Shown: positions 1 through 64,000 of the stretch, one piece after another | How the letters are laid out: each line of letters opens with the position of its first letter | Position numbering within the stretch: the stretch's first letter is position 1 | NCBI GenBank assembly: GCA_900170005.1 | Contig: LT827128.1 | Coordinates: 372,001 to 436,000 of the forward strand | DNA length: 64,000 bases | Source: Gordonibacter massiliensis (ex Traore et al. 2017) | Lineage (GTDB): Bacteria; Actinomycetota; Coriobacteriia; Coriobacteriales; Eggerthellaceae | Direction of reading: 5' to 3' | Notes under the pieces: generated by a model | Told to the model about the DNA's origin: nothing | Databases searched by the model: none | What the model saw: only the letters and a program-made list of their open reading frames with translations | Made by a program: the position numbers and the translations under genes

Positions 1-418
1 CGGTGATGGACTTCTCATGCGGTTCGTCGACGAACGGGTCGCACAGCCCGAGCGCCGTCACCACCGTCATGAGGTGGTAGCAGCTCGTCACGTTGAAGCG
101 CTTCTTGAGCGTGTTGATGTGCATGCGCACGGTCGATTCGGATATGCCGAGCGCGCAGGCGATCTGCTTCGGCGAATACGAGCGCGACAGCAGCTCGACG
201 ATCTCCCTCTGGCGTTGCGACAGCGCGGGCGTCATCGAGTCGGGACCGCGCATCGAGTCGATGACGAGCATCTTGCCGCTGATGGCGGCCTTGTCCGGAT
301 CGGCAGCCCAACGCGGCTCGAACTCCGTGTGTATGACATGGAGAAACGACGCCATATCCTCCATCTGGCACGTGAGGATGAACTCTCCGTCCGCGCTGTA
401 CACGCTAAGGGTCAACAT
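1..418 (-). CDS. LuxR-family DNA-binding protein, 3' end outside window
   Basis: Partial gene running off the left edge; 139 codons are visible. Residues about 65-130 form a LuxR/GerE helix-turn-helix: a stretch beginning LSQRQREIVELLSR, then the recognition helix region ISESTVRMHINTLKKRF. The N-terminal 60 residues are not recognised and are too short for a receiver domain, so this may be a stand-alone HTH regulator. Start ATG at 418 is preceded by GGGGACGGGG and lies about 50 nt below a good promoter (475-504). A longer in-frame start is possible but would lie close to or above the transcription start. Target genes are unknown. Confidence 0.8.
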   Translation of the reverse strand, partial: MLTLSVYSADGEFILTCQMEDMASFLHVIHTEFEPRWAADPDKAAISGKMLVIDSMRGPDSMTPALSQRQREIVELLSRSYSPKQIACALGISESTVRMHINTLKKRFNVTSCYHLMTVVTALGLCDPFVDEPHEKSIT

Positions 419-474
419 CGTCGTGTTCCCCGTCCCCAAGAGATTCGTCGTGCTCGTCGTTGTTTTTCGCTTCG

Positions 475-504
475 AGTATAGGGGGGTTGTCGAAGAAAAA
501 GCAA
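475..504 (-). promoter_or_regulatory. Probable sigma70-type promoter of the LuxR-like gene
   Basis: On the minus strand TTGCTT (504-499) and TATACT (480-475) are separated by 18 nt. The inferred transcription start near 468 gives a leader of about 50 nt before the ATG at 418. Seen in sequence; activity is inferred. Confidence 0.5.
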
Positions 505-572
505 GCTATCAAAATTGCCAGAACCTCGCGAGGGCGTCGGCGGGGCTCGCGGTGCGCGGAAGTCGGTAAATG

Positions 573-604
573 CGAAGCGACCCGGCGGGAACCGGGTCGC
601 TTCG
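573..604 (-). terminator. Hairpin after the aminotransferase gene
   Basis: Perfect 13-bp stem (573-585 with 592-604) and a 6-nt loop just beyond the stop codon at 654. The U-tract is weak, so either a terminator or a 3'-end stabilising hairpin. Confidence 0.6.
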
Positions 605-653
605 GGGAATCGATGGGGAGGGAGCGGGAGCGGCGCCGTCCCTTCTGCGCAGC

Positions 654-1940
654 CTACCCCAGCAGCTTCTCCGCCAGGGCCAGCTTCACGCAGCACACGA
701 ACACGTCCATGGCGGCGTCCAGTTCGTCCAGCGGGGGCAGGGTGGGGGCGATGCGGATGTTGGAGTCGCGCGGGTCCTGCTTGTACGGCCAGGTGGCGCC
801 GGCGCCCGTCATGGTCACGCCCGCCTCCTTGGCCAGCGACACGATGCGCTTCGCCGTGCCCTCGGGCGCGTCGAACGACACGAAGTAGCCGCCGCGCGGG
901 CTCGACCACGAGCAGCCGCCCACGTCGGCCAGGCCCTCTTCCAGCTTGCTCACCACGAGCTCGAACTTCGGGCGCAGGATGGCGGCGTGCTTGGCCATAT
1001 GGGCCGCCAAGCCCTCGGCGTCGTGCAGGAACTTCACGTGGCGCAGCTGGTTCAGCTTGTCGTAGCCGATGGTGCCCACGCCTATGCGCTTCTTGATCTC
1101 GGCGATGTTGTCGGGGCTGGCCGCGATGGCGGAGATGCCCGCACCGGGGTGGGTCACCTTCGACGTGGAGGCGAACTTGAAGTAGCGGTCCGGGTTGCCC
1201 GCCTCGCGGCACGCCGCGCCGATGTCGAGCAGCTGGTCCTGGTCGGCCGCGTCGTCGTAAAGATGGTGCACGCAGTAGGCGTTGTCCCAGAAGATGCGGA
1301 AGTCCTCCGCCGCGCACTCCATGGCGGCCAGGCGGCGAACCACGTCGTCGGAGTACGTGACGCCGCCGGGGTTCGAGTACTTCGGCACGCACCAGATGCC
1401 CTTCACGGACGCGTCGCCGGCCACCAGGCGCTCGACCTCGTCCATGTCCGGTCCCTCGGCGGTCATGGGCACGGGGATCATCTCGATGCCGAACGCCTCG
1501 GTCACGCCGAAGTGGCGGTCGTAGCCCGGCACGGGGCAGAGCCATTTCACACTCTCGTACTGGCACCACGGCACAGATCCCAGCGTGCCGAAGTCCAGGC
1601 AGCGCGCCACGGTCTCGTACATGAGCGAAAGGCTGGAGTTGCCGCCGATGACGATGTTCTCGGGCGCCTCTTCGACCATGCAGGCCATGAAGCGCTTGGC
1701 CTCGGGCAGGCCGTCCAGCACGCCGTAGTTGCGGCAGTCCGTTCCGTCTTCGGCGCGGCAGTCTTCGGCCGTCGTCACCAGGGACAGCATGGGCATGCTC
1801 AGGTCCAGCTGGTCGGCGCCGGGCTTGCCGCGCGCCATGTTGAGCGCGAGGCCGCGCGCCTTGATCTCGGCGTACTGGGTCTCGAGCTCGGCTTTGCGCG
1901 CGCCCAGCTCGTCTGTCGACAGGTCCGCGTACGTTGTCAT
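654..1940 (-). CDS. PLP-dependent class I aminotransferase (aspartate aminotransferase-like)
   Basis: 428 residues, fold-type I aminotransferase. Visible hallmarks are the YSNPGG motif (about 188-193), DNAY (219-222) and the PLP-binding lysine in STSKVTHPGAG (Lys261). The N-terminal MARGKPGADQLDLSMPML and overall length resemble the type Ic aspartate aminotransferases found in Actinobacteria, which move the amino group between aspartate and 2-oxoglutarate; exact substrate is inferred. Start ATG at 1940 has AAAGG at a 6-nt spacing; an ATG two codons upstream (1946) abuts the AGG and is less likely. Stands alone; a hairpin follows the stop. Confidence 0.85.
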   Translation of the reverse strand: MTTYADLSTDELGARKAELETQYAEIKARGLALNMARGKPGADQLDLSMPMLSLVTTAEDCRAEDGTDCRNYGVLDGLPEAKRFMACMVEEAPENIVIGGNSSLSLMYETVARCLDFGTLGSVPWCQYESVKWLCPVPGYDRHFGVTEAFGIEMIPVPMTAEGPDMDEVERLVAGDASVKGIWCVPKYSNPGGVTYSDDVVRRLAAMECAAEDFRIFWDNAYCVHHLYDDAADQDQLLDIGAACREAGNPDRYFKFASTSKVTHPGAGISAIAASPDNIAEIKKRIGVGTIGYDKLNQLRHVKFLHDAEGLAAHMAKHAAILRPKFELVVSKLEEGLADVGGCSWSSPRGGYFVSFDAPEGTAKRIVSLAKEAGVTMTGAGATWPYKQDPRDSNIRIAPTLPPLDELDAAMDVFVCCVKLALAEKLLG

Positions 1941-2239
1941 CGTCATCCTTTCGCTCTGCGGTGTCATGTCCATCAGCCAGTATACGACTTGCCCCCGCAT
2001 GCGTCGACCGCGATTGCACGGGGGAGCCCATTTCCCGCGCGAACGCCTGGCCCGCTTTCGCCGCGCGGGATCATTCGGCTCCGGCGGCAAAACGCCGATG
2101 GATGATAAAAATAATCCATCCCGCGAGCTGCTCGGCCAGGCGATTCAGGTTGTTATGGTGATGCGCCTCATACCGGCTCCCTCTTACGATGCCGCTTGCC
2201 CGCACGCGCGGGCAGGACCATACGAGGAAGGGACGAACC

Positions 2240-3715
2240 ATGGAATCCATATCGCGCAGGAAGTTCTTAGGGCTCGGGGCGACGGCGGCCGCGGTAGCCG
2301 CAGGCGGCGCCCTTGCGGCAGGTTGCAGTTCTCCGGATCCCGCACATCAAGGATCGGCCGACTCGAATTCGGGAAGCGGCAAAGCGGTCGACTTCTCGAA
2401 GATGGAAGCGGGCACGTTGAAGGTGGGAGCCGGGCATGCGGACATCAAGCTCGACGCGTACTGCCCCATCGAAGAGGGCAACACCCAGGCGGGCGGCACG
2501 CCCGACTTCGTGCATTCGGAGGGCTACTACACCAACGTGCACGAAGGGCACGATCTGCGCTTCTCCATCGTCCTTATCGAATTCAACGACCAAAGGTACG
2601 CCATCAGCTCCATCGAGCACGTGAATCCGGCCAACATCGACGCCGACAAGAAACTCATCGAACAGCTCACCGGCGTGGATCCTGCGAGCCAGTGGTACCA
2701 CAACCCGCACGTGCTCAGCGCTCCGCACGACATTCCCCAGGAGGCCATCGATGCGGCTATCACGGAGGCGTGCGAGGCCGCCACGGCGAGTCTGCAGGAC
2801 GCGAAGTACGGCTTCGGCGAGGGTGTGACCTACGCGAACACGAACCGCTGCTACGAGACGGCCGCCGGATGGAACCAGGTGTCCAACGACGCCGGGAACA
2901 CCGACCACGTGCTGCCGGTCGTGCGCTTCGACGACGTCAAGGGCAATCCCATCGCCATCCTCTACACCGTGAACATGGCCTCGGGCACGCTGGAGAACGC
3001 CATGAACTCCGAGATCGACCCCGCCGGCCGCCAGATAACCTGCGACATCGCCGGACTGTCCGAGCGCGCCGTCGAGGAATACTACGGCGGAGACTGCGTG
3101 GCCGTCTACTTCGCCGGATGCACGGGCGACCAGTGGGGCAGCGTGCGCGCCGAGTACAACTACGTGACCGGCCCGAAGGACGACCTCGAGTACAAAACCG
3201 GGTTCTTCGACACCGCTGCGGGCTTCCTCATGCTCGACGTGGCATCAAGTCGCTTGGCCGTCGCGGTCATCGACGCGGCGAACGGGATCGAGACCGGCGA
3301 CGCGCACGTCGTGGCGTACGAGAACCAGAAGTTCGAGTACAAGCAGCTGGACAAAGACAAGCTGAAGGCGGGCTCCGACCCCAAGACGTTCCAGTACGTC
3401 CAGTCGGAAAGCAAGCCCACCTGCACCACGGACGTGTCCGTGTTCGCCATAGACGACGTGGCCTTCACCGGCGTCAAGCCCGAGATGAACATCCAATCGC
3501 TGAAGGACGTCCGCGCGGGTTCGCCCTACGCGCACAACGTCATGCAGTGCTGGGTCAGCTTCGACGGCGATTCCGTGCAAGGCTACCTGCCCGACCAGGA
3601 GGGCTTCGACCAGAGCGGCAAGCAGGCGTCGAAGACGAGCTTCATGCCCGGATCCGCCGAGGAGATGGTGGGGCACGCGGTGGACATGCTGGAGAACCTG
3701 TATCCCCAAGCCTGA
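2240..3715 (+). CDS. TAT-exported lipoprotein, neutral ceramidase-like hydrolase
   Basis: 491 residues. The N-terminus has a twin-arginine signal (SRRKFLG, residues 5-11) followed by a hydrophobic stretch and lipobox AAGC, so Cys29 is the likely lipidated residue and the protein would be folded, exported and anchored outside the membrane. The mature part starts with a VGAGHADIKLDAYCP-type segment and a His-rich stretch (YHNPHVLSAPHD), which recalls the neutral/alkaline non-lysosomal ceramidase superfamily (zinc amidases) and related secreted hydrolases. The match is by eye and moderate; the canonical HTHSGP-type zinc motif is changed. RBS GAAGGGA precedes the ATG. Monocistronic. Confidence 0.6.
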   Translation: MESISRRKFLGLGATAAAVAAGGALAAGCSSPDPAHQGSADSNSGSGKAVDFSKMEAGTLKVGAGHADIKLDAYCPIEEGNTQAGGTPDFVHSEGYYTNVHEGHDLRFSIVLIEFNDQRYAISSIEHVNPANIDADKKLIEQLTGVDPASQWYHNPHVLSAPHDIPQEAIDAAITEACEAATASLQDAKYGFGEGVTYANTNRCYETAAGWNQVSNDAGNTDHVLPVVRFDDVKGNPIAILYTVNMASGTLENAMNSEIDPAGRQITCDIAGLSERAVEEYYGGDCVAVYFAGCTGDQWGSVRAEYNYVTGPKDDLEYKTGFFDTAAGFLMLDVASSRLAVAVIDAANGIETGDAHVVAYENQKFEYKQLDKDKLKAGSDPKTFQYVQSESKPTCTTDVSVFAIDDVAFTGVKPEMNIQSLKDVRAGSPYAHNVMQCWVSFDGDSVQGYLPDQEGFDQSGKQASKTSFMPGSAEEMVGHAVDMLENLYPQA

Positions 3716-3838
3716 CGGAGCGCCGCCGCATGCGGCGGACGTCGGCGGGTCAACCGTCCGGCAACCGCCGTATCGCAGCGGCGCGGGGCTCGGCGCGGCA
3801 TGCGCCAAGGCGTCTACGATGCGCTTGAAGCGAACGGC

Positions 3839-3874
3839 GCGACCGGTTGCGCCCGATGCGCATCCGGTCGCTTT
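3839..3874 (+). terminator. Hairpin between lipoprotein gene and 60-aa gene
   Basis: GCGACCGG (3839-3846) pairs with CCGGTCGC (3864-3871); after one T-T mismatch an inner 5-bp stem continues, and TTT follows. A shorter palindrome (3723-3738) directly after the stop codon may also contribute. The 3716-3890 stretch holds no gene. Confidence 0.5.
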
Positions 3875-3890
3875 CCCGAAAGGAGGCGCC

Positions 3891-4073
3891 ATGCCCATAC
3901 CGAACCCGCGTGCGAACGAGAAGAAGGAAACCTACATCTCCCGTTGCATGGAGACCGTCACGAAAAACGAGAAAGACGAGTTCCCCTCGCAAAAGCAACG
4001 CGCTGCCATCTGCTATTCGACCTGGGACCGCTGGCAAAAGGAGCACGGCCATCCCGAGAAGGCCGAGAAGTAG
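3891..4073 (+). CDS. Small conserved hypothetical protein (60 aa)
   Basis: 60 residues, charged and with few hydrophobic residues. It contains YISRCMETV and a Q-K-Q-R-A-A-I-C-Y-S segment that resemble the short domain seen at the N-terminus of some phage head-maturation proteases and in stand-alone small proteins of Coriobacteriia. A strong RBS (AAAGGAGG) precedes the ATG, the main reason to accept it. Function unknown. It could be a phage remnant, but no other phage genes are near. Confidence 0.6.
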   Translation: MPIPNPRANEKKETYISRCMETVTKNEKDEFPSQKQRAAICYSTWDRWQKEHGHPEKAEK

Positions 4074-4154
4074 CGGCTGGGGAGGGACGGGCGGAAACGA
4101 CGTGCGTCGACATGCCCGCCGCGGCTCGCTCGGCATACGGAGCGGCCGCTGCGG

Positions 4155-4661
4155 TCAATCCGATTCCAGCGCGTCCAGAATCGGTCGGTAGGCTTCGACG
4201 AGGTCGTTCAGGCGCATGCGCGCGTTCGCGGGGCTCGTCGAGGGCAGGGCGACGTGCGGCACGCCCGGCAGCATGCCCGCGCAGTGGCGGCGGTACAGCT
4301 CGGCCGCCTTCGAGCCTGTGGTGAACACGGCGGAAAGCGGTGCTGCGGCGCCGATGCGCGCAAGGTCGTTCGGTCGCGCGTCGGTTATGGATGCGTCGGA
4401 GGCGCCCTGTATGGTGCACGCGGCCAGCACGTCCCAAAGCGCGATGCGGTGCGCGAGCAAGAAGGCCGTGCGGGCGGCGTTGCCCTGCGGCTCCGGCTCG
4501 CCGAACAGCGCGCCCATCACCTTCCAGAAGCGGTTCTGGGGATGCCCGTAGTAAAATCCCACCTCGCGCGACTTCGGCGAGGGCATCGTGCCCAGCACGA
4601 GCACGCGCGACCGCGCGTCGAAGACCGGCTCCAGCGTGTGGGTTATGCGTGCGGGCTCCAC
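4155..4661 (-). CDS. DNA-deoxyinosine / uracil-DNA glycosylase superfamily (family 6-like)
   Basis: 168 residues. The GTMPSPKS segment (24-31), YYGHPQNRFW (37-46) and the C-terminal LPSTSPAN (139-146) are the signature regions of the hypoxanthine-DNA glycosylase branch of the UDG superfamily. It is expected to excise hypoxanthine, and perhaps other deaminated bases, to start base excision repair. Full family length. Lies 34 nt downstream of the PEBP-like gene on the same strand, so possibly co-transcribed. Converges on the 60-aa gene; 4074-4154 holds nothing recognised. Confidence 0.85.
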   Translation of the reverse strand: MEPARITHTLEPVFDARSRVLVLGTMPSPKSREVGFYYGHPQNRFWKVMGALFGEPEPQGNAARTAFLLAHRIALWDVLAACTIQGASDASITDARPNDLARIGAAAPLSAVFTTGSKAAELYRRHCAGMLPGVPHVALPSTSPANARMRLNDLVEAYRPILDALESD

Positions 4662-4695
4662 GACCGTGCGCGCCTTGCTCGTTCGCGTGCGTCGG

Positions 4696-5208
4696 CTACG
4701 CGCGGCTCGGCAGCTCGAGCGCGGCCTCGTCCAGCACGTGGCCGCGGATGGCGCGGCGGAACTCGTTCAAGTAGTAGCCCTCGGCCAGGTCGAGCTCGCA
4801 ATCGAGCGCGTACACGGTCAGCGTGTAGTCGTGCGTCTTGTCGGGCGGGTACGGGCCGGCGTAACGATGGATGATGCGCGGGTCGGTGTGCGAGCCCGCT
4901 AGGGGCGACCAGTCGCTGTTCGAGCCCTGCACGCACGGCACGGCGCCCGAGGCGCTAGCGTTCTCGGGGATGAGGCGCGTGTCGGCGGGGAAGTTGCACG
5001 CGATCCAATGGATCCAGCAGAAGCCTCCCACGGGTATGGCGTCCCAGTCCAGGAACGTGAGCGCCAGCGACCGGGCGTTTTCGGGAACGCCGTCTATCTC
5101 GATGGGGAACGACACGCACGGATGGCCGTCGACGGTGTCCTCGACGGGCGCGTACTTCCCGTACCGGTCGGGTAGGAGGCCGTTTTCCAGGTTCACGGAG
5201 ATGTTCAT
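4696..5208 (-). CDS. YbhB/YbcL family PEBP-like protein (Raf kinase inhibitor-like)
   Basis: 170 residues of the phosphatidylethanolamine-binding-protein fold: S-L-A-L-T-F-L-D-W-D-A near the N-terminus, then GGFCWIHWIACNFPAD, and the C-terminal YAGPYPPDKTHDYTLTVYALD that forms the conserved ligand pocket. Bacterial members are usually cytoplasmic and of uncertain role. Start ATG at 5208 has AAAGGAG at about 8 nt; the longer reading frame upstream lacks an RBS and runs into the terminator of the next gene. Confidence 0.85.
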   Translation of the reverse strand: MNISVNLENGLLPDRYGKYAPVEDTVDGHPCVSFPIEIDGVPENARSLALTFLDWDAIPVGGFCWIHWIACNFPADTRLIPENASASGAVPCVQGSNSDWSPLAGSHTDPRIIHRYAGPYPPDKTHDYTLTVYALDCELDLAEGYYLNEFRRAIRGHVLDEAALELPSRA

Positions 5209-5266
5209 GCGACGCGCTCCTTTCACGGGCGGCGAGAGCCGCGGGCTGCTTCGATCCCCATTATAC

Positions 5267-5292
5267 AAAAAAGGAGGGCCGAAGCCCTCCTT
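5267..5292 (-). terminator. Rho-independent terminator of the NlpC/P60 gene
   Basis: AAGGAGGGC (5271-5279) pairs with GCCCTCCTT (5284-5292); read on the minus strand a T-run (5272-5267) follows. Lies 26 nt after the NlpC/P60 stop codon. Confidence 0.85.
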
Positions 5293-5317
5293 GCGAAACC
5301 GGGTTGAAACGATGCGG

Positions 5318-6463
5318 CTAGAACTGCAGCGCGCAGGTGAAGCCCGCCCACGAAAGGGCGTCCGTGTCGCGCACGTACGCGTTGAAGGTGGGGGCGTGCA
5401 CGTAATGCGATCCGCCGTAGCTCACGGCGATGCCCACGTGCTGGGGACGGTACAGCACGTCGCCCGGGCGAGCCTGGGACACCGGCACGATGTTCTTAGC
5501 GCAGGCGTACAACGACTCGGTGTAGTGGGGAAGCGAGATGCCCACCTGAAGGTAAGCCCAGCGTACGAGGCCGGAGCAGTCGAAGGCATCGGGGCCTTCG
5601 GCGGCCCAGACGTACGGGCAACCGATGCGGCTCATGGCGTAGTCGGCCACAGAGCTGTAGGACCCCACCGATCCGCCGCCACCGCTGTACGAAGGGGGAA
5701 CGTAGCTGTTGTTCCCGCCGCCGCCACCGGACGGAGGGGTGTAGGAACCGCCGCCGCCGTTGTTGGAGCTCTGGGCCTGCTGCCTGGCCGCCTCTTCGGC
5801 AGCGGCTTGCTCGGCGGCTGCGCGCGCCGCCGCCGCCTGCTCCTCGGCGAGCAGCGCCTGGGCCTCGGCGTCTAGGGAGTTCACCAGCTCGGTGGCCTGG
5901 GCGACCTTCGCCTCGGCTTCCGCTTGGATCACTTTGGCTTCCGCGGCCTTGTCGGCGGCGATCTTCTCTTGGCGAGCGTATTCGTCCTTCGACGCCTGGA
6001 GCTCTTCGCGCAGGGTCTTCGTCTCGTCGACCATGGTGCCGTCGTTCTCGTTCATCTTGTTCAGCAGATCCCAGTTCTGCGTGAACTCCTCGAACGACGA
6101 TGCGCCCATGACAAAATCGAGGAAGCTCGACGAGCCGGTGCGGTACATGCTGCGGGCACGCGTTCCCAGCTTGTCCTGAAGGTCGGCGATCTTGCCGTTA
6201 GCTTCATCGATCTTGACTTGTTCGGCTTCCATGGCCGCCTGGGCGACCTCTTGCGCGTCGAGCGCCTGCTTGTAGCTGTCGGCGGCGGCTTCGAGGTCCG
6301 CCTGGAGGCCGACGAGTTGGTTGCGGACGGCGTCCGCCTCGGCCTGCTTCTCTGCAGCCGTCGCCGCGAAAGCGGACGAGGGTGCTACGATCGATGCGGC
6401 ACCGAGCGCGACGGCACCGCCAATGAACGCTCGCCTGCTGAGTCCGTTTGTATGCTCCGTCAT
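5318..6463 (-). CDS. TAT-exported peptidoglycan endopeptidase, coiled coil plus NlpC/P60
   Basis: 381 residues. A twin-arginine signal peptide (LSRRAFIGG, 8-16) ends near residue 33. A long Ala/Glu/Lys/Gln-rich coiled coil (about 38-235) resembles the PcsB/RipA regulatory domain, followed by a Gly/Ser/Pro/Asn low-complexity linker (about 236-272) and a C-terminal NlpC/P60 domain. The catalytic Cys296 in DCSG, His342 in QHVGI and His356 in VHAP are all present, so an active D,L-endopeptidase involved in cell separation or wall remodelling is expected. RBS AGGAGG lies 8 nt before the ATG. Monocistronic with its own terminator. Confidence 0.92.
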   Translation of the reverse strand: MTEHTNGLSRRAFIGGAVALGAASIVAPSSAFAATAAEKQAEADAVRNQLVGLQADLEAAADSYKQALDAQEVAQAAMEAEQVKIDEANGKIADLQDKLGTRARSMYRTGSSSFLDFVMGASSFEEFTQNWDLLNKMNENDGTMVDETKTLREELQASKDEYARQEKIAADKAAEAKVIQAEAEAKVAQATELVNSLDAEAQALLAEEQAAAARAAAEQAAAEEAARQQAQSSNNGGGGSYTPPSGGGGGNNSYVPPSYSGGGGSVGSYSSVADYAMSRIGCPYVWAAEGPDAFDCSGLVRWAYLQVGISLPHYTESLYACAKNIVPVSQARPGDVLYRPQHVGIAVSYGGSHYVHAPTFNAYVRDTDALSWAGFTCALQF

Positions 6464-6994
6464 TCAAAAACCTCCTGAATTGAGCACGTAGTATGTGTGG
6501 GCAAAAGCAGTGCGAATCATAGCACGTTTGCGCAGATGGGCAAAAAATGTTGTGAACGCGTTTCATAAGTCCAGATCAACGCTAGGGGTTTCCCGAGCGG
6601 TCGCCGCGCAAGCGTTTCGAAGTCGTCGCGCGAAGGCAAACAAGCCGTGGAACTGGGGAAATGTTCAACCACAAGGTATTGGGGATCGGCGTTCTACATG
6701 TTGTGGGGTTCGCGCCGGACGAACCTCGCGGCGGCTTTCCTCGGCTCTTCTGGCGCGGCGCTGGTGCAGCCGCACTATAAAGAAGGATCGCACCGCCGCC
6801 CGCTCCCGTCCGTTGTTTCCGCGTCCTGAGGGCACCGGAATAGCTACTATATATAGGTGAGCCAAGCGCGCAGCGATAAGCTGCGGCTTGCGAGGGGAAA
6901 CCTCCATGCGGGGAAGGCGTCCGCGCTCCCTTCGCGCGCGTTTCCGCACGAAAAAGGAGGAATCGTGGAGACACACCCGGGGGCGTGTAGGTAG
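6464..6994. other. Gene-free stretch between divergent units
   Basis: About 530 nt between the NlpC/P60 gene (minus) and the tRNA-tuf promoter (plus). No convincing gene: the open frames here are Arg/Pro-rich and lack RBSs. Several stem-forming segments occur (for example GCAGC-N5-GCTGC at 6871-6885 and GAGG-GGAAA-CCTC around 6892-6904) and an AT-rich TACTATATATAG lies at 6845-6856. A structured leader for either neighbour is possible but no riboswitch class was recognised. Confidence 0.4.
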
Positions 6995-7023
6995 TTGACA
7001 CGTTGATGATCCTAGCGTATTAT
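6995..7023 (+). promoter_or_regulatory. Strong promoter of the tRNA-tuf operon
   Basis: Consensus TTGACA (6995-7000), exactly 17 nt, then TATTAT (7018-7023). It stands about 70 nt before the first of three tRNAs, so tRNA-Tyr, tRNA-Thr, tRNA-Met and tuf are likely transcribed together, as seen in many bacteria. Confidence 0.8.
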
Positions 7024-7100
7024 TCATCTGCTCGCGCGTTCGGAACATCCGAAACACGCGGCAGGCAGCTTGATAAATACACATGAATTGAGCGAAACAG

Positions 7101-7185
7101 GGGCGTGTGCCCGAGTGGTTAAAGGGGACGGGCTGTAAACCCGTTAGCTATGCTTACCTAGGTTCGAATCCTAGCGCGCCCACCA
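7101..7185 (+). tRNA. tRNA-Tyr (GTA)
   Basis: 85-nt class II tRNA. Acceptor GGGCGTG pairs with CGCGCCC (one T-G), anticodon GTA at 7135-7137 within loop CTGTAAA, long variable arm, T-arm GGTTCGAATCC, discriminator A and encoded CCA. Confidence 0.95.
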
Positions 7186-7192
7186 TCTAGTC

Positions 7193-7268
<76 letters not shown>

Positions 7269-7278
7269 TTTCAAACAT

Positions 7279-7355
7279 GGCGGTGTAGCTCAGTTGGTTA
7301 GAGCACACGGTTCATACCCGTGGCGTCACTGGTTCAAATCCAGTCACCGCTACCA
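7279..7355 (+). tRNA. tRNA-Met (CAT), probable elongator
   Basis: 77 nt with anticodon CAT (7313-7315) and encoded CCA. The acceptor GGCGGTG pairs with CACCGCT with a G-T at the 1-72 position. It lacks the anticodon-stem GGG/CCC typical of initiator tRNA (here CACGG/CCGTG), so elongator Met is preferred. A CAT anticodon could also be lysidine-modified Ile2. Confidence 0.85.
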
Positions 7356-7441
7356 TTTGATTATTCCGCGTCCGCTTGTCGGACGCGTCATTATTTTGTT
7401 TTGATTTTCGCGCAAGCGAACCTTAATAAGGAGGATGAAAC

Positions 7442-8644
<1,203 letters not shown>

Positions 8645-8662
8645 CACCGTTTTACCTGAACG

Positions 8663-8686
8663 CGGAGCCCGCGCTTGCGGGCTCCG
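8663..8686 (+). terminator. Hairpin after tuf
   Basis: Perfect 10-bp stem (8663-8672 with 8677-8686) with loop GCTT, 18 nt after the tuf stop. No long T-run follows, so it may be a partial terminator or a processing/stability hairpin in the tuf-rpmG gap. Confidence 0.6.
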
Positions 8687-8755
8687 CCCTTGAAAATTCA
8701 TGTGTATGCCGATTACGTTATCAAGCTCGACACGTAAGCGATAAGAGGAGAATTC

Positions 8756-8905
8756 ATGCGTACGTTGGTCACTTTGGCCTGCACCGATTGCAAGCGCCGC
8801 AATTACACGACCAAGAAGAACAAGCAGAACAATCCTGATCGCATTGAGTTGAAGAAGTACTGCAAGTGGTGCGGTCATCACACGACGCACAAAGAGACTC
8901 GATAG
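8756..8905 (+). CDS. rpmG: 50S ribosomal protein L33
   Basis: 49 residues starting [17 protein letters not shown], with two zinc-binding CxxC pairs (CTDC and CKWC), the zinc-containing C+ form of L33. RBS AAGAGGAG precedes the ATG. Position between tuf and tRNA-Trp/secE matches the usual rpmG-secE-nusG order. Confidence 0.95.
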
Positions 8906-8929
8906 CGTTATCAGGGTAGGACAAGCAAT

Positions 8930-9006
8930 AGGCCAGTAGCTCCAATTGGTAGAGCGGCGGTCTCCAAAACCGCATGTTGGGGGTTCGAGTCCCTCCTGGC
9001 CTGCCA
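8930..9006 (+). tRNA. tRNA-Trp (CCA)
   Basis: 77 nt. Acceptor AGGCCAG pairs perfectly with CTGGCCT, anticodon CCA at 8964-8966 within loop CTCCAAA, T-loop GGTTCGAGTCC, discriminator G and encoded CCA. Lies between rpmG and secE. Confidence 0.95.
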
Positions 9007-9127
9007 GCTTGTTAATCTTGAGCAGCTTGCATTCAGGTTGCTTGTTCGAGCAGCTTGGAATCAGGCTGCTTGTTTGGCGTTTAGACGGATAACGATTTTC
9101 CCGGTTTTTCTAGGGCGAAGGAATCAG

Positions 9128-9577
9128 ATGGCGAAGAAATCGAAAACACAGCGCGCAAAGGCTTCGGCCGCGCGTGCCGCAAGGAAGGCGCAGGCCCTCG
9201 AGGCCGAGAGCGCCGCTGTCGAGGCGAAGGATATCGCCGAGGCCGATGCCGCCGCAACCGAACCCAAGAAGCGGTTTTTCAAAAAAGCCGACAAGGCCGA
9301 GTCCCCGGTCGCCGACAAGCAGGGCAAGAACATAGAGAAGCAGGCCGAGAAGAAGCCTGAGAAGAAGGTCGAGGCGAAGCCCAAGAAGCGTCGCTTCGGT
9401 TTCCTGAAAGACGTGCGTTCCGAGATGAAGCGCGTGACGTGGCCGACGAAGCAGGACGTGCTCCGCTGGAGCGTCGTGGTCGTGGTCGCGCTGCTGTTCT
9501 TCGGCGTGTACGTGGCCTTGCTCGACAACGTCGTCATCACGCCGGTGCTCGTGGGCATTTCGAGTCTGGGGGCATAA
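9128..9577 (+). CDS. secE: Preprotein translocase subunit SecE, with long charged N-terminus
   Basis: 149 residues. The C-terminal 60 residues are SecE proper: the amphipathic segment FLKDVRSEMKRVTWPTKQDV followed by one membrane helix (about 116-140). SecE clamps SecY in the general secretion channel. The first ~85 residues are Lys/Ala/Glu-rich and low complexity, an extension common in Actinobacteria. The chosen ATG has GAAGGA upstream; the longer frame covers the tRNA-secE spacer and lacks an RBS. nusG starts 3 nt after the stop. Confidence 0.92.
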   Translation: MAKKSKTQRAKASAARAARKAQALEAESAAVEAKDIAEADAAATEPKKRFFKKADKAESPVADKQGKNIEKQAEKKPEKKVEAKPKKRRFGFLKDVRSEMKRVTWPTKQDVLRWSVVVVVALLFFGVYVALLDNVVITPVLVGISSLGA

Positions 9578-9580
9578 GGC

Positions 9581-10117
9581 ATGTCGAAGAAGTGGTACGT
9601 TCTGCACACCTACTCGGGCTACGAGAACAAGGTGAAGAAGAACCTGGAGACGCGCATCGAGACCATGGGCCTCGAGAACAACGTGTTCGCCATCGAGATC
9701 CCCACCGAAATGGTGACGGAGATCAAAGAGGGCGGGCGCCGCGTCGAGAGCGAGAAGAAGGTGTTCCCGGGCTACGTGCTCGTCCGCATGGAGCTGGACG
9801 ACCGCAGCTGGGCGGCCGTGCGCAACACGCCGGGCGTCACGGGTTTCGTGGGCAGCCAGGGCAACCCGGCCCCGCTCACCCGCGAGGAGTACAACAAGAT
9901 CATGGGCATGGGCAAGCCGCGCGCCGGCGCCCCGAAGAAGACCTCCTCGTCCATCGAGGTTGGCCAGTCCGTCAAGGTGGTCTCCGGGCCGCTGGCGGAG
10001 TTCGACGGCGTGGTGTCGGAGGTGTCGCCCGACGCCGGCAAGGTGAAGGTGCTCGTGTCCATCTTCGGACGCGAGACCCCGGTGGAGCTCTCGTTCGACC
10101 AGGTCGCCAAGATTTAA
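9581..10117 (+). CDS. nusG: Transcription termination/antitermination factor NusG
   Basis: 178 residues. The NGN domain starts [18 protein letters not shown], includes [13 protein letters not shown], and ends near residue 105. A short linker ([14 protein letters not shown]) leads into the KOW domain (about 122-178: [19 protein letters not shown]). It binds RNA polymerase and couples with ribosomal S10 or Rho. Full family length and immediately follows secE, so the two are surely one transcript. Confidence 0.97.
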
Positions 10118-10230
10118 GAGCGAACATAAGCGGCGTCGCGTGCCCGCGTGGACCGGGGCTTCTCATTCGACACCAACCGCTGTGTTGATAGATTGATTTT
10201 GAATTTGAGTCAGCTGAAAGGATAGCTCTC

Positions 10231-10737
10231 ATGGCTGAGAAGAAGCAAACCGGCTTTATCAAGCTGCAGATTCCCGCAGGCGCCGCCAACCCGGCTCCTC
10301 CGGTCGGTCCGGCCCTTGGCGCCCAGGGCGTCAACATCATGCAGTTCTGTCAGGCGTTCAACGCCCAGACGCAGGACCAGTCCGGCACCATCATCCCCGT
10401 CGAGATCACGGTGTACGAGGACAAGTCGTTCACGTTCGTGTGCAAGACCCCGCCGGCGGCCATCCTCATCAAGGAGAAGCTGGGCATTAAGAGCGGCGCG
10501 GGCATCCCCCACATGCAGTCCGTGGGCACGCTCACGGAGGATCAGCTCCGCGAGATCGCCGAGATCAAGATGCCGGACCTCAATGCGAACACCATCGAGG
10601 CCGCCATGGAGATCATCGCCGGCACGGCCCGCAGCATGGGCGTGCGCATCGAGGGTCGCGAGATGAAGATCAAGTACGTGCCCTCCAAGAAGGTCGCAGC
10701 CATGCTGCAGGGCAAGACGCTGGACGACGAAGAGTAG
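10231..10737 (+). CDS. rplK: 50S ribosomal protein L11, with extended C-terminus
   Basis: 168 residues. N-terminal [30 protein letters not shown] and the C-terminal rRNA-binding domain with [10 protein letters not shown] are textbook L11, which binds 23S rRNA at the GTPase centre. Usual length is about 141 residues; here roughly 25 extra residues (ending [16 protein letters not shown]) follow the normal [10 protein letters not shown] end. RBS GAAAGGA precedes the ATG. A strong hairpin separates it from rplA. Confidence 0.95.
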
Positions 10738-10766
10738 TTTGCCAGCAGGTTCGATCAAGCGTGAAC

Positions 10767-10791
10767 GCGGCCGCCCGAACCGGGCGGCCGC
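10767..10791 (+). terminator. Strong hairpin between rplK and rplA
   Basis: Eleven perfect G/C pairs (10767-10777 with 10781-10791) with a 3-nt AAC loop, 29 nt after rplK. No T-run follows, so it is more likely an attenuating or processing structure, or part of L1-type translational control, than a full terminator. Confidence 0.5.
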
Positions 10792-10856
10792 TTGAGCGAT
10801 AGAAGACAGTGGAAGGGCGCCCTGCGCGTCCGCTACGAACCACGAAAGGAAGCACC

Positions 10857-11567
10857 ATGACGAAGAAATCCAAGAACTACCGCGCCGCTATCGAGAAGAT
10901 CGGCGAAGAGGCGTACGCGCCGCTCGCGGCCATGAACCTGGTGAAGGAGGTGTCCTCCGCCAAGTTCGACGAGACGATCACGGTCGACTTCCGTCTGGGC
11001 ATCGACACCCGCCAGGCCGACCAGCAGCTCCGCGGCACCGTGAGCCTGCCGAACGGCTCGGGCAAGACGGTCCGCGTGGCCGTGTTCGCCGAGGGCGAGG
11101 CCGCCCGCGCCGCCGAAGAGGCCGGCGCCGACATCGTGGGCTCCGACGAGCTCATGCAGCAGATCCAGGCCGGCGAGTTCAACTTCGACGCCGCTGTGGC
11201 CACCCCCGACCAGATGGGCAAGGTCGGTCGTTTGGGCAAGATCCTCGGCCCCCGCGGCCTCATGCCGAACCCCAAGCTCGGCACCGTCACCAACGACGTG
11301 GCGAAGGCCATCAACGAGCTCAAGGGCGGCCGCGTGGAGTATCGCGCCGACCGCTACGGCATCGCGCACGTCATCATCGGCAAGGCCAGCTTCACGGCTG
11401 AGCAGCTCGCCGAGAACTACGGCGCCGTGTACGACGAGATCCTGCGCATGAAGCCGGCTGCGGCCAAGGGCAAGTACGTGAAGTCCGTCTGCGTGTCGTC
11501 CACCATGAGCCCCGGCATCTCGGTCGATTCCTCCGTGAACCGCAACTACACGGAGTCCGGCGAGTAG
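10857..11567 (+). CDS. rplA: 50S ribosomal protein L1
   Basis: 236 residues, full length. The L1 signature region [18 protein letters not shown] is present along with [20 protein letters not shown]. It binds 23S rRNA at the E-site stalk and often represses its own operon. Start ATG has AAAGGAAG upstream; the longer frame begins inside the rplK-rplA spacer. A clear terminator ends the operon. Confidence 0.97.
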
Positions 11568-11595
11568 AACGCGCGTTCGACGCTGACTGTTTGAA

Positions 11596-11624
11596 GAAGG
11601 GAGCCTGCGGGCTCCTTTCTTTTT
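11596..11624 (+). terminator. Rho-independent terminator of the secE-rplA cluster
   Basis: Ten-pair stem (11596-11605 with 11610-11619, one G-T) and a TGCG loop, followed by TTTTT. Lies 28 nt after the rplA stop. Confidence 0.88.
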
Positions 11625-11642
11625 GCCTCATTGGCGAACAGA

Positions 11643-11658
11643 TGTTTTACGTGAAACA
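11643..11658. other. parS: parS-like site, one mismatch
   Basis: TGTTTTACGTGAAACA differs at one position from the ParB-binding consensus TGTTTCACGTGAAACA found perfectly at 58296. It sits in non-coding DNA after the rplA terminator. A weak ParB site is plausible but unproven. Confidence 0.4.
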
Positions 11659-11825
11659 TCTGAGCTGGCATGCGGCCTCAAGGTTTTCAGAGCCGGTAGG
11701 CGGCTCCAAGGCAGCTTCAGCGGTCGCTTCGGCATTCCGATTTTGACATCCCGCGGAGTTTTCGCATTTCGCAGAGCGCTGTTTTATTCGATAGCGAATA
11801 AGGCGTTCGATTTTGCGATTTCAAT

Positions 11826-11846
11826 GTGATATCATATTTGTATCAC
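11826..11846. promoter_or_regulatory. Candidate operator before the SPFH/RHH pair
   Basis: GTGATA (11826-11831) and TATCAC (11841-11846) form an inverted repeat; TATCA also recurs as a direct repeat 11 nt apart. AT-rich in an otherwise GC-rich context, 68 nt before the SPFH start. It is a natural target for the RHH protein encoded by the second gene (inference). Confidence 0.4.
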
Positions 11847-11913
11847 CTTGCAATGATGTGCGGGGTGCGAGCGGGCGCATGGGGTGCTTCGCTCGGGAGA
11901 GAAAGGAACCGTC

Positions 11914-12924
11914 ATGTCCGCAGAGAAGACCGCCCGCGCGGCCGGAGGCGCGTCCGCAGAGAAGACCGCCCATGCGAAAAGCGGATGGCCCATGCTGTTG
12001 CTCGTGATCGTTCTGACGGCCGCTTGCGTCGCCGGCATCGTGGCGGGCGCCATGATGCTGCCGCCCGAGGACGTGCCCATCACCACGGGGGCTCAGACGT
12101 TCGGCTTGGTGCTGATGGTGGTGAGCATCGTCGCGGTGTGCGTCGGCCCGCTGCTGCTGTTCATGGGCTTCTTCACCATCCAGCCGAACCAGGCGCGCGT
12201 GCTCATCCTGTTCGGCGACTACAAGGGCACCGTGCGCGACGAGGGCTTCCACTGGGCGAACCCGTTCCTTTCGCGTTCGGCGGGCACGACCATCGACGCG
12301 CGCACGGGCAAGACGACGCCGAAGTCCACGAAGGTGTCGCTGCGCGCCCGCACGTACAACGGCGAGCACCTGAAGGTGAACGACAAGTGCGGCAACCCCA
12401 TCGAGATCGCCGACGTCATCGTGTGGCGCGTCGAGAACACGGCCAAGGCGCTGTTCGACGTGGACGACTACAACTCCTACGTGCACACGCAGAGCGAGAC
12501 GGCGCTGCGCCACGTGGCCACCACGTACGCCTACGATCAGATGCCCGGCGAGCCCGAAGGCGAGATCACGCTGCGCAGCAACATCGAGGAGGTTTCGGCG
12601 GCGCTCAAGGAGGAGCTTGCCGTGCGCTTGGAGAAGGCCGGCGTGGTCATCGACGACGCGCGCCTCACGCACCTGGCCTACGCGCCCGAGATCGCCCAGG
12701 CCATGCTCCGCCGCCAGCAGGCCGACGCCGTGATAGCCGCGCGCGAGAAGATCGTGCAGGGAGCGGTCGGTATGGTGGAGATGGCGCTGGCCGAGCTGTC
12801 GGCGAAGAACGTGGTTGATTTGGACGACGAGCGCAAGGCCGCCATGGTGTCGAACCTCATGGTGGTGCTCTGCGGCGAATCCGACGCCCAGCCCGTGCTG
12901 AACACGGGAACGCTGTACCAGTAA
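11914..12924 (+). CDS. SPFH/Band 7 (slipin/prohibitin-like) membrane protein
   Basis: 336 residues. Two N-terminal membrane helices (about 24-46 and 60-84) are followed by an SPFH domain beginning [22 protein letters not shown] and containing HWANPFLS, then a coiled-coil tail ([16 protein letters not shown]). SPFH proteins oligomerise at membranes and organise microdomains; a specific role is unknown. Start ATG has GAAAGGA upstream. A ribbon-helix-helix gene follows after 49 nt, a pairing seen in many Actinobacteria. Confidence 0.88.
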
Positions 12925-12973
12925 GGAAGGAAGGCGCCCCGACGGCTTCGTCGAGGTGCCTGCGGTGCGATCT

Positions 12974-13168
12974 ATGGCGAAACGCAAACAATACCCGCTC
13001 CGCGTCGATCCGGCCCTCTGGGAGGCCGTGGAGCGCTGGGCCGCCGACGACCTGCGCAGCGTGAACGCGCAGGTGGAGTTCATCCTGCGTCGCGCTCTCA
13101 AGGACGCGGGAAGGCTGAAGAAGCCCGACGACGGGGAAGCGGACGCGGACGACGGCGAAGGCGCGTAG
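12974..13168 (+). CDS. Ribbon-helix-helix (Arc-like) small protein
   Basis: 64 residues. [19 protein letters not shown] and [15 protein letters not shown] form a strand-helix-helix of the Arc/MetJ type, with an acidic tail. The strand residues KQYPLRV would enter the DNA major groove of a dimer. Conserved partner of SPFH genes and likely their autoregulator (inference). The spacer upstream has AAGGAAGG farther away; the start codon was chosen by family resemblance. Confidence 0.8.
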
Positions 13169-13197
13169 GGGGCGTCCAGCAGGCCGCCCCATGAAAA

Positions 13198-13226
13198 GCA
13201 GGGCCCGGCGCATCGCCGGGCCCTGC
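13198..13226. terminator. Bidirectional terminator between RHH and ferritin-like genes
   Basis: Perfect 13-bp stem (13198-13210 with 13214-13226) with a 3-nt loop, placed between convergent genes. On the minus strand it is followed by TTTT. Confidence 0.85.
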
Positions 13227-13232
13227 TCGTTG

Positions 13233-14540
13233 CTATGCCAGCACGGCTTCGCGCTCTTCCTTCTGAACGCCCTCGCGGCCGAGGTCGTGGCCGGCGCCCT
13301 GCACGCGGCCGAGATCCGTGTTGTCCTTCTTGCGGCTGCGCAGCTCGCGCAAGGGGCTTTCCGCGTCCTCGAGACGGTAGTCCTCGCCGTCCTTCTTCTG
13401 CAGCTCGCGGATGACGCGGTGGCTGGGAACGTCCTGGATGCGGCCGTTCACCTTGCTGTTCCAGTCGAAGAAGCGGAAGTCGCTCGGCAGGTCGTCCAGC
13501 TCGACGAACTCCTCGTCCTTCGCCGTGAGCGTGGCCTGCTCGGCTAGCACCTCGCGCACGTAGTCCTTCGTGGGATGGAAGTCCAGAAGCTCGGGGAACT
13601 CGCCGTTGGGGATGAGCGATTGCCATTCCTCGTTCTCGTGCTTGTACAGCAGGTCGGCGGCCTTGTGCAGGTGGGCGACCTCCTGCTCGAAGTGGTGCTC
13701 CCAGATCTTCTTCACGTAGGGGTCGACTTCGGTCTCGGCGAACGAGTAGTACAGGTAGCACTCCATGTACTCGCGCAGCAGCAGGTTCTGCAGCCACGTG
13801 GCCGAGGGGTCCAGCAGCGCGCCGTAGTGCGTCACGTGCTCCTCCTCCACCATGCCGATCTCAAGGTAGAGGTCGCGGGCCACGCCCTCGGGCTGGGTGT
13901 TGCCCAGGTTCATGTAGAAGTTCATGGTCTGCTGCTCGCCGGCGGTCAGGATGAGCGCGCCGAGCGTCGTGCGGATGTCGGCCGTCTTGGCGTTGCGCGG
14001 GGCGCGCACGGAGTCGAACGGATGGCGATGGTGCGCGACGGTCGGACGGCCCGGCGTGATCTCGATGGTGTCCTGCACCAGCTTGTGCGCGGGCAGATCC
14101 TCGTCCATCTTGAGCAGATCGGCGTAGCGGTACAGGTGGTCGAAGTCCTCCAGCAGCGCGAAGTCCATGCACTGCTTCGCGTACATGTCGGGCTCGTGCA
14201 TGGCGAGCCACGCCGTCAGGTCCACAGCCAGCTGCTCGTAGCCGATGGTGGTTTCGAGCGGCGTCTCGTCGGAGGGGGAGAGCCAGTTCACGTGCTTCTG
14301 CTGGCCCGCCTCGATACGGCGCATGAGCGCCAGGTCGCGGCGCAGGTCGTTGTCCTCGCAGTTGCGATGGAAGTTGTGGCCGAACATGACGGCCTCCACC
14401 TCGATGCCGTTCATGAGGATGATGCGGGCCTTCGTGTACGGGTCGGTCTCGAGCTTCTTGTAGGGCTTGGGGGACAGATCCTTCCAGTCGAGCATCATGT
14501 CTTCCAGCGATTTCTCGGGCTTCAGATCGAACGGGTTCAT
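13233..14540 (-). CDS. Ferritin-like-fold protein of unknown function
   Basis: 435 residues, soluble. Helical segments carry acidic and His residues in diiron-like spacing: MRRIEAGQQKHVNW (about 70-85), MVEEEHVTHYG (about 227-237), and HHFEQEVAHLHKA (about 280-292). This suggests a ferritin/rubrerythrin-like four-helix metal site, but whole-chain similarity to a named enzyme was not recognised. The C-terminal 60 residues are charged and probably disordered. ATG at 14540 has AGGAGG at 8 nt. Divergent from map; terminator follows. Confidence 0.65.
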   Translation of the reverse strand: MNPFDLKPEKSLEDMMLDWKDLSPKPYKKLETDPYTKARIILMNGIEVEAVMFGHNFHRNCEDNDLRRDLALMRRIEAGQQKHVNWLSPSDETPLETTIGYEQLAVDLTAWLAMHEPDMYAKQCMDFALLEDFDHLYRYADLLKMDEDLPAHKLVQDTIEITPGRPTVAHHRHPFDSVRAPRNAKTADIRTTLGALILTAGEQQTMNFYMNLGNTQPEGVARDLYLEIGMVEEEHVTHYGALLDPSATWLQNLLLREYMECYLYYSFAETEVDPYVKKIWEHHFEQEVAHLHKAADLLYKHENEEWQSLIPNGEFPELLDFHPTKDYVREVLAEQATLTAKDEEFVELDDLPSDFRFFDWNSKVNGRIQDVPSHRVIRELQKKDGEDYRLEDAESPLRELRSRKKDNTDLGRVQGAGHDLGREGVQKEEREAVLA

Positions 14541-14760
14541 GCAGTGCCTCCTGTTCTTGCGGTTCACCTTGATAGCGGCGCTTGGAAAAGCGCGCTGTGC
14601 CCCGCCATGCTAGCAGGCGTCGAAACGCCGTCCGCCGCGCGCGGAGGGCGCGTTGCTGGGGCGTGGCGCACCCGTAACGCCCGCGAGAGGGCCGTGCGCG
14701 GGCGGGGGGAGTGTTATACTGGGCGGCGACATTACCCGCAAAAGAGATAGGCAACACGGC

Positions 14761-15534
14761 ATGATCATCAAGAAGTCACCGGCTGAGATCGAGGCCATGA
14801 AGGAAGCCGGCCGCGTTTCGGCCAAGGTGCTGCGCGAGGTGGGCGCGCGCGTGCGTCCAGGCGTGTCCACGTTGGAGCTGGACCAGTTCGCCGAGCAGCT
14901 CATCCGTTTGGAAGGCGGCATTCCGGCGTTCAAAGGTTACGGCGGGTTCCCCGGCTCCATCTGCGCGTCGGTGAACGAGCAGATCGTCCACGGCATTCCG
15001 TCGGCGGCCGTGGTGCTGCAGGAGGGCGACATCATCTCCATCGACACGGGTGCCATCGTGGACGGCTGGGTGGGCGACAACGCCTGGACGTACGCGGTGG
15101 GCCGCATCTCGCCCGAGAAGCAGCGGTTGCTGGACGTGACCGAGAAGTGCATGTGGGCGGGTCTCGACGCCGCGCGCCCCGGCAACCATCTGGGCGACAT
15201 CGGGCATGCGGTGCAGTCCATCGCCGAGGCCGAGGGCTTCGGCGTGGTGCGCGAGTACGTGGGGCACGGCATCGGCCGCGACATGCACGAGGATCCGAAC
15301 GTGCCGAACTTCGGCCACCGCCACGCCGGCGTGAAGCTTGAAGCGGGCATGGTGCTGGCCATAGAGCCCATGATCAACCTGGGAACGTACAAGACCCGTC
15401 AGATGCCGGACGGATGGCTCGTGTGCACGCGCGACGGGCAGCCGTCGGCCCACTTCGAGAAGACGGTCGCCATCACCGAGGACGGCCCCCTTATCCTCAC
15501 CACCGAAGAGGGCTACCGCCGCCCGGTGTCTTGA
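14761..15534 (+). CDS. map: Type I methionine aminopeptidase
   Basis: 257 residues. The metal-binding set of the family is complete by alignment to the E. coli enzyme: Asp95, Asp106, His169 (GHGIG), Glu202 (IEPM) and Glu233 (FEKT). It removes the initiator Met from nascent proteins. Start ATG follows a purine-rich AAGAGATAGG. The longer frame upstream crosses a TATACT promoter-like element around 14713. Here map lies apart from the ribosomal-protein operon that often hosts it. Confidence 0.96.
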   Translation: MIIKKSPAEIEAMKEAGRVSAKVLREVGARVRPGVSTLELDQFAEQLIRLEGGIPAFKGYGGFPGSICASVNEQIVHGIPSAAVVLQEGDIISIDTGAIVDGWVGDNAWTYAVGRISPEKQRLLDVTEKCMWAGLDAARPGNHLGDIGHAVQSIAEAEGFGVVREYVGHGIGRDMHEDPNVPNFGHRHAGVKLEAGMVLAIEPMINLGTYKTRQMPDGWLVCTRDGQPSAHFEKTVAITEDGPLILTTEEGYRRPVS

Positions 15535-15627
15535 GGGCGTGCTAAACGGGGCAGGCGCCTTTCAGGGCGTAACCGGGGTAGGTGCCTTCCGGGGTGTTTT
15601 GCGGCGGCTGATCGATAGGGGAGTCGT
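15535..15627. repeat. Imperfect tandem repeat downstream of map
   Basis: Two diverged copies of an about 27-nt unit (starting AAACGGGGCAGGCGCCTT at 15543 and AACCGGGGTAGGTGCCTT at 15570) fill the map-hydrolase gap. No function is evident. Confidence 0.45.
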
Positions 15628-16650
15628 ATGAAATCGAATCGCGCGGCGCTCGTTGCCGGGGCGGTGCTCGCCGCAGCGCTGCTCGCGGCCTTGGTCGCGA
15701 TTGCGACGTCGTCCGACGAGCTGGTGAGCGCGCTCGGCCTGATCGCATGGTGGACGGTGGCCGTGGCGGTTACTCTGGGCTTCGCGGCGTTCCTCGCGCT
15801 GCGTAGGCGGGGCGGCGCGCTCAAGGTTGCAGCGACGATCGTCGCTGCGGCGATGGGGGCGGCCGTGGCGTTCTCGGCGTCCGTGTACGTGGTCGCGCCG
15901 TCGCTTTTGTTCTACCCGCACTTCGACGAGGAATCGTTCGCCCAACTGCAGGCGCAGCCTCAGGCGGAAGAGCTGTCGCTCGACACGGGGGCGGGGCGCC
16001 TGTCGGGCTGGCTGCTCCACAACGCGCCGGATGGCGCGCCGCTGGTCGTGTACTTCTACGGCAACGGGCAGAACGCGGCGCCGCTGTTAACCGGGTTCCA
16101 GAGCAACGATCGCCTGGGCGCGTTCGAGGGATACAACATCGCCGTGCTCGACTACCCGGGCTACGGCAAGACCGAGGGCGAGCCGTCCGAGGCGTCGCTC
16201 AAGGCGTTCGGCTTGGCCGTGTACGATGCGCTCGCCGAGCGCGACGACGTGGATCCTGCGCGCATGGCGGTGTTCGGCTACAGCATCGGCACGGGCGTGG
16301 CCACCTACGTAGCCAGCCAGCGCGACGTGGATTCCCTGGTGCTCATGGCACCGTACGCAAGCGGCTACGACCTGTACAACAGCATGCTCGACGTGTTCCA
16401 TGGTCCGCTCGGCGCGCTCGTGGCGTTCCGCATGGAGTCGGCGGAGTTCGCGCGCGACGTGGAGGCTCCGTCGCTCGTGCTGACGTCGGCCGACGACGAG
16501 ATGGTGCCCAGCGCGAGCTCGGAGCGTCTGGCGGCGGAGCTGCCGAGGTGCACGCTGGCGACGTATGAGGGCTTCGGCCACAACGAGTACTGGGCCTCGC
16601 CCGAGGTGCGAGCCGCGATCACGGACTTCTTGGCGAGGGAGCGAGGCTAG
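15628..16650 (+). CDS. Membrane-anchored alpha/beta hydrolase
   Basis: 340 residues. Three N-terminal membrane helices (about 5-27, 36-57 and 68-90) precede an alpha/beta hydrolase domain. The nucleophile elbow GYSIG puts Ser219 as catalytic, with Asp289/290 in SADDEMVP and His318 in FGHNEYW completing the triad. FYGNGQN (about 143-149) looks like the oxyanion-hole loop. The catalytic domain probably faces outward, as in BEM46/YfhR-like proteins. Substrate unknown. Its TAG stop overlaps the TAG of the next gene on the other strand within CTAG. Confidence 0.8.
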   Translation: MKSNRAALVAGAVLAAALLAALVAIATSSDELVSALGLIAWWTVAVAVTLGFAAFLALRRRGGALKVAATIVAAAMGAAVAFSASVYVVAPSLLFYPHFDEESFAQLQAQPQAEELSLDTGAGRLSGWLLHNAPDGAPLVVYFYGNGQNAAPLLTGFQSNDRLGAFEGYNIAVLDYPGYGKTEGEPSEASLKAFGLAVYDALAERDDVDPARMAVFGYSIGTGVATYVASQRDVDSLVLMAPYASGYDLYNSMLDVFHGPLGALVAFRMESAEFARDVEAPSLVLTSADDEMVPSASSERLAAELPRCTLATYEGFGHNEYWASPEVRAAITDFLARERG

Positions 16651-17009
16651 CCGGAAAACGCGTTGAAGCCCGTCACTGCCGCCCATATCAGGTAGGCGAG
16701 CAAGATGACGTCGACAAGGGCCATGCAACCGACGAGCGCGATGCGTGCGCCACGCACTCCGGTGCCGTGGATCATACCGAGGCGTTGGAGCGTTTCGGCT
16801 TTCGCGTACATGAACGAGAACAGCACGCAAGTGGCGGTCACGATTCCCCCTGTGATGAAGGACTCGTATTTCGCGCCCCATCGATCTACCCCCGAAAAGC
16901 CCGCATGCGTTGGAACGACGTCCGGCAGGAACAGGAGAACCGCCACGGCGGTGGCTGCGAGCGGCAACATGCAGAGGATGACGAGCACGGGGATCATGCG
17001 TCGGTTCAC
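16647..17009 (-). CDS. Small DUF1648-like membrane protein
   Basis: 120 residues if the GTG at 17009 is used; GGAGG lies 5 nt before it, better than the ATG at 16997. Three hydrophobic segments (about 5-27, 47-70 and 88-113). The first loop contains LPDVVPTHAGFSGVDRWGAK, which matches the DUF1648 pattern (LP.-.P.H-.-G..-G). Function unknown; such domains occur in SdpI-type immunity proteins. An 11-G homopolymer lies 65 nt upstream. Confidence 0.65.
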   Translation of the reverse strand: MNRRMIPVLVILCMLPLAATAVAVLLFLPDVVPTHAGFSGVDRWGAKYESFITGGIVTATCVLFSFMYAKAETLQRLGMIHGTGVRGARIALVGCMALVDVILLAYLIWAAVTGFNAFSG

Positions 17010-17073
17010 GGGGCCTCCTTCGGCGACGGCGCGATGCGTAACGGGGACCATCGTAGCAGATGCGAACCGTAGC

Positions 17074-17084
17074 GGGGGGGGGGG
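17074..17084. repeat. Homopolymer of 11 G
   Basis: Eleven consecutive G residues (C on the minus strand) in the spacer between the HTH gene and the DUF1648-like gene, both read on the minus strand. Such tracts are prone to slipped-strand length change. Confidence 0.9.
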
Positions 17085-17162
17085 CTCTCCGCGAACGCAT
17101 CTTGTCTGACGATCAACGGGCAAGATGCCGCCGAAACGCTCGCGGAGGCCACGTGTTTTCGG

Positions 17163-17384
17163 TCAGTCGCTGTCCTCTTCGTCGTCGACGTATTCGAACA
17201 GATCGCCGGGTTGGCAATCGAGCGCTCGGCAGATGGCGTTCATGGTGGCGAAGCGGATGCCCTTCATCTTGCCGGTCTTGAGGTTGGACAGGTTCACGTT
17301 CGTCATGTCCACGACCTCGGCGAGCGCGTTGAGCGACATTTTGCGGTCGGCGAGCATGCGGTCGAGCCTGATGACGATGGCCAT
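17163..17384 (-). CDS. XRE-family small HTH regulator (YozG-like)
   Basis: 73 residues: a Cro/CI-type HTH (MSLNALAEVVDMTNVNLSNLKTG) followed by an acidic tail ending DDEEDSD. Length and the segment ICRALDCQPGDLFEYV are typical of the YozG/YdbL-type regulators. It starts 9 nt after the DUF2975 gene, its usual neighbour, so the pair is one operon and the HTH protein probably autoregulates it. Confidence 0.88.
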   Translation of the reverse strand: MAIVIRLDRMLADRKMSLNALAEVVDMTNVNLSNLKTGKMKGIRFATMNAICRALDCQPGDLFEYVDDEEDSD

Positions 17385-17393
17385 GGGCGATCC

Positions 17394-17918
17394 CTATGCG
17401 ATCGAGTCGACGTCTTGCTGCAGCTCGCAGCCGTAATAGAAGAACTCCGAGATAGCTGCGATGAAGAATCCGAAGAACACGGGAACGAACAGGGGGATGC
17501 CGAGGAAGTTGATGTCGATGGAGAAGCTGCCATGATCTGCGAAAGACCCGGCGATCATAGCGGCGATCGCGGCTGCGCACCACGGTGCCACGCTTTCGAG
17601 CATGGTCAAGACCGCAATGGCGCGCAGGCGCCAGACGGTCTTCATGGTGAACGGTTTGCCATCCTTGTAGATATCCCACATGATGAGCGCGAGAATAATC
17701 GCGATGGCGAGCATGAGGCCCGTTGCTACGACGCTGCCGATAGCGTCGTAAAACGACAGGGGCGCGCTGTCCGGATCGGCAAGGGAGCGAACGAGGCCGC
17801 CGATGGCGAGCGCAAGCGCGAACGCGGTTATGCCTACGGAGATGAGCGTGAAGCTCCGATCGCCTTCGCTGCGCATCCGGAGCCTGAGCGGCAGAGCCTG
17901 ATTCTTGCTGAATCCCAT
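17394..17918 (-). CDS. DUF2975 membrane protein
   Basis: 174 residues with four membrane helices (about 20-42, 55-78, 97-120 and 136-160). Order and neighbour match the DUF2975 family, four-TM proteins paired with small XRE regulators. Function unknown. ATG at 17918 is preceded by GAGAGGTGG; the longer reading frame crosses the promoter at 17980-18008. Confidence 0.8.
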   Translation of the reverse strand: MGFSKNQALPLRLRMRSEGDRSFTLISVGITAFALALAIGGLVRSLADPDSAPLSFYDAIGSVVATGLMLAIAIILALIMWDIYKDGKPFTMKTVWRLRAIAVLTMLESVAPWCAAAIAAMIAGSFADHGSFSIDINFLGIPLFVPVFFGFFIAAISEFFYYGCELQQDVDSIA

Positions 17919-17979
17919 GATCGAACCACCTCTCGGAGCTAAAGGGAGAACGGTTGCCATCGACGTGCCGATATCTGAG

Positions 17980-18037
17980 ATTCTATGATGTGGGATTAAG
18001 TAAGTCAATAAATAATTAAAGTTATGCTTTAATTATT
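17980..18037 (-). promoter_or_regulatory. Promoter of the DUF2975-HTH operon with upstream 11-bp inverted repeat
   Basis: On the minus strand TTGACT (18008-18003), 17 nt, TAGAAT (17985-17980). Immediately upstream is an inverted repeat with arms AATAATTAAAG / CTTTAATTATT (18011-18021 and 18027-18037). It could be a regulator site or a terminator-like end of the ATP-grasp gene; AT-richness and contact with the -35 box favour an operator. Confidence 0.6.
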
Positions 18038-18121
18038 AGCCAAATAGCCTCACGAGGAGTCGATCATCGAATCTCGTAGAGCTTACGGCGACGAACCGTC
18101 GGGCCATTCCGACGCTTTTCG

Positions 18122-19417
18122 CTATTTCAGCTGCTTGCCGTCGGTGTCCCAGTAGAAGCGCTTGAATTTGGGGATCTGGTTCACGTACATGATGTACGCC
18201 CACAGGTTGTGCATGAACGAGTCGGCCTCGTAGTGCAGCGGGTAAGGATCGCGCGTGCAGGCCAGCGCGCCCTCCACCTCGGCCAGCCGTTCCCGGTTCT
18301 TCATGCTGCGCCTGAGCACGTAGCGCGGTACGCAGCAATAGGCGAAGTCGTCGTAGGCTTCGTGGTAGGGGATGGCGCGGCCGCGCATGAACTCGTCCAC
18401 GATGAGCGTGACGAAGTTCACGCCGCCCAGGCTCAGATAGTACGTGTTGCGACCGGCGCGCGTGTTCACCTCGAAGAAGCGGAAGGATCCGTCGCGCTCG
18501 TCGAACTTGATGTCGAAGTTCGCGAAGCCCCGGTAGCCCGTGCGCGCCAGGAACCGCTTGGCGCACTCGATGATGGCCTCCTCGCGCTCGCCCAGGATGC
18601 ACAGCGGGTTGCCGAGCGCGGTGGGATCGTGGTCCTGCAGGCACACCACGCCGCCCGACACCACGCGCACCTCGCCGTTCGCGTCGGAGAACGTGGTGAG
18701 CGTGCGGATGGCGTCGTCGCCGCCGGGAATGAAATCCTGCAGCACCAGTTCGCCCGCGTAGTCGGAGGTGCGGATGTCGTGCCACACCTGCGCCAGCTCC
18801 TCTGCCGACTCGATTTCGTAGATCTTGCGCTTGCGGGGGATGGTGGCGTCTTGGAACTGCGCCGAGTTCGACGGCTTCGCGATGAGCGGGTAGGGCAGCT
18901 TGTCCACGGGCAGTTCGTCGGGCCCGTCGCCGCAGTCGAAGTACCACGTGCGCGGGTAGGGGATGTCGAGCTCGTCGCACAGCTCGTAGAAGCGCCGCTT
19001 CTGCGTGATGTCATCGAGCAGCGGGAAGTCGATGTAGGGCACCGTGTAGCCCACCGCCTCCAGGCGCTCCTTCCCGGCCGACAGCATGCGCGCGTGGCAG
19101 TCGTCGCAACCCACCACCAGCAGCGCGCGCTCGGGGTCGGTGGCGCGCAGCTCTCCCGCCACGCGCTCGAGCGCGTCGTAGAGGCCCTCCGGCTCGTGGA
19201 TGCGCGGCTCCAGGCGGTAGTCGGTGAAGCGGCTGGTCGAGAGCATCTTGATGTCCTGCGTTGCCAGCACGATGGTGCGCTCGATGCCGTAGGCGCGGTG
19301 GAACTCGCGCACGTAGCTGTACGCCAGGATGTCGCCGCCCACCACGACGGGTTGCAGCAGGCGGCGGGCGTCTGCGTGGCTGTCGATGCGCGGTGCGGCA
19401 GCGGGCGCTGCGTTCAT
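18122..19417 (-). CDS. ATP-grasp carboxylate-amine ligase
   Basis: 431 residues. Central ATP-grasp features are PYPLIAKPSNSAQF (about 175-188), GELVLQDFIPGGDD (about 223-236), and the Mg-binding GFANFDIKFDERDGSFRFFEVNTRAG, with Asp and Glu-x-Asn. Domain layout resembles D-aspartate ligases and related amino-acid ligases that act on cell-wall or peptide precursors; true substrate unknown. ATG has AAGGAG at 8 nt. Monocistronic. Confidence 0.75.
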   Translation of the reverse strand: MNAAPAAAPRIDSHADARRLLQPVVVGGDILAYSYVREFHRAYGIERTIVLATQDIKMLSTSRFTDYRLEPRIHEPEGLYDALERVAGELRATDPERALLVVGCDDCHARMLSAGKERLEAVGYTVPYIDFPLLDDITQKRRFYELCDELDIPYPRTWYFDCGDGPDELPVDKLPYPLIAKPSNSAQFQDATIPRKRKIYEIESAEELAQVWHDIRTSDYAGELVLQDFIPGGDDAIRTLTTFSDANGEVRVVSGGVVCLQDHDPTALGNPLCILGEREEAIIECAKRFLARTGYRGFANFDIKFDERDGSFRFFEVNTRAGRNTYYLSLGGVNFVTLIVDEFMRGRAIPYHEAYDDFAYCCVPRYVLRRSMKNRERLAEVEGALACTRDPYPLHYEADSFMHNLWAYIMYVNQIPKFKRFYWDTDGKQLK

Positions 19418-19784
19418 GGTCGTGCTCCTTCGGTTGGTGCTCGGATTCGCAAGCGCCCATTATCTCACAGCTCGCTTTTGGCGTGCGGCAAGATGGAAAT
19501 CTTCGCATATGGCTTCAAGGTGGGCGTTCGTTCCCGCCTCGCTCGGTGCCGGGTTGGTCTTGCCCCGTGCGGCAAGGGCGGTTCCGGTGCGATGCGGCAG
19601 GGTTGGGCTCGGCGCAACGGAGCGTGGCATGTCGACGCGCGCCGCCGGCATTCCGGAAAATCTTGCGACGGGGCCTTCCTAAAAAAAGTCAACGGTATAG
19701 CATGGTCTGCGGAGCGGTTGACCGCTCGGTCAAAGCCCGCGGCGCAGCCGGCGCGCACGGGTTTTACTATGGCAGAGGAGCACG
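19418..19784. other. Intergenic region with TetR operator
   Basis: 367 nt between divergent genes. The only clear signal is the palindrome at 19718-19733. Reading frames crossing it have no RBS and resemble no family. Confidence 0.5.
19718..19733. promoter_or_regulatory. Palindromic operator, probable TetR site
   Basis: TTGACCGCTCGGTCAA: perfect 7-bp arms around a CT centre, 52 nt before the TetR start. Typical of TetR autoregulation; the left arm also supplies a TTGACC -35-like box. Confidence 0.65.
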
Positions 19785-20507
19785 ATGGAACAGCGCAGGA
19801 CACGAAACGGGCAAGGTGCGGACGTTGCCGGGTGCATGCCCGTCTTTCAGCTGGGTCGGTTCGCCGACCAGGGCGACGGCGGCAACCGTAAGAAATTCGA
19901 GAGCCTTCCCGACGAGCGACAGGAGGCCATCGTCAACGCGGGCGTGGAGCTGTTCGGGCGCAACGACTACAAAAACGCCTCGACCGACGCCATCGCGCGC
20001 AAGGCGGGCATCTCGAAGGGCCTGCTGTTCTTCTACTTCAAGAACAAGAAGGAGTTCTACCTGTATTTGATGGAGCGCCTGATGGACAAGATGACCGACC
20101 TCGTCGTGGACGACGGGTTCTACGAGATCGACGACTTCTTCGAATTGATGGAGTACTCGGCACATAAGAAGAAGGACGTGTTCGAGAAGATGTCGCCGTT
20201 CATGCTCGACTTCTCCATCAGGGCGTTCTACCCGGAGCACAAGGACATCAAGGACACGATGGATGGGTGGACCCAGGCCCAGGTCGACCTCATGTTCTCG
20301 CGGTTCTTCAAAAACGTGCGGTTCGACCGGTTCCGCGACGACGTGAGCCCGCGCCGGGTGCTCGACATGATGATATGGATGGCCGACGGCTATCTGCACC
20401 AGCAGCGCTGCTTGAAAAAGCCCATCGACATCGACGCGCTCATGGACGAGTTCGCCGACTGGTGCGCCATGCTCAAGGCCTACGCCTACAAGGAGGAATA
20501 CCGATGA
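19785..20507 (+). CDS. TetR-family regulator of the ABC exporter
   Basis: 240 residues. After about 35 non-conserved residues the TetR HTH spans about 40-90 (IVNAGVELFGRNDYKNAS, TDAIARKAGISKGLLFFYFKNKKEFY). The C-terminal all-helical ligand domain is not classifiable. The ATG at 19785 has GAGGAG; an internal Met at 19836 lacks an RBS. Its TGA overlaps the ABC ATPase ATG (ATGA), so the three genes form one operon controlled through 19718-19733. Confidence 0.88.
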   Translation: MEQRRTRNGQGADVAGCMPVFQLGRFADQGDGGNRKKFESLPDERQEAIVNAGVELFGRNDYKNASTDAIARKAGISKGLLFFYFKNKKEFYLYLMERLMDKMTDLVVDDGFYEIDDFFELMEYSAHKKKDVFEKMSPFMLDFSIRAFYPEHKDIKDTMDGWTQAQVDLMFSRFFKNVRFDRFRDDVSPRRVLDMMIWMADGYLHQQRCLKKPIDIDALMDEFADWCAMLKAYAYKEEYR

Positions 20508-21529
20508 AAGAAGAGTGCGCGCCCCAGGGCGCGACGAAGGCCCGTGTCGCGGAGGCGACGGGCGGGCGGACGGCAAGCGGGGGAGGGATGGCGGGCGTGT
20601 GCGCCGAGCGCGGGCGCGGTTCCGCCATCGAGGTTGAGAGCCTGGTGAAAGACTACGGCAAGGGCCGCGGCGTGTTCGGCGTGTCGTTCGCCGTGGAGCG
20701 CGGCGAGGTGTTCGGCTTCCTGGGGCCGAACGGCGCCGGGAAAACCGTGACCATGCGCAACCTCATGGGTTTCATCCGCCCCGACGAGGGCACGGCGCGC
20801 ATCGACGGGCTGGACTGCTTCGGCCAGCGCGCACGCATCCAGGAGCGCCTGGGCTACCTGCCGGGCGAGATCGCCTGCATGGACGAGATGACCGGCACGG
20901 CCTTCCTGGAATTCATGGCGCGCATGAAGAAGCTGCGCGACCGCGCGCGCATGAACCAGCTGATCGAGTACTTCGAGCTGGACCCCGCGCGGCGCATCCG
21001 CAAGATGTCGAAGGGCACGAAGCAGAAGGTGGGCCTGGTGTGCGCGTTCATGACCTCGCCCGACATCATTCTGCTGGACGAGCCCACCAGCGGCCTCGAC
21101 CCCCTCATGCAAAGCCGCTTCATCGACCTCGTGCTTGAGGAGAAGCGTCGCGGCGCCACCATCCTGCTTTCGTCGCACCTGTTCGACGAGGTGGAGCGCA
21201 CATGCGACCGCGTCGCGTTCATCCGTGCGGGCAGGCTGGCCGCCGTCGAGCGCATGGACGACGTGCGGAAATCGCGCAAGCGCGTGTTCGTGGTGACGTT
21301 CGCCGACGAGGCCGGGCGCGACCGCTACGCGCAGGCGCATCCCGACGCGCAGAAGCGGGGCGCAGCCAGCGTGGAGGCAGCCGTGGCCGGCAACCTCGAC
21401 GCGTTCGTGAAGGACCTGGCCGCCTACGACATCGTGGACCTCGCCGCGCGCGAGCAAACGTTGGAAGAGCTGTTCATGCATCTGTACGGCGCAACGGACC
21501 AGGCGGAGAAAGGAGGCTCCCATGAATAG
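20504..21529 (+). CDS. ABC transporter ATP-binding protein
   Basis: 341 residues. About 40 low-complexity residues precede an ABC domain with Walker A GPNGAGKT (74-81), Walker B IILLDEPTSGLD, a SKGTKQKVG signature in place of LSGGQ, and the switch His in LLSSHLFDEVE. The C-terminal ~80 residues match the extension of drug/ABC-2 exporter ATPases. AAGGAGG precedes the ATG. Overlaps TetR by 4 nt and the permease by 8 nt. Confidence 0.92.
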   Translation: MKEECAPQGATKARVAEATGGRTASGGGMAGVCAERGRGSAIEVESLVKDYGKGRGVFGVSFAVERGEVFGFLGPNGAGKTVTMRNLMGFIRPDEGTARIDGLDCFGQRARIQERLGYLPGEIACMDEMTGTAFLEFMARMKKLRDRARMNQLIEYFELDPARRIRKMSKGTKQKVGLVCAFMTSPDIILLDEPTSGLDPLMQSRFIDLVLEEKRRGATILLSSHLFDEVERTCDRVAFIRAGRLAAVERMDDVRKSRKRVFVVTFADEAGRDRYAQAHPDAQKRGAASVEAAVAGNLDAFVKDLAAYDIVDLAAREQTLEELFMHLYGATDQAEKGGSHE

Positions 21530-22319
21530 GACGCTGCTAGCCAAAGAGCTGCGCGCGAATTTGTTCGTCAGCTTCATCATCGCGGCGGTGCTGGCCATGT
21601 ACATCGGCGTAATCGTCAGCATGTACGATCCGGAGCTGGGAGAAAGCCTGGATGCCATGATGCAGAGCATGCCCGAGATGTTCGCGGCGTTCGGCATGTC
21701 GGTGCAGGCTACCACCCTCATCGATTTCATGCTGAACTACCTGTACGGGTTCTTGCTGACCATCTTCATCCTCGTGCTCATCTTGATCATGGCGAACAAG
21801 CTGATGGTGCGCTACCTCGATCGCGGCGCCATGGCGTACCTGCTGGCTACGCCGAACAGCCGCACGCGCATCGCGCTGACCATGGTGGGCGTGATGGTGA
21901 CCATTCTGGTGGCGCTCATGGCAGTGGTCACGGCGCTCGAAGTGGGTTTCGCCGAGGCGATGTTCCCGGGCGAGCTGGACATGCAGGCGCTGATGCGGGT
22001 GAACGCGGGGCTGCTGGCCCTGTGGTTGGCGATGGCCGGTCTGTGCTTCCTGTCCGCATGCCTGTTCTCGAACGCGACGGCAGCCCTGTGGGTGGGTGGC
22101 GGCCTGAACATCCTGTTCTTCCTCATGCAGATGGCGTCGAAGGTGGGCGACAAGTTCGAGTTCTTGGAAAACGTCAACCCGCTGACGCTGTTCGACTACT
22201 ACGGCTTGGCCGCAGGCGACGCGTCCGCCGCAGGCGGTGCGATCGCGCTGGCCGTTGGCGCGGTGGCGCTGTTCGCCGTGGCGGTTGCGGTCTTTGATCG
22301 GCGCGACCTCAGCATTTAG
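21522..22319 (+). CDS. ABC-2 type permease
   Basis: 265 residues with six predicted membrane helices (about 16-36, 68-92, 112-137, 150-176, 184-204 and 235-258), the ABC-2 exporter topology. Works with the ATPase encoded immediately upstream (8-nt overlap). Substrate unknown; TetR control suggests an inducing drug, lipid or metabolite. Confidence 0.85.
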   Translation: MNRTLLAKELRANLFVSFIIAAVLAMYIGVIVSMYDPELGESLDAMMQSMPEMFAAFGMSVQATTLIDFMLNYLYGFLLTIFILVLILIMANKLMVRYLDRGAMAYLLATPNSRTRIALTMVGVMVTILVALMAVVTALEVGFAEAMFPGELDMQALMRVNAGLLALWLAMAGLCFLSACLFSNATAALWVGGGLNILFFLMQMASKVGDKFEFLENVNPLTLFDYYGLAAGDASAAGGAIALAVGAVALFAVAVAVFDRRDLSI

Positions 22320-22722
22320 CGGGCGAGGAGCGGAGAACTTCCATAGGGGCGGCCTGCTGGCCGCCCGGAGGGGGCATTCGAAGAGGATGGGGGAGGGGGC
22401 TTTATCAAAAGCCGCCAAACGCACGCCCGTCGCGACCGCCCCGTAGGGTAAGGGCAGAGCCCTTGCCGTCGACCTGGGAAGACGTTGCTTGTCGAGCGGC
22501 AAGGACGGAGCCCTTGCCCTACACGATGAGGAAAACGACTCTTTTGATATAGCTCCGTCGACCTGGGAAGACGTTGTTTTCGGCGGATCTCCTTTTGGCG
22601 GCAACGCGAGGTGCCCACGCGGTATTCGCCGGCGGTCGCGTGCTCACCGGCGAATACCGCGGGTTTCCCTTCGAGAAAGGGGGCTTCTCCCTCCTCCGGC
22701 AAAAATCTTGCGAACTCAGACG
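22320..22722. repeat. Repeat-rich intergenic stretch
   Basis: No gene seen. It holds an exact 22-bp direct repeat (22466-22487 and 22555-22576, containing GTCGACCTGGGAAGACG), inverted copies of an AGGGCAAGG-like motif, and a 15-bp inverted repeat (22618-22632 with 22647-22661, arm CGCGGTATTCGCCGG). This looks like accumulated small interspersed repeats in the gap between the ABC operon and the IS. Confidence 0.6.
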
Positions 22723-22744
22723 TTTCTGCTTCAAAAAGGCGTTT

Positions 22745-24232
22745 GGGGGTGCGGACGATTTCTTGGACCGGCTAGACCGCCAGCCCGAGGCTGCGTCGGA
22801 ACTCGTCGGGGCTCATCCACCCGAGCGACTCCTTGACGCGGTCCGAATTGTACCACCCGACGTAGGCGGCGAGCTCCGCGGAGAACGACTCGAAGGTCGC
22901 GCCCGCCCAGGAGTGGTGGTGGAAGAACTCGTTCTTGAGCCTGCCGAAGAAGCCCTCGCACGCCGAGTTGTCCGGGCTGCAGCCCTTGGCCGACATCGAG
23001 CGGGTCAGCCCCGCCGCCTCGCACCTCGCTATCCAGCCCGGCCAGCGGTAGTGCCCGCCCCGGTCCGAATGGACGACGGGGCGCTCGCCGGGGGCGAGGG
23101 AGGCGACCGCGTCGTCGAGCGAGGAGTTCGCGAGCGCGGCGTCGGGGCGCTCGGAGACCCGCCAGCCCGCCACCCGCCCGTCGAAGCAGTCCACGACGGC
23201 GGAGAGGTAGCACTTGAACGAGGGGAGCCCGAACTCGGTCACGTCCGTGAGCCACAGGAAGTTCGGCAGCCCCGCGCGGAAGTCCCGGCCCACCAGGTTG
23301 GGAGGGGCCCAGGACGCCTCCCCGGCGTAGGAGCTCCACCTCTTGCGCTTGGGCTCGTAGCGCACGACCAGGCCCTCCTCGCGCATGACCCTGCGCACTA
23401 CCTTCTCCGAGACGCGCCCTCCCTCCCTGCGCAGCAGCGCCCATATTCGCCGGTAGCCGTAGCGGGCGCGGCTCGCGCAGAACAGCTCCCGCACGCGCGC
23501 CCTCGTCGCCGCGAGGGGGGCAGGGGCCGAGAGGCGGGCGAGGGAGTACTCGTAGGAGCTCTTCGATATCCCCAAGAAACGGGTGATCTCTCGGAGGGGC
23601 CGGCCGCTCTCCCGCCTCAATCTCTCGCCGAGCTCGCACTTCCTCCTGTTCGAGATCGAAGCCGGGTCCCAGCCGCCCGCTTTTAAATCGGCCAACACCG
23701 CCCTCAGGCACGCGTTCTCCAGCTCCGCCTCCGAGAGCGCGGCGACCTCGGGCGGGACCTCCCTCATCCTCCTCCCCGCCACCGCGGGGGCCTCCCTTCC
23801 GCCCGCGGGGGGCTTCGGCTCGAACGGGTCCCCCGCAAGCCTACCAGACTCCCGCGCCCTCTTCCACCACGTCCGCACGCTCGCGCCGCAGTCGATCCCG
23901 AGCAGGCGCGCGATCTCGGCGGGGCGGCGGCCCCGCTCGTAGAGCGCGACCGCGCGCGCCCTCGTCCCGTCGGGGTAGCGCTCGTGGCGCTTGCGCGCGC
24001 CCGCATGGCCCCTCGGGACCGCCGCGGAGACGGGGAGCTCCCCGCGGCGGGCCTCCTCCGCCCACCTCGACAGCGTGGCCCTGGCGGGCCAGCCCGGCCT
24101 GCGGCCGGCCTCGGCCATGGTCAGGCCGCTCGCGAGGAACGCCTCCACGATCTCGACCTTCTCTTCCCTCGAGTACACGATGCGGACTCCCTTCCGGACC
24201 GGAAACCGGTCCAACTTTTTGTCCGCACCCCC
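22745..24232 (-). mobile_element. IS3-family insertion sequence
   Basis: 1488 bp. Imperfect 27-bp terminal inverted repeats, 22745-22771 and 24206-24232, share GGGGGTGCGGAC at the tips and TTGGACCGG inside. TTT flanks both ends (22742-22744 and 24233-24235), a 3-bp target duplication consistent with IS3 elements; the interrupted sequence is restored when the IS is removed. It encodes a single transposase reading frame. Confidence 0.9.
22772..24178 (-). CDS. IS3-family DDE transposase, single fused reading frame
   Basis: 468 residues from a GTG (24178) with GGAAGGGAG upstream; a TTG at 24214 inside the inverted repeat is the alternative. The N-terminal half has two HTH-like segments (REEKVEIVEAFLASGLTMAE and RRPAEIARLLGI), as in OrfA. 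The C-terminal half is the rve integrase core with Asp in WLTDVTEF, Asp in HSDRGGHY and Glu in NSACEGFFGRLKNE. IS3 elements normally make OrfAB by frameshift; here no shift is needed. Looks intact. Confidence 0.9.
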   Translation of the reverse strand: MYSREEKVEIVEAFLASGLTMAEAGRRPGWPARATLSRWAEEARRGELPVSAAVPRGHAGARKRHERYPDGTRARAVALYERGRRPAEIARLLGIDCGASVRTWWKRARESGRLAGDPFEPKPPAGGREAPAVAGRRMREVPPEVAALSEAELENACLRAVLADLKAGGWDPASISNRRKCELGERLRRESGRPLREITRFLGISKSSYEYSLARLSAPAPLAATRARVRELFCASRARYGYRRIWALLRREGGRVSEKVVRRVMREEGLVVRYEPKRKRWSSYAGEASWAPPNLVGRDFRAGLPNFLWLTDVTEFGLPSFKCYLSAVVDCFDGRVAGWRVSERPDAALANSSLDDAVASLAPGERPVVHSDRGGHYRWPGWIARCEAAGLTRSMSAKGCSPDNSACEGFFGRLKNEFFHHHSWAGATFESFSAELAAYVGWYNSDRVKESLGWMSPDEFRRSLGLAV

Positions 24233-24381
24233 TTTGTGAACGACTCATCGGCTCTTTTTGTATATGATCGATAATATAATTAAATAAAAGCCCAGTTGAG
24301 GAACTTGCGTTTTCGACTATTCTTCAAATAGATCATTCACAAACGCCTTTTTGAAGCAGAAAAGGAGCCACGCGCGAGTTT

Positions 24382-25212
24382 TCAGTTGGGCGCGCTATCC
24401 CGAGCGCCGGTCCCTATGTCGAAGTGGTACTTCGCGATGCCCAGGTCGACGGCCGTGTACGCGCCTCCGGAGGTGGTCGCGCGCACCGTCTGGCCGTCGG
24501 GCTGCAACTCGAAGCGGAACTTCTGCTGGTTCATGGCGGTGGGAGCGAGCAGGGCCGCCCGCACGCCGCGCTCGAACCAAGCCGGCAGGGGTCCGCTTGC
24601 GGCGCACACGTCTTCGAGTGCCTTGGACTTGCGCGGCTTGCCCTGCGTGTCGCCGTAGCCAATGGACAGCACGCACACGAGCTTTTCGTCGGGGCCGACG
24701 AGGCGGCGGACGTACCGTTTGCTGAACGTCAGGGCCACCCAGCAGGTGTTCAGGCCGAGGCGTTGCGCGGCCAGCACGATGCGCTCGCCGTAGTAGCCGA
24801 CGCGCTCGTCCAGGTCGTCGGCCTTCTTCCCGACGAGGGCCACGTAGTTCCTCACGTTGCGGAAGCTGCCGTAGCGCGCCATCACGCTGCTGCCGAACGC
24901 GCGGGGTTCGTCGAGCGCGAGCTGGATGCGCAGGTCGCCCTCCCGGTTGCAGGCGTCTATCTCGGCTTGCAGCGCAGTCAGCGTCGGGCCCTCGATGCGC
25001 CGGTCGCTGTAGCTGCGCACCGAATGGCGGCACTCCAACGCCTCTTCGAGGCTGCAGACCGCAAGGTCCTCGACGGCGCTCGCCGTTCCAAGCGGGAGGG
25101 CATCTTCGGTTCCGTGTGAGGTTTCGTTTTCGCGTGTGCTTCCGCCGGCGGCTCTGCTTTCGCTCGCGTCCATATCGTCATGCTCCCTTCCGTCGATTGC
25201 GCTTTCGGTCAT
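24382..25212 (-). CDS. Nitroreductase-family protein
   Basis: 276 residues. After ~45 Ser/Thr/Glu-rich residues comes a nitroreductase fold: SLEEALECRHSVRSYSDR binds FMN phosphate by family analogy, and VGYYGERIVLAAQRLGLNTCWVALTF and SIGYGDTQGKPRKSK follow. The C-terminal half carries LAPTAMNQQKFRFEL. This resembles the putative nitroreductase TM1586-type group; a flavin-dependent reductase of unknown substrate is expected. ATG overlaps the ArsR stop (ATGA), so it is the effector gene of that operon. Confidence 0.8.
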   Translation of the reverse strand: MTESAIDGREHDDMDASESRAAGGSTRENETSHGTEDALPLGTASAVEDLAVCSLEEALECRHSVRSYSDRRIEGPTLTALQAEIDACNREGDLRIQLALDEPRAFGSSVMARYGSFRNVRNYVALVGKKADDLDERVGYYGERIVLAAQRLGLNTCWVALTFSKRYVRRLVGPDEKLVCVLSIGYGDTQGKPRKSKALEDVCAASGPLPAWFERGVRAALLAPTAMNQQKFRFELQPDGQTVRATTSGGAYTAVDLGIAKYHFDIGTGARDSAPN

Positions 25213-25595
25213 CGCGCCTTTTCGTTTCGATCGTCTTGCAGGTAACCTTCGAGGTTCGCCTGCCGAACAAGCTCGTACACGCGGTCGACCAGCTGCTTGA
25301 ACTGCGCCCACTGCGCGATGTCGGGCGCTATGTGGTAGAAGTTCATCGTGCCCGTGCGCCGCAGGGTGATGATGCGCGCGTCGCGCAGGATCTTCAGATG
25401 GTGCGACACGGCGGGGCGGGAGAGGTGCGTGAGCGCGGTGATCTCGCCCACGCGCAGGCCGCACCGCTCGGCCTCCAGCAGCGCCACGAGTATCTGCTGG
25501 CGCGTCTCGTCGCCCAGCGCGCCGATGATGCCCTGGCACTCCTTGAACCCGACGGCAAGGGCCTGCCGGTTCCGCATCCATTCCTGTTCGTTCAT
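25209..25595 (-). CDS. ArsR-family regulator
   Basis: 128 residues, winged HTH. ALGDETRQQILVALLEAE, LTHLSRPAVSHHLKILRDA and the wing ITLRRTGTMNFYHI are the family core. The CxC metal motif of classical ArsR is absent, so the signal may be redox or a small molecule. AAAGGAG precedes the ATG and overlaps the palindromic operator (25607-25624). Co-transcribed with the nitroreductase. Confidence 0.9.
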   Translation of the reverse strand: MNEQEWMRNRQALAVGFKECQGIIGALGDETRQQILVALLEAERCGLRVGEITALTHLSRPAVSHHLKILRDARIITLRRTGTMNFYHIAPDIAQWAQFKQLVDRVYELVRQANLEGYLQDDRNEKAR

Positions 25596-25606
25596 GGCGC
25601 TCCTTT

Positions 25607-25624
25607 GGTTCAAACGTTCGAACC
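25607..25624. promoter_or_regulatory. ArsR-operon operator
   Basis: GGTTCAAACGTTCGAACC: 9-bp arms with one mismatched pair, lying just before and partly over the RBS of the ArsR gene. A bound repressor here would block transcription start or early elongation. Confidence 0.65.
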
Positions 25625-25877
25625 ATTAAACCATAGAGAGAGCAAGCGTGCGCGAGAACTTCCTTGGGAAAGAAATTCGAGACGGAAGTAGGCGGCGGGC
25701 GAAGGCAAGCGCGCTCGCGCATCGACGGTGGGAATCGAGCAGGCGGTCGCGAGTGCGACGCCGGAGGGGTCGAGTGCCGGTGCGCCGTCTCGGCCGCGCA
25801 TAACGCGGGGGCATTCGTTTCCCTACGGCTCCGTGCGGTCGATTGCGCGCGGCGGGCGCGCGTGGTTGCATGGGGGC

Positions 25878-26348
25878 ATGAAGTTTCGAAAGACATACGT
25901 GGACGTGGTTGCCCGCATCGACGCGGACGGTCGCATGACGCCGCTTTCCATACTCTGGCGCGACGGCCGCACGTTCGAGATCGACCGCGTGCACGAAGCC
26001 ATCCGCCGCGCGTCCACCCGGGTGGGCGGAACGGGCATGCGCTACCTGGTTTCGGTGCACGGTCGCGAGAAGTACCTGTTCTACGAAGGCCCCCGCTGGT
26101 TCGTGGAGGAGGTGGTTCCGGAGACGTCGCAAGGCTGCGCCGAAGGCGGCGCGGGCGGCTCCGAGGATCGGGGCGACCGTGCCGTCAGATGCGTGCGGGA
26201 CGGGTCGGCTGCGGCGGCGAACCGCAGAGAGGAGGCCTCGGGCGCAGCGGATCGCGGCGCCGCTTCCCGCTCTTTCGAAGCGATCGCGGCGGCTCTCAGA
26301 CGCCGTTCCCACCCTCCGATGCCCCGATCGCATGCGCGCCGCGCGTGA
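25878..26348 (+). CDS. DUF6504-like protein, paralogue of the gene at 55579
   Basis: 156 residues. The first ~80 residues align by eye with the product at 55579-55983: V.V-..-DG-..P-.-..W.DGR-F-.-..V, then G-.-RY-.-V-.-GR-.-.-.LF-.E-.-.RWFVEE-.VPE. This beta-rich small domain resembles DUF6504, which in Actinobacteria accompanies ImuB-type Y-family polymerases. The last ~70 residues are Ala/Arg/Gly-rich and probably disordered. Start chosen by similarity to the paralogue; RBS is weak (GGGGGC). Confidence 0.6.
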   Translation: MKFRKTYVDVVARIDADGRMTPLSILWRDGRTFEIDRVHEAIRRASTRVGGTGMRYLVSVHGREKYLFYEGPRWFVEEVVPETSQGCAEGGAGGSEDRGDRAVRCVRDGSAAAANRREEASGAADRGAASRSFEAIAAALRRRSHPPMPRSHARRA

Positions 26349-26353
26349 GCATG

Positions 26354-26376
26354 AGGCCCGGCATCGCACCTGCCGG
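26354..26376. terminator. Hairpin between convergent genes
   Basis: GCCCGGCA (26354-26361) pairs with TGCCGGGC (26369-26376), loop of 7 nt, between the DUF6504-like gene and the LuxR regulator gene. Confidence 0.5.
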
Positions 26377-26465
26377 GCATGCCGCCAAGCTGCCGAGAGC
26401 GTAGAACGCGCCCGCGTCTCACCTGCCTTTCTCCAGCGACGCGGGCGCTTCCGATACACTCGATG

Positions 26466-27992
26466 TCAGAGAATGGGAGGGCAGCTCTCGGCCGTGTCGT
26501 CGTTGGCTTCTTGCTGCTCCACGATGTCGATAAGCTCCTGCTGCGAATGGATGCCCATCTTCTGGTAGATATGGTACGTGTGCGTTTTGATGGTGCGCTC
26601 GGCAACGTAGAGCTGATCGGCGATATGGCGGGCGTTTCGCCCTTTCACCAGGAAGAACAGTATCTCGCCTTCGCGGGGAGTCAGGTTGTACGTTCGGGTT
26701 GCCTCGGCGCATTTGTGCTTGTAATGCTGCTCGATTACCAGTTCGGGGGTCGGCCCCTGCGCGCTTTCGGGGGGTGTTTGGTCTTTGGCGGGGTCGGGAG
26801 CGTCTGCGGTGATTGGGTATTTGTCGGGATTGACGGTAGCCACGGGGATGTAGATGCACACCAGCACGATCAGGATCATGGCCGCGACGGTGAGCCATCC
26901 TTTTCCGAACTCCGTTGCTACGAAGGCGCCCGCGAACCAACCGAGCGCCTGTCCGAGAACGATGAATATACGGCCTCGAGCGAAGCAGTAGCAGGGCGAT
27001 ATGGAGAGCAGGGTGCCGCGCAAGGAGAGAACCGACGCGTTCGTGTAGTCGAGCAGGTACAGGATGACGAAAAGCGGGAGAGCGGCGACGGTGTTCCACG
27101 GAGCCTGCAGGAACCCCGAGATGATAAGACCGCAAATCAAGAAAGGCAGCAGCACGAGCTGGACCCTTCCCATGGCCAGCAGCCCGGGGGCCTTTTTGTG
27201 CAAGACGAAGAATATGAGCGCCACGCAAACGAACGCCAGGCCCATGATCGTAGGGGGCAGGACGCCTTTGCTGATGCGCGCGACAACAAGCCCGGCTATC
27301 ACGCCGCACATCATGCCGTCCACCGTCATGATGTAGGACCCGTTCGCGCTGTACCTGCTCGTTTCGGCAAGCCAGCGTTCATCGCGCTCGCTTGTAGCCT
27401 CGGTGCCGCTCGGCGGCGAGGCCAAAAGCAACGCGAACGAGCATGCGCAAAGCAGCAAGAACACCGTCAAGCCGACGAAGGACGGCATGGCCAGCACGCC
27501 GGTTACGATGCAACCTGCCAATCCGAACGACCACAGATTGGCCGAGCGGATGCGCTCTTCGCCAAGCGAGCTGCGGAGGTCGGCCCAGGTGCACGAAAAG
27601 TAGGCGCTCGCCGCACCTTGGATCGCCCAGAGCGTGAACTGCAGTGCCAGGGGGAAGGCGAGTTCCAGTGCGGTTTCAAGCAGAACGGCGGCGGGCAACA
27701 GAAGCTGCAGGACCAAGAAGACGGCTTGGGCGCGCCTCGAAGAAACAAACTCGTTTCTGCGCTTGATAAAACGCGTGATGACGAAATAGAATCCCGCCAT
27801 CGAGGCGAACATCGTGCCGTGGGTGAGGCCGTGCATGACGGGAGTGTTGGTTCCGGGCGTCGCGAGCAACGGGCTGAAAGCGGCCAGCAGCACCGAGGCC
27901 GAGAAGAGCGTGAATCCCGCAATGCCGGCCAACTCCCTTTCGCTGTAGCTGCTCTCCTTGCGAGGACTTCCGTTTTTGGTGATTTCGGCCAT
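26466..27992 (-). CDS. LuxR regulator fused to a 12-helix membrane domain
   Basis: 508 residues. About twelve hydrophobic segments (residues 20-425) form an MFS-like membrane domain. After a Pro/Ala/Gln linker the C-terminal 70 residues are a LuxR HTH (LTPREGEILFFLVKGRNARHI, AERTIKTHTYHIYQKMGI). Such membrane-bound one-component regulators are abundant in Eggerthellaceae, where they often sit beside molybdoenzyme genes. It probably senses a ligand at the membrane and controls the locus that follows. ATG at 27992 has GAGGGG; it is divergent from the MFS gene. Confidence 0.88.
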   Translation of the reverse strand: MAEITKNGSPRKESSYSERELAGIAGFTLFSASVLLAAFSPLLATPGTNTPVMHGLTHGTMFASMAGFYFVITRFIKRRNEFVSSRRAQAVFLVLQLLLPAAVLLETALELAFPLALQFTLWAIQGAASAYFSCTWADLRSSLGEERIRSANLWSFGLAGCIVTGVLAMPSFVGLTVFLLLCACSFALLLASPPSGTEATSERDERWLAETSRYSANGSYIMTVDGMMCGVIAGLVVARISKGVLPPTIMGLAFVCVALIFFVLHKKAPGLLAMGRVQLVLLPFLICGLIISGFLQAPWNTVAALPLFVILYLLDYTNASVLSLRGTLLSISPCYCFARGRIFIVLGQALGWFAGAFVATEFGKGWLTVAAMILIVLVCIYIPVATVNPDKYPITADAPDPAKDQTPPESAQGPTPELVIEQHYKHKCAEATRTYNLTPREGEILFFLVKGRNARHIADQLYVAERTIKTHTYHIYQKMGIHSQQELIDIVEQQEANDDTAESCPPIL

Positions 27993-28358
27993 GGCTGCGT
28001 GTCCCCTCCCCCTGATTCCACGTACCCGTCCGAAACGCCTGCATGCAGAACGGCCCGGGAGGCTTCGCTCCCGTTGCGTTGCTGGATGGGTTTCGGATAT
28101 ATCGTATTCTATCGTGCGCGCCATGCTATCGAGAGTACGTTTTTTCGTTTCGGGGCCCGTGGCGTCGATTTAATCCTCTGAGTAGCAAGACAAAAACCGC
28201 ATACGGGGCAATCATGGCTCGACAACAACGGCGGATCCGGCGGCGCGAGGGGGCGCGAGAGCGGAAACGCGCTTTCGGAGAACCGTCAATCCAAGGTCGA
28301 GGTGCTTCATACGGTGCGGTGCGAAAGGGTGCTTTCGCCGTGCGCAGGGGGTGGTGTC
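27993..28358. other. Divergent promoter region
   Basis: 366 nt between the LuxR regulator (minus) and MFS transporter (plus). AT-richer sequence at 28085-28140 (ATATCGTATTCTATCG) is the likely promoter area. No gene or perfect dyad seen. Confidence 0.4.
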
Positions 28359-29606
28359 GTGAAGGAAACGCTTCGCAGATTCTTGTCCTACTTCAGAATA
28401 GAGCATGCGTTGGTCCTCGTGCCGGTGTTCGGTTTCGCGGTGTACGACAGCGTGTTCTCGGCCTTCTCGTCGATTCTGGGCGTGTTGGGCGATGCGTACC
28501 CCGACGTGCCGCGCACGGCCATCCAGATGGTGCTCTCGGTTCCTCCGCTGGTGAGCATACCCGGAACGCTTCTGTCGGGTTTTCTGTCCTCGTACGTTCG
28601 CAAGAAGCGCATCGCCGAGTTCGCGCTGGCCATCATATTCATCGGCGGCATGATCCCCGTCGTGTTCCGCACCCCCAGCATCTACGCACTGTTCGCTTGC
28701 AGTGCCTGCGTGGGGCTGGGCCAGGGATTGCTGCATCCCATGGCGAACGCCTTCATCTGCCAAACATGGGATGACGACGGCGAGCGAAGCCGCGCGCTGG
28801 GGTTCAAGCAGGCGTTCAATTTCATGGGCGAGGCGCTGGTCGCCTTGCTCGTGGGGTTTCTGGCGCTTTCGCATTGGGGCAACGCGTTTTTAGTGTACCT
28901 CGGCGTGATCCCCGTTTTCCTCATTGCCCGGTTCGCGCTTCCCGAAGGCGATCTGGACAAACGGTTGATCGACAGGAAAAGCCGCGCGGCCGGGTTGAAG
29001 GAGCTGTTCAAGCCGAAGGCGGTTTACCTGTTCGCGCTGTTCTTCTTCGCCATGATGTGCTTGTACGGGTTCCACACCAACATCGCCATGCTGGTTCAGG
29101 AACGACGCCTGGGAACGACGGCCGACGTTTCCGTGGTGGCGTCGTGCGTCAGCATCGTGTCCTTCTTGGTGGGCATCGCCTACGGAAAGCTTTCGAAAGC
29201 GTTCGGGGCCGCCACGCTGTGCGTCGGTTTCGGATGCTTGGCTTCGGGCATGCTCGCCGTGTCCCTTTTCGGCTACAGCTTTCCCGTGGTCGTTGCGGGC
29301 GGCGTCCTGTTCGGCTTCGGCTCGGGCGTGCAGCAGATCAGCTCCATCTACTACATCTCGAAGACGGTCGACAAAAGCGTCGTGACCATGGCCATATCGG
29401 TTCTGGTGTCGTTCGTCTCGTTCGGCGCGACCTTGTCGCCCCTCGTCATCAACGGCTTGCAAGGGCTCGTGTTCGGAACGGAGTCGGCCTCGGGGTCGCT
29501 TGCGGTGGCGGGGTGCGGCTTCGCGGTGCTCGTAATGGTGGAAGGCGCCCGCACGCTGTTGAAAAAGAAGCGCGACCGGGGTTCGGAGCTCGTGCGCCGC
29601 AGCTAA
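28359..29606 (+). CDS. MFS transporter
   Basis: 415 residues from a GTG with AGGGGGTG upstream. Twelve hydrophobic segments; the loop between helices 2 and 3 has FLSSYVRKKRIAEF, a variant of the MFS GXXXD(R/K)XGRR motif. Substrate unknown. Divergent from the LuxR sensor and upstream of the molybdoenzyme cluster, so uptake or export of the same small aromatic or carboxylic substrate is plausible (inference). Confidence 0.85.
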   Translation: MKETLRRFLSYFRIEHALVLVPVFGFAVYDSVFSAFSSILGVLGDAYPDVPRTAIQMVLSVPPLVSIPGTLLSGFLSSYVRKKRIAEFALAIIFIGGMIPVVFRTPSIYALFACSACVGLGQGLLHPMANAFICQTWDDDGERSRALGFKQAFNFMGEALVALLVGFLALSHWGNAFLVYLGVIPVFLIARFALPEGDLDKRLIDRKSRAAGLKELFKPKAVYLFALFFFAMMCLYGFHTNIAMLVQERRLGTTADVSVVASCVSIVSFLVGIAYGKLSKAFGAATLCVGFGCLASGMLAVSLFGYSFPVVVAGGVLFGFGSGVQQISSIYYISKTVDKSVVTMAISVLVSFVSFGATLSPLVINGLQGLVFGTESASGSLAVAGCGFAVLVMVEGARTLLKKKRDRGSELVRRS

Positions 29607-29836
29607 TACCCAGAGTATCGCATTGAGGTGAACGTGCAATAAAAAGCCAGATCATCGCACGTGTTCGACATTAATACCAAGCAGCAGATGCGCCGGGCGG
29701 CCAAACGATGGAAACTCGTTCGCGTCGCAGCCGCACCGCAGGACGCGAACCGCAGGGCGGTGCGGAGACGGCTTGACAAGGGGGACGGCGGGGACGGGTT
29801 GCGGGCCTCGCGGAGATTCGAGGAAGGAAGGTTCAT

Positions 29837-30073
29837 ATGGCAGATCAAGAGTTGCTCGCTCGGTACGCGCCGACGATCGATTCGCCGGAGACGAAGGAGG
29901 CCTATCTGCTCGACGGCGCGCTTTTCATTCGCCATGAGTTCCGAGATCCAGCCGAGCTTCAGACGCGCATGACCTATCACAAGGTGGGAGAGGACAACGT
30001 CGTCTCGAACGACAATCTCGTCATGTTGGGGGTATGGGCGCGCGCGCAGAAGCAGGGCGAGCAGGTCAAGTAA
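29837..30073 (+). CDS. Small conserved protein upstream of molybdoenzyme 1 (78 aa)
   Basis: 78 residues, acidic, soluble, no Cys. LLARYAPTIDSPETKEAYLLDGALFIRHEF is a coherent amphipathic pattern. GAGGAAGGAAGG precedes the ATG. Thirty nt before the molybdoenzyme start and surely co-transcribed. Could be an accessory or structural subunit; no family recognised. The 29607-29836 spacer holds an ATACCCAGAGTAT dyad at 29608-29620 and otherwise nothing clear. Confidence 0.65.
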   Translation: MADQELLARYAPTIDSPETKEAYLLDGALFIRHEFRDPAELQTRMTYHKVGEDNVVSNDNLVMLGVWARAQKQGEQVK

Positions 30074-30103
30074 GACGAGAGAGAACGCTGAAAGGAGATT
30101 TGC

Positions 30104-32416
30104 ATGAGAGAATGCTTCGATCCCCAGGTCTACAAGAAAGACTGGCAGTACCAAGAAGGGGATCTGACCGTCACGCGCACGTGCCAATGGTCGGCCCCAG
30201 GCTGCCATCAGGGCTGCAGCATCCTGTTCTACACTGACAAGGACGGCAAGCTGGTCAAGGTCGAAGGCGATCCGAACTCCCCGGTGACGGACGGCCGCCT
30301 GTGCATGCGCTGCCTTGCCATGGTGGAGGCCGTGTACCATCCCGACCGCATCGTCCATCCGATGAAGCGCGCCCGCGAGGACCGCGGCAAAGACGCGTGG
30401 GAGCAGATCACCATGGACGAGGCCTACGAGCTGTGCATCGAGATGGTGAAGGACACCACCGAGAAGTACGGGGCGAAGTCCATCTGCACCGGTGCCGGAA
30501 CGGGCCGCAACGCCACGTGGCAGTCCAACGTGCTGGGGCAGGGCGCCTTCGGCACGCCGAACGACAACTGCGGCCTTCTGGCGGGCAACTGCTGCTACAC
30601 GCCGCGCATGCAGGGCATGAACGCGGTTTTGGGAGACACGTTCATCGCCGACTGCGGGCAGTTGAACGAGGCGCGTTTCGACCATCCCGAGTACCGCCGC
30701 CCCGACCTGTTCATAATCTGGGGAAACAACCCGCTGCGCGCCAACGCCGACGGCTTCTTCGGCCACTGGATAATCGACTGTATGCGCCGCGGCTCCGAGC
30801 TGTTCGTCGTCGACCCGCAGGTTACGTGGCTGTCTGCCCACGCGAGGCTGTACGTGCAGGTGCGTCCGGGCACCGATGCGGCGCTCGCGCTGGCCATCGG
30901 CCACGTGATGATCGAGGAAGAGCTCTACGACAAGGAGTTCGTCGATTGCTGGTGCTACGGCTTCGACGAGTACCGCGAGCGCGTCAAGGATTGGACGCCC
31001 GAGCGCGCCGCCGAGATATGCTGGTGCCCGGCTGAGAAGATATACGAGGCCGCGCGCCTCATCGGCACCGCCGGCGTCACCACGCTCCAGTGGGGCGTGG
31101 CGTTCGACCAGACCAAGTGGGCGAACGGCACGGCGCACGCGGCCGTGGCGGTGCAGGCGCTCACCGGCAACATCGACAACCCGGGCGGCTTCGTGGGCAT
31201 CAACTTCGGCTACGTGCAGTCTGACATCCGCGAGAACATCGCCAAGAGCCTGCCCAGCGTCCGCGAAGGCCGCTTGGGCGACGACGGCAACTGGGGCCTC
31301 ATGAACGCCGTGGGCAAGGGCGGGCACGCCATCCCCGAGGCCATCTTGGACGCGGCCGAGACGGGCAAGCCGTATCCGGTGAAGATGCTGTTCATGTGCT
31401 CCACCACGGCGTTCACCAACATGGCGGGCCAGGCGCGGCGCGTGTACGACGTGTACCGGGACATGGACCACGTGGTGGTGTGCGACCTGTTCATGACGCC
31501 CACCGCCATGGCCGTGGGCGACCTGTTCATACCCATGGCCATGGGGTGCGAGCGCAATGGCGTGCGCGGCTGGTACACGCCCCTGCGCTCCATCGTGAAG
31601 GTCACGCAGACCGGCGACGCCGTGGGCGACGAGCAGATGATGTTGGAGCTGGGCAAGAAGATGAACCCCGATCTGTTCTACTGGGACGACGTGCCCGAGA
31701 TGTTGGAGTTCTGCACGAACAACATGGCCACCGTCCCCATCCACATCACGTTCAGCGAGCTGCGCGAGAAGGTGATCGTGTACCCCGAGTTCGAGTACTA
31801 CAAGTACAAGACGGGCAAGCTGCGCTTCGACGGCAACCCGGGCTTCAACACGCTGTCCGGGCGCGTGGAGCTGTTCTGCAACATGTACAACAACGTGGGG
31901 ATGGACCCGCTGCCGTACTTCAACGAACCGCCGGAGAGCCCCGTCAACACGCCCGAGCTCTTCGCCGAGTACCCGCTCGTGCTCACGACGGGCCGCCGCT
32001 GCTGGGAGTACTTCCACTCCGAGCATCGCCAGCTGCGCTCCATGCGCGAGTTCCACAAGTGGCCGATGTTCGCCATCAACCCCGAAGACGCCGCTGCCGC
32101 GGGCATCAAGGAGGGCGACTGGGCCGTCATCGAGAACGCCCACGGCAGGGCCATGGAGGTGGCGCACGTCACCGACACCATGATGAAGGGCGTCGTCAGC
32201 GCCGAGCACGGCTGGTGGTTCCCCGAACGGGACAAGGAAGAGCCAACGCTTTTCGGCCTGTGGGAGTCCAACATCAACTGCCTCACGGTGCAAGGGGACT
32301 TCGGGCCCAGCGGATACGGCTCGTCCTACAAGACCCAGCTCTGCAAGGTTTACCCGGCACCGGAAGGCTACGGCGCCGAATTCGAGAAGATGTACGCCGA
32401 GCATCACAACCTTTAG
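30104..32416 (+). CDS. Molybdopterin oxidoreductase catalytic subunit 1 (DMSO reductase superfamily)
   Basis: 770 residues, no signal peptide, so cytoplasmic. N-terminal Fe-S region has Cys27, Cys34, Cys38, Cys67 and Cys70 (APGCHQGC and GRLCMRC). The Mo-bisMGD domains follow: AYHP-like dock, FIIWGNNPLRANADG, FVVDPQVTW, TGNIDNPGGF, and the C-terminal cap with LVLTTGRR, EGDWAVIENAHGR and AEHGWWFPE. Cys164 (GNCCYTPRM) aligns with Cys163 of the second enzyme and is the likely Mo ligand. Architecture recalls soluble two-subunit enzymes such as pyrogallol transhydroxylase and catechol dehydroxylases. Substrate unknown. Confidence 0.9.
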   Translation: MRECFDPQVYKKDWQYQEGDLTVTRTCQWSAPGCHQGCSILFYTDKDGKLVKVEGDPNSPVTDGRLCMRCLAMVEAVYHPDRIVHPMKRAREDRGKDAWEQITMDEAYELCIEMVKDTTEKYGAKSICTGAGTGRNATWQSNVLGQGAFGTPNDNCGLLAGNCCYTPRMQGMNAVLGDTFIADCGQLNEARFDHPEYRRPDLFIIWGNNPLRANADGFFGHWIIDCMRRGSELFVVDPQVTWLSAHARLYVQVRPGTDAALALAIGHVMIEEELYDKEFVDCWCYGFDEYRERVKDWTPERAAEICWCPAEKIYEAARLIGTAGVTTLQWGVAFDQTKWANGTAHAAVAVQALTGNIDNPGGFVGINFGYVQSDIRENIAKSLPSVREGRLGDDGNWGLMNAVGKGGHAIPEAILDAAETGKPYPVKMLFMCSTTAFTNMAGQARRVYDVYRDMDHVVVCDLFMTPTAMAVGDLFIPMAMGCERNGVRGWYTPLRSIVKVTQTGDAVGDEQMMLELGKKMNPDLFYWDDVPEMLEFCTNNMATVPIHITFSELREKVIVYPEFEYYKYKTGKLRFDGNPGFNTLSGRVELFCNMYNNVGMDPLPYFNEPPESPVNTPELFAEYPLVLTTGRRCWEYFHSEHRQLRSMREFHKWPMFAINPEDAAAAGIKEGDWAVIENAHGRAMEVAHVTDTMMKGVVSAEHGWWFPERDKEEPTLFGLWESNINCLTVQGDFGPSGYGSSYKTQLCKVYPAPEGYGAEFEKMYAEHHNL

Positions 32417-32448
32417 ACGTCGTCGCACAGGGAAAGGAGATCGGGCTC

Positions 32449-32781
32449 ATGACACAACAGGGTCTTTTGATCGATTACGAGTTCTGCACGGGCTGCCACG
32501 CCTGCGAGATGGCGTGCAAGGTGGAGAAGGGCCTCGGGGAAGGCGAGTGGGGCATCAAGCTCGCCGAGATCGGCCCGTGGAAATTGGACGGCGACGTATG
32601 GGAGTGGGACTACGTGCCCATGCCCACGCAGCGTTGCGACCTGTGCGCCGAGCGCACGCGCGCGGGCAAGGTTCCCGCCTGCGTGCATCATTGCCAGTCG
32701 CTGGCCATGGAGTTCGGACCCGTCGACGAGCTTGCCAGGAAAGTGACCAAGCCGCGCATGGTCCTGTTCTCGGTCCAATAA
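32449..32781 (+). CDS. Small 2x[4Fe-4S] ferredoxin subunit 1
   Basis: 110 residues. Cys13, 16, 19 and 23 (CTGCHACEMAC) form one set; Cys63, 66, 78 and 82 (CDLC and CVHHC) form the second, so two [4Fe-4S] clusters, half the number in DmsB/PsrB-type subunits. AAAGGAG precedes the ATG, 32 nt after the catalytic subunit. It should pass electrons to molybdoenzyme 1 in the cytoplasm; no membrane anchor gene follows. Confidence 0.9.
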   Translation: MTQQGLLIDYEFCTGCHACEMACKVEKGLGEGEWGIKLAEIGPWKLDGDVWEWDYVPMPTQRCDLCAERTRAGKVPACVHHCQSLAMEFGPVDELARKVTKPRMVLFSVQ

Positions 32782-32789
32782 GGTCATCG

Positions 32790-32824
32790 CCTCCGCGGCG
32801 TCTCGAGGAGGGGCGCCGCGGAGG
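32790..32824 (+). terminator. Hairpin between ferredoxin 1 and symporter genes
   Basis: CCTCCGCGGCG (32790-32800) pairs with CGCCGCGGAGG (32814-32824), 13-nt loop, no T-run. Likely a partial terminator or mRNA-processing hairpin that lowers expression of the downstream genes. Confidence 0.5.
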
Positions 32825-32851
32825 TCAAACTCTTATCAAAGGGGGTTTCGC

Positions 32852-34357
32852 ATGAGCGAGAAAGCATCACAGCTAGGGGAGAGGGCGGTTTCGGCCATCC
32901 AGAACAACGTCACGCAGGCGCTGGGCCTTATCTACGGCCTCGGCATGCTCACGTGGACGGCGTTCAACCAGATGAACAGCAATTATTGGTCGTACTTCCT
33001 CACCGAGATCTGCGGTTTGGAACCCACGGTCATGGGCACGGTCAAGGCGGTCACGGGCGTGGGCGAGTGGTTCTTCGTCATCATCGCCGCCATCATCATC
33101 GAGCGGGTGTGGCTCAAGCACGGCCAGTACCGCAGCTGGCTTTTGGTGGCGCCTCCCGCGACGTTCGTCTGCCTGCTCATGACGTTCGTCGATCCGAGCT
33201 TCCTCGACATGGGCGCCAAAACCGCTTGGATGATCTTCTTCCAGATCGTGGGCGGCTTCTTCTCGAGCTTCTTCATGATAGCCGCCACGTCCATCGTGCC
33301 GGTCATCAGCCGGACCGAGGCCGACCGCACGCTGCTCTCCCAACGCAAAGCGCAGGGCAACATGTTGGTGAAGGTGCTGTTCGCCGCCATATCCCTGCCA
33401 GCCATCCTGGCCATCAACGGGCTGGTGTACCGCGTGCCCGCCGGCGAGAACGCGCAGAACGCCGGTCCTGCCGGCTTCACGGTGCTGGCGCTCGTTTTCG
33501 GCATCATCATGATCGTCATGTTCGTGGTCATGTACAAGCGCATCGACGGCATGGATCCCACGCAGAAGCTGTGCGAGGAGCGCGCCGCGGCCAAGAAGCG
33601 CGGCGAGAAGGTTCCGCCCATCGCCGCCGGAGAGAAGGTCGGCATCGGCGAGATGCTCAAGTACTGGCTCACGAACCTGCCGGCCATCATCGGGCTGTTC
33701 GCCGAGATCATCCGCTTCGTGGCGCAGATGACCATCCAGAGCATGGCCATGTACGTGTTCACCTACGCCTTCGGCGACGTGGCCATGGCCGCCGTCATGC
33801 TCACCGCCTGCAACATCACGGGTCTGGCGGCAACGTTCGTGTCCGAACCCGTCGCTCGCAAGATCGGCATCCGCGCCACCTATCTGGCCGGCATCGGCAT
33901 CTCGTTCGCGTTCTCCGCCGTGTGCATCTTCGTGGGCGCATCGAGCATGATGGCCTTCATCGTGTGCATCTGCGGCATCTACTTCGGCATGAACTTCATG
34001 AACGGAACCATGATGGGCATGCAGTCCAACGCCATCGCCTACGGCGAGTGGCGCGACGGCAAGACCGCCAAGGCGTTCATCATGTCCACGTTCCAATGGT
34101 GCCCGAAGATCGCCAACGCCGTGGCCGGCCTGCTCACCGGGTTCGGCCTGGCCGCCATCGGCTTCGTGTCGGGCATGGAGGCCTCGCCGGAGTTGGCGCA
34201 GGGCATGGTGAACATCATCTGCATCATCCCGGCCGTTTGCTTCGGCATCGCGTTCGCGGCCTTCTTCTTCGGCTACCGCCTGACGCCTAAGAAGATGGAG
34301 CAGATCGCCGTCGACCTCGCAGAGCGCGAGACCCAGAAAAGCGCGGCCGCCGAGTAG
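32852..34357 (+). CDS. GPH/MelB-like cation symporter (MFS_2)
   Basis: 501 residues with about 12 membrane helices. The layout (LGMLTWTAFNQMNSNYWSYFLTEICGL at the first helix, a central charged loop EERAAAKKRGEKVPP, and AIAYGEWRDGKTAKAF in the second half) matches the glycoside-pentoside-hexuronide:cation symporter family, whose E-x-R-x-G-x(R/K) motif is seen as YGEWRDGKTA. Probably imports the molybdoenzyme substrate or exports its product (inference). RBS AAAGGGGG. Confidence 0.85.
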   Translation: MSEKASQLGERAVSAIQNNVTQALGLIYGLGMLTWTAFNQMNSNYWSYFLTEICGLEPTVMGTVKAVTGVGEWFFVIIAAIIIERVWLKHGQYRSWLLVAPPATFVCLLMTFVDPSFLDMGAKTAWMIFFQIVGGFFSSFFMIAATSIVPVISRTEADRTLLSQRKAQGNMLVKVLFAAISLPAILAINGLVYRVPAGENAQNAGPAGFTVLALVFGIIMIVMFVVMYKRIDGMDPTQKLCEERAAAKKRGEKVPPIAAGEKVGIGEMLKYWLTNLPAIIGLFAEIIRFVAQMTIQSMAMYVFTYAFGDVAMAAVMLTACNITGLAATFVSEPVARKIGIRATYLAGIGISFAFSAVCIFVGASSMMAFIVCICGIYFGMNFMNGTMMGMQSNAIAYGEWRDGKTAKAFIMSTFQWCPKIANAVAGLLTGFGLAAIGFVSGMEASPELAQGMVNIICIIPAVCFGIAFAAFFFGYRLTPKKMEQIAVDLAERETQKSAAAE

Positions 34358-34435
34358 CCGGTCGATGCGCTTGTTCGAGTAAAGCGGGCTGCGCGGCTCG
34401 ATTCGCGCGCCCATACTACGGAAAAGAGGATTCCC

Positions 34436-34672
34436 ATGTGCTTCAGACCAGCTGCCATCAGCATGGACAAGACGTGCCCCGCCTGCGGCGCCGTCAACGA
34501 TTTCGCCAACGAGAACTGCGACCAGTGCGGCGCCTCCCTGCCGAGCGCTCCGCCCATCGCGGGCATGCCGGGAGCTCCGGGCGCCCCCGGAGCCCCCGGA
34601 GCCCCCGCTGCGCCCCAAGCTCCTGCGGCGCCGGGCGCGGCGCCTGCGGCGCCCAAGGCGCCCGGCGCGTAG
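34436..34672 (+). CDS. Zinc-ribbon protein with Ala/Pro/Gly tail
   Basis: 78 residues. Cys14, 17, 28 and 31 (CPACG-x10-CDQCG) form a zinc ribbon, followed by about 40 residues of collagen-like GAP/APA repeats, probably disordered. RBS AAGAGGA. Function unknown; position between transporter and trigger-factor paralogue in a co-directional run suggests a role in the same system. A 41-bp tandem duplication spans its 3' end. Confidence 0.65.
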   Translation: MCFRPAAISMDKTCPACGAVNDFANENCDQCGASLPSAPPIAGMPGAPGAPGAPGAPAAPQAPAAPGAAPAAPKAPGA

Positions 34673-34719
34673 CGGGGCCGGCGCCTGCGGCGCCCAAGGC
34701 GCCCGGCGCGTAGCGGGGC
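34637..34719. repeat. 41-bp tandem duplication across a stop codon
   Basis: Two near-identical 41-nt units (34637-34677 and 34678-34718) containing GGCGCCTGCGGCGCCCAAGG. The first copy includes the TAG that ends the zinc-ribbon gene; the second is untranslated. Confidence 0.85.
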
Positions 34720-34796
34720 AAGGGGGGGCGCAGGGCTGCCGCGAGGCGGCTCTCCGCCCCGGCGTGAGACGACATCCGACGACGGTGGGGGCGAGC

Positions 34797-36095
34797 ATGG
34801 ATTTCAAGAAACTCGAGAGGACGGACGTTCCGGCCACGGGGGCGATAGGGGTTTCGGTCGTGGTGTGCGGTGCGACGGTGCGCCGGGAACTGGACGTGTT
34901 CTACGAGGTCGTGAACGCGTACTACGGCCTTCCGGAAGACGCGCCGTGGGAGGATGCGGACGCAGCGGCGGAGAAGGCCACGTCGGCGGACGCCTATCGA
35001 GAGATGCGGCGCGACTTCGTCGTCAACCGCGTGACCAACGAGGCGCTGGCTGCGCTCGGCATCGTGCCGGCGCTCACGCCGGACGTGCGCGTGACGGCGT
35101 ATCCGGATTCCGACGAGGATTTCGCCTTCGACCTGGCCGTCGTGGAACGGCCGCGGCTCTCCTTGTCATGCTTCGATCCCGTGGAGATAGAGGTCGAGGA
35201 CGTCGAGGTGACCGACGAGCTGGTGGACGCGCGGATTGCGGAGCTTATGGAGTCGCGCGCGGAGTACGCGCCGGCCGACCCCCATCCGGTCGTGTTCGGC
35301 GACTGCGTGAGCATCGACGTGGCCACGTTTTGCGAAGGCAAGCCGGTGCCGCGCCTCACCGGCAAGAAGATGGTGCTCGAGGTGGCGGACGGCTCCATGC
35401 CCGACGCGTTCGTTGGGCAGCTTATGGGCATGTCGGTTGGCCAGACGAAAACGTTCGAGTACGCGGTGGAACGCCCCCGGGCCCTATCCGACGACGACGT
35501 CGACCGTTACCTGGCCACGGTGACGGTGCTGGGGCAGCTGCGCAAGGACGTGCCCGAGCTCACCGACGCGTGGGTCGAGGCGAATATCTCGAAGGCGTCG
35601 TCGGTGGCGGAGTTTCGCGCCGGCGTCGCGCAGGGTCTCGAAGCCGAGGTGGAGCACCTCAATCGCGACACGCGTGCCCGCTTGGCCAACATCGAACTGG
35701 AGAAGCGCCTGCAAGGCGCCATTCCCGATGCGTTCTACCGGGCCTCGCGGGAGGGCATGAGGCGCGCCCTCGAGCGCGAACTGGCCGAAAAGGGCCAGAC
35801 CATCGACGATTACTACGAGCAAGAGCGGACGAACGAAGAAGAGCTGAGCGTGCAGATGCTCATCAAATCCGGCGAGAACCTGCGTCAGGGATTCGCCCTC
35901 GAAGCCCTGTTCGACGGTCGCGGCATGCGGCTTTCCGAAAAGGATCTCGCCCACGCCTGCGAGGAGGCGTTCGGGCCGGGCTCGTACGATCCGGTGCTGC
36001 TCGAGCGCACGGGAAAGCGTCGCGTGGTGGAAAGCGCCGCGAAGCGCATGGTCGCCCTCGCGTGGCTCGCCGACACCGCTGTGGCGAAAGGCTGA
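34797..36095 (+). CDS. Trigger factor-like chaperone paralogue
   Basis: 432 residues with the trigger-factor order: ribosome-binding-like N-domain (DFKKLERTDVPATGAIGVSVVV), FKBP-like middle domain (FGDCVSIDVATFCEGKPVP, MPDAFVGQLMGMSVGQTKTFEYAV), and a helical chaperone arm (ANISKASSVAEFRAGVAQGLEAEVEHLNRDTRARL). The ribosome-docking GFRxGKxP motif of true trigger factor is not evident, so it may work off the ribosome. It is encoded between two molybdoenzyme modules, suggesting help in folding or cofactor loading of these large enzymes (inference). Confidence 0.75.
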   Translation: MDFKKLERTDVPATGAIGVSVVVCGATVRRELDVFYEVVNAYYGLPEDAPWEDADAAAEKATSADAYREMRRDFVVNRVTNEALAALGIVPALTPDVRVTAYPDSDEDFAFDLAVVERPRLSLSCFDPVEIEVEDVEVTDELVDARIAELMESRAEYAPADPHPVVFGDCVSIDVATFCEGKPVPRLTGKKMVLEVADGSMPDAFVGQLMGMSVGQTKTFEYAVERPRALSDDDVDRYLATVTVLGQLRKDVPELTDAWVEANISKASSVAEFRAGVAQGLEAEVEHLNRDTRARLANIELEKRLQGAIPDAFYRASREGMRRALERELAEKGQTIDDYYEQERTNEEELSVQMLIKSGENLRQGFALEALFDGRGMRLSEKDLAHACEEAFGPGSYDPVLLERTGKRRVVESAAKRMVALAWLADTAVAKG

Positions 36096-36101
36096 GCGGC
36101 G

Positions 36102-36329
36102 ATGGAGCGCTGCTACGTGTGCAACCATTGCGGAAAATGCGACGACCTCGCTTTTCGCATCGTTATGCCGATGCCGGTCTGCCTCGATTGCGGACACGAG
36201 GTGCAGCCGGGCGAGAGCCCCGCCCGCTGCGCCGCCTGCGGTGGCGCACGCATCGCGACGATGGATTTCATCGAAGACCGCTCCGCGATAGCGCGGAGTG
36301 AAAGAAGAGAGGAGCAGGAACATGAGTGA
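36102..36329 (+). CDS. Double zinc-ribbon small protein
   Basis: 75 residues with eight Cys: 4, 7, 10, 13, 27, 30, 43 and 46 in paired CxxC form, enough for two zinc sites. C-terminus is Glu/Arg-rich. Starts 6 nt after the trigger-factor paralogue and ends 8 nt inside molybdoenzyme 2, so it is translationally coupled to both. Role unknown; redox or metal-handling helper is possible. Confidence 0.75.
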   Translation: MERCYVCNHCGKCDDLAFRIVMPMPVCLDCGHEVQPGESPARCAACGGARIATMDFIEDRSAIARSERREEQEHE

Positions 36330-38628
36330 ATTGACCCGCGTGTCGGAGACGCCCCGCGTCACGGAGCTCGAGGACGGCACGAAGGTGTACCGTACGGCGC
36401 AATGGTCGCCTCCGGGATGCCATGGCGTCGGTTGCGGATTGAGGGCCTTCGTCAAAGACGGCAAGCTGGTGAAGGTGGAAGGGGACCCCGACCAGCCCAT
36501 CACGAACGGCCGCCTGTGCGTTCGGTGCCTCACGCTTCCCGAGTACCTCTACCACGAGGATCGCCTCCTCCATCCCATGAAGCGCGACCGACGGTTCCGC
36601 GGACAGCCCGACAAATGGGAGCGGATCACCTGGGACGAGGCGTACGACATCATCGTGGAGAAGTACCGCGAGCTCACGGAAAAGTACGGCCCCGACACGG
36701 TGTCGGTGTGGACGGGCACCGGTCGCGAGGCGAGCGCGTACCAGTTCCAGACCTGCAACCAGGTGTTCCACAGCCGCACGGCCATCCACGCCAACGGCGG
36801 TTGGTCATGCGTCATACCGCGCCAAACCGCGATGGACTGGCTGCTGGGCTGCGCGTATGTGGAGTACGACGGCGCGTTCGGCTTCAAGGACCGCTACGAC
36901 GATCCGCGCTACGAGCTGCCCAAGTACATGCTCATCTGGGGTCGCGACACCTTGTGGTCGAACCCCGACGGGCTGTTCGGACACAGCACGGTCGACATGA
37001 TGAAGCGCGGCATGAAGATCATCGTCGTCGACCCGCGGGCCAACTGGCTGGCCCGCCATGCCGCGTACCATTTCCAGATCCGACCCGGCACCGACGCCGC
37101 GCTGGCCATGGCCCTGAACGCGGTCATCATCCAGGAGGATCTGTACGATCACGACTTCGTGGAGAAGTGGACGTACGGCTTCGACGAGTACGCCGAGCGC
37201 TGCTGCACCATGACGCCCGAGATGGCCGCCGAGATCTGCGAGGTGCCGGTGGAGGACATCTACGCCGCCGCCCGCTGCCTGGCGCAGAAGCCCTGCACGG
37301 CCTCCGTGGGCCTGAAGACCGACCAGAACCCCAACACCCTGCAGATTTGCCATGCCATCTGGGGAATATTCGCCATCTGCGGAAACCTGGACAATCCCGG
37401 AGGCGTCAAGCTGGGCCAGACCATGCTCAACGGCGGCTCGACCGGGCGCAAGGGCGTGGGCATGCTGGTGGAGGAAGAGGACAAGAACCCCATTCCCATC
37501 GCCGGCCACGACCAATACCCGGCCATGGACTTCATCATCAACACCACGCAGCCCGACTGCACGTTGGACACCCTGCGCACGAACATACCGTATCCCATCG
37601 AGTTCCTGTTCATCCAAAGCTCCAACTTCATCTCGTCGTGCATCACGCAGCAGCCGATGCAGTGGATGGAGGCGTGCCGTCACAAGGAGTTCGTGATGGC
37701 CACCGACATCTTCATGAACCCGACCATCCAGGCCCTGGCCGACGTGGTGCTGCCGGTGTCGACTTCGCTCGAACACGAGGGTATCGTCACGTTCCACGGC
37801 TGCAACCAGCCCGGGCAGTTCCATGCCCTCACGAAGGTGCTGGAACCTCTCGGCGAGTGCAAGTCGGACTTGGAGATCATGCTCGACCTCGACCACCGCA
37901 TCAACCCCGATCGCACCGAGGATCCGGAGAAATGGTCGAGCCCGCATGCGTACCTGGACAACAAGATACAGAACATCCCCTACACGGCCGACCCCGAGAC
38001 GGGGGAGGATATGACGTACGAGACGCTGCGCGAATGGGTGTACGGACGCTACGAGATTCCCTATTACCAATACGAGAAAGGGCTGCTGCGCGCCGACAGC
38101 AAGCCGGGCTTCAAGTCGCCCACGGGGCGCGTGGAGCTGTGGAGCACGGTGAAGCAGCACCTGGGGGAGGACCCCTTGCCCTATTACGAGGAGCCTCGCT
38201 TCTCCAAGCGGTCGCGCCCCGAATGGACCGAAGAGTACCCGCTCGACTTCGTCACCGGCGCGCGCCGTCCCACGTCGTTCCATACCGAGCACCGCATGAT
38301 CGATTCGCTGCGCGAGATACGGTCGGCTGCCACGGTCGAGCTGCATCCCGCCACCGCCGAAAAGCACGGCATCGGCCAAGGCGATTGGGTCACCATCGAG
38401 AACCCTTGGGGGAAGTGCCAGATGATCGCGGATATCACGCCCATCGTGAAGGAGGGGGTCATCGGGTGCGACCACGGTTGGTGGTATCCCGAAGACAAGG
38501 ACGCGGAGCTGTTCAGCGTGCGCAAGTCGTCCATCAACTCGCTCATGCCATGGAAAGAGATCGGCAAGCTGGGCCTGGGCTCGCACTACGGCGCGCTGCC
38601 CTGCAAGATCTACCGGACCGAAAACTAG
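36322..38628 (+). CDS. Molybdopterin oxidoreductase catalytic subunit 2 (DMSO reductase superfamily)
   Basis: 768 residues, no signal peptide. Fe-S region Cys33, 38, 66 and 69 (PPGCHGVGC, GRLCVRC); the Cys27 of subunit 1 is Ala here. MGD-binding segments include YMLIWGRDTLWSNPDG, IIVVDPRANW, CGNLDNPGG, DFVTGARRPTSFHTEHR, and HGIGQGDWVTIENPWGK. Cys163 (GWSCVIPRQ) is the likely Mo ligand. It is a diverged homologue of the enzyme at 30104, not a recent duplicate. Uses its own ferredoxin partner 19 nt downstream. Substrate unknown; a reductase/dehydroxylase is the best guess. Confidence 0.9.
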   Translation: MSELTRVSETPRVTELEDGTKVYRTAQWSPPGCHGVGCGLRAFVKDGKLVKVEGDPDQPITNGRLCVRCLTLPEYLYHEDRLLHPMKRDRRFRGQPDKWERITWDEAYDIIVEKYRELTEKYGPDTVSVWTGTGREASAYQFQTCNQVFHSRTAIHANGGWSCVIPRQTAMDWLLGCAYVEYDGAFGFKDRYDDPRYELPKYMLIWGRDTLWSNPDGLFGHSTVDMMKRGMKIIVVDPRANWLARHAAYHFQIRPGTDAALAMALNAVIIQEDLYDHDFVEKWTYGFDEYAERCCTMTPEMAAEICEVPVEDIYAAARCLAQKPCTASVGLKTDQNPNTLQICHAIWGIFAICGNLDNPGGVKLGQTMLNGGSTGRKGVGMLVEEEDKNPIPIAGHDQYPAMDFIINTTQPDCTLDTLRTNIPYPIEFLFIQSSNFISSCITQQPMQWMEACRHKEFVMATDIFMNPTIQALADVVLPVSTSLEHEGIVTFHGCNQPGQFHALTKVLEPLGECKSDLEIMLDLDHRINPDRTEDPEKWSSPHAYLDNKIQNIPYTADPETGEDMTYETLREWVYGRYEIPYYQYEKGLLRADSKPGFKSPTGRVELWSTVKQHLGEDPLPYYEEPRFSKRSRPEWTEEYPLDFVTGARRPTSFHTEHRMIDSLREIRSAATVELHPATAEKHGIGQGDWVTIENPWGKCQMIADITPIVKEGVIGCDHGWWYPEDKDAELFSVRKSSINSLMPWKEIGKLGLGSHYGALPCKIYRTEN

Positions 38629-38647
38629 CCTGAAAGGGGGTATCGAG

Positions 38648-38983
38648 ATGGCCACCTATGGATTGATGATCGACAACGAGTACTGCACCGGCTGCCACAC
38701 GTGCGAGATCGCCTGCCGCAACGAGCTGGGCCTGCCCATGGGGCAGTGGGGCATCAAGCTGCTGGAGATGGGGCCGTGGCGCAAGCCGGACGGAACGTGG
38801 GAGGGCAAGTACGTTCCCGTGCCCACGACCTCGTGCAACCTATGCGAGGAACGCGTTGCCCAAGGCGGCGTGCCGTCGTGCGCGCTGCACTGCCTGGCCG
38901 ACGCCATCGAGTACGGCACGCTCGAGGAGCTGGCGAGGAAGATGGCCGACCGAGGGGAGCAATGCTCGATCTTTCTGCCTTAA
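38648..38983 (+). CDS. Small 2x[4Fe-4S] ferredoxin subunit 2
   Basis: 111 residues, same plan as subunit 1: Cys13, 16, 19, 23 (CTGCHTCEIAC) and Cys63, 66, 78, 82 (CNLC, CALHC). GAAAGGGGG precedes the ATG. Last gene of the second enzyme module; electron transfer partner of molybdoenzyme 2. Confidence 0.9.
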   Translation: MATYGLMIDNEYCTGCHTCEIACRNELGLPMGQWGIKLLEMGPWRKPDGTWEGKYVPVPTTSCNLCEERVAQGGVPSCALHCLADAIEYGTLEELARKMADRGEQCSIFLP

Positions 38984-39070
38984 GCGCCGCGCAGCTTTTC
39001 GGCGGCGGGCGGAAGAGGGGTTGGGCCCTTTTCGTCCGTCGCCCGCGCGGCTGAGATCGTCAAGGAGCAA

Positions 39071-39103
39071 GGCCCCGGTTTCCGACGGCGCGGAACCGGG
39101 GCC
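39071..39103 (+). terminator. Hairpin after the molybdoenzyme module
   Basis: GGCCCCGGTT (39071-39080) pairs with AACCGGGGCC (39094-39103), stem extendable through one bulge, 87 nt after the ferredoxin stop. No T-run; partial terminator likely, leaving some readthrough into the MFS gene. Confidence 0.55.
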
Positions 39104-39126
39104 GTTGCGTCAAGGAGGGCTTGAAG

Positions 39127-40311
39127 ATGGAGAGCGCAAGGCTGTGGAACCCCCGATTCGCCCAGCTGTTCTGCATCGAGACGATGTTGCAGTTCGGGTT
39201 GTACCTCACGCGTCCGCTTATCGCAGGGTACGCGGTTTCGCTGGGCGCCTCTTTGGCGGTGGCGGGGTTCCTGGCGGGGCTTTTGGCCACGGCGGCTTTG
39301 ATTATGCGGCCGATGAGCGGCATCGTGACGGATCGGCTGGGAAAGAAAGGCCTGCTGGTCGTGTCCTGCGCGCTGTTCGCGGTCTCGGCGCTGGGCTGCG
39401 CCTTGTTTCGATCCGTTCCGCTCGCGGCGGCGTTCCTTGCGCTCCAAGGGTTCGCGTTCGCGTTCAAGTCGACGGTCGTCGTGTCGTTGGCTTCGCTGGT
39501 GGTTCCCGCGTCGAAGCTGGGAAGCGGCGTGGGGTGGCTCGGGGTCGCCTACACGATAGCGTGCGCCTTGGGTCCCGCGCTCGGATCGTTCGTCGGCGGC
39601 GCGGTCGGCTATGCGGGCGCCTTCGCCGTTTCGGCGACGCTGCTCTTCGCGGGGCTCGTTTTGGCGGTGCTGTTCAAGGCGCCCCGCGAGGCTTGCGCGC
39701 ATGCCGTCCCGACCGCGCCTTCGCGGCCCGGCTGCGGCTTTGCCGCCTGGTTCCACGGCCCCACGCTTCTGCTTTCCGCAGTGGCCGGCCTGTTGATGGT
39801 GGCCCAAGGCGTGACCTCCTCGTTCGTCTTGCTGGTGGGGGATATGAGGGGCATCGAGGGAGCCTCCCTGTACTTCCTCGTCTATTCCTTGGCCACGCTG
39901 GCGGCAAGGCCGTTGGCGGGAAGGGCCAGCGACTCGTTCGGCGTGCGCGCGGTCGCCCTGCCCATGATGCTCCTCGCTGCTTTCGGCATGACGGCGGCGG
40001 CGTTCTTGGAATCGTTCGCGGGCGTCGTCGTGGCAGGGGCTTGCATGGGCGTGGGGCAGGGATCCGCCTACTGCGCCCTGCAGGCCGAGTCGGTGCGCGG
40101 GGTGCCCCAGGACCGGGTGGGGCGTGCGGCGAACACGTTTTACCTGGGGCCCGACCTTTGCATGGGCTTGGGGCCGGTTGTGGGCGGTTTCGTCTTGCAG
40201 GCGGCGGGGGCTGCGGCCTTGTTCCTGTTCAATGCGGCGGCTGTGCTTTTGGGGCTGATCCTGCTCGCGGTTTTCGGGTCGCGCCGCCGCGGCTCCTCCG
40301 ACCGATCTTAA
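39127..40311 (+). CDS. MFS transporter
   Basis: 394 residues, twelve hydrophobic segments. The loop after helix 2 reads MRPMSGIVTDRLGKKG, the MFS G-x3-D-x-x-G-(R/K) motif; a second copy (LAARPLAGRASDSFGVR) marks the second half. AAGGAGG precedes the ATG. Follows the second molybdoenzyme module on the same strand, so probably a transporter for that pathway. Sequence suggests general drug/metabolite MFS; substrate unknown. Confidence 0.85.
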   Translation: MESARLWNPRFAQLFCIETMLQFGLYLTRPLIAGYAVSLGASLAVAGFLAGLLATAALIMRPMSGIVTDRLGKKGLLVVSCALFAVSALGCALFRSVPLAAAFLALQGFAFAFKSTVVVSLASLVVPASKLGSGVGWLGVAYTIACALGPALGSFVGGAVGYAGAFAVSATLLFAGLVLAVLFKAPREACAHAVPTAPSRPGCGFAAWFHGPTLLLSAVAGLLMVAQGVTSSFVLLVGDMRGIEGASLYFLVYSLATLAARPLAGRASDSFGVRAVALPMMLLAAFGMTAAAFLESFAGVVVAGACMGVGQGSAYCALQAESVRGVPQDRVGRAANTFYLGPDLCMGLGPVVGGFVLQAAGAAALFLFNAAAVLLGLILLAVFGSRRRGSSDRS

Positions 40312-40450
40312 GCGTTCCTGAACCGGGCCTGAAATTGCGGCTACGGATGCCTTGCGCGGGGTGTTGCGGGCGCGGCGGCGGGGTACGCTGCTCCTTGCCC
40401 CGGTTGCGCGCGCCGGGGCGCAATGGGACGGAGCGGAGAAGGAGCGGACT

Positions 40451-41032
40451 ATGGAGCGGCTTGCAAACGACGGGGGAATCGAGGGCGTGGAACCGGCGGT
40501 GTTCCGGATGGAGCGCTCGGGCGGTTTTCTGGGAAGCCGGACGCTCACGGGATGCCTGCTGGCCGTCTACCTGTCGGTCCTGGCGTGGATCATCCTGCTG
40601 AAGATGCAGTTCTCGCTGGACGCGGCGGGCACGATGCGCAGCGTGAACCTGGTGCCGCTGGCGGGAGCCACGGTCATCAACGGCGCGCTGGACTATCGCG
40701 AGGCCGTGCAGAACGTGCTGGCGTTCGTGCCGTTCGGCTTGTATGCGGGCATGCTCTTCGGGCGACGGTCGCTGTGGTGGGGCCTCGCGCCCATCGCGCT
40801 CGTCAGCTTGGCCTTCGAGGCGCTGCAGTTCGCGTTCGCCATGGGCGCGTCGGACGTCACCGACCTTCTGGCCAACACGGCGGGCGGAGCGCTGGGCCTG
40901 TGCCTGTACGCGCTCGTGCGGCGCATCGCGCGGTCGGACGAGCGCGCGATGCGCGCGGGCAACGCCGTCGCCTTGGCGGGAACCGCGCTCGTGCTGGCCT
41001 TCCTGGGCGTGCTGATCGTGGCGAACCTGTAA
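40451..41032 (+). CDS. VanZ-like membrane protein
   Basis: 193 residues. After a charged N-terminus, five hydrophobic segments. SVNLVPL, NVLAFVPFGLYAGMLF, and SLAFEALQFAFAMGASDVTDLLANTAGGALG are the VanZ family core (the conserved N.L-FxPxG and ExxQ-x-.-.-.-R.xDxxDxxxNxxGxxxG pattern). Role outside teicoplanin resistance is mostly unknown. RBS AAGGAG. An inverted-repeat element separates it from convergent pyrE. Confidence 0.85.
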   Translation: MERLANDGGIEGVEPAVFRMERSGGFLGSRTLTGCLLAVYLSVLAWIILLKMQFSLDAAGTMRSVNLVPLAGATVINGALDYREAVQNVLAFVPFGLYAGMLFGRRSLWWGLAPIALVSLAFEALQFAFAMGASDVTDLLANTAGGALGLCLYALVRRIARSDERAMRAGNAVALAGTALVLAFLGVLIVANL

Positions 41033-41109
41033 ACGGGTTGCGGCGATCTTCGCGTGGGGGCGATGCCGGGGCGGAAGCGGGCGGGTCGCGGCGCGTTGGG
41101 ACGCCCCCG

Positions 41110-41163
41110 TTGATGCTGGGCATGCGACACCTTTCGGGCGCCCCGTTGACGCTGGGCATGCGG
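41110..41163. repeat. Short direct repeats after the VanZ gene
   Basis: GTTGATGCTGGGCATGCG (41110-41127) recurs as GTTGACGCTGGGCATGCG (41145-41162), 35 nt apart, each followed by a CACC(C)TTTCG/CCTTCG segment that also opens the inverted-repeat element at 41164. Confidence 0.6.
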
Positions 41164-41316
41164 CACCCTTCGTAGGGGCGATCTCCAGATCGCCCGGTGC
41201 GTTGGGTCGCAAGGACAAAAAACCGCGTGGCAAGCGCATCGTGCGCCCGCCATGCGGTTTCCCCGCTTCGTGCGTTTCTGCGCCGGGCGATCTGGAGATC
41301 GCCCCTACGAAGGGTG
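41164..41316. repeat. 153-bp element with perfect 34-bp inverted repeats
   Basis: 41164-41197 and 41283-41316 are exact reverse complements (arm contains CGTAGGGGCGATCTCCAGAT). The 85-nt interior has a smaller imperfect dyad and no gene. It lies between convergent genes, so it may act as a bidirectional terminator; arm length and separation look like a MITE or REP-type element. No target duplication seen. Confidence 0.75.
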
Positions 41317-41354
41317 TTTCCGCAGGTGGATTCCCCGTGCCTGCGGCCTCGCCC

Positions 41355-42035
41355 CTACCGTTTCGCGCCGTACTGGTCGTAGTACGCGTCCAGCGCGGCC
41401 TTCACGCCGTCGTCGATGACGACGCGGCCCTGGCATTCCCGGTTCAGCAGGTGCTCGGTGACCTCGGCCATGTCCACGATGGACGCGGTAGGGAAGCCGT
41501 AACGCTCGCGCACCTCGTCGAGCGCGCAGATCTCGCCGCCTTTGCCCACTTCCATGCGGTTCAGCGACACCATGAGGCCCACCACCTCCACGTTCGCCTG
41601 CTGCATGAGGATGGGGTGCGTCTCCTCGATGGACTTGCCCGACGTGGTCACGTCCTCCACGATGACCACGCGGTCGCCGTCGCGCAGGTTGGAGCCCAGC
41701 AGGATGCCTGTGTCGCCGTGGTCCTTGACCTCCTTGCGGTTCGAGCAGTAACGCGCCTCCTTGCCGTAAAGCTCCGAGAGCGCCATCGTGGTGATGACGG
41801 ACAGCGGGATGCCCTTGTACGCCGGGCCGAACACCACGTCGAAGTCAAGCCCGAAGTTGTCGTGGATGGCGCGCGCGTAGAACTGCCCCAGGCGGTGCAG
41901 CTGCGAGCCCGTCACGTAGGCGCCCGCGTTCATGAAGAAGGGGGACTTCCGGCCGCTCTTCAAGGTGAAGTCGCCGAACTTCAGCACGTCGCTCTCCACC
42001 ATGAACTCGATGAACTCCTGCTTGTAGGCCTCCAT
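41355..42035 (-). CDS. pyrE: Orotate phosphoribosyltransferase
   Basis: 226 residues. FTLKSGRKSPFFMNAG, VFGPAYKGIPLSV, and the PRPP-binding loop VVIVEDVTTSGKSI are diagnostic. It makes orotidine 5'-phosphate from orotate and PRPP in UMP synthesis. The ATG at 42035 has GAGAGAGGGA; the longer frame crosses non-conserved sequence. Stands alone here, without other pyr genes. Confidence 0.95.
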   Translation of the reverse strand: MEAYKQEFIEFMVESDVLKFGDFTLKSGRKSPFFMNAGAYVTGSQLHRLGQFYARAIHDNFGLDFDVVFGPAYKGIPLSVITTMALSELYGKEARYCSNRKEVKDHGDTGILLGSNLRDGDRVVIVEDVTTSGKSIEETHPILMQQANVEVVGLMVSLNRMEVGKGGEICALDEVRERYGFPTASIVDMAEVTEHLLNRECQGRVVIDDGVKAALDAYYDQYGAKR

Positions 42036-42197
42036 GGCATTCCCTCTCTCTCCCGCGCGGGCTCGTGCGCCGCATGCGGCCTCGTTCGCTGCGCCGCGAC
42101 CGTCGCACCGCATGCGCCGCGCTTTTCGTCGTGCGATCAATGATACTCGAAGCCAGGCTTCCTCGTCTCTATTCACGGGAAAATACAATAGAGGCCA

Positions 42198-42291
42198 TTG
42201 ACAACTACTAGACTATATCATATATTAGTTTCGGTCTGAAACACCAGGTTCGCCCGGCATCCCCACCCCTAACGGATGCCGGGCGAACCTG
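42198..42291 (+). ncRNA. Promoter followed at once by an 18-bp hairpin: candidate small RNA or attenuator
   Basis: TTGACA (42198-42203), 17 nt, TATATT (42221-42226). The expected start near 42233 is followed by a perfect 18-bp stem (42245-42262 with 42274-42291) with an 11-nt loop. No gene starts until 42493. The arrangement suggests a short hairpin RNA or a leader attenuator for the GGDEF gene. No strong T-run follows the stem. The rest of 42036-42492 shows no gene. Confidence 0.45.
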
Positions 42292-42492
42292 CTTTCCGCG
42301 CCGTTGTTTGACGGGGTGCTCCGGTTGTCGATTTTTCCTTCCGATTGCCCTTCTCGCTTATCAACGTGGGGTTGAAGCGCCATACTGTGCTTCGACAAGT
42401 TACCGCATGGGGATGCGTAAACGACGGCGAAGGCGCTTGGCGGGCACGGTTCCCGTCGCCGTCGCACGGTACGGCGAGCGAAGGGGATGGGC

Positions 42493-44235
42493 ATGAACCC
42501 GCTTTTCGACAAGGCGATCGCATTCGTTTCCGAGACGGTGCGGCTGTTCTACTCCGGCAAGGACATCGAGCACGTGGTCGCTCGCTTCACGGATGATTTC
42601 TCCTGGATCGGCGCCGGCGAGGTGGAGTTCTCCACCGATTCGGCCGCCATCACGTCGTATCTGGTGGAACGCGCGCCGCTCGCGCCGCCCTGCGAGGTGT
42701 TCGACGAGGAATTCCACCTGGTGAACGTAGGGGATCGGTCCTGCACGGTCATGGGGCGCTACCATGTGCGCACGGGTGCCGATTCGGGGCTCGTGCTCGA
42801 GGAGTTCCAACGCTGCTCTTACGAGCTGGTCGACGCGGACGGCGAGCTCAAGATCCGCCATGTCCACGTTTCCAACCCGTACCAGGCCATGAAGGACGAA
42901 ACCTACTTCCCGTTCGAGGCGGGACGGCAAAGCTACGAGTACCTGCAGCAGCTCGTGCGCGAGAAGACCGAGACCATCGACCTGATCACCTCCAACGTCA
43001 ACGGCGGCCTCAAGGTCAGCGAGGAGTGCGAGCCCTACGGCCTCGTGTACGTCAACGAGGGCCTTGCGCGCATGCTGGGCTATTCGGTGGACGAGTTCAT
43101 GCGCATGAGCGGCGGAACGGCGGCCGGCGTCGTGCACGAGACCGACCGCGAGCGCGCGCTCGCGGACGTGAGGCGCTGCTTCTCGCAGGGGTCCACGTAC
43201 GAGACCGAGTACCGCGTTCGCAAGAAAAGCGGCGAGCTGGTGTGGATACTGGACTCGGGGCGCAAGATGGAGACGGCCGACGGGTCGGTGAAGATCAGCA
43301 GCCTGCTCATGGACATCACCTCGCGCAAGAAGGCCGAGCAGGCGCTGCTGTTGGAGCAGGAGCGCTACCGCATCGCCCTGCGCAGCGTGACCGACGTTCT
43401 GTTCGAGTACGACATCGTGGAGGACGTTCTCGTGGAGTTCGAACGCGGCTTGGAAAGCGCCGACGACGTTCCTCCCGATGAGCGGCGCTACCCGCGCTAC
43501 GCCGCGTCGGGCAGCTCGGGCCGCATCCATCCAGACGATTTCGGTCGTTTGGCGGAGGCGCTGAGCACCGGGGGCTCCACGACGATGGAGGTGCGCCACC
43601 TGCGGCCCGAGCGCGCGCCCGGATGGCGCTGGATCCGCCTGCATGCCCTCATGCTGCGCGACGCCGAGGGCAGGCCCGTGCGCACCATCGGCAGCTGGAG
43701 GGACGTGACCGAGGAGCGCCGGCGCCTCGAGGAGCTCGAGGACCAGGCGCGGCGCGACCCTCTGACGAAGCTGTTCAACCAGGGGATGGCGAGCGATCTG
43801 GTGGAGCGGGAGCTTCCCGCGTGCGCCGAGCGCGGCACGGGCGCGCTCTTCGTGGTCGACGTGGACGACTTCAAGGCCGTCAACGACACGTACGGGCATT
43901 TGGCTGGCGACGATTTGCTCGTCTGCGTGGCGAGGTCGCTCATGGAGACGCTGGGCGAAGAGGAGGGGTTCGCGGCGCGCATAGGCGGCGACGAGTTCGT
44001 GGCCTTCCTCCCCAACGTCGACGCGGCGCAAGCGCACGAGGCGGGGGCGAGGCTCAACCGCGCCTCCGCCGGCCTGCAGGTTTCGGGGCGCCCGGTCACG
44101 CTCAGCGTGGGCGCGGCGCTGGCGGGTGCCGACGGGGGCGACTACGAGAGCCTCTTCGCTGCGGCGGATCGGGCGCTCTACGAGGCCAAGCGCCGGGGCA
44201 AGGACCGCATGCTCTTCGCCGACGGAAGCGCGTAG
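42493..44235 (+). CDS. Diguanylate cyclase with SnoaL-like, PAS, PAS and GGDEF domains
   Basis: 580 residues, soluble. Residues 1-135 resemble a SnoaL/NTF2-like fold (FSGKDIEHVVARFTDDFSWIG-like start); PAS domains lie at about 150-290 and 295-415 (the first ends SLLMDITSRKKAEQ, the second TIGSWRDVTEERRRLEELE); the GGDEF domain is 420-578 with DPLTKLFNQ, DVDDFKAVNDTYGHLAGD and an intact IGGDEF. It should make c-di-GMP in response to a signal sensed by the PAS or N-terminal domain. ATG at 42493 has AAGGGG at 6 nt. Confidence 0.88.
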   Translation: MNPLFDKAIAFVSETVRLFYSGKDIEHVVARFTDDFSWIGAGEVEFSTDSAAITSYLVERAPLAPPCEVFDEEFHLVNVGDRSCTVMGRYHVRTGADSGLVLEEFQRCSYELVDADGELKIRHVHVSNPYQAMKDETYFPFEAGRQSYEYLQQLVREKTETIDLITSNVNGGLKVSEECEPYGLVYVNEGLARMLGYSVDEFMRMSGGTAAGVVHETDRERALADVRRCFSQGSTYETEYRVRKKSGELVWILDSGRKMETADGSVKISSLLMDITSRKKAEQALLLEQERYRIALRSVTDVLFEYDIVEDVLVEFERGLESADDVPPDERRYPRYAASGSSGRIHPDDFGRLAEALSTGGSTTMEVRHLRPERAPGWRWIRLHALMLRDAEGRPVRTIGSWRDVTEERRRLEELEDQARRDPLTKLFNQGMASDLVERELPACAERGTGALFVVDVDDFKAVNDTYGHLAGDDLLVCVARSLMETLGEEEGFAARIGGDEFVAFLPNVDAAQAHEAGARLNRASAGLQVSGRPVTLSVGAALAGADGGDYESLFAAADRALYEAKRRGKDRMLFADGSA

Positions 44236-44262
44236 CCGCCTGCGCCGCGGGGCTGGGCCTCC

Positions 44263-44904
44263 TTACGAGGCGCCCGAGGTCCGGTCGTTCGAGCGGCTTT
44301 CGACTGGGGGCTCGGCGTTCGGGGCCGGATAGAAGCCCTCTTTGTGCAAACGGTACCACTCCCGCACGTCGTCATCCGGTTTCGCCTCGAGCAACGAGAG
44401 CACGGCGCAGGCGAACTCGAGCGTGCCCGCGCCGTTCGCGGTGACGACGCCGCGGTCGGCCACGGCCTGCTCCTCGCGAAACAGCGCGTCGCCGCGATAG
44501 TGCGGCGCGCACTGCTTCAGGTACTCAAGCGTGTTGCCGGTGTGGGCGCGCTCGTCCAGGAAGCCATGCTCTGCCAGGAAGCTGGCGGCGTTGCAGATGC
44601 CGCCCACCGCCGCGCCGCTGTCGAGGGCTTCTTCCACCAGGGGCAGCACGGCGTCGTTGCTCCCGTCGAGCCACACGTTGCCTCCGATGAGCAGCAGCGC
44701 GGCGAAACCGCGCGGGTGGTCGGCCACCGTGCAGTCGGGCACGACGCGCAGGCCTCCCATCGACCGCACCGGTTCGCCGTCGAGCCCGACGGTGCGCACC
44801 CGGTAGCGCGCGCTGCCGTTGAGTTCGGTGCACACGTAGGCGCTCTCCCAGTCGGCGAAGCCCTCGAACACGAACACGAGCACGTCTTTCTTTTCTTCAG
44901 TCAT
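44263..44904 (-). CDS. DJ-1/PfpI family protein
   Basis: 213 residues. LVFVFEGFADWESAYV and the nucleophile elbow GGICNAASFLAEHG (Cys about residue 107) are the family signature; a Glu near the N-terminus (DWESA) completes the usual Cys-Glu pair. Members are glyoxalase/deglycase-like or stress proteins; activity unknown. ATG has AAGGGAAG. Likely controlled by the WYL regulator next door through the dyad at 44959-44986. Confidence 0.88.
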   Translation of the reverse strand: MTEEKKDVLVFVFEGFADWESAYVCTELNGSARYRVRTVGLDGEPVRSMGGLRVVPDCTVADHPRGFAALLLIGGNVWLDGSNDAVLPLVEEALDSGAAVGGICNAASFLAEHGFLDERAHTGNTLEYLKQCAPHYRGDALFREEQAVADRGVVTANGAGTLEFACAVLSLLEAKPDDDVREWYRLHKEGFYPAPNAEPPVESRSNDRTSGAS

Positions 44905-44958
44905 GGTTCCAACTTCCCTTCGTTGCGGTATGCGCTTGCGGGAAGCATGGTACGGGAG

Positions 44959-44986
44959 GGAACATGACAACAGGGTGTCATGTTCC
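44959..44986. promoter_or_regulatory. Perfect 11-bp dyad, probable WYL-regulator operator
   Basis: GGAACATGACA (44959-44969) and TGTCATGTTCC (44976-44986) flank ACAGGG, 55 nt upstream of the PfpI start and 60 nt downstream of the WYL gene. Best read as operator for the PfpI gene. Confidence 0.65.
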
Positions 44987-45046
44987 TTGTGATATTTCTT
45001 GGGAAACATCCGAATAGGTTTCCCGACCGGGCCGGGCCCGGGCGCT

Positions 45047-45997
45047 CTATTCGGCGGGCGCCCAGCCGCCTTCGGAGCCTTGTCCGCGCCGCAGGCGCTC
45101 CGCCTCGATTACCAACGGGGGCGGGGACACCACGCGCACGCGGTCTCCGAGGTGGGCTGCGAGGCGCGCCGCCCAGGCGAGGTCGAGCACGCGCAGGCGC
45201 ACCTCGCCCTCGGCATCGTCCGGGGCCCGGTGGAGGAATTGGGCGTCGATCTTGTCGGTGAGCGCGAACTCGTCGGAAGCCCGGTAAGCGAGCACCACGT
45301 CGTGGGCCGCGGGGTCGTCGTCGGAGGCGGGGAGGATGTCCGCACCGAAGCTGGCGAAGTCGAGGGGCGGGGGCGTTCGCGGTTCGAACGTGTCCTCCAG
45401 TATTTCGAGCGATGCCATGCGCTTCAGCTTGAACAGGCGAAACGCATCGCGCTCGCGGCACAAGGCGTACAGGTACCACGAAGGGTGCTTGTAGACGAGC
45501 TTGCACGGTTCCACGACGCGCACCCTGCGCCCCGTGCGCGACACGTAGTCGAACCGCGCGCAGCGCCGCGTGCGGACGGCGTCGCGCAACCGTTCGAACT
45601 TGCCGTGCTCCACGTCGTCGGCGAACCACGAGGACAGGTCGATCACGAGTTCGCTTCCCTCGAAAGCCTCGACAGGGGGAAGGGGGACGAGCTTCGCGGC
45701 CAACGCGGCCAGCTCGTCGTCGTCTTGCATGCTGCGCAGGCCGTCGAGAGCGGCGTGGAGGTTCTGCGCGTCGCTCTCGGTGAGCAGGCTGCGGCGTACC
45801 CGGTACCCCTCCGCCACGCCCACGCCGCCGCCTGCGCCGGGGAACGTGACCACGGGCACGCCCGCACGGTTGAGCGTCTCCAGGTCGCGAGCGATAGTGC
45901 GTTTCGACACCTCGAACCGCTCGGCCAGCTGTCCGATGGTCGTGCGCCCGCCGTCCGCGAGCGCGCACATAAGGCCCACGAGCCGTTCCGTCTTCAT
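45047..45997 (-). CDS. YafY-like HTH/WYL-domain transcriptional regulator
   Basis: 316 residues. N-terminal winged HTH of the HTH_11 type (MCALADGGRTTIGQLAERFEVSKRTIARDLETL, 9-42), then a WYL domain (about 140-205, with HPSWYLYALCRERDAFRLFKLKRM carrying the WYL motif) and a WCX C-terminal extension. Typical ligand is nucleotide or nucleic acid. RBS GAGGGAAGGGG. Followed by the PfpI gene, its probable target. Confidence 0.92.
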   Translation of the reverse strand: MKTERLVGLMCALADGGRTTIGQLAERFEVSKRTIARDLETLNRAGVPVVTFPGAGGGVGVAEGYRVRRSLLTESDAQNLHAALDGLRSMQDDDELAALAAKLVPLPPVEAFEGSELVIDLSSWFADDVEHGKFERLRDAVRTRRCARFDYVSRTGRRVRVVEPCKLVYKHPSWYLYALCRERDAFRLFKLKRMASLEILEDTFEPRTPPPLDFASFGADILPASDDDPAAHDVVLAYRASDEFALTDKIDAQFLHRAPDDAEGEVRLRVLDLAWAARLAAHLGDRVRVVSPPPLVIEAERLRRGQGSEGGWAPAE

Positions 45998-46159
45998 GGC
46001 ACCCCTTCCCTCTGTCGCGTTTGCTCGATTATCGGTTAAAAGACGGTCGAAGTCACGATAGCGTTGACGATCGCGCTTTCGCTACACGCGTGCCGGCGGG
46101 GGCCGTTCCCTTTGGATCGAGCCCACGCGGTCTTTCAGCGGCGGGGCCGCGGGACTGGG

Positions 46160-46960
46160 CTACGCCGGCTCGGCCGTGGCGCGCAGGCTGAACGTCAGGG
46201 GGAACTTGTCGGCGTTGCCGGGGAGTTCGTAGAGGCCTTTCTCGGGGGAGAGCGCGAGGCCGCCCGAATCGAAGAAGTTCTCGGGGAACTCGTTGAACGC
46301 GTCGATGCGCAGGTCGGCCCCGATGAGGGCGTTCAGGATGTCCGACACGGTGTGCATCCAGAAGTACGCCTTGACGCCCCGTTTCACGTCCGAGGCGTAG
46401 CCCCCGATGCAGTCGTCCACGTCGGGCTCTTTCCCGAAGTAAGGGTAGGCCAGGTCGTACTCGCCGCGCCCCAGCTTGACCTCGTCGAAGGCCAGGTAGA
46501 AGGGGTGGGAATCGAACACGTAGAGGAGGCCCCCGTCCGCGAGCAGCCGGCGCACGCCGCGCGCCCAAGCGTTCAGGTCGGGGAGCCAACCCAGCACGCC
46601 CTCGGAGGTGAACGCGACGTCGTAGGCGCCGTTCAGGCTGGCGGGCAGGTCGCACGCGTCGGCTTCGACGAAATCGACGTTGCCGTATCCGAAGTCGGCG
46701 GCCAGCCTCGTCGCGCAGCGCACGTTCTCCGGGGCCAGGTCCACGCCCGTGACCCAGGCGGCGGTGTCGGCCAGGGCGAGCGTGTCGAAGCCGACGTTGC
46801 ACTGGAGGTGCGCCACCCGCTTGCCGGACAGATCGCCCAGCTCCCTGCGTATGTGAACGTTCAGGCGGTTGCCCCCGTCCTCGATGCGCTTCTTGTAGTG
46901 GCGGTAATGGTCTTCCGCCAGCGTGCCCCACGCGTGCCTGTTGCTCTCGATCTCATCCAT
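46160..46960 (-). CDS. Class I SAM-dependent methyltransferase
   Basis: 266 residues. Motif I is altered to VAHLQCNVGFDTLALADTAAWVTGVDLAPENV (usual DxGxGxG replaced by QCNVGFD), then DFVEADACDLP and YDVAFTSEGVLGWLPDL. The LQCxxGxD variant is a known subgroup of bacterial methyltransferases. Substrate unknown. GAAGGG precedes the ATG. Stands between the WYL gene and the DUF1048 gene. Confidence 0.82.
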   Translation of the reverse strand: MDEIESNRHAWGTLAEDHYRHYKKRIEDGGNRLNVHIRRELGDLSGKRVAHLQCNVGFDTLALADTAAWVTGVDLAPENVRCATRLAADFGYGNVDFVEADACDLPASLNGAYDVAFTSEGVLGWLPDLNAWARGVRRLLADGGLLYVFDSHPFYLAFDEVKLGRGEYDLAYPYFGKEPDVDDCIGGYASDVKRGVKAYFWMHTVSDILNALIGADLRIDAFNEFPENFFDSGGLALSPEKGLYELPGNADKFPLTFSLRATAEPA

Positions 46961-46987
46961 GTGCTGGCCCTTCGCTCGGTTGCTCGG

Positions 46988-47344
46988 CTAGGGTCGGTCT
47001 TTCCCCAGCTTGCCCATGATAGCGCGGTTGAGGGCCTCCTGCTTCGTGCCCGCGTAGGTTTTGGTGTTGGCCAGCAGATCGTCGCAGAACGCCGCCACGT
47101 CCTCGCCGGTCACCTCCAGCACGCCCTTGCCGTCGGCGGCGCCCTGCTCGAACAGGTCCACGAGGTCAGCCAGCACCACGGTCATGTCCATGCCGTCGCC
47201 GGCCACGTGGCTCCACATATAATGCTGTATCTTGTCGTACACGTAGCGGTAGTCCTCGGGCAGCGCGCGCACACGCTCCATGGCCTCGCGGTACTCGAGC
47301 TTCTCCTGCGCGACCTTCTTGAAATAAGCGATCGGGTTCTTCAT
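46988..47344 (-). CDS. DUF1048 protein
   Basis: 118 residues, helical, soluble. LPEDYRYVYDKIQHYMW and VTGEDVAAFCDDLLANTKTY are the DUF1048 hallmarks. The ATG overlaps the PadR stop by 4 nt; PadR-DUF1048 pairs are common and may act as a drug-responsive unit. Function unknown. Confidence 0.85.
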   Translation of the reverse strand: MKNPIAYFKKVAQEKLEYREAMERVRALPEDYRYVYDKIQHYMWSHVAGDGMDMTVVLADLVDLFEQGAADGKGVLEVTGEDVAAFCDDLLANTKTYAGTKQEALNRAIMGKLGKDRP

Positions 47345-47664
47345 CGGCTCTCCTTCAGCTCGTTGATCTTCGATGCGACGAACTCCCACCTTGTCCAGAA
47401 ACGCCGCAGCTCCTCGCGGCCCGCGTCGTTGAGGGCGTAGAACTTGCGCGGCGGGCCCACCTCCGACGGCTTCTTGCACGTGTCCACCAGCCGGTTCTTC
47501 TCCAGGCGCAGCAGGATGGTGTACACCGTGCCCTCCACCACGTCGGCGAAGCCCAGCGCGTTCAGCTTGCGCGTGATCTCGTAGCCGTACGTTTCCTCGC
47601 GGCCGATGATCTCGAGCACGCAGCCCTCGAGCACGCCTTTCAGCATCTCGGTGAGGTTGTCCAT
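47341..47664 (-). CDS. PadR-family regulator
   Basis: 107 residues. LEGCVLEIIGREETYGYEITRKL, VEGTVYTILLRLEKNRLV and PRKFYALNDAGREEL are the PadR winged-HTH core with a short C-terminal helix. AAAGGAG precedes the ATG. It probably represses its own operon through the repeats at 47695-47727. Confidence 0.92.
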   Translation of the reverse strand: MDNLTEMLKGVLEGCVLEIIGREETYGYEITRKLNALGFADVVEGTVYTILLRLEKNRLVDTCKKPSEVGPPRKFYALNDAGREELRRFWTRWEFVASKINELKESR

Positions 47665-47694
47665 CGCGGCTCCTTTCGGCTTGTCGGCGCAGTC

Positions 47695-47727
47695 GGTATA
47701 TAGTGACGCTTAGTACCGGTACATAGT
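47695..47727. promoter_or_regulatory. Candidate PadR operator
   Basis: GGTATATAGT (47695-47704) is repeated as GGTACATAGT (47718-47727); TACCGGTA (47715-47722) makes a short palindrome between them. Thirty nt upstream of the PadR start. Confidence 0.55.
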
Positions 47728-47827
47728 AACACAGAATAGTAGAAAGGCAAGCCCTGCTGGGCGGGAGGGCGAGGGGGCGGCGGGCCCCTGTCGTGCAGGA
47801 AGGGTTGCCCGAGGTGACGAAGGCTCG

Positions 47828-47950
47828 CCAAGCACGAATTAACGGTTATGAACGATTTCTGCATCGAAAAATTCGGTGTTGTCGGCATAATCCCAGGTGG
47901 CATTTTCTCCGGTTCGAAAAAATCGTTCATAACCGTCAATCTGTGCTTGC
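47828..47950. repeat. Inverted-repeat element, about 120 bp
   Basis: A 17-bp perfect arm ACGGTTATGAACGATTT (47842-47858, complement 47920-47936), extendable with mismatches to about 31 bp (outer part GCAAGCAC). The interior has no gene. Directly abuts the repeat at 47961. Confidence 0.6.
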
Positions 47951-47952
47951 CT

Positions 47953-48174
47953 TTATTGAGTCCGCTGTTAAACCAGCATCGACATGCACCTGGTCGGGTT
48001 GTCATCCTGAGCGGAGGCGGCGTGAGCCGCCGGAGCCGAAGGATCCCGTGTGGCGACAGCAGCAAGCGCTTTCGGTTGGCACCGCACGGGGTCCTTCGAC
48101 TCGCTCCGCTCGCTCAGGATGACAACGCGCTGGCCTGCGGAATGTCAATGCTGGTTTAACAGCGGATTATTGAG
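47953..48174. mobile_element. 206-bp MITE-like repeat with 8-bp target duplication
   Basis: Terminal inverted repeats 47961-47985 and 48142-48166 match in 24 of 25 positions (start TCCGCTGTTAAACCAGCAT). TTATTGAG flanks both sides (47953-47960, 48167-48174). Inside is a second large dyad built on GTCATCCTGAGCG / CGCTCAGGATGAC, a motif widely repeated in bacterial genomes. No coding capacity; must be moved in trans if still active. Confidence 0.8.
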
Positions 48175-48235
48175 CAGAGAGCTTGCTTCCTTGATTTAGG
48201 GTGCCGGGATGCGCTGCTGCACAACGTGTCGAAGT

Positions 48236-48301
48236 GGTTGACGGGCGATCGGGGAAGTCAACCAATGCTCGCTTGCGTCAACCAGATGGGTTCCTCATAC
48301 T
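48236..48301 (+). promoter_or_regulatory. Promoter and operator of the XRE regulator gene
   Basis: GGTTGAC (48236-48242) and GTCAACC (48257-48263) form a dyad 21 nt apart; TTGCGT (48273-48278), 17 nt, CATACT (48296-48301) form the promoter. The same elements with identical spacing stand at 50827-50892 before the ABC exporter. Confidence 0.7.
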
Positions 48302-48333
48302 GGGAAAAACGGCTGAAGCGGAAGGGATGCGGC

Positions 48334-49446
48334 ATGAACGACATCAACCTGGGCGCGACCATCGCGCGCGAGCGGCGCGCCGCCGGCGTGACGCAAGGCG
48401 AGCTGGCGGCCCATCTGGGCGTGACGAAGGCCGCCGTGTCGAAGTGGGAGCTCGGCCAGAGCATGCCCGACGTGGCACAGCTGCCGCGCATAGCCTCCTA
48501 TTTCGGCCTCACGCTGGACGAGTTGTTCGACTACCGGCCCCAGCTGACCGAGGACGAGGTGCGCGAGACGTACGTGGCGCTGTGCGACCTGTTCGCCGAA
48601 GACCCCGGCGCCGCCTACGCGCGCATGGACGATCTGGTGCGCGACTACGGTTCCTGCTGGAACCTGTTGCTACAGGTGGCGGCGTTGTGCATGCAGCGGG
48701 CGATATCCGAGCCCGATCGCGTCGACGAGCTGATGGGCCGTGCGCGCGAATTGGCCGAGCGCGTGGAGGCGCGCTCCGACGACGTGGAGTTGGTTCGGTC
48801 GGCGCGGGTCACCCGCGCGATGGCGGAGTGCCAGCGGGGCGAGCTGGATGACGCCATCGCCCTTCTGGAAAGCGTGAAGCCCGCGCGACCGCTGGGCGTG
48901 GAGGCCGCGCTGGCGGGGATGCACCAGATGAAGGGCGAGCGCGAGGCATGCCTGAAGCTGTGCCAAGAGTCCCTGTTCTGGGGCGAAACGAGCGTCATGC
49001 AGAGCATCGCCACGCAGCTGCCGCTGTACGAGGACGAGCCGGCGCACCTCGCCGCGCTGCTGCGCGCCGCGGAAGGCGTATTGGAGGGCTTCGCGCTGGA
49101 AAGCCGGCAACCGATGGAGGCGGCCACGTTCTATGGCGGCGCGGCCACGGCGTGCCTGCGCGCGGGCGACGAGGCGGGGGCGGCGACGTATCTGGAGCGG
49201 TTGGCGAAGCTGCTCGAGCGCCACGACGGCGAGAGCCTGCTGTTCCCCCGCCCCTCCGTGCTCTACGACCTCGTGCCCGACTCGGCGACGGTGGATCCCG
49301 ATCTCAAGCGGGTGGCGGGCGGCCTGTTCGGCGCTTTCGACATGAAGGGCCAGTGCAAGCTTGCCGTGACGCGAAACGCGGCTTGGGTCGCGCGTGCCGA
49401 CGATTCGCGCTTCAAGCCGCTGCTCGACCGTCTGGCGGCGGCATAG
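48334..49446 (+). CDS. XRE-family regulator with TPR-like C-terminal domain
   Basis: 370 residues. HTH at 6-60 (LGATIARERRAAGVTQGELAAHLGVTKAAVSKWELGQSMPDVAQLPRIA), followed by about 300 residues of helical repeats (for example RAMAECQRGELDDAIALLESV and TATACLRAGDEAGAATYLERL) like those in peptide-sensing TPR regulators. GGAAGGG precedes the ATG. Shares its promoter/operator design with the ABC exporter at 50931 and so probably controls both. Confidence 0.88.
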   Translation: MNDINLGATIARERRAAGVTQGELAAHLGVTKAAVSKWELGQSMPDVAQLPRIASYFGLTLDELFDYRPQLTEDEVRETYVALCDLFAEDPGAAYARMDDLVRDYGSCWNLLLQVAALCMQRAISEPDRVDELMGRARELAERVEARSDDVELVRSARVTRAMAECQRGELDDAIALLESVKPARPLGVEAALAGMHQMKGEREACLKLCQESLFWGETSVMQSIATQLPLYEDEPAHLAALLRAAEGVLEGFALESRQPMEAATFYGGAATACLRAGDEAGAATYLERLAKLLERHDGESLLFPRPSVLYDLVPDSATVDPDLKRVAGGLFGAFDMKGQCKLAVTRNAAWVARADDSRFKPLLDRLAAA

Positions 49447-49520
49447 GGCGGCCCCCTGCGACGTGCTGGCCGTTCGGGCGCTTCTGTTATGATGGATCGC
49501 AAGCGTGGAAGGAGGGCCCG

Positions 49521-50324
49521 ATGGGGAGCGTGTTCGGCAATTCGGTGCTCGTGCAGTCGATCAAGCAGGTGGCCGGTCTCATGGCCATGGCCGTGAAGTA
49601 CGACAACAAGCTTCCGGACAAGGACACGGGCGCGTCGCAGGGGTTGTACGCCCTGCCGTTTGCGGGGGCGTGGACGGTGCTCAACGGCGGCGTCGACGAG
49701 GAGACGTCGCATTCGTGGGACGTGTACACCCAGCGCTACGCCTACGATTTCGTCATCCTCGACGACGAGGGGCGCAGCTGCCCGCCGGACGCCGATCCCG
49801 CCGATCCCGCGTCGTACTACTGCTACGGGCGGGAGGTCCTCGCGGCCGCCGACGGCGTGGTGGCCGAAGCTCACGAGGGCTGCCCGAACGCGCGCATCGC
49901 GCTCGACGGCAAGATCGGCTGCGGCGGAGACGACATTCGCGGCAACTACGTGCTGATCGAGCACGCGGGCGGCGAGTTCTCGTGCCTATGCCACCTCAAG
50001 GCGGGCAGCGTCGCCGTGCGCGCGGGCGACCGCGTGGCGCGCGGCCAGGTGGTCGGGCAGTGCGGGAGCTCCGGCAACAGCTCGGAGCCGCATCTGCACT
50101 TCCATGTGCAGCTAGGAGCGAGCTTCTACTCCTCGCCGGGAGTGCCCATCCGCTTCGAAGGCGTGCAGGCGCGTCCGGCTCCCAACTACGCCGCCGCCGA
50201 CCCGCGTCCCGTGCCCGCCGGCGCTTACGACCTGTTCCCGCCCTTCCTCGCCCGCGGCCTGCGCGTGGAGGCCGCGGGCGAGGCATGCGATGGCGCAGTC
50301 GCGGCGGCATTCCTTCGTAACTAG
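49521..50324 (+). CDS. M23-like metallopeptidase without signal peptide
   Basis: 267 residues. The LytM/M23 zinc site is visible: His and Asp in HSWDVYTQRYAYDF and the HLHFHV motif near residue 194, with GDRVARGQVVGQCGSSGNSSEPHLH before it. No signal peptide or TM helix is seen at the N-terminus (MGSVFGNSVLVQSIKQVAG), unusual for a wall hydrolase. GGAAGGAGG lies 7 nt before the ATG. TATGAT about 30 nt upstream may be the -10 box. Its end overlaps the convergent YxeA gene by 4 nt. Confidence 0.8.
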   Translation: MGSVFGNSVLVQSIKQVAGLMAMAVKYDNKLPDKDTGASQGLYALPFAGAWTVLNGGVDEETSHSWDVYTQRYAYDFVILDDEGRSCPPDADPADPASYYCYGREVLAAADGVVAEAHEGCPNARIALDGKIGCGGDDIRGNYVLIEHAGGEFSCLCHLKAGSVAVRAGDRVARGQVVGQCGSSGNSSEPHLHFHVQLGASFYSSPGVPIRFEGVQARPAPNYAAADPRPVPAGAYDLFPPFLARGLRVEAAGEACDGAVAAAFLRN

Positions 50325-50677
50325 CTCTCCTGCGGCAGCTTGTCCCGCACGGTGGCGGGCAGGTCGTCGTAGGCGACTTCTTCCCAGCCGATCACGCCGC
50401 GCAGGGGCTTCGTCTCCAAGTCGAGGTACGCGCCTTCGCGCAGCTCGCGCGACGTTTGGAACGCGATCTCCGACTGCGCGCCGTCTGCGGCGACGCCGTC
50501 CAGGCGGTACTCGTGCTCCATGCCCGCGCGCGGCTCGATGGCGGCGACGCGGGCGTTGTCCACCTTGACGTAGACGTGGCCGCTCTCGCCATAGAACGCC
50601 CATCCTGCAACCGCGACCAGCGCGACGACCGCCGTCAGCGCGATTCCCAACCCGATGAATGCCTTCGCCTTGCCCAT
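50321..50677 (-). CDS. YxeA-family (DUF1093) small exported protein
   Basis: 118 residues: one N-terminal hydrophobic helix (about 7-30), then a small domain with GHVYVKVDNARVAAIEPRAGMEHEYRLDGVAADGAQSEIAFQT, matching the YxeA pattern. In Bacillus such proteins neighbour peptide-sensing ABC transporters; here an ABC exporter lies just upstream on the other strand. GGAAGGAG precedes the ATG. Confidence 0.8.
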   Translation of the reverse strand: MGKAKAFIGLGIALTAVVALVAVAGWAFYGESGHVYVKVDNARVAAIEPRAGMEHEYRLDGVAADGAQSEIAFQTSRELREGAYLDLETKPLRGVIGWEEVAYDDLPATVRDKLPQES

Positions 50678-50826
50678 GCGAGGCTCCTTCCGCATCGTTG
50701 CTTTCCTGCGACGAGGTGCTCGTCGCGCCTGCGTCGCCTTCGCATTCGAGTCTACGTGGCCTGCCTTGCGCGGCGCTTGGCGCCAGCTTGCGATTGCCTT
50801 ACGGTTCGCGGGGCGCGGTTCGTGCC

Positions 50827-50892
50827 GGTTGACCGGCGCCCCGGTAAGTCAACCGCTGCTCCCTTGCGTCAAGCGGCGGTCGTCTCCATACT
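50827..50892 (+). promoter_or_regulatory. Promoter and operator of the ABC exporter
   Basis: GGTTGAC (50827-50833) and GTCAACC (50848-50854), then TTGCGT (50864-50869), 17 nt, CATACT (50887-50892). Element order and every spacing equal those before the XRE regulator (48236-48301). Confidence 0.7.
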
Positions 50893-50930
50893 GGAACGAA
50901 CGGGTTCGATCGGGCGGCGGAGGAGCGGGC

Positions 50931-51629
50931 ATGGACGATAGGGAGGCGAAGGGCCGGGCGGCGGCGTTGCGTGCGGAGGGGCTCGCGTTTCGGTACGCGC
51001 GCATCGACGTGTGGCGCGACGTGTCGTTCTCCCTCGAACCGGGAGAGGTCGCCTTCCTCACCGGGTCGAACGGTTCGGGAAAGTCCACGTTGCTGCGCTG
51101 CCTGGCGGGTTGGAGCACGCCGACCGAGGGGGAAGTGGAGCTGTTCGGCCGCCCGTTCGACGGCGCGGACCGCGCTGTGCGGCGGCGGGTGGCCTTCGTG
51201 CCCGACGTGCCGTCGTTCTACGACGACCTGACCGCCGCTGAGCACCTCCGCTTCGTGCTGGCTGCGAACCGCGCGGCCGACGCAGCCCCCGAGGCCGAAC
51301 GGCTGCTGGGGCTGCTCGGGTTGGCGGCGCACGGCGACCAGTTCCCGTCGTCGTACTCGCGCGGCATGCGCCAGAAGCTCGCGCTCGTGCTGGCGCTTGC
51401 GGCGAAGCCCGACCTGCTGCTGCTCGACGAGCCCTACGGGCCGCTCGACCCGGAGGCGTCGAAGCGCCTGAGCGCCCTTCTGAGCGAGGCGCGCGCCGGC
51501 GGCGCGGCGGTGCTCGCGAGCTGCCACCACGACGTGCCCGACCTGGAGCCCGACCTGCTGCTGCATCTGGACGGCGGCCGCCTGCGCGCGTCGCGGCCCC
51601 GCGGGGCGGGCGAGCGCGAGAGGGGCTGA
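50931..51629 (+). CDS. ABC transporter ATP-binding protein
   Basis: 232 residues. Walker A LTGSNGSGKST (about 40-50), signature YSRGMRQKL (SRGMRQ in place of LSGGQ), Walker B LLLLDEPYGPLD and switch His in ASCHHDVPD. This short form typifies lantibiotic/bacteriocin or CcmA-like exporters. GGAGGAG precedes the ATG. Permease follows 6 nt after the stop. Confidence 0.92.
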   Translation: MDDREAKGRAAALRAEGLAFRYARIDVWRDVSFSLEPGEVAFLTGSNGSGKSTLLRCLAGWSTPTEGEVELFGRPFDGADRAVRRRVAFVPDVPSFYDDLTAAEHLRFVLAANRAADAAPEAERLLGLLGLAAHGDQFPSSYSRGMRQKLALVLALAAKPDLLLLDEPYGPLDPEASKRLSALLSEARAGGAAVLASCHHDVPDLEPDLLLHLDGGRLRASRPRGAGERERG

Positions 51630-51635
51630 GCGGCC

Positions 51636-53156
51636 GTGGGCGACGTTCGGTTGCTTCTTTGGCTGCGCGTGCGGCACGCGCGGACGTTCCTCGTGCGGAC
51701 GATGCGCATCGTGGGCACCGACATCCAAAACGACCGCGGCCTGGGCGAGCGCGCCTACCAGCTGTACGCGGCCGCCGCGCTGCTGGTCGTGTGCGTGCTC
51801 ATGTGGTTCTGGGCGATCGACACCGTGGAGGGCGCGTTCGTCGCGCTGGGGCCCGCAGTGGCCGCCGCGCTCGTCCCGTTCGCCCTGGCGGTGCCGGCGG
51901 CCGTGTTCGCCGCCGTCGCCTTCAGCGGGCTGCGCGCCTCGCCGCTCAAGTTCTCGCATCCGGACGTCGCCTACCTCGCGGGCAGCTCCGTGCGCTCGGC
52001 CGCGCTCGCGGGCACGGCCTTCGCCGCGGCGGCGCTGGCGGGAGGCGTGCTCGCCGCGCTTGCGGGCTACCTGCTGGGCGCGGGGATGGCCGCGGCTCTG
52101 GGCGCGTTCGCCAGCCCGTTGGCCATCGCCTTCTGCGCGGCCCTGGCGGTTGCGGCTGCGATCGGGGGAGGATGGCTGGTCGGCCTGGCGCGCCTCGCCC
52201 TCCCGCGCGCGGTGCGCCGGCGCCGTGCGGGGCTCGCGGCGCTCGCGCTCGCAACCATGATCGTCGCGGGGTCGGCCGGCGTCCTGTCCGTCGCGGCCGC
52301 GCCCCTCGCGCTGGCCGAGCCCGGATCCGCCGCGTTCGCCTGCGCGGGCGCGGCCGTCCTCGTTGGCGCGGAGTCGGTCGGCCTCGCGCTGCTCGCGCGC
52401 CGCGCCGATATCGTGCGCGCGGTGGAGGACAGCTCGCTGTACGCCGACCTGCAACCCTTCGGGCCGTTCTCGCCGCTGGACCCCACGGTGGTGGGCGATT
52501 ACCGGCGCCGCTGCAAGCTGGCGCGCCGCGGTCCGCGCCTGCGGTTGCCCGCCGCGACGGGCCCCGGTGTCCTGCTGGCCCGCTCGGCGCTCACGATCGT
52601 GCGGCAGCATGAGGGGGTTCCCGACCTGCTCATGCTGGGCATCGTGGTGACGCCGTTCGGCGTGGTGGCGCTCACGGGCGCCCTCGGTCCCGTCGGGCTG
52701 CTGTTCTGGCTGGCGCTGTTGGTCGTCGCGCCGCAGGGCCGCCGCGAGGCCACCCGCGCCTTCCGCGACGACATGCGGGTTCGCCTCGTGCGCGACCGGC
52801 TTCCGTTCGGCACGCTGGCCCTGCTGGCGCTGGACTCACTGCCGGCGTTCGCCGTGGTCGCGCTGCTGTCGTGCGCCGTTGTGCCGTTCGCGATCCCCGC
52901 GGGCGCGTCGATGGGCGCCTCCCTCGCGCTTGCCGTGCTGCTGAACGCCGCCACGCTGCTCAGCTGCGGTTTGGACGCGGTGCGCCTGGGCGCGGGCGGG
53001 CTCCGGCCGTGGAGCGAGGGCGCGCTCGTCGCGCTCGCGGCGACGTGCGGGGCCCTGTCGTTCGCGCCTTCGCCCTGGCTGGCGGTCGCGGGCGCGGCGT
53101 TCGTGTGCCTGGCGGTGGCGTGGATGATTCGCGGCGGCGCCGAATGCGCGCGATAA
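51636..53156 (+). CDS. Large ABC-type permease, about 12 TM
   Basis: 506 residues from a GTG, with about twelve hydrophobic segments; the central cytoplasmic loop (about 265-315) contains EDSSLYADLQPFGPFSPLDPTVV. Ala/Val/Leu-rich with very high GC. Family is not recognised beyond ABC-exporter partner; paired with the ATPase at 50931. Start is uncertain because the AGGGG RBS is 12 nt away. Confidence 0.75.
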   Translation: MGDVRLLLWLRVRHARTFLVRTMRIVGTDIQNDRGLGERAYQLYAAAALLVVCVLMWFWAIDTVEGAFVALGPAVAAALVPFALAVPAAVFAAVAFSGLRASPLKFSHPDVAYLAGSSVRSAALAGTAFAAAALAGGVLAALAGYLLGAGMAAALGAFASPLAIAFCAALAVAAAIGGGWLVGLARLALPRAVRRRRAGLAALALATMIVAGSAGVLSVAAAPLALAEPGSAAFACAGAAVLVGAESVGLALLARRADIVRAVEDSSLYADLQPFGPFSPLDPTVVGDYRRRCKLARRGPRLRLPAATGPGVLLARSALTIVRQHEGVPDLLMLGIVVTPFGVVALTGALGPVGLLFWLALLVVAPQGRREATRAFRDDMRVRLVRDRLPFGTLALLALDSLPAFAVVALLSCAVVPFAIPAGASMGASLALAVLLNAATLLSCGLDAVRLGAGGLRPWSEGALVALAATCGALSFAPSPWLAVAGAAFVCLAVAWMIRGGAECAR

Positions 53157-53249
53157 AGGGCTTTCAACTCATATATTTCCGCAGGTCAACTTCATGAAAT
53201 ATAGCTGAAACTCCACGGTCTGTTCGCTTGCGGCGGCTGTCTCTTTATG

Positions 53250-53269
53250 CGAACATACGTTCCTATAAG
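53250..53269 (+). promoter_or_regulatory. LexA (SOS) box and -10 of the Y-family polymerase gene
   Basis: CGAACATACGTTC (53250-53262) fits the Gram-positive/actinobacterial LexA box CGAAC-N4-GTTCG except the last base. TATAAG (53264-53269) directly follows as a -10 element, so LexA would cover the promoter. Confidence 0.75.
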
Positions 53270-53331
53270 GAATGCGCGGCGCGCACGGCTGGAAGGCGGC
53301 GCGCTGGGAGGCGCGGAAAGCGGGCGAGGGC

Positions 53332-54849
53332 ATGGCGAAGGTCGATCGGGCGACAAGGGCGGGCCAGGCGGCGGGTGCGGATCGGGCGGAGAGCGCGGCG
53401 AGTGCCGACAGGGCGGCGTCGGGTTCGCCGATCCGGGCGGCCAAGGCCTTGGGACCCGCGTCCCTCTCCGCCCGCTCCGTCGCGACCGAGCCGCAGGGGG
53501 GCGGCTCGGTCGCGACGGAGCGGGCGGAGAGGGACGCGGGGCCCTATGCCGGCGCGGCGGCCGGACGCGCGGACGCCCGCGGTCGGCGGCGCGTGATCTT
53601 CCACTCGGACATGAACGCGTTCTACGCGAGCGCCGAGCAGGCCGAGCGGCCGGAGCTGCGCGGGGTGCCGCTCGTGGTGGGCGGACACGAGGAGCGCTGC
53701 CACGGCATCGTGCTGGCGAAGAGCGCGCAGGCGAAGGCGGCCGGCGTCGTGACGGGCGAGGCGCTGTGGCAGGCGCGCGAGAAATGCCCCGGCCTGGTGG
53801 TGGTCACGCCGCGCTACGACGTGTACCAGAAGTACTCGCGCTTGGCGCGCCGGATATACTACCAGTACACCGACCTCGTGGAGCCGTTCGGCCTCGACGA
53901 GGCGTGGCTCGACCTCACGGGCACGCTCGCGCTGTCCAGCCGCAGCGCGCTCGACGTGGCGCGCGAGATCAGCCAGCGCGTGAAGGACGAGCTGGGATGC
54001 ACGGTGTCCATCGGCGTGTCGTGGAACAAGGTGTTCGCCAAGTTCGGCAGCGACTACCGCAAGCCCGACGCCGTCACCGTCGTCGCGCCGGACAACTACC
54101 GCGATATCGTGTGGCCGGCTCCGGTGGGCGACCTTCTGTACGTGGGCTCCGCCACGCGGGCGAAGCTGCACTCGTCGGGCATCGACACCGTGGGCGATCT
54201 GGCCTGCGCGTCGCCCGAGCTGCTGCGCCGACGGCTGGGGAAGGTGGGCGGCATGCTGCGCACGTTCGCGCGCGGCGAGGACGCCACGCCGGTGAAGCCC
54301 TTCGACATGGCCCGGAACGAGGTGGACCGCACCGTGAAGAGCTTCGGCAACGGCCTGACCGCGCCGCACGACATCGCCTGCGAGGCCGACGCGCGGGCGC
54401 TCATCTGGCAGTTGGCGGAATCGGTGGCGCAGCGGCTGCGCGAGGCGCGGTTCCGCGCCCGCACGGTGTCCGTCGGCGTGCGCGACGCGGCCGACCTGTC
54501 TGGCTACGGGCGGCAGGTCACGCTGCCGCGCGCGACGAACGTGACGGGGCACATCGCGCGGGCGGCGTGGGACCTGCTCGCGGCGAACGAGCCGCTCGAC
54601 GACACGCGGCCTTTGCGCGGCTTGCACGTGCGCGCCTCGAACCTCGAGCCCATGGACGCGCCCCAGCAGTTGGAGCTGGCCTTCGACCCGCGGCGGCGCG
54701 CGCTGGAGGATTTGGACGAGGCGGTGGACGAGCTGCGCCGCCGCTTCGGCAACACGTGCATCCAGCGCGGCACGGAGCTTCTGGACGAGAGCCTGCTGGA
54801 TTTGGACGTCAAGCGCGACAACGTGGTGCACCCGGTGGGATGGTTCTAG
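53332..54849 (+). CDS. dinB: Y-family DNA polymerase (Pol IV / DinB-like)
   Basis: 505 residues from the ATG at 53332. The polymerase proper starts near residue 88 with RRVIFHSDMNAFYASAEQ (catalytic Asp in SDMNAF), then EPFGLDEAWLDLTG (catalytic Asp-Glu), SIGVSWNKVFAKFGSDYRKP, a thumb/HhH region and little finger; a clamp-binding QLELAF lies near residue 448. It performs error-prone translesion synthesis. The first ~87 residues are Ala/Arg/Gly low complexity and contain a 40-bp perfect inverted repeat; translation could instead begin at the GTG at 53593, leaving the hairpin untranslated. LexA box upstream implies SOS control. Confidence 0.88.
   Translation: MAKVDRATRAGQAAGADRAESAASADRAASGSPIRAAKALGPASLSARSVATEPQGGGSVATERAERDAGPYAGAAAGRADARGRRRVIFHSDMNAFYASAEQAERPELRGVPLVVGGHEERCHGIVLAKSAQAKAAGVVTGEALWQAREKCPGLVVVTPRYDVYQKYSRLARRIYYQYTDLVEPFGLDEAWLDLTGTLALSSRSALDVAREISQRVKDELGCTVSIGVSWNKVFAKFGSDYRKPDAVTVVAPDNYRDIVWPAPVGDLLYVGSATRAKLHSSGIDTVGDLACASPELLRRRLGKVGGMLRTFARGEDATPVKPFDMARNEVDRTVKSFGNGLTAPHDIACEADARALIWQLAESVAQRLREARFRARTVSVGVRDAADLSGYGRQVTLPRATNVTGHIARAAWDLLAANEPLDDTRPLRGLHVRASNLEPMDAPQQLELAFDPRRRALEDLDEAVDELRRRFGNTCIQRGTELLDESLLDLDVKRDNVVHPVGWF
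53455..53540. repeat. 40-bp perfect inverted repeat with 6-nt loop
   Basis: 53455-53494 is the exact reverse complement of 53501-53540 around AGGGGG. The RNA would form an exceptionally stable hairpin between the SOS promoter and the conserved polymerase domain. Either it is in the low-complexity N-terminal coding part or in the 5' leader. Confidence 0.95.
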
Positions 54850-54921
54850 GTTCCGGCGCCACGGCTGCTCTCGCTGGCTTACCGCGCCAACCGGGGCGGC
54901 GTCAGGCGCCCAAGGCGTCAA

Positions 54922-55083
54922 CGCGCGAAAACCGCCGGAATGTTGCATCCGATTGGTTGCTGCGCGATCTTGGCAAACTGCGACCTGCGCAAACGCACGT
55001 GGATTCGCGCGTCGTGGGGCGAGAAGAGGCCGTTGCGAGCATTTCGTGGACCCGGTGCGCAACATTCCGGCGGTTTTCGCGCG
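54922..55083. repeat. Inverted-repeat element with 25-bp arms
   Basis: 54922-54946 and 55059-55083 are exact reverse complements (arm starts CGCGCGAAAACCGCCGGAAT). About 110 nt interior without a gene. Same layout as 47828-47950: an inverted-repeat unit right before a GTCATCCTGAGC-type element. Confidence 0.75.
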
Positions 55084-55095
55084 AAAAGCGGGTTT

Positions 55096-55478
55096 TCCAC
55101 TGTTGAACCAACATTGCCATGCACCCGGCCGGGTTGTCATCCCAGACACCGGCCAGGCTGTCATCCTGAGCATGCAACAGTCCAGCGGACTGTTGCGCTC
55201 CCGAGTACGCGGAGCGGGCGCAGGGAGGCATCGCGAAGCGATGGGCGGCGCGAGCCGCCGGAGCCGAAGGATCCCGCGCGGCGCCAGCCGTGACGCCTCC
55301 GGCTGGCGCCGCGGGATCCTTCGGCTGCGCTCACTGTGTTCGCTTCGCCCATAGGATGACAGAAGGGCGGGACCTTGCGTTCCGTTCGGGGTGACAGAAG
55401 GGCGGTGCCTCTGCGCTCCGCTCGTTCAGGATGGCAACGCGCCGGCTTGCGGAATGTCGGTGGCGGTTTGGCAGCGGA
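55096..55478. repeat. Second, diverged copy of the GTCATCCTGAGC-type element
   Basis: About 383 bp. Ends resemble the terminal repeats of the 47961-48166 element (TCCACTGTTGAACCAACATTG at left; TTTGGCAGCGGA at right). Contains GTCATCCTGAGC, GAAGGATCCCGCGCGGCGCCAG and its complement, and several GGATGACA half-motifs. No gene. No target duplication was recognised. Confidence 0.65.
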
Positions 55479-55578
55479 ACGGGTTTGAAGGGGCAGGGCG
55501 AGGAGGCGGGGCGCGGGGTTCGTTGCTCGCGCTTGTCGGGATGTTCGAGGCGGCGAACCGCAAGGGAGGGAGGACGGT

Positions 55579-55983
55579 ATGGTGCGGGGCATTGCGGGCA
55601 GGCGGAAGCGCTACGTGGAGGTGGAAGTGGAATTCCTGACGGACGGGCTTGTCGTGCCGCGCGCCGTGATCTGGCACGACGGACGGCGCTTCCCCGTGCG
55701 GGCCGTGCTGGGCCGCCGTCGGTGCGCTTCGCTCAAGGTGGGCGGCGAGGGCGTGCGCTACGACGTGGTCGTGGGACGTTCCCGCACGTTCCTGTTCCAC
55801 GAGGATCCGCGCTGGTTCGTGGAGGAGATCGTGCCCGAGACTGCGCCCGACGACGGGTCCGGTGCGTGGGGCGACGCGGCGGACGCCGTCGACGCGGCTG
55901 CATACGGGGCGTGCGGGATGCGAGCGGGCGGCGGGTCGGCGGGCGATCGCGCCGACCTCGCGGCGCCTTATCCGCTAGAATGA
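55579..55983 (+). CDS. DUF6504-like protein downstream of the Y-family polymerase
   Basis: 134 residues. KRYVEVEVEFLTDGLVVPRAVIWHDGRRFPVRAVLG and a FLFHEDPRWFVEEIVPE end match the product at 25878 and resemble DUF6504, a small domain linked to ImuB/DnaE2 mutagenesis loci in Actinobacteria. Tail of ~40 residues is Gly/Ala/Asp-rich. RBS GGGAGGGAGGA. The polymerase gene is 730 bp upstream with mobile repeats between, so an ancestral link may have been broken by insertion (inference). Confidence 0.6.
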   Translation: MVRGIAGRRKRYVEVEVEFLTDGLVVPRAVIWHDGRRFPVRAVLGRRRCASLKVGGEGVRYDVVVGRSRTFLFHEDPRWFVEEIVPETAPDDGSGAWGDAADAVDAAAYGACGMRAGGGSAGDRADLAAPYPLE

Positions 55984-56149
55984 GCCGATGGCAACGGGTG
56001 CCGGCGCGGGCGGCGCCTGCCCGCGGACGTGCGCTTCTTGCCGGGCGTGCGCGAGGCTGATGACGCGCACCCGCGTGCGGAGAGCTTGCCGAAGACGGAC
56101 GAACGCCGTCGCCGGGTGGGACGTCCGACGGCGCAGGGAGGAAGCGGAC

Positions 56150-57220
56150 ATGGACATCGAGATAACGGAGGCGCGGGAGCGCACGCCGGAGCTGGTCGAG
56201 GAGCTCGTACGGGTGTGGGAGCGCTCGGTGCGCGCGACGCACGATTTCCTCACCGAGGAGGACGTGGTCGGCATCCTGCCCCATGTGCCCGGCGCGCTGC
56301 TCGCTGACGAGCGGTTGGCCGTGGCCTGGGAGGACGGCCGTCCCGTCGCGTTCGCGGGCGCCCAAGGCGGCAAACTGGAGAAGCTGTTCTGCGCTCCCGA
56401 GGCGCGCGGCCGCGGCGTGGGTCGCGCGCTGCTCGCTTACGCGGTGGAGCGGTGGGACGTGCACCGCCTCGACTGTAACGAGCAGAATCCCCAGGCGCAA
56501 GGCTTCTACGAGCACGAAGGGTTCGCTGTGGCGGGCCGTTCGGCCACCGACGGCGGCGGGCGTCCGTTCCCGCTGCTGCACATGGAGCGCACGGACGGCA
56601 TCCGCGCGCAGATGGGGTCGGGGGAGTGGTTCGACGCCGCCGCGCCCGAGCTCGAGGTCGATCGCAACCGGGCGCGCGCCATCATGCGGCGCTTCAACGT
56701 CGAAGCCGACCTGTCCGAGGAGGAGCGACGGGAACTTCTGGGCGGTCTTCTGGGATCGTTCGGGGAGGACGCCGTCCTCTCGGTTGGCGCGCAGGTTGAC
56801 TACGGCTACCGCATCTTCGTGGGGGCTGGTTGCTTCTTCAATTTCAACTGCACGTTTTTGGACGGCGCGGCCATCACGTTCGGCCGCGACGTGTGGGTGG
56901 GGCCAAGCTGCACGTTCTGCACGCCGCTGCATCCGCTGCTGGGTCGCGAGCGCGCTATGCGCAAGGACGACGAAGGCGCGCGGCATCTTTGGGAGCGCAA
57001 CCTGCCCATCACGGTGGGCGACGACGTGTGGATCGCGGCGAACGTCACGGTGAACCCCGGCGTGACCATCGGCGACGGGGCCGTCATCGGCTCGGGCAGC
57101 GTGGTGACGAAGGACATCCCGCCCCGCACGCTGGCCTACGGCAGCCCCTGCCGCCCCGTCCGTTCGATCACCGAGGCCGACAGCGTCGCCGCCGAGCTGA
57201 TCGAGGCCGGCATGGCCTGA
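56150..57220 (+). CDS. Fused GNAT acetyltransferase and hexapeptide (maltose-type) O-acetyltransferase
   Basis: 356 residues. Residues 1-145 are a GNAT domain (EKLFCAPEARGRGVGRALLAYAVE holds the acetyl-CoA loop RGRGVG). Residues 155-356 are a left-handed beta-helix sugar O-acetyltransferase: MGSGEWFDAAAPELEVDR is the Mac N-terminus, and YRIFVGAGCFFNFNCTFLDGAAITFG, CTPLHPLLGRERA and DDVWIAANVTVNPGVTIGDGAVIGSGSVV the hexapeptide repeats with catalytic His in PLHP. The two halves are usually separate genes. RBS GGGAGGAAG. Confidence 0.85.
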   Translation: MDIEITEARERTPELVEELVRVWERSVRATHDFLTEEDVVGILPHVPGALLADERLAVAWEDGRPVAFAGAQGGKLEKLFCAPEARGRGVGRALLAYAVERWDVHRLDCNEQNPQAQGFYEHEGFAVAGRSATDGGGRPFPLLHMERTDGIRAQMGSGEWFDAAAPELEVDRNRARAIMRRFNVEADLSEEERRELLGGLLGSFGEDAVLSVGAQVDYGYRIFVGAGCFFNFNCTFLDGAAITFGRDVWVGPSCTFCTPLHPLLGRERAMRKDDEGARHLWERNLPITVGDDVWIAANVTVNPGVTIGDGAVIGSGSVVTKDIPPRTLAYGSPCRPVRSITEADSVAAELIEAGMA

Positions 57221-57297
57221 CGCGCTCGAGCGCGGTCGAATGCAATTTCGAAACCGATGCGGGCGGTTGCGTCTCCGTTCCTTCGGCTGAACTCTCT

Positions 57298-57328
57298 ATT
57301 GAACAACGTTTATTGACGTATGTTCAAT
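57298..57328. promoter_or_regulatory. TetR operator/promoter region
   Basis: ATTGAAC (57298-57304) and GTTCAAT (57322-57328) form a dyad around a TTGACG box. The segment ATTGAACAACGTT recurs in reverse complement (AACGTTGTTCAAT) just before the methyltransferase gene at 58498. Confidence 0.6.
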
Positions 57329-57350
57329 AGTATGTCAGAATGCTCTCGGC

Positions 57351-57404
57351 GGGACGTGCGGGACGTGCGGGACGTGCGGGACGTGCGGGACGTGCGGGAC
57401 ACGC
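57351..57404. repeat. 9-bp tandem repeat, five perfect copies plus one variant
   Basis: GGGACGTGC is repeated at 57351, 57360, 57369, 57378 and 57387, then GGGACACGC at 57396. It lies in the leader between the operator and the TetR start codon; in one frame it would read (GRA)n. Copy number is prone to change. Confidence 0.9.
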
Positions 57405-57537
57405 GGGACTGCGGGACGGTCGGCTGGACGATGCACGGAGCGGTTTGCCGAACGCCCGGCAGCGGCCGACGAACCGCCCGTTATACGTGCGGCGAGGCGG
57501 TCCGGGAAACGATCGCGAAAAAAGGAGGACGGTGCAG

Positions 57538-58119
57538 GTGGTTCGCACGGTGAAAGATCCGGAAGAGCGGCGTCTCGAGATACTCGACACGGCCATGCGC
57601 CTGTTCGTGGAGCGCGGCTACGACGCGGTTTCCATGCGCGACATCGCGCGGGCGGCCGACGTCACGCCGGGGCTCGCGTACCACTACTTCGACTCGAAGC
57701 AGAAGCTGTTCGCCGCCGCGCTCGAAGCGTATGCTGCCGAATGCACGGAGGGATTCCTGCATATCCTCGATGACGGGCAGCTGACCTTGGCCGACAAGAT
57801 GGACGCGCTGTTCGCCGCCGTGGCCGACGAGGAGGGCCTGCGCTACCACGATTTCTTCCACGCCGAGGGCAACCGCGCGTTCCACGAGCAGCTCTCGTTC
57901 GCGCTGTGCGAGCGGATGTACCCGCATCTGCTGGCCGCCGTCAAGGCCGAGGCGCGCCGCCGCGGGGCAGTGGTGCGCGATCCCGAAGTGCTCGTCAACT
58001 TCATAACGTACGGCCAGTTGGGGCTCATGTCCGATCGGAGCATGCCCGATCCCCGCAAGCTCGAGCTGATCCGGAACTACGTGGAGGTGCTGATGGAGTC
58101 GCAAACCGAGCCCGCATGA
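57538..58119 (+). CDS. TetR-family regulator
   Basis: 193 residues from a GTG with AAGGAGG at 9 nt; another GTG two codons earlier is closer to the RBS. HTH at 8-60 (ERRLEILDTAMRLFVERGYDAVSMRDIARAADVTPGLAYHYFDSKQKLF). The C-terminal ligand domain is unclassified. A longer frame would translate the 9-bp repeat tract as an Arg/Ala/Gly run and is rejected. Probably controls itself and the methyltransferase at 58498 via the shared half-site. Confidence 0.88.
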   Translation: MVRTVKDPEERRLEILDTAMRLFVERGYDAVSMRDIARAADVTPGLAYHYFDSKQKLFAAALEAYAAECTEGFLHILDDGQLTLADKMDALFAAVADEEGLRYHDFFHAEGNRAFHEQLSFALCERMYPHLLAAVKAEARRRGAVVRDPEVLVNFITYGQLGLMSDRSMPDPRKLELIRNYVEVLMESQTEPA

Positions 58120-58245
58120 ACGTGCGCCGCGAGAAGCGAAAGAAGCGCCCGCGGGCGGCCGGGAAAGCGAGAAGCGAGTGAGGGACGAGCGAGAAACGAG
58201 CGACAAAAGATGAAAACTATTTCACGGATGAAGCGTGCAGGCGGG

Positions 58246-58275
58246 TACATGAAAAAACGGTACATGAAAAAACGG
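58246..58275. repeat. 15-bp tandem duplication
   Basis: TACATGAAAAAACGG twice in a row (58246-58260, 58261-58275), in the gene-free stretch before parS. Confidence 0.9.
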
Positions 58276-58295
58276 GTAGTCAAACAGCGAACAAG

Positions 58296-58311
58296 TGTTT
58301 CACGTGAAACA
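58296..58311. other. parS: parS centromere-like site (ParB binding)
   Basis: TGTTTCACGTGAAACA is the exact 16-bp ParB-binding palindrome conserved across bacteria. It sits in non-coding DNA (58120-58497) with no other function visible. parS sites are usually origin-proximal. Confidence 0.88.
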
Positions 58312-58430
58312 CCCAGCCCGATAATCGTGTCGGGTGGAGCGACCGTGTGGGTTCGACTCGCGCACGGACGATGGTGCGCGCAGGCAGAGTCGTGCACCGC
58401 ATTGCGCGCGAACGACTGAGCGAATAGGCA

Positions 58431-58455
58431 GCCCCGTCCCAAACGGGGCATTTTT
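58431..58455 (+). terminator. Rho-independent terminator
   Basis: GCCCCGT (58431-58437) pairs with ACGGGGC (58443-58449) around CCCAA, followed by ATTTTT. It ends the TetR transcript or a short RNA from the 58120-58430 stretch, which has no convincing gene. Confidence 0.8.
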
Positions 58456-58468
58456 CGAACCTGTTATT

Positions 58469-58482
58469 AAACGTTGTTCAAT
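58469..58482. promoter_or_regulatory. Half-operator before the methyltransferase gene
   Basis: AACGTTGTTCAAT, between the 58431 terminator and the RBS, is the reverse complement of the left half of the TetR operator (57298-57310). Confidence 0.5.
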
Positions 58483-58497
58483 GAAAAGGAGGCCGAC

Positions 58498-59280
58498 ATG
58501 GGAGAAGAAAAGCGGCGAACCGGCGAGGTATCGGAGCAGGACGCCGGCAAGACGCCGGAGCGACCGTCGAGAGAAGCGTCGGAGAGCTGGGTCGGCGAGG
58601 TGCCGCGGGAGCAATCGGCGCCTCCGGCACGGGCGAACGTGCAGAAGCGGGCGGCGGAGCGGCAGGCCCTCGAGCTCAAGGAGGCGTCGAAGCGGGCGTT
58701 CGACGGGCAAGCCGCCGTCTACGACGAAGAGGTCTGCGGAAGTCATGCGCGTCGGCTGTACCCGCATGTGGTGGAGGAGGTCGCGGCGTGTTCGCCTCGA
58801 CGCGTGCTCGACCTGGGCTGCGGAACGGGTGCCCTCGCCGAGCTCGTGCTCGAGGCGCTTCCCGGCTGCGAACTCGCCGGCGTGGACCTTTCAAGCGCCA
58901 TGCTCGCTCGGGCGCGCGAGCGGTTGGGCGACCGGGCGCAGCTCGTGGAAGGCGACAGCGAGCACCTGCCGTTCCCCGACGGCTTCTTCGATGTCGCCTA
59001 CTGCAACGACTCGTTCCACCATTACCCCGACCCCGATCGGGCGGCGTTCGAAGCGTGGCGCGTGCTGCGGGCGGGCGGCCTGCTCGTGGTGGGCGACTGC
59101 TGGCTGCCCGGTCCCGCACGGGCCGTCATGAACGCGTTCTTGCCGCATGGCGGGGAAGGCGACGTGCGCATCTACTCGGAAACCGAGATGCGCGCCGTCT
59201 TGGGCACCTGGTTCGACGAGGTTTCGTGGCGCAAGGCGGGATCGCACGGCTGCCTTGTCACGGCTGGGAAGGCCGCTTGA
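58498..59280 (+). CDS. UbiE-type SAM-dependent methyltransferase
   Basis: 260 residues. About 75 charged, low-complexity residues precede the catalytic domain: VLDLGCGTGALAELVLEALPG (motif I), AGVDLSSAMLARARERL, GDSEHLPFPDGFFDVAYCNDSFHHYPDPDRA and VLRAGGLLVVGDCWLPGP. Substrate is probably a small molecule or quinone-like compound. AAGGAGG precedes the ATG. Probable regulon partner of the TetR gene upstream. Confidence 0.88.
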   Translation: MGEEKRRTGEVSEQDAGKTPERPSREASESWVGEVPREQSAPPARANVQKRAAERQALELKEASKRAFDGQAAVYDEEVCGSHARRLYPHVVEEVAACSPRRVLDLGCGTGALAELVLEALPGCELAGVDLSSAMLARARERLGDRAQLVEGDSEHLPFPDGFFDVAYCNDSFHHYPDPDRAAFEAWRVLRAGGLLVVGDCWLPGPARAVMNAFLPHGGEGDVRIYSETEMRAVLGTWFDEVSWRKAGSHGCLVTAGKAA

Positions 59281-59369
59281 ATGCCTACCGCGAAAGCCGC
59301 CGCGCACCGGCGACGATTCGAATGGGTCCGTGCCACTTGTGGAGAAAATGTATGTCATAGCTAACTCCT

Positions 59370-59401
59370 ATTGTCGGCGGAATGATGTTAGCTTAATCTA
59401 A
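59370..59401 (+). promoter_or_regulatory. Promoter with overlapping metalloregulator-type dyad
   Basis: TTGTCG (59370-59375), 17 nt, TAATCT (59393-59398). GTTAGCTTAATCTAAC (59386-59401) is a 5-bp-arm dyad over the -10, in the style of DtxR/MntR/IdeR boxes. The next gene encodes a DtxR-family protein, so metal-dependent repression is likely. Confidence 0.6.
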
Positions 59402-59590
59402 CTTACATCGAAAGCGAGTCGCTTTTCAAGCAAGGAGCGAACTCGGGAGCGGTTCGACCGCCCGCAGCTTGCATGACCGGCTTTCGACCATCGTCCGCTG
59501 ACCCGGCGGCGGAGGCTCCTCTCGTCTGGCCATCCGTCGCATTTTCAAGCGGAGGGAAGATCCCCCCTCTTCCCTCCGCTTTTTTGTTTT
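59402..59590 (+). ncRNA. Candidate metal-regulated small RNA or leader
   Basis: The transcript from the 59370 promoter would run about 180 nt to the strong terminator at 59547-59590, with internal stems (for example AAGCGAGTCGCTT and CGGGAGCGGTTCGACCGCCCG-like segments). No reading frame with an RBS. Either a free small RNA or an attenuated leader of the DtxR-family gene. Confidence 0.4.
59547..59590 (+). terminator. Strong Rho-independent terminator
   Basis: Perfect 14-bp stem (59547-59560 with 59568-59581), loop TCCCCCC, followed by TTTTGTTTT. A nine-C tract follows at 59607-59615. Confidence 0.92.
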
Positions 59591-59687
59591 GCAGCGAATT
59601 CGTCGACCCCCCCCCACGCGGAAAGCGGCGAGGCTGCCGCTATCAGCACTGCAACCCAGGATCAAGCGGTCGGCGACGAAAGGAACG

Positions 59688-60077
59688 ATGTTCGTGGAAA
59701 AGATGTCCGTGTCCTGCGAGGACTACCTAGAGGCCATCGTCATGCTCGGCGGATCCGGGCGCCATGCCGTGCGCTCCGTCGACGTGGCGGAGAGTCTCGA
59801 CGTTTCGAAGGCGTCGGTGAGCAAGGCCCTCTCGATTCTGAAAGAGAGGGGTCTGGTCGATCAGCCGCCTTACGGCGACATCACCTTGACCGAAGAAGGG
59901 CTGGAATACGGCACGTGGGTGCTCGACCGCCATCGGCTCCTGTTCAAGTTCATGACCGAGACGCTCGGCATCGACTCGGCCACCGCCGACGAGGAGGCAT
60001 GCAAGATGGAGCACGCCATGAGCGACGAGTCGTTCGCTAAGTGGAGCGCCTTCGTCAACGGCCTCGAACGCGACTAG
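59688..60077 (+). CDS. DtxR/MntR-family metalloregulator
   Basis: 129 residues. MSVSCEDYLEAIVMLGG, VRSVDVAESLDVSKASVSKALSILKERGLV and PYGDITLTEEGLEYG form the winged HTH; EEACKMEHAMSDESF is the dimerisation region with metal ligands (E-x-x-x-x-E-H type). No SH3-like third domain, so closer in size to MntR. AAAGGAA precedes the ATG. Likely binds the dyad at 59386 in a metal-dependent way. Confidence 0.88.
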   Translation: MFVEKMSVSCEDYLEAIVMLGGSGRHAVRSVDVAESLDVSKASVSKALSILKERGLVDQPPYGDITLTEEGLEYGTWVLDRHRLLFKFMTETLGIDSATADEEACKMEHAMSDESFAKWSAFVNGLERD

Positions 60078-60310
60078 GACGACCCGACTGTCGCAGATGG
60101 CCGCAGGGGTGTTTGAAGATGCTGCGCCCTTATGGCCTTATCACCGCTCGTCTCTCGATCCGCTCGCTTTTGTTGTCGCCGACGCGCTTGCGCGCCCTCG
60201 TTCCCTTCCCCGTTCTCGACGGGCCGGTCGTTTTCGTCGATAATGTGAGCGGTTTCGCAAGGCGGCGAAGCACGCGGGTTCGAAGCGCGCGCAGGGAAAG
60301 GGCGGTCAGC

Positions 60311-61021
60311 ATGGACGCATGCAAGGTTCTCGTAGTGGAAGACGACCCGGACATCAACGCCCTGCTCGCCAAGGTCATGGCGCGCGACGGGTTCTCGGTC
60401 GCCTCGGCGTTCTCGGGAACCGAGGCGCTGCTGCGCCTGGAGCGCGAGGAGTTCGACCTGGTGCTTCTCGACCTCATGCTGCCCGGCATGGCCGGCGGCG
60501 ACCTCGTCGCCCGCCTGCGCGGCGAGCAGGGAAGCGACGTGCCGGTCGTCGTCGTGTCGGCGCGGGCGGGCCTTTCCGACAAGGTGGACCTGCTGGCCTT
60601 GGGCGCGGACGACTACATCGTCAAGCCGTTCGAGCCCGACGAGGTGTCGGCCCGCGTGCGCGCCGTGCTGCGCCGCTACCGGAAAGGCGTTCGCGCGAGC
60701 GCCGACGTCGCGGCGGCCGACGATCCGGTCTTCGTCCGCGGCACCCTGCGCCTGGAGACGGCCGCGCGACGGGTGGTGCTCGACAGCGTTGAAATCGCGC
60801 TCACCGCGCACGAGTTCGACATCCTGCGCGTGCTCATGGAATCGCCCGACAAGGTGTTCTCGCGCGAGCGCCTCTACGAGCTGGTGTGGAAAGCCGGCTA
60901 CTACGGCGAGGAGAACGCCGTCAACGTGCACGTGAGCAACATCCGCAAGAAGCTGGCCGCCGTCGACCCGGACGGGGAGTACATCAAGACCGTCTGGGGC
61001 ATCGGCTTCAAGCTGGCGTGA
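60311..61021 (+). CDS. OmpR-family response regulator
   Basis: 236 residues. Receiver domain with acidic pocket VVEDDPD, phosphoacceptor Asp in LVLLDLMLPGMAG, and Lys in ADDYIVKPFEP; C-terminal winged HTH (VEIALTAHEFDILRVLMESPDKVFSRERLYELVW, VNVHVSNIRKKL, KTVWGIGFKLA). The ABC transporter and histidine kinase downstream make a BceRS/VraRS-like antimicrobial-peptide response set. Start ATG follows AGGGAAAGG; the 60078-60310 spacer shows no other gene. Confidence 0.93.
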   Translation: MDACKVLVVEDDPDINALLAKVMARDGFSVASAFSGTEALLRLEREEFDLVLLDLMLPGMAGGDLVARLRGEQGSDVPVVVVSARAGLSDKVDLLALGADDYIVKPFEPDEVSARVRAVLRRYRKGVRASADVAAADDPVFVRGTLRLETAARRVVLDSVEIALTAHEFDILRVLMESPDKVFSRERLYELVWKAGYYGEENAVNVHVSNIRKKLAAVDPDGEYIKTVWGIGFKLA

Positions 61022-61026
61022 GAAAC

Positions 61027-61055
61027 GCCCTAAAAAGGAGCGTATCCTTTTGGGC
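61027..61055 (+). terminator. Imperfect hairpin after the response regulator
   Basis: CGCCCTAAAAAGGA and TCCTTTTGGGC pair imperfectly around GCGTA, just after the stop codon. Separates the regulator gene from the ABC operon. Confidence 0.5.
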
Positions 61056-61295
61056 ATTCCGCTTCGCCCGCCCTCGCGGCATGTCGGTCGGGCGAACTTA
61101 ACGCGCGCGGCCGGAGGAGCGCCCACGGCGGCAACTGACGCGCTTTCCGCTCGTGCCAAGGGACTAGGGCCTTCCCGCTGCTTCGCGGAAACCTCACCGC
61201 GACCGCTTCGCTTGCTTGAGGGCACGCTGCCCCGCCCGTCGGCTGAAAGCTCCGCTCGTTTGGGACGGAGGGAGAGGGCGGCGCCCCTTTATGCT

Positions 61296-61326
61296 TTCCT
61301 TAACCTTTCTTGAGGACTTATTAAGC
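61296..61326 (+). promoter_or_regulatory. Candidate response-regulator binding site before the ABC operon
   Basis: TTTCCTTAACCTTTCTTGAG and then TTATTAAG: T-rich direct repeats CTTAACCTTTCTTGA in the style of OmpR-family sites, about 65 nt before the ABC ATPase. The remainder of 61056-61295 shows no gene. Confidence 0.4.
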
Positions 61327-61385
61327 GCCGCTGCCGTAAGGTTCCTCTATCATGGTCGGACGGAAGAGAGGGAGAACCTACCTAC

Positions 61386-62309
61386 ATGGATACGGTGATC
61401 GAAACGAAGGGGCTCACGAAGCGCTACGGGCGCACGGACGTTTACGCGCTGCGCGACGTGGACGTGCGCGTGCGGCGCGGCGATATATTCGGCGTGGTGG
61501 GCGACAACGGCGCGGGCAAGACCACGCTGTTCAAACTGCTGTGCGGGCTGGCGTTCCCCACAGCGGGGGAGCTGCGCCTGTTCGACGCCTACGCACCGCA
61601 CGACCTGGAGCGGCAGCGGGCGCGGGTGGGCGCCATCATCGAGAGCCCCGGCTTCTATCCCGCCCTGAGCGTGGAGAAGAACCTGGAGTGCTGTCGCATT
61701 CAGAAGGGCGTGCCGGGCAAGGACGCCGTGGAGCGCGTACTGGACGTGGTGGGGCTCGCGTACGCGAAGCGCTTTCGGTGCCGCGAGCTGTCCATGGGCA
61801 TGAAGCAGCGCCTGGGCCTGGCGATGGCGCTCTTGGGCGAGCCGGAGGTGCTGATTTTGGACGAGCCCACGAACGGCCTCGATCCCAGCGGTATCGTGGA
61901 GATGCGCACGTTCCTGCAACGGCTCAACCGCGAGAAGGGCATCACCGTCGTGGTGTCGAGCCATCACCTGGCCGAACTCGAGCAGCTGGCCACCGTGTAC
62001 GCCTTCCTGAGCCGCGGCCGCCTGGTCGAGCAGGTGAGCGCCCGGGTGCTGCAGGAGCGCTGCGCCGACTGCATCGACATCGGCGTGTCGGACCCCGCGG
62101 GCTTCACCGTGCTGCTCGAGCGCGAGCTGCACCACGAATGCTACCAAGTGCTTCCCGACGGCATCGTGCGCATCTTCGACCCCTCGACCGGCATCGAGGC
62201 GTACAGCGGCCTGGCCAGTGGGGCGGGCATGGACGTCTACAAGCTCGAACGTCGGAAGACGTCGCTCGAGCAGTACTATCTGGAAATGAAGGAGAAGGGG
62301 GCCGCGTGA
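61386..62309 (+). CDS. ABC transporter ATP-binding protein (BcrA/lantibiotic-immunity type)
   Basis: 307 residues. Walker A GDNGAGKTT (about 39-47), signature LSMGMKQRL, Walker B VLILDEPTNGLD and SSHHLAELE. The C-terminal ~95 residues match the BcrA/NukF-type extension. RBS GAGGGAG. Stop overlaps the permease start by 1 nt. Probably pumps or removes an antimicrobial peptide, under the regulator at 60311. Confidence 0.93.
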   Translation: MDTVIETKGLTKRYGRTDVYALRDVDVRVRRGDIFGVVGDNGAGKTTLFKLLCGLAFPTAGELRLFDAYAPHDLERQRARVGAIIESPGFYPALSVEKNLECCRIQKGVPGKDAVERVLDVVGLAYAKRFRCRELSMGMKQRLGLAMALLGEPEVLILDEPTNGLDPSGIVEMRTFLQRLNREKGITVVVSSHHLAELEQLATVYAFLSRGRLVEQVSARVLQERCADCIDIGVSDPAGFTVLLERELHHECYQVLPDGIVRIFDPSTGIEAYSGLASGAGMDVYKLERRKTSLEQYYLEMKEKGAA

Positions 62310-63082
62310 TGCTGAACTATATGAAAAGCGAGCTCTACCGCATCGCGCATGGCACCGAAGCGTACCTGCTCGTCGTTGCTTTGGTTGTTGTCGTGCTGGC
62401 GGCGAATGTCATTCTGTACGCCATGACGTTCGTGGATCCCACGTTTCCCTACGCGACCGTCCGCTTCTCGTTGAGCAACCTTTTGGGGATGTTCACCATG
62501 CTGTTCGCCCTGGCCGGGGTGCTCGTCGCTTTGCTGTACGCTGACGATCGGAAGAACGGCACGTGCAAGAACGCGATCGCTCACGGGTGCTCCCGCACGA
62601 GCCTTTTCGTCGGCAAGTGCATCGTCTCGGTTGCGGTGGGCCTCGCGTCCATGGCAGTGGTGCTGGTCGTTTACATTGGAAGCGCGGCGCTCTTGCTCGA
62701 AGGCCCCGTTGCCGAACCGGCGGGCGTCCTGTTCACGGCTATTGCGGCCGGACTGCCCTCCATCGTCGCTGCCGTTGTGCTCGCCGTCGCTTTGGAAGGC
62801 TACTTCGCCAAAACGGCGACCGCCATCGTCGCCTGGATAGTCGTCGTGTTCGTCGTGCCCCAGGTGCTCGCGCTCGTCGGCTTGCGGATCGATCCGGTGG
62901 CCGTGTTCGCCGGCTGGCTACCGACCAACATCTTCGGAAACGAAGTCAATATGGCCTTTTTGGGCGGAGACTTCCCTTGGGACAAGCCGTTCGGTTTGGC
63001 CAAGTGCCTGATCGCCGGTTTCGCCAGCCTGGCTTTGTTCGCCGCCGTGGGTGTGTGGCGCGCTCGCAAGATCGAGCTGTAG
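62309..63082 (+). CDS. ABC-2 type permease (lantibiotic-immunity type)
   Basis: 257 residues with six membrane helices (about 17-40, 57-78, 100-128, 140-164, 172-194 and 230-250), the BcrB/ABC-2 layout. Overlaps the ATPase stop (TGATG) and is followed by the kinase gene after 15 nt. Confidence 0.85.
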   Translation: MLNYMKSELYRIAHGTEAYLLVVALVVVVLAANVILYAMTFVDPTFPYATVRFSLSNLLGMFTMLFALAGVLVALLYADDRKNGTCKNAIAHGCSRTSLFVGKCIVSVAVGLASMAVVLVVYIGSAALLLEGPVAEPAGVLFTAIAAGLPSIVAAVVLAVALEGYFAKTATAIVAWIVVVFVVPQVLALVGLRIDPVAVFAGWLPTNIFGNEVNMAFLGGDFPWDKPFGLAKCLIAGFASLALFAAVGVWRARKIEL

Positions 63083-63097
63083 GCTAGGGGAGGGCGC

Positions 63098-64000
63098 ATG
63101 GCGGATGCCTTGTTGATAGCGGCCCTGATCTGCGCGCTTGCCGCCGCGGCCTGGTTCGCCGCGCGCTACCTGCTGCTCAAGCGCTCGCTGCGGCAGGTGG
63201 AGCGCGATCTGCGCGCCATCGCGGGGCAGCTCGAGGAGAACCGCATCGTGCGGCTGCCTCGTCCCGACCGCGACATGGAGGCGCTGCTCGGCACCGTCAA
63301 TGAAACGCTCGACGGCATCCGCCGGCAGGGCGTGGAGTACGCCCGCCGCGAGGCGGAGCTGAAGGCGCAGGTGGAGAGCATCAGCCACGACCTGCGCACG
63401 CCGCTCACCTCCATCCAAGGCTATCTGGCGCTGGTCGACGAGGACGCGCTCGACGCCGAGACGCGTGCGTCGCTCGAGACGGTGGAGCGCAAGGCCGACG
63501 CGCTCCAGCGGCTCGTCGCCCAGTTCTACGAGCTGTCGCGCCTGCAAGGCGAAGACGGCCCGCTGGAGCTGGAACGCGTGGACGCGGGCCGGATATTGCG
63601 CGAGTCCGTGGCGGGGCAGTACCGCTTGCTCGCCGAGCGGGGCCTGGACGTGCGCCTGTCCGCGCCGGAGCATGCCGTGTGGGCGCGCGCGAACGCCGAC
63701 GCGCTCGAGCGCGTGCTCTCGAACCTGCTGCACAACGCGGGCAAGTACGCCACGTCCGCGCTTGAGGTATCGGTGCTCCAAACCGCTGAAGAGGACGGCC
63801 GGTGGGTGCTCGTCACGTTCGCCAACGACGCGGACGCGCTCGACGGCGACCAGATGGAACGCCTGTTCGAGCCGTTTTACACGGCGGACGGATCGCGAAC
63901 GCGGGAAAGCTCCGGCCTCGGTCTCGCCATCGCGCGCCGTCTGCTGGAGCGCATGGGCGGCACCATCGAAGCCCGCCTGGAAAACCGCGACGGCACGTCG
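63098..64000 (+). CDS. Sensor histidine kinase, 3' end outside window
   Basis: 301 codons visible. One N-terminal membrane helix (about 3-25), a short linker, then HisKA with phosphoacceptor His in SISHDLRTPLTSIQGYL and the HATPase_c domain: N-box LSNLLHNAGKYA, F-box LFEPFYTAD, G-box SSGLGLAIARRLLERMGG. Only one TM helix and no large extracellular sensor, so it may sense through the ABC transporter, as in BceS-type systems. The few missing C-terminal residues lie beyond the window. RBS GGGGAGGG. Confidence 0.92.
   Translation, partial: MADALLIAALICALAAAAWFAARYLLLKRSLRQVERDLRAIAGQLEENRIVRLPRPDRDMEALLGTVNETLDGIRRQGVEYARREAELKAQVESISHDLRTPLTSIQGYLALVDEDALDAETRASLETVERKADALQRLVAQFYELSRLQGEDGPLELERVDAGRILRESVAGQYRLLAERGLDVRLSAPEHAVWARANADALERVLSNLLHNAGKYATSALEVSVLQTAEEDGRWVLVTFANDADALDGDQMERLFEPFYTADGSRTRESSGLGLAIARRLLERMGGTIEARLENRDGTS

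Follow-up and report, generated by a model that had tools for sequence, protein, structure and literature searches.

The window, a 64,000-nucleotide stretch of Gordonibacter massiliensis DNA, carries a run of genes (Table 1) in which two Mo-bisPGD catalytic subunits sharing 38% identity, both without a TAT signal, are each followed by an eight-cysteine ferredoxin. All genes that the first-pass annotation had placed in one co-directional run are open on the + strand, with two starts revised: E2 most likely begins at 36322, not at 36298, and the trigger-factor paralogue (TF) most likely at the ATG at 34797. The listed genes were thus borne out, but the upstream limit of the run was not: MFS transporter 1 and the divergent LuxR gene belong to the operon locus, because both accompany it in relatives. 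The 78-aa gene is likewise real; however, its product, 76–95% identical in four relatives, is a conserved protein and not the leader it had been taken for. It matched no Pfam/NCBIfam family, and a second twin cluster (loci L123 and L129) holds two relatives of it, 75 and 79 aa long. Scans for promoters (3 sites vs 2.4 expected) and terminators (19 vs 11.4 expected, those on the + strand within 29837–40311 all lying inside genes) were uninformative.

Table 1. Genes of the twin-enzyme locus; percentages are identities in orthologous loci of relatives (L numbers).
Feature	Coordinates	Strand	Support
LuxR-type regulator (552 aa) with C-terminal HTH and 10 or more hydrophobic segments; divergent from operon	26466..28124	-	LuxR/MalT/NarL-type HTH matches at residues ~465–538, under cut-offs; 10 hydrophobic 19-mers; best pieces 81/47/40/46% in L115/L118/L120/L121
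MFS transporter 1	28419..29606 (start uncertain: 28302 or 28419)	+	weak MFS-subfamily matches; position conserved in L115 and L118, different within the cluster in L121; edge fragment in L120
78-aa protein, conserved, no known family	29837..30073	+	95/87/81/76% in L115/L118/L120/L121
E1, TAT-less Mo-bisPGD catalytic subunit (770 aa), candidate Cys ligand in NCCYTPR	30104..32416	+	PF00384/PF01568/PF04879; 84–96% in four full-length orthologues; motif and TAT scans; tree
Fd1, small 110-aa ferredoxin whose eight Cys make up two 4Fe-4S-type motifs	32449..32781	+	Fer4_11/Fer4_2/Fer4; 78–89% in seven loci
GPH-type cation symporter, 501 aa	32852..34357	+	PF13347, TIGR00792; 86–95% in six loci, none seen in L122
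Z1, MCFRP zinc-ribbon protein, Pro/Ala/Gly-rich tail, 78 aa	34436..34672	+	family alignment; copies and positions genome-wide
TF, trigger-factor paralogue, 432 aa, without GFRxGK ribosome-docking signature	34797..36095	+	TIGR00115 136 bits vs cut-off 180; alignment; AF2 and Foldseek
Z2, 75-aa CYxCxHCGKC zinc-ribbon protein; its eight Cys do not vary in family alignment	36102..36329	+	family alignment; copies and positions genome-wide
E2, the other TAT-less Mo-bisPGD catalytic subunit (768 aa), candidate Cys ligand in WSCVIPR	36322..38628	+	PF00384/PF01568/PF04879; 81–97% in four full-length orthologues; motif and TAT scans; tree
Fd2, small 111-aa ferredoxin with eight Cys	38648..38983	+	Fer4 matches sub-threshold; partial DmsB-type match; 78–91% in L115, L118, L120, L121
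MFS transporter 2, 396 aa	39121..40311	+	PF07690 126 bits; 55–77% in L115/L118/L120/L121

Pfam and NCBIfam models back the Molybdopterin, Molydop_binding and Fe4S4 domains of E1 and E2, which makes both TAT-less catalytic subunits of the DMSO reductase superfamily (PF00384/PF01568/PF04879). 4Fe-4S models match both small subunits, only Fd1 over the cut-off. The symporter lies well above the cut-off of PF13347 and, at 183 bits, below that of TIGR00792 (231); MFS transporter 2 matches MFS_1 and TF matches Trigger_N/Trigger_C, in agreement with the original assignments. N-terminal scans found no TAT motif in E1 or E2, and no membrane-anchor family appeared among the ten scanned proteins of the run, as had been claimed. 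Adjacent small 4Fe-4S proteins (Fd1, Fd2) and transporters (MFS1, MFS2, GPH) in the absence of an anchor are the pattern of the cytosolic class.

The whole unit is syntenic in L115 and L118, rearranged or with insertions in L120 and L121, and partial in L116, L117 and L122. Gene order is kept in Adlercreutzia and altered in Raoultibacter, both Eggerthellaceae; this conservation across genera excludes chance association and upholds the earlier view of a coherent system. The second, paralogous twin cluster (L123, L129 and, in part, L127) pairs a sister of E1 with a member of the 12-row subclade of E2; the TF that they flank is sister to the window copy. No orthologue of the locus was found in Gordonibacter pamelaeae 7-10-1-b (presumably DSM 19378) or Gordonibacter sp. 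28C; among the 80 loci kept, no E2 relative exceeded 53% and 44% in these two genomes, respectively, and the window-type TF is absent from both. Counts on L155–L232 repeat some genes, because those loci partly overlap each other and L115–L122.

In the phylogenetic tree, E1 and E2 fall into separate subclades of one 55-row clade (SH-aLRT 100) shared with other cytosolic Gordonibacter-type enzymes. The clade includes the enzymes that the G. massiliensis genome encodes in its probable eam region, anchors that were placed by their PF04909 neighbour gene and not by sequences of characterised proteins. The solved structure closest by sequence to either enzyme is acetylene hydratase 2e7z (8e-72 for E1 and 3.8e-63 for E2, each in two separate stretches), for which we know of no 4Fe-4S partner or comparable operon. 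An AF2 model of E1 built on six rows was discarded (pLDDT 38).

This structural relative bears on the reaction. Rather than catechol dehydroxylases, E1 and E2 could be bis-MGD enzymes of another type (hydratases, transhydroxylases or others) with a carboxylic acid or cyclic polyol as substrate, and MmgE/PrpD-family proteins would work in their pathway: genes of that family occur in 5 of the 8 orthologous loci, two more lie in the second twin cluster of A. faecimuris, and GPH symporters mostly transport glycosides and uronides. We regard this as a serious possibility but doubt it, since both enzymes sit in a clade whose members beside the PF04909 (Eah-type) gene are presumably Eadh-type dehydroxylases.

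The unexpected neighbours of the enzymes are TF, Z1 and Z2. The AF2 model of TF (mean pLDDT 89.3) has the predicted N-domain, FKBP-like domain and C-terminal arms of a trigger factor, and its best Foldseek hit is trigger factor 1w26 (E=1.6e-19); a TM of 0.46 with an rmsd of 12.5 means that the domains are placed differently from 1w26. The GFRxGK-type docking signature is absent as a pattern from 65 of the 67 TF proteins examined, the window TF included, and present in the housekeeping copy of genome G000 (beside clpP/clpX) and one TF of G111, 60% identical to that copy. In this non-random sample (8 window-type, 32 rows at least 8 kb from the contig start, 7 own and 20 hand-picked loci, the last from congeneric genomes or those with several TF matches), a same-strand Mo gene lies within 3 kb of accessory TFs in 25/33 loci, of core TFs in 5/32 and of housekeeping TFs in 0/2. 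Outside the window type, 7/24 accessory TFs have no such neighbour; L243 was scored as linked on a weak Mo match (44 bits), and L119 as unlinked on a 4.1-kb contig with no room for a Mo gene. Five non-housekeeping TF genes of the G. massiliensis genome are Mo-linked, the sixth (at 210456) being the family-wide core paralogue, which in the loci inspected lies beside ribosomal-protein or ABC-transporter genes. A Fisher table of TF number against Z1 in 45 family genomes listed singly gave 20/25 vs 3/20. TF is 49–73% identical across orthologous loci vs 81–97% for the enzymes and thus evolves much faster, a divergence that is unusual for a tightly fitted partner and speaks against the maturation reading developed below.

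The two zinc-ribbon families are closely tied to molybdoenzymes. All 18 full-length MC[FY]RP copies of Z1 in the genome, scattered over the chromosome, have a Mo gene no more than 4 kb away (3.4 expected; 0/2000 shifts), as do 15/16 copies of Z2 (3.1 expected; 1/2000 shifts). These counts left out 14/32 Z1 matches, mostly partial, with E above 1e-12, and 21/37 Z2 matches, 20 of them weaker than 2e-7 and one an antisense overlap. One left-out Z1 match, at 209564, starts MCFRP and lies 5.9 kb from the nearest Mo gene. FKBP/SlyD-type proteins were considered as a fourth helper and rejected: 4/7 have a Mo gene no more than 4 kb away, but that many were reached in 139/2000 shifts, and FKBP_C is therefore not counted as evidence, although it stayed among the helpers in the TorD comparison below. 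Z1 and Z2 match only generic zinc-ribbon and similar small-domain models, sub-threshold for the window copies. When 17 Z1 and 10 Z2 members were compared with family models at E 0.01, FdhE (which we take to be PF04216) was not hit, and our search found no published description of the MC[FY]RP and CYxCxHCG[KR]C microprotein families.

Genome-wide, helpers and TorD avoid each other. Among 82 Mo genes (85 PF00384 matches minus 3 second pieces of genes already listed), 20 have a TorD gene nearby and none of these has a helper, vs 36 of the other 62 (0/20 vs 36/62, Fisher 1e-6). TAT-like N-termini, sought in the region up to the PF00384 domain, mark 19/20 TorD-linked, 0/36 helper-linked and 9/26 Mo genes with neither. 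Of the 21 TorD (PF02613) genes found, none comes within 5 kb of either E1 or E2. Outside the cytosolic clade, 10/48 Mo genes have a helper nearby; inside it, 8/34 enzymes, both probable eam-region enzymes included, have no Z1, Z2, TF or FKBP within 4 kb, so a helper encoded in cis is no strict requirement. Genome G070, presumably that of Eggerthella lenta DSM 2243, has no Z1 match at 1e-10; of its two TF matches, one is the core paralogue.

These patterns could arise without any role in maturation, Z1 and Z2 being regulators, metal buffers or RNA/DNA binders and the TFs general stress chaperones that merely share hypervariable metabolic islands. Most zinc ribbons serve as nucleic-acid or scaffold modules, the family matches of Z1 and Z2 are generic, the core TF paralogue also lacks the docking motif and yet is seldom Mo-linked, and many Mo genes of the genome are clustered, for example at 175–340 kb. 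However, an island effect would produce no mutual exclusion of TorD and helpers and would not track the TAT signal, and every full-length Z1 copy, dispersed as they are, has a Mo gene close by. We hold this alternative to be less likely than not. The helper genes beside the enzymes would, judging from gene neighbourhoods, resemble the maturation apparatus suggested by the first-pass annotation.

Twin molybdoenzymes as such are not new, Eadh1/Eadh2 (PMC12771579) and (+)-Eldh1/(+)-Eldh2 (PMC11887054) being published pairs. The available text on the eam (ellagic acid) cluster of Gordonibacter and Ellagibacter (PMC12771579) describes induction, one step per enzyme, and a similar set of two cytosolic TAT-less Mo enzymes, 4Fe-4S partners, MFS and LuxR. 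It differs, as far as the accessible part of the eam gene list goes, in having the Eah decarboxylase and enzymes of other subclades, while GPH, TF, Z1, Z2 and the 78-aa protein belong to the present locus; no helper lies within 4 kb of either Mo gene in the probable eam region. PF04909 matches occur in the genome only at 2435977, 733129 and 674794. The accessible account of G. pamelaeae (+)-Eldh1/(+)-Eldh2 (PMC11887054) likewise presents an adjacent Gordonibacter-type pair, acting on two sites of one molecule; its probable counterparts here, 3606380/3609255, are sisters in the tree, whereas E1 and E2 come from different subclades. That the locus is itself eam (Eadh1/Eadh2) or (+)-Eldh1/2 is, despite the shared architecture, highly improbable: the window has no Amidohydro_2-type Eah decarboxylase (the sole Mo-adjacent PF04909 gene of the genome lies at 733 kb), on which ground eam identity was rejected, and 7-10-1-b and 28C, with published eam/(+)-Eldh genes or activity, have no close E2 relative among the 80 loci kept and no window-type TF. 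As the locus is not eam and has no orthologue in those two genomes, E1 and E2 are, on sequence grounds, an uncharacterised pair in a class already known, that of the cytosolic Gordonibacter-type molybdoenzymes. The first-pass interpretation is partly supported.

Other systems offer partial parallels. E. lenta Dadh, Hcdh and Cadh belong to the same catechol dehydroxylase superfamily and, in the available text of PMC11887054, require dedicated accessory proteins for activity; unlike cytosolic E1 and E2, they are described as TAT-exported and membrane-anchored in the portion of PMC7028382 consulted. Their cluster has a TorD-like chaperone, DadhF (PMC11887054), whereas the present locus has TF and zinc ribbons and no TorD. 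PceT/RdhT, as far as the available portions of PMC8905343 and PMC3306737 go, are TF homologues that share an operon with a cofactor-bearing anaerobic reductase and are dedicated to its maturation. PceT is encoded beside one reductase and binds the TAT signal of PceA; our TF gene adjoins Mo genes, and its putative clients, whose binding is predicted, are TAT-less bis-MGD enzymes. According to the accessible part of PMC11887054, (+)-Eldh1/2 showed activity on expression in E. lenta; with the missing Z1 match in G070, this activity counts against our best explanation.

Set beside the observed gene content, synteny, clade placement, lack of TAT and TorD, lost docking motif and co-location of TF, Z1 and Z2 with TAT-less Mo genes, the best reading of the helper set would be a TorD-independent cytosolic maturation kit. 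We hypothesize, at about an even chance, that the operon imports a small organic compound for reduction by two cytosolic bis-MGD reductases, with TF, Z1 and Z2 aiding their maturation. The transmembrane LuxR regulator would probably trigger expression in response to substrate, and the GPH and MFS proteins would carry substrate and product. E1 with Fd1 and E2 with Fd2, as two Gordonibacter-type reductases, would most likely catalyze successive or site-selective steps, dehydroxylation being the likeliest reaction. Because the enzymes have neither TAT signal nor TorD chaperone, a dedicated, ribosome-uncoupled TF may assist folding and cofactor insertion, much as PceT does for PceA, with the zinc ribbons Z1 and Z2 possibly working alongside.

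A conserved Gordonibacter cluster thus probably imports a compound and modifies it with two intracellular molybdenum enzymes, and a conserved, uncharacterised twin operon that brings along transporters and a regulator is a concrete starting point for a substrate search. The helper genes hint at a so far undescribed assembly of cytosolic molybdoenzymes without the usual chaperone; if they are required for activity, they would constitute a molybdoenzyme chaperone system distinct from the TorD family, and they could flag cytosolic Mo enzymes in unannotated genomes. For the Coriobacteriia as a whole we propose, tentatively and at somewhat less than an even chance, a TorD-independent route for cytosolic bis-MGD enzymes, built on ribosome-uncoupled TF paralogues and two zinc-ribbon families, that may have let dozens of TAT-less molybdoenzymes multiply across these genomes.

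The window (bases 372001–436000 of the single-contig, 3.95 Mb genome of G. massiliensis, G000) contains every gene of the co-directional run named by the first-pass annotation, all on the plus strand and separated by short gaps. An N-terminal scan bore out its further claim that neither catalytic subunit, E1 or E2, carries a TAT signal: a TAT-like N-terminus is absent from both. A motif scan found C..PR in both, with a cysteine that we take to be the Mo ligand; in E2 this motif aligned to LCTAPR of thiosulfate reductase. For the zinc-ribbon proteins Z1 (MCFRP) and Z2 (CYxCxHCGKC), the family search returned only generic zinc-ribbon models with scores below cut-off. A VanZ-like gene directly downstream was excluded from the unit.

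Coordinates of the operon genes (positions within the window) and of related features elsewhere
Feature	Sequence	Position	Strand	Remark
78-aa protein	window	29837-30073	+	no match in family searches
E1	window	30104-32416	+	Mo-bisPGD domains (family search)
Ferredoxins Fd1, Fd2	window		+	4Fe-4S family matches in both
GPH symporter, MFS	window		+	family matches
Trigger-factor paralogue (TF)	window	34797-36095	+	family match
E2	window	36322-38628	+	Mo-bisPGD domains (family search)
VanZ-like protein	window	40451-41032		NF033125, 101.6 bits (cut-off 250)
75–79-aa relatives	L123	7277-7504, 7618-7857
MmgE/PrpD	L120	8231-9619
MmgE/PrpD	L121	10711-12099
MmgE/PrpD	L127	9357-10712, 12150-13517
PGA_cap (CapA-like)	L120	7033-8115		A. 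faecimuris twin cluster
PGA_cap (CapA-like)	L119	2908-4014		one other genome (G100)
Core TF paralogue	G000 (L018)	210456-211769
Core TF paralogue	L149	8041-9339
Core TF paralogue	L142	8001-9314
FKBP/SlyD-type isomerase	G000 (L018)	218858-219067		beside cytosolic Mo genes
FKBP_C matches	G000	265061, 306108, 1110875		beside cytosolic Mo genes
Probable eam cluster	G000 (L031, L032)	717566-737362		PF04909 gene at 733129, Mo genes nearby

A tree of 102 catalytic subunits puts E1 and E2 in separate subclades, of 19 and 25 rows, within one 55-row clade (SH-aLRT 100). The same clade includes the enzyme adjoining the only PF04909 gene found beside molybdoenzyme catalytic-subunit (Mo) genes in G000, a second enzyme about 15 kb away, and the adjacent pair 3606380/3609255. 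From neighbourhood and position, not from characterised sequences, we take the former two for the Eadh enzymes of the published ellagic-acid (eam) cluster and the pair for (+)-Eldh1/2. No TF, Z1 or Z2 gene lies within 4 kb of the Mo genes of this probable eam cluster. The closest solved structure for E1 and E2 is acetylene hydratase, and both fit the class of TAT-less Gordonibacter enzymes that PMC7028382 and PMC12771579 describe as having MFS genes and small 4Fe-4S partner proteins.

The family search covered 119 genomes, four of them in the genus Gordonibacter; of the 118 other than G000, 8 have an orthologue of the window TF (at least 49% identity). Conservation of gene order in related genomes, proposed earlier as a check, was found in full at two of these eight loci, L115 from the same genus and L118 from Adlercreutzia sp. 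ZJ473: LuxR / MFS1, 78-aa, E1, Fd1, GPH, Z1, TF, Z2, E2, Fd2, MFS2. The A. faecimuris locus (L120) has PGA_cap, MmgE/PrpD and two small genes in addition; that of Raoultibacter timonensis (L121) carries MmgE/PrpD as an extra gene, and its two MFS genes both stand between TF and Z2. The partial contigs L116 and L117 keep the order, L116 with MmgE/PrpD; the partial contig L122 has MmgE/PrpD and no GPH match, and L119 contains only TF, MmgE/PrpD and PGA_cap. MmgE/PrpD is thus present in five of the eight orthologous loci, with none in the window; its recurrence in twin clusters is a possible clue to a carboxylated substrate. The enzymes are better conserved than the TF, with identities of 81–97% (four full-length orthologues each of E1 and E2) against 49–73%. 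Among the 80 loci kept for E2, a set that may lack the records closest to the window's genome, relatives at 81–96% belong to Adlercreutzia, Raoultibacter and Eggerthellaceae MAGs, including one called Gordonibacter; the best reach 53% in G. pamelaeae 7-10-1-b and 44% in Gordonibacter sp. 28C.

A second, paralogous cluster (L123, L127, L129) combines TF and GPH with an E1 sister, a ferredoxin and two proteins of 75–79 aa related to the 78-aa protein; L123 and L129 also carry an enzyme from E2's 12-row subclade together with a ferredoxin, and L127, whose end is cut off, adds Z1, MFS and two MmgE/PrpD genes. Quick trees place its E1-type enzyme as sister to window E1 (SH-aLRT 100) and its TF as sister to window TF (support 97, long branches). 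The 75–79-aa family was seen only with twin clusters, with one copy in the searched Mo neighbourhoods of G000.

Z1 is defined by an MC[FY]RP start, two CxxC motifs and a tail rich in Pro, Ala and Gly (17 aligned rows), and Z2 by eight invariant cysteines, CxxCxxCxxC followed by two CxxC (10 rows). In the whole-genome search, each of the 18 full-length Z1 copies has a Mo gene no more than 4 kb away (17 share the strand of the nearest one), and so do 15 of the 16 Z2 copies (13 same-strand), against circular-shift expectations of 3.4 and 3.1; a 19th, weaker Z1 match is 5.9 kb away. Around 81 Mo genes with 3-kb flanks (L155–L232), Z1 occurs within 4 kb in 30 cases, Z2 in 41 and TF in 5. At E 1e-10, Z1 was detected in 29 of 296 sampled Coriobacteriia genomes (21 of 125 genera), and Eggerthellaceae account for 25 of these genomes; Z1 copy numbers per genome are lower bounds, as at most 19 candidates were scored in each.

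G000 encodes seven Trigger_C proteins. The housekeeping TF adjoins clpP/clpX and carries GFRAGKAP, and the one at 210456 is the family's core paralogue, beside ribosomal-protein or ABC-transporter genes in eight relatives' loci inspected. This core second paralogue, with 31 further loci among L124–L153 and L236–L252, is without the ribosome-docking GFRxGK motif and in several genomes lies inside or beside a ribosomal-protein operon. The remaining five each have a Mo gene on their own strand at a distance of 0.2–2.8 kb, measured between open frames; one is a C-terminal part only and another, read from its first likely ATG, is without the N-domain. The docking-motif pattern matches 2 of 67 TF proteins examined, both classed as housekeeping. 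In a non-random sample of loci, a same-strand Mo gene lies within 3 kb of 8/9 window-type, 17/24 other accessory, 5/32 core and 0/2 housekeeping TFs. Three or more TF matches occur in 20 of 25 family genomes with Z1 versus 3 of 20 singly listed genomes without it, related genomes being counted as independent. For the FKBP/SlyD-type genes, the link to Mo genes in G000 was not significant by circular shifts.

The usual chaperone, TorD, lies within 5 kb of 20 of the 82 Mo genes of G000; helpers (Z1, Z2, TF or FKBP within 4 kb) accompany none of these 20 but 36 of the 62 others. TAT-like N-termini occur in 19/20 enzymes with TorD, 0/36 with helpers and 9/26 with neither. Conversely, the 54 TAT-less genes have a helper in 36 cases and TorD in one, the 28 with TAT a helper in none and TorD in 19. 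Helper and TorD frequencies are 26/34 and 0/34 in the cytosolic clade against 10/48 and 20/48 outside it, all these tallies coming from one genome with clustered, related genes counted as independent. The pattern is further limited by the probable eam enzymes, which have no helper nearby.

The term 'trigger factor' is absent from the main texts of PMC12771579, PMC7028382, PMC11887054, PMC9734109 and PMC11585353. In the portions of the literature covered, we found no description of a trigger factor in connection with Gordonibacter, Coriobacteriia paralogues, molybdopterin in Eggerthella or molybdoenzyme chaperones, nor of zinc ribbons in Gordonibacter; these negatives apply to running text, and published cluster schemes may depict TF or zinc-ribbon genes.

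According to PMC11887054, Dadh of E. lenta, which is exported by TAT, depends on accessory genes, among them one for a TorD-like chaperone. The title of the 2009 paper on PceT names it a trigger factor protein, and PMC8905343 describes it as a dedicated reductive-dehalogenase chaperone, found about 1:1 with soluble PceA. By analogy, the TF paralogue would serve cytosolic bis-MGD enzymes as PceT serves reductive dehalogenases, and Z1 and Z2 may act beside it as further maturation factors.
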